DNA of 23,533 nt from a virus, in the IMG/VR virus record IMGVR_UViG_3300045738_002139, positions 1 to 23,533 of that record; one strand, 5' to 3'. The notes under the pieces were generated by a model that searched no databases, had not been told where the DNA came from, and saw only the letters and a list, made by a program, of their open reading frames with translations. Position 1 is the first letter of the stretch. Each line of letters opens with the position of its first letter. The position numbers and the translations under genes are program-made. Below, in pieces: positions 1 through 23,533 of this stretch.

Positions 1-996
1 AAAGAATCAATTGAAGCACTCTTGGAGCAAGAGGCGCCAGTGGCGCCCATGGACCTGGAAGCGGATCTAGGCCTAGAACCTGGTGCAAATGATCTTGGCC
101 AAGTCGACGATATGGGCCTTGAAGGCGCGCCCGTCGATGTGCCTTCTGTTATGGAACACATTCCGTTCGCGGCGACGGCTGACGATGAAGAACAAATTGA
201 AATCCCTCTAGACAAACTTTTAGAAGAAGTGGACAACTTAAAGAAAGCATTTGTTCAAGAGGAACACGCAGCAGAAAATTCAGCACTTATGGAAGAGGAC
301 CTAGAAGACCTATACGAAGAGCTGGACGAAGACCTAGACGAAGACCTAGACGAAGACCTAGACGAAGACCTAGACGAAGAGCTGGATCTGGACGAAGATC
401 TAATAGAGCATCTTGTGGTAGACATCCATCCTGTTAAATCAGGTTGGGCAGGCACGCCGGCGGGAGTAATAGAACTTGCCGAAGAAGAGATTTTAGCTCT
501 AGAGCAAGATTCCGAGGTAAGAGAACAAAAAGCAGCTTTAAGAAAGGCTGTACAAGAATTAACAAGTATGAAAGAATATAAAGAAAAAGAAAAACAAGAA
601 CTTCTTTTAACTTTAGAAAAAACAAGAAACATAGCACTAAAACTTCAAAATGTTGTTGAGGTTTTAAAAGAAAAACTTGATAAAGCAAATACAACAAATG
701 TAAAATTGCTTTATCAAAATAAAGCTTTGGATAGCGACTCCCTGAATGAGCGGCAAAAGCAAAGACTTGTCGAAGCTATTTCAAATGCTGAAAGCATCGA
801 AGAGGCAAAAGTAATATTTGAGACACTTCAAGACACAGTGGGCAGCACCTTTAATAAATCGCAGCCAAATTCACTGAGTGAAGCAATTCAAAAGTCATCT
901 TCGGTAATACTGTCAGCAAGGAAAAACAATCCCGAAAGACAGAAATCTAATCCAACGTTAAGTCGTTGGAAATTCCTAGCAGGAATAGACAAATAA
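1..996 (+). CDS. 22: Prohead core scaffold protein gp22 (5' end missing)
   Basis: Internal scaffold of the prohead, around which the capsid shell assembles; in T4 it is degraded by the gp21 protease before DNA packaging. The frame is open from the first base of the window, so the true start lies upstream; a TTG at 22 is only an internal codon. The N-terminal half is very acidic (Asp/Glu/Leu), with a block of repeated Asp-Glu-Asp-Leu around codons 109-135. The second half is a lysine/glutamate coiled coil, followed by a C-terminal segment with LNERQKQRLVEAI and EEAKVIFETLQ, the most conserved part of gp22 in T4-like phages. Several (I/L)-x-E tripeptides fit the T4 maturation-protease consensus. 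It lies 24 bases upstream of gp23, the same order as in T4. Identification rests on the C-terminal motif, composition and position. Confidence 0.85.
   Translation, partial: KESIEALLEQEAPVAPMDLEADLGLEPGANDLGQVDDMGLEGAPVDVPSVMEHIPFAATADDEEQIEIPLDKLLEEVDNLKKAFVQEEHAAENSALMEEDLEDLYEELDEDLDEDLDEDLDEDLDEELDLDEDLIEHLVVDIHPVKSGWAGTPAGVIELAEEEILALEQDSEVREQKAALRKAVQELTSMKEYKEKEKQELLLTLEKTRNIALKLQNVVEVLKEKLDKANTTNVKLLYQNKALDSDSLNERQKQRLVEAISNAESIEEAKVIFETLQDTVGSTFNKSQPNSLSEAIQKSSSVILSARKNNPERQKSNPTLSRWKFLAGIDK
325..384 (+). repeat. 12-bp tandem repeat encoding Asp-Glu-Asp-Leu
   Basis: Four perfect copies of GACGAAGACCTA run from 325 to 372, followed by a degenerate fifth copy (GACGAAGAGCTG) to 384. They are in frame with gp22 and encode an acidic leucine-spaced tract. 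The unit length is a multiple of three, so slippage changes length without breaking the frame. Confidence 0.95.
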
Positions 997-1020
997 CAAA
1001 ATTTATAGGAGATTAAAAAA

Positions 1021-2724
1021 ATGTCTGTTTTACAAAAACTAACTGAAGGTATCGTCAACAGATCCCTACAGAGAGAAGGTGCTGCCCTACTAGATAAGTG
1101 GGAAGCTACTGGACTTCTTGAAGGACTAGAAAGCGATAGCAAAAGACAGGGTATGGCCCGTCTATTAGAAAACCAAGCCGCGCAGCTTCTTAGAGAAGTT
1201 TCGTCAATGGCCGCTGGTGACGTCGAGGGTTTCGCTTCCGTAGCGTTCCCCATCGTTCGTCGAGTCTTTGGTGGACTCTTGGCTAACGAACTCGTGTCGG
1301 TTCAGCCTATGAGCCTCCCCTCTGGACTCATTTTCTTCCTTGACTTCACCTCGAACATCGCTCGCGCGGGTTCTGTTAAGGATGGGTCGCTCTATGGCGG
1401 CGGCGTCGTCGGATCGGCGATCACCGGTGGTGTCACTGACATCAAAGAAACTGGTGGTGGTTTCTACAACCTCGCGAATGCGTACTCGCATGCGACCGGT
1501 TCAAGCGCTGTGACGTTTGCTACCGTGTCGGCGTTGACGTCAACTGTTATCACCAGTTTGACAGAGGCGCAGCAGAAGCTTGTGCAGTTTGATCCTGATC
1601 TGCTCAACAGAAGTGACAACGCTACTGCGGTAGTTCGGCAGTTCACGTTCGCCGCGCCTTCGAATATGAACCGAGAAGCTCTTGGCACGCTCAACTTCAC
1701 GTCGTCTGTTGGCGATGATGAAATTGTACGTCGCCTTACTTCCGTTAGTGGAGACACAGTGACCGTTACTGTGCTCGCTCCTGATGGCGGTTTGAACCAG
1801 GGCGCTGCAGCTTGCGGCATGAGCTATGCTATTGCGGATAACTTCGATGCAAGTAATGCTGTTGGATCCGTTGTTGGAGCTGACAACTGGGCGCTTGAAG
1901 AGCCGACTCCAGGTACTGGTAATAAAAGTACGACCCACTCCAAGAATGAAATCGCTGAGATCGACATCAAGGTAGACAGTATTGCTGTTACCGCGATGAC
2001 CAAAAAGCTCAAGGCCAAATGGTCACCGGAGCTTGGTCAAGACCTCAATGCCTATCACAACCTCGACGCCGAGGTTGAGCTTACTCAGATTCTTTCTGAG
2101 CAGGTGGCTCTTGAGATTGACCGTGAGATTATTAACGATCTTATTAAGGATGCGTCAGCTGGTACTTATTACTGGTCGCGCGCGCCTGGTCTATTCGTTA
2201 ATCGCACTACGGGCGCGGAGCTTGGTGCTACGGCAGCTGCTCCGGACTTCACTGGTACGGTCAGCGAGTGGTATGAGACTCTTGTTGAAACCATTAATGA
2301 CGTATCGGCTCAGATCCACAGAAAGACTCTACGCGGTGGAGCTAACTTCCTGGTGACCTCACCTGAAGTTGCTAACATCCTTGAGTTCACTGCTGGATTC
2401 CGGGCTAACGTTACTCATGATACCGATAAGGGCTCTGTCGGAGCTATCAACGTTGGATCAATGTCCAAGAAGTGGGATGTTTGGGTTGACCCTTATTTCC
2501 CTCGTAACTTGGTTCTGATTGGTCGTAAAGGTGGAAGCTTCTTAGAGAGCGGTTATGTATACGCTCCCTATGTGCCACTGCAAGTCACTCCTACTATTTT
2601 CGGTACGGAAGACTTCGTGCCGCGTAAGGGCGTAATGACTCGCTATGCGAAGAAGATGGTTCGTCCTGACATGTATGGCCTTGTGGTTGTACGCGGTCTA
2701 CTTGGTGAATCTGGCGCAAGCTAA
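1021..2724 (+). CDS. 23: Major capsid protein gp23
   Basis: Forms the hexamers of the head shell. T4 gp23 hallmarks are visible: SVQPMSLPSG at residues 93-102 (T4: GVQPMNSPTG) and KLKAKWSPELGQDL in the middle, followed by the Asp/Glu-rich helix LDAEVELTQILSEQVALEID (T4: DADAELSGILATEIMLEINR). Near the C-terminus YAPYVPL matches T4 YAPYVAL. Length is 567 residues against 521 in T4. The tripeptide L57-R58-E59 aligns with the T4 cleavage site LTE65, so the propeptide is probably removed after Glu59. The start is an ATG behind TATAGGAG. Arginine codons in the predicted propeptide are mostly AGA, while the mature part shifts towards CGN, consistent with selection for very high expression. A strong terminator follows directly. 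Confidence 0.96.
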   Translation: MSVLQKLTEGIVNRSLQREGAALLDKWEATGLLEGLESDSKRQGMARLLENQAAQLLREVSSMAAGDVEGFASVAFPIVRRVFGGLLANELVSVQPMSLPSGLIFFLDFTSNIARAGSVKDGSLYGGGVVGSAITGGVTDIKETGGGFYNLANAYSHATGSSAVTFATVSALTSTVITSLTEAQQKLVQFDPDLLNRSDNATAVVRQFTFAAPSNMNREALGTLNFTSSVGDDEIVRRLTSVSGDTVTVTVLAPDGGLNQGAAACGMSYAIADNFDASNAVGSVVGADNWALEEPTPGTGNKSTTHSKNEIAEIDIKVDSIAVTAMTKKLKAKWSPELGQDLNAYHNLDAEVELTQILSEQVALEIDREIINDLIKDASAGTYYWSRAPGLFVNRTTGAELGATAAAPDFTGTVSEWYETLVETINDVSAQIHRKTLRGGANFLVTSPEVANILEFTAGFRANVTHDTDKGSVGAINVGSMSKKWDVWVDPYFPRNLVLIGRKGGSFLESGYVYAPYVPLQVTPTIFGTEDFVPRKGVMTRYAKKMVRPDMYGLVVVRGLLGESGAS

Positions 2725-2749
2725 GATACCATTAGGTAGCTAAAATTAG

Positions 2750-2785
2750 CCCCGCCTTGAGTTTTCTCTTGGCGGGGTTTTTTAT
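2750..2785 (+). terminator. Rho-independent terminator after gp23
   Basis: A perfect 7-bp stem, CCCCGCC at 2750-2756 with GGCGGGG at 2771-2777, is followed by six T (2778-2783). A second short pairing, GAG with CTC, can form inside the loop. It lies 26 bases after the gp23 stop and separates the gp22-gp23 unit from the paralog array. Confidence 0.93.
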
Positions 2786-2806
2786 TTGGAACTTAAAAGG
2801 ACTGCG

Positions 2807-2820
2807 CACTATTTATAATG
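2807..2820 (+). promoter_or_regulatory. Putative late promoter, motif copy 1
   Basis: The sequence CACTATTTATAATG shares its first ten bases with motif copies at 7490 and 12533. It lies just after the gp23 terminator and 55 bases upstream of the first paralog gene. It includes TATAAT (2814-2819), but there is no convincing -35 box, which fits a phage-modified or T4-late type promoter better than an ordinary sigma-70 promoter. Confidence 0.55.
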
Positions 2821-2861
2821 ATTGATAAGGCAGGAAGCCTTTTTAAAAGGAGAAAGCAAGC

Positions 2862-3314
2862 ATGGCAAAGCTAGGAAGATATTCTGCGAATAGAATTAAG
2901 ATCGAAGAACTAACAGCTTCAAAAACATTAGAGGTTGTTGACTGTGGAACCTTATTTTTGGTAAACCCCACTGCTGATACAACTTTAACACTTCCTTCTG
3001 CTTTCGATGCAGGCCCCGGCTGGTGGATCGACGTTATGCTTGATGAGCAGGATACATCTGACAGTGATCGCACAACTGATCAAAATGTAAATATTGCTAC
3101 TTCTGATGGCACTTTCTTGACTGGTTTCCTTGGCGCAGCCGATGGCGCTGGCGCCTCGGTTGGCAATGGTACATCACATGATCATATCGTTTTTGACGAT
3201 GACAATTCAAATTCCGGAGAAAGAGTAACAATTATAAGTCTTGGCGACCGTTTTGTTGCGCACGGATATATCGTCGACGCCACCGATACTAAATTCCACA
3301 CGGCAGCGTTGTAA
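2862..3314 (+). CDS. Tandem paralog 1, putative virion surface or decoration protein
   Basis: Unknown function. The 150-residue protein starts with a shared signature (YSANRIKIEELTASKT at about residues 6-21, then DCGTLF, then TTLTLPSAFDAGPGWW) found in the next two genes. The alternating polar and hydrophobic pattern, Thr/Gly/Asp richness and absence of membrane segments suggest a beta-sandwich structural protein. The C-terminal half contains HDHIVFDDDNS and LGDRFVAHGYIVDATDTKF. The ATG follows AAAAGGAG. Its place behind gp23 and a putative late promoter suggests a head decoration or fibre protein, but nothing in the sequence proves this. Confidence 0.8.
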   Translation: MAKLGRYSANRIKIEELTASKTLEVVDCGTLFLVNPTADTTLTLPSAFDAGPGWWIDVMLDEQDTSDSDRTTDQNVNIATSDGTFLTGFLGAADGAGASVGNGTSHDHIVFDDDNSNSGERVTIISLGDRFVAHGYIVDATDTKFHTAAL

Positions 3315-3347
3315 TGTTGACGGTACTTAAAAGGAGAACAAAATAAG

Positions 3348-3800
3348 ATGGCAAGATTAGGAAGATATTCTGTTAATAGAATTAAAATTGAAGAGTTGAC
3401 AGCCTCAAAAACGGTAACTGTCGCTGACTGCGGAACATTGTTCGTGGTTAACCCTGCTGCTGATACAACTTTAACCCTTCCTTCTGCCGTTGCTTGTGGT
3501 AAAGGATGGTGGGTCAAGGTTATGATCGATGAAGAAGATGGAGGCACGGTAGATAACGATGTAAACATTGCTATTTCTGATGGCACTTCCTTTACTGGTG
3601 TGCTCAGCACATCTGACGGCAGCGGAGCTTCAGTCGGAACGGGCGCAACCGGTACAGCCCATAGTCATATTGTATTTGATGCGGGGACGTCGACTTCGGG
3701 CGAAATGGTAAGAGTCGTTTGTCTTGGTGACCGCTTTGTCGCTCATGGACTTATCGTCGACGCCACCGATACAAAGTTCTTCACGGCAGCATTGAGCTAG
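3348..3800 (+). CDS. Tandem paralog 2, putative virion surface or decoration protein
   Basis: A 150-residue paralog of the genes on either side. It keeps RIKIEELTASKT, DCGTLFVVNPAADTTLTLP and a GKGWWVKVMIDEEDGG segment, and ends with LGDRFVAHGLIVDATDTKF like paralog 1. At the DNA level its 5' part (3375-3481) is close to paralog 3 (3856-3962), with about 8 differences in 107 bases by hand count, whereas its 3' part shares exact 20-base blocks with paralog 1 (3752-3771 and 3269-3288). The gene therefore looks mosaic. It has an AAAAGGAG ribosome site and starts 33 bases after paralog 1. Role unknown; presumed virion component. Confidence 0.8.
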   Translation: MARLGRYSVNRIKIEELTASKTVTVADCGTLFVVNPAADTTLTLPSAVACGKGWWVKVMIDEEDGGTVDNDVNIAISDGTSFTGVLSTSDGSGASVGTGATGTAHSHIVFDAGTSTSGEMVRVVCLGDRFVAHGLIVDATDTKFFTAALS

Positions 3801-3828
3801 TTAGCAATTTTTAAGGAGAATATATAAA

Positions 3829-4299
3829 ATGTCAAAAAAAGGTAATTACGCAGCTAATAGAATTAAAATTGAAGAGTTGACAGCTTCAAAAACGGTGTCG
3901 GTCGGTGACTGCGGAACATTGTTCGTGGTTAACCCTACTGCTAATACAACTTTAACCCTCCCCAGTCCAGCTGACGCCGGCGCCGGGTGGTGGTGTGAAG
4001 TTATGGTTGACGAAGAAGACGGAGGTAAGGTCGATCTCAATGTAAGTATTGACATGAGCGCCGGCGGCACCTTTCTTACTGGGCTATTAGTTGGCGCGGA
4101 TGGGACAGCAGTCGGCAAAGCTCTCGCCGATTTTGCCGATGATGACGCCATCCTTTTTCAGGGACCTCCCCAGAGCAGCGGCGACCGCGCCACCTCCGGC
4201 GCCTGGGTGGAAATTATTTGCACTGGCACTCGTTACGTCGCCAACGGCGTAATTGCTGATAATGCTAACACCATTTTCCGCAATGCTCCCTTTTCATAG
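3829..4299 (+). CDS. Tandem paralog 3, putative virion surface or decoration protein
   Basis: The third and longest paralog (156 residues). The N-terminal signature RIKIEELTASKTVSVGDCGT and the WWCEVMVDEEDGGKVD segment are conserved. The C-terminal half differs: it carries an insertion with FADDDAILFQGPPQSSGDRA and ends YVANGVIADNANTIF, lacking the HSHIVFD and VDATDTKF motifs of the other two. The ATG follows TAAGGAG, 28 bases after paralog 2. A terminator closes the array. Divergence confined to the C-terminal half suggests this is the variable or exposed part. Function not recognised. Confidence 0.8.
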   Translation: MSKKGNYAANRIKIEELTASKTVSVGDCGTLFVVNPTANTTLTLPSPADAGAGWWCEVMVDEEDGGKVDLNVSIDMSAGGTFLTGLLVGADGTAVGKALADFADDDAILFQGPPQSSGDRATSGAWVEIICTGTRYVANGVIADNANTIFRNAPFS

Positions 4300-4325
4300 C
4301 CATTAAATCTTGTTTTATCAACATC

Positions 4326-4359
4326 AAACCCCTTGTTCTTATTGAACATGGGGTTTTTT
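4326..4359 (+). terminator. Rho-independent terminator after the paralog array
   Basis: Stem of CCCC (4329-4332) with GGGG (4350-4353), continued after one T-T mismatch by TGTTC (4334-4338) with GAACA (4344-4348), then six T at 4354-4359. It ends the three-gene array 27 bases after the last stop. Confidence 0.9.
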
Positions 4360-4396
4360 GTATGTTATATTATTACTGTGATACAAGGAGATCCTC

Positions 4397-4798
4397 ATGG
4401 GTAAAAGACGCAAAAGATTGACAATGACAAAATACGCCAAAAAGTATGCTTCTATACGAGCAGCCGTTGCCAAATTAAAAGGTGTCGTTGAAGAGGCGGA
4501 ATCAGACGGTGTGATCACATCGGAAGAAGCAGGGCAGATCGTCGAAGCTGAACAAGAGGTCGTCGAAGCCGTTATTTCATCCGCCGCCGAAGAAATAGCT
4601 GAAGTTACAGAACAGTTTGAAACGACGACTGTAGCCGCTGTTGAAACGGCAACTACTGAAGAAATAATCGAAGTTGTCGAAAAAGTTGAAGAAACAGCAA
4701 AGCCGACAGCAAAAAAAGCCGCGAAGAAGAAAGCGTCAGCAAAAGCAAAACGCCAAACACTTAAAAGATCTGTTGGTAAAAGCAAAGACAAAGGATAA
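4397..4798 (+). CDS. Lysine/alanine-rich histone-like protein
   Basis: A 133-residue low-complexity protein of three charge blocks. The start is basic (MGKRRKRLTMTKYAKKYASI). The centre, about residues 30-100, is strongly acidic and probably helical, rich in Glu, Val, Ala and Thr. The tail from about residue 100 is KPTAKKAAKKKASAKAKRQT, resembling histone H1-type or bacterial KAK-repeat tails. No signal peptide or membrane segment. The ATG is well placed behind AAGGAG. It sits after a terminator and before the neck genes. Plausible roles are an internal head protein that contacts packaged DNA or a small scaffold-like protein; composition alone cannot decide. Confidence 0.75.
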   Translation: MGKRRKRLTMTKYAKKYASIRAAVAKLKGVVEEAESDGVITSEEAGQIVEAEQEVVEAVISSAAEEIAEVTEQFETTTVAAVETATTEEIIEVVEKVEETAKPTAKKAAKKKASAKAKRQTLKRSVGKSKDKG

Positions 4799-4841
4799 TT
4801 CATAGTCTCTTAACTAATTATACTGATAGGAGACCACATGA

Positions 4842-6140
4842 ATGGCAACACCAACTTTAACACCAAGCTCCCAGACTTCAGCGGCTGTACTACCTTCAAC
4901 TGGGTCTCTTGGAACTGGCACAGACGGCGCCGGTAATACCACACACTATCCATTTGGCATGTATGCTGTTGCCGACGCGCCTTTATATGATACTAATTTT
5001 ATTACTGGAGCTTCTGATCAAGTAGCATATACTTTTAAAAAACTTGGTGGAGATATCTTAGATATCGAACTGAAGGTTGGGAATATTTATGCTTCATATG
5101 AAGAGGCCACCCTAGAATATTCTTATATTGTAAATGTTCACCAATCAAAAAATATATTACATAGTTCGCTCGGCGCCACAACTGGTACATTTGATTCAGA
5201 CGGCCAGAGAACTGATAGTCTAAGCGGCAGTAGCGTAGAAACGAAATATCCTAAGTTTAAGTTTGGATACGCCAGGCAAGTGATGGACCAAACTAGTATG
5301 GCCGGCGGCCTAGGCGGTACGCAGACTATTTATTCTGCATCAATTGAATTAACGGCAGATAAACAAGATTACGACTTACAAGCAATAATTTATTCTGCAT
5401 CAATTGACGGCGGCGCAGCCGGCGCGCTTTATTCCGGATCTGTTGGTACTAACAGGATAAATATTCGTAGAGTTTTTTACAAAACACCACACGCTATGTG
5501 GAGATTCTATGGTTATTATGGTGGTATGAACGCTGTTGGTAATTTATCTACATACGGTATGTATGCAGACGACTCTACTTTTGAAGTTATTCCCGCTTGG
5601 CATAACAAACTTCAAGCCATGGCTTATGAGGATGCGATTTATACAAGAAACTCGCATTATTCATATGAAATCAAAAACAACAAAATGAGGGTGTTTCCAA
5701 TACCGACAAGTGTAACACCGAAAACTATGTTTGTTGAGTTTAACGTTCATTCTGAACCATGGGACGATCAAGACGACAGAAAATCGGGCGTCGACGGCGT
5801 TAACAATATGAATACATTGCCTTTGGCAAATATTCCATATGAAAACATCAATTCGATTGGTAAACAATGGATTAGAAGATTCTCCCTTTCTTTGGCTAAA
5901 GAAACCCTAGGCCAAGTGAGATCTAAGTTCGGAACAATACCAATTCCCGGTAACAACGTTACTTTGAACGGAGATAAATTAATATCTGATTCCAGAGAAG
6001 AACAAAAAACTTTAAGAGAGGAACTACAAAAAGTTCTAGATGAAACAACTTATGAAAAAATTACAGAACTTCAGAAAAATATCACTAAGAATTCTATAGA
6101 AACATTACAGAACTACCCATATTTCATATATCAAGGATAA
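4842..6140 (+). CDS. 13: Neck protein gp13 (head-tail adaptor)
   Basis: Forms part of the neck that closes the portal after packaging and prepares the head for tail joining. The family signature is in the C-terminal third: IGKQWIRRFSLSLAKETLGQ, then VRSKFGTIPIPGNNVTLNG and a Glu/Lys helix, as in T4-type gp13. The N-terminal part carries the VAYTFKKLGGDILDIEL segment common in environmental T4-like relatives. It is 432 residues, longer than T4 gp13 (309). Two starts compete: ATG at 4838 is out of frame and soon hits a stop, while ATG at 4842 lies 8 bases behind TAGGAG and opens the long frame. gp14 begins 5 bases after the stop. Residues around 163 and 183 carry a repeated IYSASI. Confidence 0.82.
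   Translation: MATPTLTPSSQTSAAVLPSTGSLGTGTDGAGNTTHYPFGMYAVADAPLYDTNFITGASDQVAYTFKKLGGDILDIELKVGNIYASYEEATLEYSYIVNVHQSKNILHSSLGATTGTFDSDGQRTDSLSGSSVETKYPKFKFGYARQVMDQTSMAGGLGGTQTIYSASIELTADKQDYDLQAIIYSASIDGGAAGALYSGSVGTNRINIRRVFYKTPHAMWRFYGYYGGMNAVGNLSTYGMYADDSTFEVIPAWHNKLQAMAYEDAIYTRNSHYSYEIKNNKMRVFPIPTSVTPKTMFVEFNVHSEPWDDQDDRKSGVDGVNNMNTLPLANIPYENINSIGKQWIRRFSLSLAKETLGQVRSKFGTIPIPGNNVTLNGDKLISDSREEQKTLREELQKVLDETTYEKITELQKNITKNSIETLQNYPYFIYQG
5328..5407 (+). repeat. 20-bp direct repeat inside gp13
   Basis: ATTTATTCTGCATCAATTGA occurs at 5328-5347 and again at 5388-5407. The copies are exactly 60 bases apart and in frame, so both encode IYSASI. Identity at the DNA level suggests a recent duplication rather than a conserved protein repeat. 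Confidence 0.9.
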
Positions 6141-6145
6141 AATAG

Positions 6146-6637
6146 ATGGCGAGCGAAAAAGATAAATGGGCACAACCAACGACTCCGCCACCGCCTCTAT
6201 TTTTGGGCGAAAAAGAGCGTGATCTTGTTAAACAGTTTAATGATGAACTAATCGAGCGTGTTATTGGTCAAGTTATTGCTTATTATCCGATTGATATTGA
6301 ACACACCAACTTTCATCCACTTTACAACGAAGCTGTTACGAAATCTTTTTTGCCTCCGATAAGAGTATATGCTTTGGTCGAATATCAAGGCCAGGAAACG
6401 ACAACTGATAAATACGGAATTGACAAAATGACTAAAATAACTGTTCATTTTCACAAAAGACGTTTAACGGAAGATCAAGATCTGTTCGTTCGCGAAGGCG
6501 ACTTTATTTCTTATGGCGCCGCATATTATGAAATTGTTACTTTGAAAGAACCGAAAGAGCTATTTGGCCAAGCAGATCGTCAAATGGAAATCGTAGCAGA
6601 GTGTATAAGATCTAGAGAGGGGCTATTCGATGTCTAA
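6146..6637 (+). CDS. 14: Neck protein gp14 (head closure)
   Basis: A 163-residue head-closure protein acting with gp13 at the portal. The best match to T4 gp14 is the C-terminal segment REGDFISYGAAYYEIVTLKE followed by LFGQADRQMEI, equivalent to T4 EGDLIYFPMDNSLFEI and a QLGQN segment. It is shorter than T4 gp14 (256 residues). The proline-rich N-terminus (QPTTPPPPLFLGEKE) is typical of environmental relatives. Gene order gp13-gp14-gp15 is as in T4, which supports the call. Its last 8 bases overlap the start of gp15, implying coupled translation. The ATG lies about 8 bases behind AAGGA. Confidence 0.72.
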   Translation: MASEKDKWAQPTTPPPPLFLGEKERDLVKQFNDELIERVIGQVIAYYPIDIEHTNFHPLYNEAVTKSFLPPIRVYALVEYQGQETTTDKYGIDKMTKITVHFHKRRLTEDQDLFVREGDFISYGAAYYEIVTLKEPKELFGQADRQMEIVAECIRSREGLFDV

Positions 6638-7469
6638 AAACGAAGAAAAAACTTCAAGAGACGTCCCCCGTTTTAAATCAAGTCTCGAAGACGTAGATTT
6701 TGCTGTTTATAAATTTCTCGACGAGACGATGGACATTCGCACCAACACAAACAAAGGATTTAAAAAAACACCAGTTGTTTGGTCTGGATCTGAGCGCGCC
6801 CACAACATAAAAAACGACGACATCAACAGAGACAAAAGTGGGATGATTATTTTGCCGGTGGTTTCGGTTGAGAGAACAAGCGTTAAAAAAGATGAAAAAA
6901 GTCGTGTTATACCCTTTTCAAAACTCGATCCGGTCAACGACTTAAAAGGCGGGTTTCTAACAGTCAACAAGGTAATAAAACAAGACAAAACGCGTAATTT
7001 TGCTAATGCTGATGCTCACCGCCGTGCAGGCCAGTCTAACTTTCCCTTGTATAAAAAAGACAAGAATGGTAAGATTGTTTACGAGACCCTGACCATTCCT
7101 ATACCTATTTACGTCACAGTTGGATACAACATAGTTTTAAGAACAGAATATCAAGAGCAAATGAACGATATATTAACTCCTTTTATCAGGGTTTCTAATG
7201 GCCACCGTCGTGTAATTATTGAGCATAATTCAAATCAGTATGAAGCTTTTCTTTCTGAGGACTACGAATTGGGAAATAATATATCTAATTATGAGGCAAA
7301 TGAAAGAAAATATGAAACGACAATTTCTTTGGAAGTTTTTGCTTATTTGATCGGAGATGAAAAGAACGAAAAAAGACCAAGAGTTGTTAGAAGAGAAAAT
7401 GCGGTAGAGATACGCTTTGCAAGGGAGAGAATTGTAGTACAAGACGAAGACGGAGAATTCAGATTTTAA
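6630..7469 (+). CDS. 15: Tail terminator / sheath stabiliser gp15
   Basis: Caps the top of the tail tube and sheath and joins the tail to the neck. The core matches T4 gp15: IPIPIYVTVGYNIVLRTEYQ, then QMNDILTPFIRVSNGHRRV, and further on YETTISLEVFAYLIG (T4: RRIEWSLTFEVNGWMYP). It is 279 residues against 272 in T4. The C-terminal tail is highly charged (RRENAVEIRFARER, then acidic). The start codon overlaps the gp14 stop by 8 bases. A short leader carrying a putative late promoter separates it from gp18; T4 genes 16 and 17 are not between them. Confidence 0.83.
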   Translation: MSKNEEKTSRDVPRFKSSLEDVDFAVYKFLDETMDIRTNTNKGFKKTPVVWSGSERAHNIKNDDINRDKSGMIILPVVSVERTSVKKDEKSRVIPFSKLDPVNDLKGGFLTVNKVIKQDKTRNFANADAHRRAGQSNFPLYKKDKNGKIVYETLTIPIPIYVTVGYNIVLRTEYQEQMNDILTPFIRVSNGHRRVIIEHNSNQYEAFLSEDYELGNNISNYEANERKYETTISLEVFAYLIGDEKNEKRPRVVRRENAVEIRFARERIVVQDEDGEFRF

Positions 7470-7489
7470 AGGAGTTTGTGGTTAACGAA

Positions 7490-7502
7490 CACTATTTATT
7501 AG
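7490..7502 (+). promoter_or_regulatory. Putative late promoter, motif copy 2
   Basis: CACTATTTATTAG lies in the 84-base gap between gp15 and gp18, 64 bases upstream of the gp18 start. It is identical over 13 bases to the copy at 12533. The gap has no terminator hairpin, so sheath expression could come from both read-through and this site. Confidence 0.6.
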
Positions 7503-7553
7503 AGAAAAAGTTCATAAATTTTGAGCTAGCTTATATTTAAGGAGCGTAAAAGT

Positions 7554-15992: not shown

Positions 15993-18740
15993 ATGCCTGA
16001 AATAAAGAAAAAAAATGTCAATAAAGAAATAACTAATTCTAACGTAGAACAGGAAATTTTAACCAGCAATTTGGATAAAGTTGCGAATTATTTCACTGCC
16101 AATCAAAATCTTTTTAATTATGCCACTTTCCGACAAGTAAACGGAGATGGCTCGCGCTTAATTAATAGACTTAGAGGCATCGACAATTTTGATGTTTTCT
16201 ACAAAATTAAAAACTCTGTGTTATCTTTGATGAGGCCGAAAATAAGATTATACAAAATGCTACACGAATTGCCAGGAAGCAACGAAATAGGAAGTTCAGA
16301 CGATTCGAAAACGACCGCGCTCCGAATGCCGAAATACAGAGAGATAAAATTTTCTGATACAGCAGGGGTGGAAAGAACTGCTACGGTACAAGATTATCTG
16401 AAGTATGAGAGTACCAAGCCTAGTTGGAGAAACGTGGGGTTGGAAAGCTTTTCTTTTAGCCAAGACGGAAGAACTCATGGAGCGATAGAACAGAACATTG
16501 ACTGCACGCTCAAGCTCACCTTTAAAAGCTTAAAAGACATTCAGGCATCCCCACCAGGCGAACCGCCGCCGGAACAAGGTGGGATTAGATATGTAGATTT
16601 GATAACTTGGACCGCGGCTAAAAAAAGTCGGCTTACTGACACTTACAACCCGAAACATTATATCATAAAAGTGCTAATTGGTTATACCGCGCTAGACGAA
16701 GATCAATTGAGGTCTTTGAACCTTTCCAAGCCCGAGGTCGATGCGATTAGAAATATAGAAAGGCACAACATAATTCTGTCTTTAAATCTGTACGATTATC
16801 AATTTGATATCAAAGAGAATGGCGCAGTGGCCTTAACGATAAGATATAGGGGAGCAATTGAAACAACGATAGCTTCTAACCAGGTTAATATATTCCAAAA
16901 TATTGTTAGGGTCGGAAGCTCTGCCTCTAGCGACGCACTAGCAATATCTAACTCAAAAGAGCATCCGGCAGCAGTGTTGAATGCGCAAACAACATTTAGA
17001 TCTGTTATGCGCGCTCTTAAAAAGCCTTCTTGTAAAGACGATAAATGTAAAGCAAGAACCACACTAAAAGAGATGATAGAGACGCCTGGATTCTTTAGTG
17101 ATATTTTTAAGGAAGAGTTCGCAACTGCAGGATCAGGCTTTCCAGCTGAAACTGGTGTCCAAGTTAGTCGCCGGCTCACACAGATGTTGAAAGACGCAGG
17201 CGTTCAAACTAGTATACTGAAGGTGATAAAAACTGGTAAAGTTTACGAATTTTTAAAAAAAGATGATAATGCCAAAAAACTTCAAAATAGGATGAAGGAA
17301 AAAGTTGGCTTTTATAAAAAAGAAATATATAGAAGCTTCTTAAGTCAAATAGTCGACGGGAACATCGGCCCAGACGGCCATGGCTCACGCTTGTTTTGCG
17401 CCGCGGCCGCTGCTCGCGGCGTTGAACTTTTGGTTACTGATTCTGGTGGAGATGCTGGTTTGACGGCCGGAGAAACAAAGAAGCCCATAGGGGATATAAA
17501 AGCGACAGAAGCTAGCACGTCCCTTACAGTACCGGCATTCAAAATTTTAAGAGAGGGTGCCGGCCTTTTAACAAAAAAGGAAATAAATGATGTTATAAAA
17601 AGTGATTCGGAATTCGGGACTGAATCTAGCTCCAAAGACAAAGGCACCGGAGATACTGAAAAAGAAAAAGATAAAAAATTTGCTCCTATAGTGTCTTCTG
17701 ACGAGGATAGTTTTAAATTTTACTTTATGTTCCTCGGTGACATAGTAGAATTAGCGTGTAAAAACGCCGGCTTAGGTCGTTTAGACCTACAATCGGATTC
17801 TCCCGTAAGAAATGAAGGAAGTTTGGTTTTTAATGAGAGATCGTATTACGATGAAAATAACGTAGATTTAGATTATCCATTAAAAACGGCCAGAATGCTT
17901 TTGGGCCCGATGGAATACATGGATTCAGAAGATAGAGTTAGAAAAATCAATCTAGCCCAAATGCCGATATCTTTTAATTTATTCAGATCTTGGTTCATTA
18001 AAAAAGTAATTCGTTCTCAAAGACTGCAAATGTCTCTGGGCGCCTTTTTGACTTCTTTGATAAAAGACGTAGTTTTACCGGCTTTAGGTGTTGGCATGTC
18101 AAAAAATCGTAGGGCCCCCAGAACTAGGCACAATTTCGTATCGCTGACTTTACCAGGAAAAATAAGTGTTTCCGGTGCTTTAGAAGAGCTTTTGCCAAAA
18201 AAACAAGTTTTGAATACTGATGACACTTTGTTCGAACAACAGTATTTTACGAAAGTTAATAAAATGGGGTACTCATCTGAAAGTCTGATAAAAAACTCTT
18301 TTGATTATTTGTTGCTTCACATAACTACACATGAAGATATAACAGTAAGAACGGGAGACCCCGTTAAAGATTTAAATGATGGTATTTATCATTTTAATAT
18401 CGGTTCTGACGTTGGAATTTTAAAAAGCATGTCTTTTACAAGGGTGGGGGTCCCTGGTCTTGCGGAAGCTAGATCTATGGACAACGAAATATTGGGTACA
18501 GACAGACTAGACCAACTTAAGTTCCCGTATAACACAGATCTTACCTTGATAGGCAATAGTCTTTTCGTACCTGGGATGTTTTATTATGTTAACCCTAGCT
18601 TGGCAGGTTTGGGTTCCGTTGAAGATTCTACCTCGTTAGCGTATAAAATGAATCTAGGAGGCTATCATCTTATTCTCAAAACGACATTAACGATAAATGC
18701 CAGTAGGTTTGAAACAAAAGTTGAAGGATTTCAGCAGTAA
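15993..18740 (+). CDS. Large baseplate or tail-tip structural protein
   Basis: A 915-residue protein without a family I can name firmly. The N-terminal 300 residues contain paired segments of beta-type sequence (GAIEQNIDCTLKLTFKSLKD; HNIILSLNLYDYQFDIKENG, then ALTIRYRGAIETTI). A Lys/Glu/Asp/Ser-rich linker lies around 545-570. The C-terminal third has LDQLKFPYNTDLTLIGNSLF and VPGMFYYVNPSLAGLGS, then GGYHLILKTTLTINASRFET, a layout seen in hub and tail-tip proteins of several phages, where a barrel domain ends in a G-Y-h-h-h-K strand. No signal peptide or membrane span; few cysteines, with CKDDKCKA near 346-353. Its place between the gp53-like gene and an unknown structural gene supports a baseplate role. 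Confidence 0.6.
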   Translation: MPEIKKKNVNKEITNSNVEQEILTSNLDKVANYFTANQNLFNYATFRQVNGDGSRLINRLRGIDNFDVFYKIKNSVLSLMRPKIRLYKMLHELPGSNEIGSSDDSKTTALRMPKYREIKFSDTAGVERTATVQDYLKYESTKPSWRNVGLESFSFSQDGRTHGAIEQNIDCTLKLTFKSLKDIQASPPGEPPPEQGGIRYVDLITWTAAKKSRLTDTYNPKHYIIKVLIGYTALDEDQLRSLNLSKPEVDAIRNIERHNIILSLNLYDYQFDIKENGAVALTIRYRGAIETTIASNQVNIFQNIVRVGSSASSDALAISNSKEHPAAVLNAQTTFRSVMRALKKPSCKDDKCKARTTLKEMIETPGFFSDIFKEEFATAGSGFPAETGVQVSRRLTQMLKDAGVQTSILKVIKTGKVYEFLKKDDNAKKLQNRMKEKVGFYKKEIYRSFLSQIVDGNIGPDGHGSRLFCAAAAARGVELLVTDSGGDAGLTAGETKKPIGDIKATEASTSLTVPAFKILREGAGLLTKKEINDVIKSDSEFGTESSSKDKGTGDTEKEKDKKFAPIVSSDEDSFKFYFMFLGDIVELACKNAGLGRLDLQSDSPVRNEGSLVFNERSYYDENNVDLDYPLKTARMLLGPMEYMDSEDRVRKINLAQMPISFNLFRSWFIKKVIRSQRLQMSLGAFLTSLIKDVVLPALGVGMSKNRRAPRTRHNFVSLTLPGKISVSGALEELLPKKQVLNTDDTLFEQQYFTKVNKMGYSSESLIKNSFDYLLLHITTHEDITVRTGDPVKDLNDGIYHFNIGSDVGILKSMSFTRVGVPGLAEARSMDNEILGTDRLDQLKFPYNTDLTLIGNSLFVPGMFYYVNPSLAGLGSVEDSTSLAYKMNLGGYHLILKTTLTINASRFETKVEGFQQ

Positions 18741-18751
18741 AAGGGGAAAAT

Positions 18752-20080
18752 ATGGGGAAAAACATCATAGAAAGCGTGTTTACGTCGAAAAAGATATTAA
18801 ATGACTTTTATCCTCAGTTTCCCGGGGTAAAAACTTTTGATCTGCAAAAGAAACACCTTCTTTACGGCCGTATTGACAAGCAAGGTGATGCGATTTATTT
18901 AGACGATAGCAACTTGAGACAAGTTGTTGGAGCAAACAACTCTACACATTTGGCGATAGATTTTGTTGAGGCCGCTTTCTCTGATATGAGGAAGAACATC
19001 AGATCTGCCTCAAATAAGGGAATTATATCAAAGGACAGCTTGTACCCATCTGATTTGAAAGCACATAAATCCTGGACTACAGGGGATTTAGAATTTAGTT
19101 ACGATACGTATTTGAACAAAATCTATACTACTTTCGTCAACTCTTATTTGTCTATCGACAGGAGAGCAGACAAAATAAAAAACCAAAAAGATTTTATAAA
19201 AGATTTTGTAGCTTTTGCGCTAAGAACTGCCAGACTATTTCCTTTGACAAAAACTGGCTTTTTAACCTCTGGTCATTGCTCGTCTTTTGTTTCTGGACTT
19301 ATGTTAGAGATAACGAATGAATCTCACGATATTGAACAAGGTGTTAGAGTTCATGATTATATAAGGGACAGAAATTTTACATTCTTTGTTAATGAAGTAA
19401 AGAAATTTGGTTTCATGGTGGACAAAAACGCTCCATGGAGAGTCGTCTTTAACGTGGCGTCCGGAATGGAGGACAAGGTATCCGGCGGCGAGCTTAAAGG
19501 AGGCCAATTTTATATGGACCGCTTCGCCACTAGTTTTGATGGAGTATTCCGGTCTTACTTTAGGAAGGCGTATTTAGACGAATACAAGAATTTGAGTAAT
19601 AAGCTTTACTCTTTATACAAAGCTTTCTATATTCAATACAACACATACACAGCAGACAAATATATAAAATGCTCTAAAAGTCAAGATTCTTATGATCTGA
19701 GGGTTTTGAGCGAGAGAAAAGAAAGAGAGCGACCAGGAGCGATAATTTTTGCCAGCCAAAGGGAAGAAGAAGAATACTGGCTCAAGATCATATTGAAATT
19801 GAGAATGTCAGAGACAGACGTAGTACATACGCCACAAGATTTTGATTTTTACGCCAACGAGGCCGTAAAGAGATCTAGGCTTTTTGGTCTCGATGCCGGT
19901 TTATCTCACGCGAATGAGTTGACTAAAGGCCACGATGTTACTATGTTCCTTGCAAAAGGAAAATACTGGTACGGCGTTAGCGATCAGGAATATCAACAAA
20001 GGAAATTAGAGGCTATGAAAACGGCCATTAACCCGTCCACAGTTGATTATTCCATCACCGGAACAAAGAACATCAGATGA
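18752..20080 (+). CDS. Conserved-looking protein of unknown function, probable virion component
   Basis: A 442-residue protein I do not recognise. It is soluble, rich in Tyr, Phe, Lys and Asp. A noticeable stretch in the first half reads FVAFALRTARLFPLTKTGFL followed by TSGHCSSFVSGLMLEI, and a second is FNVASGMEDKVSGGELKGG. Neither is a catalytic motif known to me. The ATG stands behind AAAGGGG, 11 bases after the preceding gene, so it belongs to the baseplate transcription unit. It is the last gene before the polymerase, whose ribosome site overlaps its stop codon. A structural role is inferred from position only. Confidence 0.6.
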   Translation: MGKNIIESVFTSKKILNDFYPQFPGVKTFDLQKKHLLYGRIDKQGDAIYLDDSNLRQVVGANNSTHLAIDFVEAAFSDMRKNIRSASNKGIISKDSLYPSDLKAHKSWTTGDLEFSYDTYLNKIYTTFVNSYLSIDRRADKIKNQKDFIKDFVAFALRTARLFPLTKTGFLTSGHCSSFVSGLMLEITNESHDIEQGVRVHDYIRDRNFTFFVNEVKKFGFMVDKNAPWRVVFNVASGMEDKVSGGELKGGQFYMDRFATSFDGVFRSYFRKAYLDEYKNLSNKLYSLYKAFYIQYNTYTADKYIKCSKSQDSYDLRVLSERKERERPGAIIFASQREEEEYWLKIILKLRMSETDVVHTPQDFDFYANEAVKRSRLFGLDAGLSHANELTKGHDVTMFLAKGKYWYGVSDQEYQQRKLEAMKTAINPSTVDYSITGTKNIR

Positions 20081-20087
20081 GGCATAA

Positions 20088-21257
20088 TTGATATTTCAGC
20101 TATTAGACACGAAGCAAGAGTGTTATAAAATATTTTGCGAAGGTAAGTTATTCGACGATTATAAGAATGACAACCTTTCTCACACATGGGCTCCGTCTTC
20201 GCACGTGTCGGCTGAACGCGTTGAGTATGCGCAGATTTGGTGTAATGGAAAATCCCTTGTAGAAGTTTGTCCGGACGATCTTAAAGAGCGTCTTGTTATA
20301 CTTAACAAGAAAGCCAAAATGTATTTGCGCACATTTCATAATGCAAAAATAAATTTGCAGGATGTTTGTTTTTACGATTTGGTGCCTGAGAAATTTTTAT
20401 TGGATTTTTATGAGGTAAAGAACGAGATAACGCGCTTTGTGTTCGAGAATTACCAAAAACCTAAAAATTATGAATTTCTTAAAGACCTGCTTTTTTTCTT
20501 AAAGAGAATAGAAGAAAGAGATCTTAATTTAGATCTAGACTTTTCTAAGTTAGATGCAAACAACGGAATACTCAAATTAGATAGTTGTAATACTAAAATT
20601 TTATATAATCCCTGGGGGACTGTCACTGGCCGGCTAACAACAGACAAAAGCAGTTTTCCAATTTTGACTTTAAACAAAAATTTGCGGGGCTGTATCAAAC
20701 CACAAAACGATGCTTTCGTGGAGTTGGATTTTAATGCTGCCGAGTTACGAGTATTGCTCGGACTTCTCGGCGAAAAACAACCCGATGAAGATATTCACGC
20801 ATGGTTGGGCAAAAATGTCTTTAATGACAAGTTCAGCAGAGAAGAGGTAAAAAAGAAAGTTTTTGCCTGGCTATATAATCCGAATGCAAAGAATAAAAAA
20901 TTAAATGAGTTTTTAAATCGTGATAAATTATATGAAAGATATTTTCACAATGATTGTGTCTTAACACCGTTTTACAGGATAATTCCGGTGGAAAAAGAAA
21001 AGGCAGTTAATTATTTGATACAGAGTACTTCCAGCGACATGCTATTAACATCTGCTATAAAGGTTGATAAGCTTTTGCAAAACAAAAAATCGTTTGTTAG
21101 TTTTTGTATCCACGATAGTGTCGTTATTGATTTATCTTTTGAAGATAGAGATATGATCGAATCGTTAAAAGATAAATTTTCCGAAACAGCGTTTGGAGAA
21201 CTCAAAACAAATCTGAGCTTGGGAAAAGATTTCGGGAGTATGACAAAAATTTCATGA
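20088..21257 (+). CDS. Compact family A DNA polymerase
   Basis: Synthesises DNA. Family A motifs are all present in order: TGR at 180-182 with a following FPILTLNKNLR; motif A DFNAAELR with Asp214 and Glu219; motif B R251-x3-K255-x3-F259-x3-Y263; NYLIQSTSSDMLLTSAI at 308-324; and motif C His342-Asp343-Ser344, where Ser replaces the usual Glu. No 3'-5' exonuclease domain fits in 389 residues. Compared with E. coli Pol I numbering, motif A to B is 37 residues instead of 49, and motif B to catalytic Asp 92 instead of 128, so fingers and palm are shortened. The start is TTG at 20088: the codon at 20085 is a stop, GAGG lies 5 bases upstream, and the next ATG is at codon 78. It overlaps the next gene by 4 bases. 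Confidence 0.85.
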   Translation: MIFQLLDTKQECYKIFCEGKLFDDYKNDNLSHTWAPSSHVSAERVEYAQIWCNGKSLVEVCPDDLKERLVILNKKAKMYLRTFHNAKINLQDVCFYDLVPEKFLLDFYEVKNEITRFVFENYQKPKNYEFLKDLLFFLKRIEERDLNLDLDFSKLDANNGILKLDSCNTKILYNPWGTVTGRLTTDKSSFPILTLNKNLRGCIKPQNDAFVELDFNAAELRVLLGLLGEKQPDEDIHAWLGKNVFNDKFSREEVKKKVFAWLYNPNAKNKKLNEFLNRDKLYERYFHNDCVLTPFYRIIPVEKEKAVNYLIQSTSSDMLLTSAIKVDKLLQNKKSFVSFCIHDSVVIDLSFEDRDMIESLKDKFSETAFGELKTNLSLGKDFGSMTKIS

Positions 21258-22093
21258 ATATATTAGGCTTAGGGACTGCGGGCTGCAAAATAGCCAAAAA
21301 ACTCGAAAACTATCCTCAATACAATGCTTTTTTTATTGACGTAAAAAACGATGGAGGATGTAAGAATTTTTTTAAGATCGAGGAACAATCAACTCATGAG
21401 GATTATGAGACGAATTATAAATCCGTTAATTTACAAAATATTATAGGTGAAACAACACTAATAACTGCCGGCACTGGAAAGATAACCGGTCTTTTGCTGA
21501 GACTCTTGGAACAACTTAAAAATCATAAATTAACAGTATTATATATTAAACCAGACATGTCGACAGCATCAGAAAATGCTGTGTTGAGAGAAAAAGTAGT
21601 TTTTGGTATCCTGCAGCAATATGCGAGATCAAGCCTGTTATCTAGATTATACATTGTTTCCAATATCGCCACCGAAGCCGTATTAGAAAAAGTATCCGTT
21701 GTAAGTTACTGGGACGATATCAACGAGGTTATATCGAGTACTTTTCACATGCTTAACGTATTTGAAAATACTGAGCCGCTTTTATCAACGCTCGCAGACG
21801 TGGAAAAGACAAGCAAAATTGCCACATTGGGTGTTGTAAGCTATAAAAACCTGGATGAGAAGATTTTTTATGATTTGCAAAAACCGAGATTAAAGAAATA
21901 CTTCTTTGGCATATCAGAAAAAACTTTAAATGAAGAAAAAGATTTACTTCAAAAGATAAGGTCTTACGTTAAAGACAAATCAGACGAGAGATGCAACGCA
22001 TGCTTTGCGATATATTCAACAAATTACGAACAAGATTATGTTTATGTAGCACAGTATGCGTCGCTTATTCAAGAACAAAACCTTGACTCTTAA
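21254..22093 (+). CDS. FtsZ/tubulin-like protein, strongly diverged
   Basis: A 279-residue protein whose first 145 residues follow the order of FtsZ GTPase elements. MNILGLGTAGCKIAKKLE (1-18) parallels the FtsZ glycine loop and helix (IGVGGGGGNAVNRM). YNAFFIDVKNDG matches FIAVNTD. TLITAGTGKITGLLLRLLEQ (68-87) matches AAGMGGGTGTGAAPVIAEI, with the tubulin signature reduced to Ala-Gly-Thr-Gly-Lys-Ile-Thr-Gly. LTVLYIKPDMSTASENAVLR parallels TVGVVTKPF. LYIVSNIATEAV resembles LIVIPN. Loss of glycines in the signature means GTP binding or hydrolysis is uncertain. The C-terminal half is not recognisable. The ATG overlaps the polymerase stop (ATGA), so the two are translationally coupled. All 7 arginines use AGA or AGG. 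Other Rossmann-like nucleotide-binding folds remain possible. Confidence 0.5.
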   Translation: MNILGLGTAGCKIAKKLENYPQYNAFFIDVKNDGGCKNFFKIEEQSTHEDYETNYKSVNLQNIIGETTLITAGTGKITGLLLRLLEQLKNHKLTVLYIKPDMSTASENAVLREKVVFGILQQYARSSLLSRLYIVSNIATEAVLEKVSVVSYWDDINEVISSTFHMLNVFENTEPLLSTLADVEKTSKIATLGVVSYKNLDEKIFYDLQKPRLKKYFFGISEKTLNEEKDLLQKIRSYVKDKSDERCNACFAIYSTNYEQDYVYVAQYASLIQEQNLDS

Positions 22094-22120
22094 GATTTTG
22101 TTATTATTTTATTAACTAGC

Positions 22121-22142
22121 CGATTGGGACATTTACCAATCG
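22121..22142 (+). promoter_or_regulatory. Leader hairpin upstream of gp32
   Basis: CGATTGG (22121-22127) pairs perfectly with CCAATCG (22136-22142) around an 8-base loop, GACATTTA, 33 bases before the gp32 ATG. No T-run follows on either strand, so it is not an ordinary terminator. T4 gene 32 represses its own translation through a structured leader, so a similar control element is a reasonable inference. Confidence 0.5.
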
Positions 22143-22174
22143 TACTATAGCTAAAAGCAAAAAGGAGAAATACT

Positions 22175-22924
22175 ATGGGTATTGATTTAGCAAAAATGAA
22201 GGCGAAACGCGACGCCTTGGAAAATCGCGGAGGAAATAGCGCCTTTTGGCGTCCAGAGGATGGAGAAACCGTCCTTCGGATCCTTCCAACTTCTGACGGA
22301 GATCCGTTTAAGGAGTATTGGTTTCACTACAATCTGGGCAAGAACCCGGGTTTCTTGAGCCCGAAGAAGAATTTTGGAGAAGATGATCCGCTCAACGATT
22401 TCGTTCGCCAACTTTATAACGAGGGCTCTGATGAGAGCATCAAGATGGCAAAGAATCTTAGCGCGCGTCAGCGCTTCTTCTCGCCGGTTCTTGTTCGAGG
22501 ACAAGAGGAGAAAGGAGTACGACTATGGGGCTTTGGAAAAACCGCATACAAGGAGCTTCTGAATCTCGTTCTCAATCCGGAGTATGGTGATATTACGGGC
22601 GTTAACGAGGGCACTGACCTTGTTATCAACTATGGTAAGCCTCCGGGAGCACAGTTCCCGCAGACCACTATTGTCCCTCGTCGTAAGTCTTCGCCGCTGG
22701 CAAAGACGGATGACGACATCGCTACACTTCTCGATTCGATTCCGGATTTCGATGAGGTTTTTGAGTCGGCTCGCAAGACGCCGAGTGAGATTCAGCAAAT
22801 GCTTGATGAGTATCTGTTGGGCGAAGATGACGCGGAAGACTTGTCGACTGAAACGACCAAGTATGAGACTAGTTCTCCTGCGAACGACGTCGACAAAGCG
22901 TTCGATGAACTATTGGGATCATAA
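22175..22924 (+). CDS. 32: Single-stranded DNA-binding protein gp32
   Basis: Coats single-stranded DNA in replication, recombination and repair. The 249-residue protein has a basic N-terminus (DLAKMKAKRDAL), a core with FWRPEDGETVLRILPTSDGD, then FHYNLGKNPGFLSPKKNFGE, FFSPVLVRGQEEKGVRLWGF and PEYGDITGVNEGTDLVI, and an acidic tail from about 177 ending DVDKAFDELLGS, as in the T4-like family. His51 sits where T4-type gp32 has its zinc histidine, but the expected cysteines are Ser62, Asp71 and Asn74; the protein contains no cysteine at all. All 12 arginines use CGN codons, unlike its neighbours. A strong AAGGAG site precedes the ATG, a hairpin lies in the leader and a terminator follows, so it can be expressed alone. 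Confidence 0.92.
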   Translation: MGIDLAKMKAKRDALENRGGNSAFWRPEDGETVLRILPTSDGDPFKEYWFHYNLGKNPGFLSPKKNFGEDDPLNDFVRQLYNEGSDESIKMAKNLSARQRFFSPVLVRGQEEKGVRLWGFGKTAYKELLNLVLNPEYGDITGVNEGTDLVINYGKPPGAQFPQTTIVPRRKSSPLAKTDDDIATLLDSIPDFDEVFESARKTPSEIQQMLDEYLLGEDDAEDLSTETTKYETSSPANDVDKAFDELLGS

Positions 22925-22938
22925 TATCTCACCGCAGG

Positions 22939-22968
22939 GAGGCACGGGTTTACAGGTGTCTCATTTTT
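22939..22968 (+). terminator. Probable rho-independent terminator after gp32
   Basis: GAGGCAC (22939-22945) pairs with GTGTCTC (22956-22962) over 7 bp with one G-T pair and a 10-base loop, followed by ATTTTT. It starts 15 bases after the gp32 stop and ends 5 bases before the next start codon. Confidence 0.72.
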
Positions 22969-22972
22969 AAAA

Positions 22973-23152
22973 ATGATTATTAAACATTATCACGAAGTTC
23001 TGCCGCCAGCTTCCCCTGGAAGCGCACGTAACAACCGTCCTTTTTCCAACGAGAGAATTGACATAGGGCCGGCCGTAGTGGTCAACATCGGTAAAAAAAA
23101 ACAAGAAGAATTTGTCACTTACGACAGGTTTGGCCGAAAGAAGAAATTTTAA
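22973..23152 (+). CDS. Small basic protein of unknown function
   Basis: A 59-codon frame from ATG to TAA that fills the gap between gp32 and uvsX. It starts MIIKHYHEVLPPASPGSARN and ends VTYDRFGRKKKF; net charge is positive and the middle contains RIDIGPAVVVNIGKKK. Amino-acid composition and codons look like real coding sequence, and it ends 1 base before the uvsX ATG, suggesting coupled translation. There is no clear ribosome site: the start is 5 bases after the T-run of the gp32 terminator, so it may depend on read-through or on another mode of initiation. No function can be assigned. Confidence 0.55.
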   Translation: MIIKHYHEVLPPASPGSARNNRPFSNERIDIGPAVVVNIGKKKQEEFVTYDRFGRKKKF

Positions 23153-23153
23153 G

Positions 23154-23533
23154 ATGGCGAAGAAAGCAACTAAATTAGGCAGACTAAATCTCAAAGAAAT
23201 GAGGAATTTGGTCAATAAGAAAGCTGGTACAGAGATCGCTTTTTCGTTATTAAAAGAAAATCCAACTGATGTACGCAAATGGATTTCGACCGGCTCCAGA
23301 TGGCTAGACAGTATCGTCTGCAAGGGCAAACTCGCTGGGATACCACTTGGAAAAATTGTTGAGATCGCCGGCGAGGAAAGCACAGGCAAATCTTATATGG
23401 CAGCACAAATTGCTGCCAATGCTCAGAAAATGGGCATCGATGTAGTATACTTCGATTCAGAATCTGCCATTGATAGCGTATTTTTGGAGAGAGTAGGCTG
23501 TTGTTTAGATGAAAATCTTCCTGAAGGAATGGG
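23154..23533 (+). CDS. uvsX: UvsX/RecA-family recombinase (3' end missing)
   Basis: Strand-exchange ATPase that forms filaments on single-stranded DNA together with gp32. The first 126 codons are in the window. Visible are the linker STGSRWLDSIVCKG (45-58; RecA family: S-T-G-x-x-x-L-D), the GKIVEIAGEESTGKS segment with the Walker A box at residues 73-80, and VVYFDSESAID at 97-107 with Glu103 in the place of the RecA catalytic glutamate. The Walker A, Gly-Glu-Glu-Ser-Thr-Gly-Lys-Ser, is closer to bacterial RecA than to T4 UvsX (GPSKSFKS). The start is the ATG one base after the preceding stop. Proximity to gp32 fits their joint role. Confidence 0.92.
   Translation, partial: MAKKATKLGRLNLKEMRNLVNKKAGTEIAFSLLKENPTDVRKWISTGSRWLDSIVCKGKLAGIPLGKIVEIAGEESTGKSYMAAQIAANAQKMGIDVVYFDSESAIDSVFLERVGCCLDENLPEGM

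Follow-up and report, generated by a model that had tools for sequence, protein, structure and literature searches.

A predicted tubulin/FtsZ-fold protein with degenerate GTPase loops in the replication block of a marine phage lineage

The phage tubulins known so far either partition plasmid-like prophages or, in jumbo phages that form a nucleus, move or centre the DNA. The virus record IMGVR_UViG_3300045738_002139 raises a different question, namely what an FtsZ-like protein is doing in a gene set between a DNA polymerase and a single-stranded DNA binding protein. We analyzed the record over its whole length of 23,533 nucleotides (the window), which also encodes a gp23-type capsid protein and a tail sheath. 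The genes of interest are given below.

20088..21257, + strand: short family A DNA polymerase, 389 aa (Pfam DNA_pol_A, E 1.1e-12)
21254..22093, + strand: protein of 279 aa with a predicted, degenerate tubulin/FtsZ fold (AlphaFold2, Foldseek, hhalign)
22175..22924, + strand: gp32 single-stranded DNA binding protein (Pfam gp32, E 5.1e-14)
23079..23531, + strand: 5' part of a UvsX/RecA recombinase gene, truncated by the window end (clusters with L024:10756-11898; Pfam RecA, E 2.2e-30)

The initial annotation of this DNA had described a start codon overlapping the stop codon of a family A polymerase, with gp32 and uvsX downstream, and this arrangement was borne out by the Pfam matches and by a 4-base overlap (ATGA) in the window sequence, where the TGA of the polymerase and the ATG of the tubulin-fold gene meet. 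Elsewhere in the window (2862-4299, + strand), the capsid gene is followed by three consecutive paralogous ORFs of 150-156 aa, which come from tandem duplication.

Predicted fold of the 279-aa protein

When Pfam, PHROGs and PDB sequences were searched with the single sequence and with profiles, nothing significant was obtained for the 279-aa protein, and some family members touched the Pfam Tubulin model at the glycine loop. The AlphaFold2 model, built from 67 aligned sequences and no templates, had a mean pLDDT of 95.1 and a pTM of 0.92. Using this model, Foldseek returned 608 PDB matches at E <= 0.001 (best E 3.9e-13), and the top 50 were FtsZ, TubZ or tubulin only, with query TM scores of 0.59-0.71 and 9-16% identity. 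In the viral library, the best match was annotated as phage FtsZ (TM 0.74), followed by phage proteins annotated as "cell division protein" and "tubulin". The predicted structure contains a long central helix and a C-terminal domain, and helix H8 is absent. At about 6 Å across the full length, the rmsd points to a shift of one domain of the protein relative to the other.

Profile-profile comparison gave sequence evidence that is independent of AlphaFold. With hhalign, the family scored 37.3 against canonical phage tubulins and FtsZ merged into one profile (P 2.8e-4, HHalign probability only 41%), and the match covered 184 colinear columns from T1 to H7/T7. In the controls, the highest score was 23.0 for 100 column-shuffled profiles and 19.9 for unrelated profiles taken from these phages. 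Among the hhalign comparisons, the merged profile was the only convincing one: E. coli-type FtsZ alone gave a weak signal (P 0.09), canonical phage tubulin alone was marginal (P 0.005), and the match to phiKZ PhuZ was not significant (P 0.05, 28 columns). Because the HHalign probability is just 41% and the single-profile signals are weaker, we place most weight for the fold on the structure. Taken at the level of fold, the model supports membership of the tubulin/FtsZ superfamily, with a Rossmann-like GTPase domain, a long H7 and a C-terminal domain. The FtsZ/tubulin fold proposed earlier from the sequence was thus right according to AlphaFold2 and Foldseek, and the profile-profile comparison agrees.

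The same structure search bears on the outcome that had been named in advance as refuting, a plain NAD-type Rossmann protein resembling FtsZ in the glycine loop only. Single members of the family do give weak Pfam matches to the TrkA_N and saccharopine dehydrogenase NADP domains (best E 0.016). However, the top 50 PDB matches extend across both domains, the profile alignment runs colinearly from T1 to H7, and the model has the long central helix and C-terminal domain. The NAD-type outcome did not occur, and we regard this explanation as hardly credible.

Conserved pocket residues and degenerate catalytic loops

The positions that carry the comparison with tubulins are the following.

21266..21295, + strand: T1 glycine loop, residues 5-14 (GLGTAGCKIA), with G5 and G7 invariant or nearly so in 67 relatives and in the FtsZ T1 register
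21467..21490, + strand: degenerate T4 loop at the tubulin signature position, residues 72-79 (AGTGKITG), from the alignment of 67 relatives
21614..21631, + strand: residues 121-126 (Q-x-Y-x-R-S), where helix H5 ends, the patch with the highest conservation in the family (76 sequences)
21662..21664, + strand: Asn137 at the T6 position in the guanine pocket, matched in the alignments by the conserved Asn of FtsZ IPND
21707..21724, + strand: start of helix H7, residues 152-157, with Tyr152, an aromatic residue at 153 and Asn157 (guanine pocket)
21746..21814, + strand: end of H7 (His165, Asn168) and the shortened T7 region up to residue 187

All the motifs named in the initial annotation are present, LGLGTAG at residues 4-10, FFIDV at 26-30, AGTGKITG at 72-79 and TVLYIKPD at 94-101, with one small slip in the residues after the FFID strand, which read Asp-Val-Lys-Asn-Asp and not Asp-Lys-Asn-Asp. 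Their order is beyond chance, as the motifs are kept in the 67 aligned relatives, dN/dS is about 0.095, and the register with FtsZ and phage tubulin exceeds all 100 shuffles. The ratio was obtained by comparison with the 81% identical homologue L001 (dN 0.11, dS 1.16), and the gene is under strong purifying selection.

The T1 loop is kept across the family as GLGxAGC, in register with FtsZ by profile. In the T4 loop, G73 is found in 66 of the 67 relatives, G75 in 60, S/T78 in 61 and G79 in 54, which gives the consensus AG(S/A)Gx(I/V)(S/T)G. This does not match the GTPase signature GGGTG(S/T)G, so the break noticed earlier in one sequence is real and family-wide. The base pocket is well preserved: position 137 is Asn in 65/67 relatives, Y152 is present in 64/67, an aromatic residue at 153 in 61/67, and N157 in 65/67. 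By profile register these residues line up with those that hold the guanine in FtsZ and tubulin. In a diverged clade, most T4 glycines are gone, yet Asn137 (9/9), Tyr152 and Asn157 stay.

The T7 region is six residues shorter than that of the canonical phage tubulin, and no catalytic acid corresponding to NxDxxD of FtsZ is conserved among the 67 relatives. The highest position is residue 174, acidic in 46/67, and NxD/E occurs at residues 172-174 in 33/67. Outside the pocket, Q121, R125, S126, H165 and N168 are invariant in 76 sequences, and Y123 is found in 75 of them. Judged by topology, these conserved ends of H5 and H7 would lie opposite the nucleotide in the GTPase domain, and in tubulins this end of the domain contacts the next subunit. 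At the C-terminus, the protein stops about 10 residues past the last strand; the FtsZ linker and conserved peptide are absent, and the model has no helix beyond that strand which could correspond to PhuZ H11 with its tail.

The replication block and its phages

The gene is core to the marine exo-T4 phage lineage. Pattern and tblastn scans of IMG/VR gave 21 relatives at first and then 323, while 50,697 phage records and a pattern scan of GTDB genomes gave no match to the protein. The literature that we covered, with most subscription papers and all preprints outside its scope, held no description of tubulin-fold proteins in this lineage. The initial term "T4-like phage" applies in a broad sense, and the nearest named relatives are of the type of Flavobacterium phage immuto, Microcystis phage Mel-JY01 and Rhodothermus phage RM378.

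At 99 loci with the tubulin-fold gene, the polymerase lies beside it upstream in 90 and gp32 lies downstream in 93, and the block continues after gp32 with RecA/UvsX, a 5'-3' exonuclease, a DnaB-type helicase and a B12-type ribonucleotide reductase. Conversely, when related polymerase loci with at least 2 kb downstream were examined, 64/65 carried the gene, usually directly before gp32; these loci are close relatives, and the sole exception (L300) has just 2.3 kb downstream. The link to replication is therefore stronger than the single overlap first noticed, as about 90 of the 99 loci are flanked in this way, but the wording "coupled to a DNA polymerase" was too strong because other genes intervene. 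The 4-base overlap is found in 29 loci, and about one quarter to one third of loci have one or more genes between the polymerase and the tubulin-fold gene, so constant translational coupling was dropped as an explanation. The intervening gene is most often MazG-like (cluster 14, about 105-112 aa, for example L079:7652-7990), found in about 19 loci. At L061:1825-3750, and also in L060, this place is taken by a lipoprotein-like gene of 641 aa with repeated CDGIDNDCDGLIDE motifs and a VWA-like part, which may hint at the host group. Among the homologues, of which the longest ORF has 301 aa, we found none fused to polymerase or gp32, and no TubR-type DNA-binding gene is adjacent, the direct neighbours being polymerase and gp32. 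The divergence of the protein tracks that of the polymerase, exonuclease and helicase (r 0.89-0.91), which shows co-inheritance alone and was not taken as a sign of specific coupling to the polymerase.

Distant phages (immuto, Mel-JY01 and the uncultured huge phage LR756508) share this block, with different genes occupying the slot, and for this reason acquisition of the tubulin-fold gene by the ancestor of the lineage, followed by retention, is most likely. In distant relatives without the tubulin-fold gene, at L293:7785-8174 and L291:1346-1801, the slot between polymerase and gp32 is filled by a small conserved protein of 129-151 aa with an HRKK-TNTLYTIN motif.

The short polymerase has invariant family A motif residues. 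In 14 large genomes of the lineage, we found no family B polymerase, no T4-type clamp and no PolA-type exonuclease domain; T4 served as the positive control for the C-terminal clamp model, and clamp models may miss divergent clamps. The short gene is the sole PolA match in 12 of these genomes, and the other two have no PF00476 match, which means that divergent copies escape such models. Immuto (NC_055915.1) has two family A polymerases, a short one beside gp32 (1-1326) and a full-size one with an exonuclease domain (about 37.9-40.2 kb), so the short enzyme is not necessarily the main replicase in every phage. Replacement of a sliding clamp by the tubulin-fold protein was also considered, and this idea is weakened because immuto and Mel-JY01, both without the gene, give no gp45 match either.

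Some members of the lineage have a second tubulin. This protein of 344 aa, with intact tubulin loops that include the GGGGGTGS and FDSKD motifs, is encoded on two contigs of the family (L102:17-1051 and L101:2508-3542; also loci L110-L189). It matches FtsZ by profile with a probability of 95.6%, and its model (pLDDT 86.5) has a best fold match of E 3.7e-19, with CetZ, TubZ and FtsZ as the nearest PDB folds. The gene lies in the virion module near capsid and prohead-protease-like genes and has at least 160 related contigs in IMG/VR, many from marine T4-type phages, with no match in phage records. All eight genomes of at least 130 kb with the canonical tubulin also carry the degenerate protein, and six large genomes have the degenerate protein with no detectable second tubulin. 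In most canonical-tubulin genomes, the degenerate protein has decayed further in T1 (GIGNAAS) and in the T4 glycines, as in L274-L280 (genomes G056, G058, G060, G062 and G066-G068), and the pocket residues stay. The canonical and the further decayed proteins could form a possible active/inactive pair.

Possible roles and comparison with known systems

The fixed place of a tubulin/FtsZ relative among DNA-copying genes suggests that, in ocean phages, viral DNA replication involves a cytoskeleton-type protein. Our main reading, with a probability of roughly 0.4, is that the 279-aa protein is a minimal and highly divergent tubulin-fold protein which serves as a stable scaffold of the replication machinery. 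It would still bind guanine nucleotide in the retained base pocket, and hydrolysis would be poor or absent, given the degenerate T4 phosphate loop and the lack of conserved catalytic acids in T7. As a head-to-tail scaffold or a short oligomer, it may hold or organize the short family A polymerase, gp32, the recombinase and the helicase at one site in the cell. The retention of pocket residues even where T4 glycines are lost, the flanking by polymerase and gp32, the presence at 64/65 loci with low dN/dS, and the strong conservation of the H5/H7 ends, a putative subunit-contact face, all favour the scaffold. A precedent is the actin-like AlpC of Corynebacterium prophage CGP3, which is required for efficient phage DNA replication (PMC4446434). 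Several points count against it: with its T4 loop degenerate the protein may bind no nucleotide at all, especially in the diverged clade, the acidic residue at position 174 in 46/67 leaves room for weak hydrolysis, and synteny may mirror a shared time of expression and not physical contact. The distance correlations add co-inheritance only, and this block also serves replication in the distant relatives, which have no tubulin-fold gene. In an extended form, which we hold more tentatively, a hydrolysis-dead tubulin fold would be a core part or scaffold of a replication machine with a minimal family A polymerase and, in part of the lineage, would act beside or co-assemble with a GTPase-competent second tubulin.

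The fixed place between polymerase and gp32 and the degenerate GTPase loops would equally suit a monomeric or dimeric accessory subunit that does not polymerize, for example a cofactor of the polymerase or gp32 in processivity, loading or guanine-nucleotide sensing. A short polymerase with no detected exonuclease, in large genomes with no T4-type clamp found, fits such a role, but the gp45 result in relatives without the gene means that clamp absence does not call for the tubulin-fold protein, clamp models may overlook divergent clamps, and the conserved H5/H7 ends fit a subunit interface; we consider the accessory subunit somewhat unlikely. Still less probable is a cytomotive filament of PhuZ or TubZ type that would serve to centre or segregate capsids or phage DNA and would owe its dynamics to altered hydrolysis or to the canonical second tubulin. 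The fold is the same, the T4 loop of phiKZ PhuZ is also non-standard (GGASGST), and the canonical tubulin co-occurs in eight large genomes; against this, there is no conserved T7 acid, no TubZ/PhuZ-type C-terminal tail and no TubR-like neighbour, the PhuZ profile match is not significant, and the six large genomes give no detectable partner tubulin. Phages that inhibit FtsZ are known, and an FtsZ fold with degenerate catalytic loops could be a decoy which caps or poisons the division ring of the host so that the cell keeps growing during infection. The decoy seems improbable, because 9-16% identity to FtsZ is a poor fit for co-polymerization and the gene sits in the replication block, kept as strictly as the replication genes. 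A tubulin-fold family that is cryptic at the sequence level and core to the replication block in a widespread marine lineage would give the superfamily a new role, and it would show that the superfamily is wider in phages than sequence libraries reveal. In addition, several phages encode a tubulin-fold protein with intact GTPase loops together with a degenerate one, which makes an evolved paired system testable.

Compared with known systems, the protein is not FtsZ, TubZ or PhuZ and is not classed with the GTPases proper, since it departs from them in the T4 signature, the T7 acids, the C-terminal parts and the neighbours. With FtsZ it shares the two-domain fold with a central helix and, in register, the T1 loop and the guanine-pocket Asn positions; it is shorter, lacks GGGTG(S/T)G, NxDxxD in T7, H8 and the FtsA/ZipA-binding C-terminal tail, and belongs to a phage replication block, whereas FtsZ is a division gene. 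TubZ is similar in fold (query TM up to 0.69 with 4ei7) and is likewise carried by mobile genomes, but its solved chains have about 380-414 residues compared with 279, and the phage protein lacks the C-terminal H11 and tail, has no TubR-like neighbour and has degenerate catalytic loops. PhuZ is also a phage-encoded tubulin fold with a non-standard T4 loop. In contrast to PhuZ, the 279-aa protein has no C-terminal tail, gives a profile P of 0.05, and is encoded between polymerase and gp32 in phages of about 155-203 kb whose structural genes are T4-type, not phiKZ-type. The canonical 344-aa phage tubulin (L102:17-1051) shares the virus lineage and the fold, and its joint profile with FtsZ is the best sequence match; it is longer, has intact motifs, lies in the virion module and occurs in only part of the lineage. 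AlpC has an actin fold, uses ATP, is linked to DNA via the adaptor AlpA and has no homology to the tubulin-fold protein, and the likeness is one of function only, that of a phage cytoskeletal protein serving DNA replication (PMC4446434).
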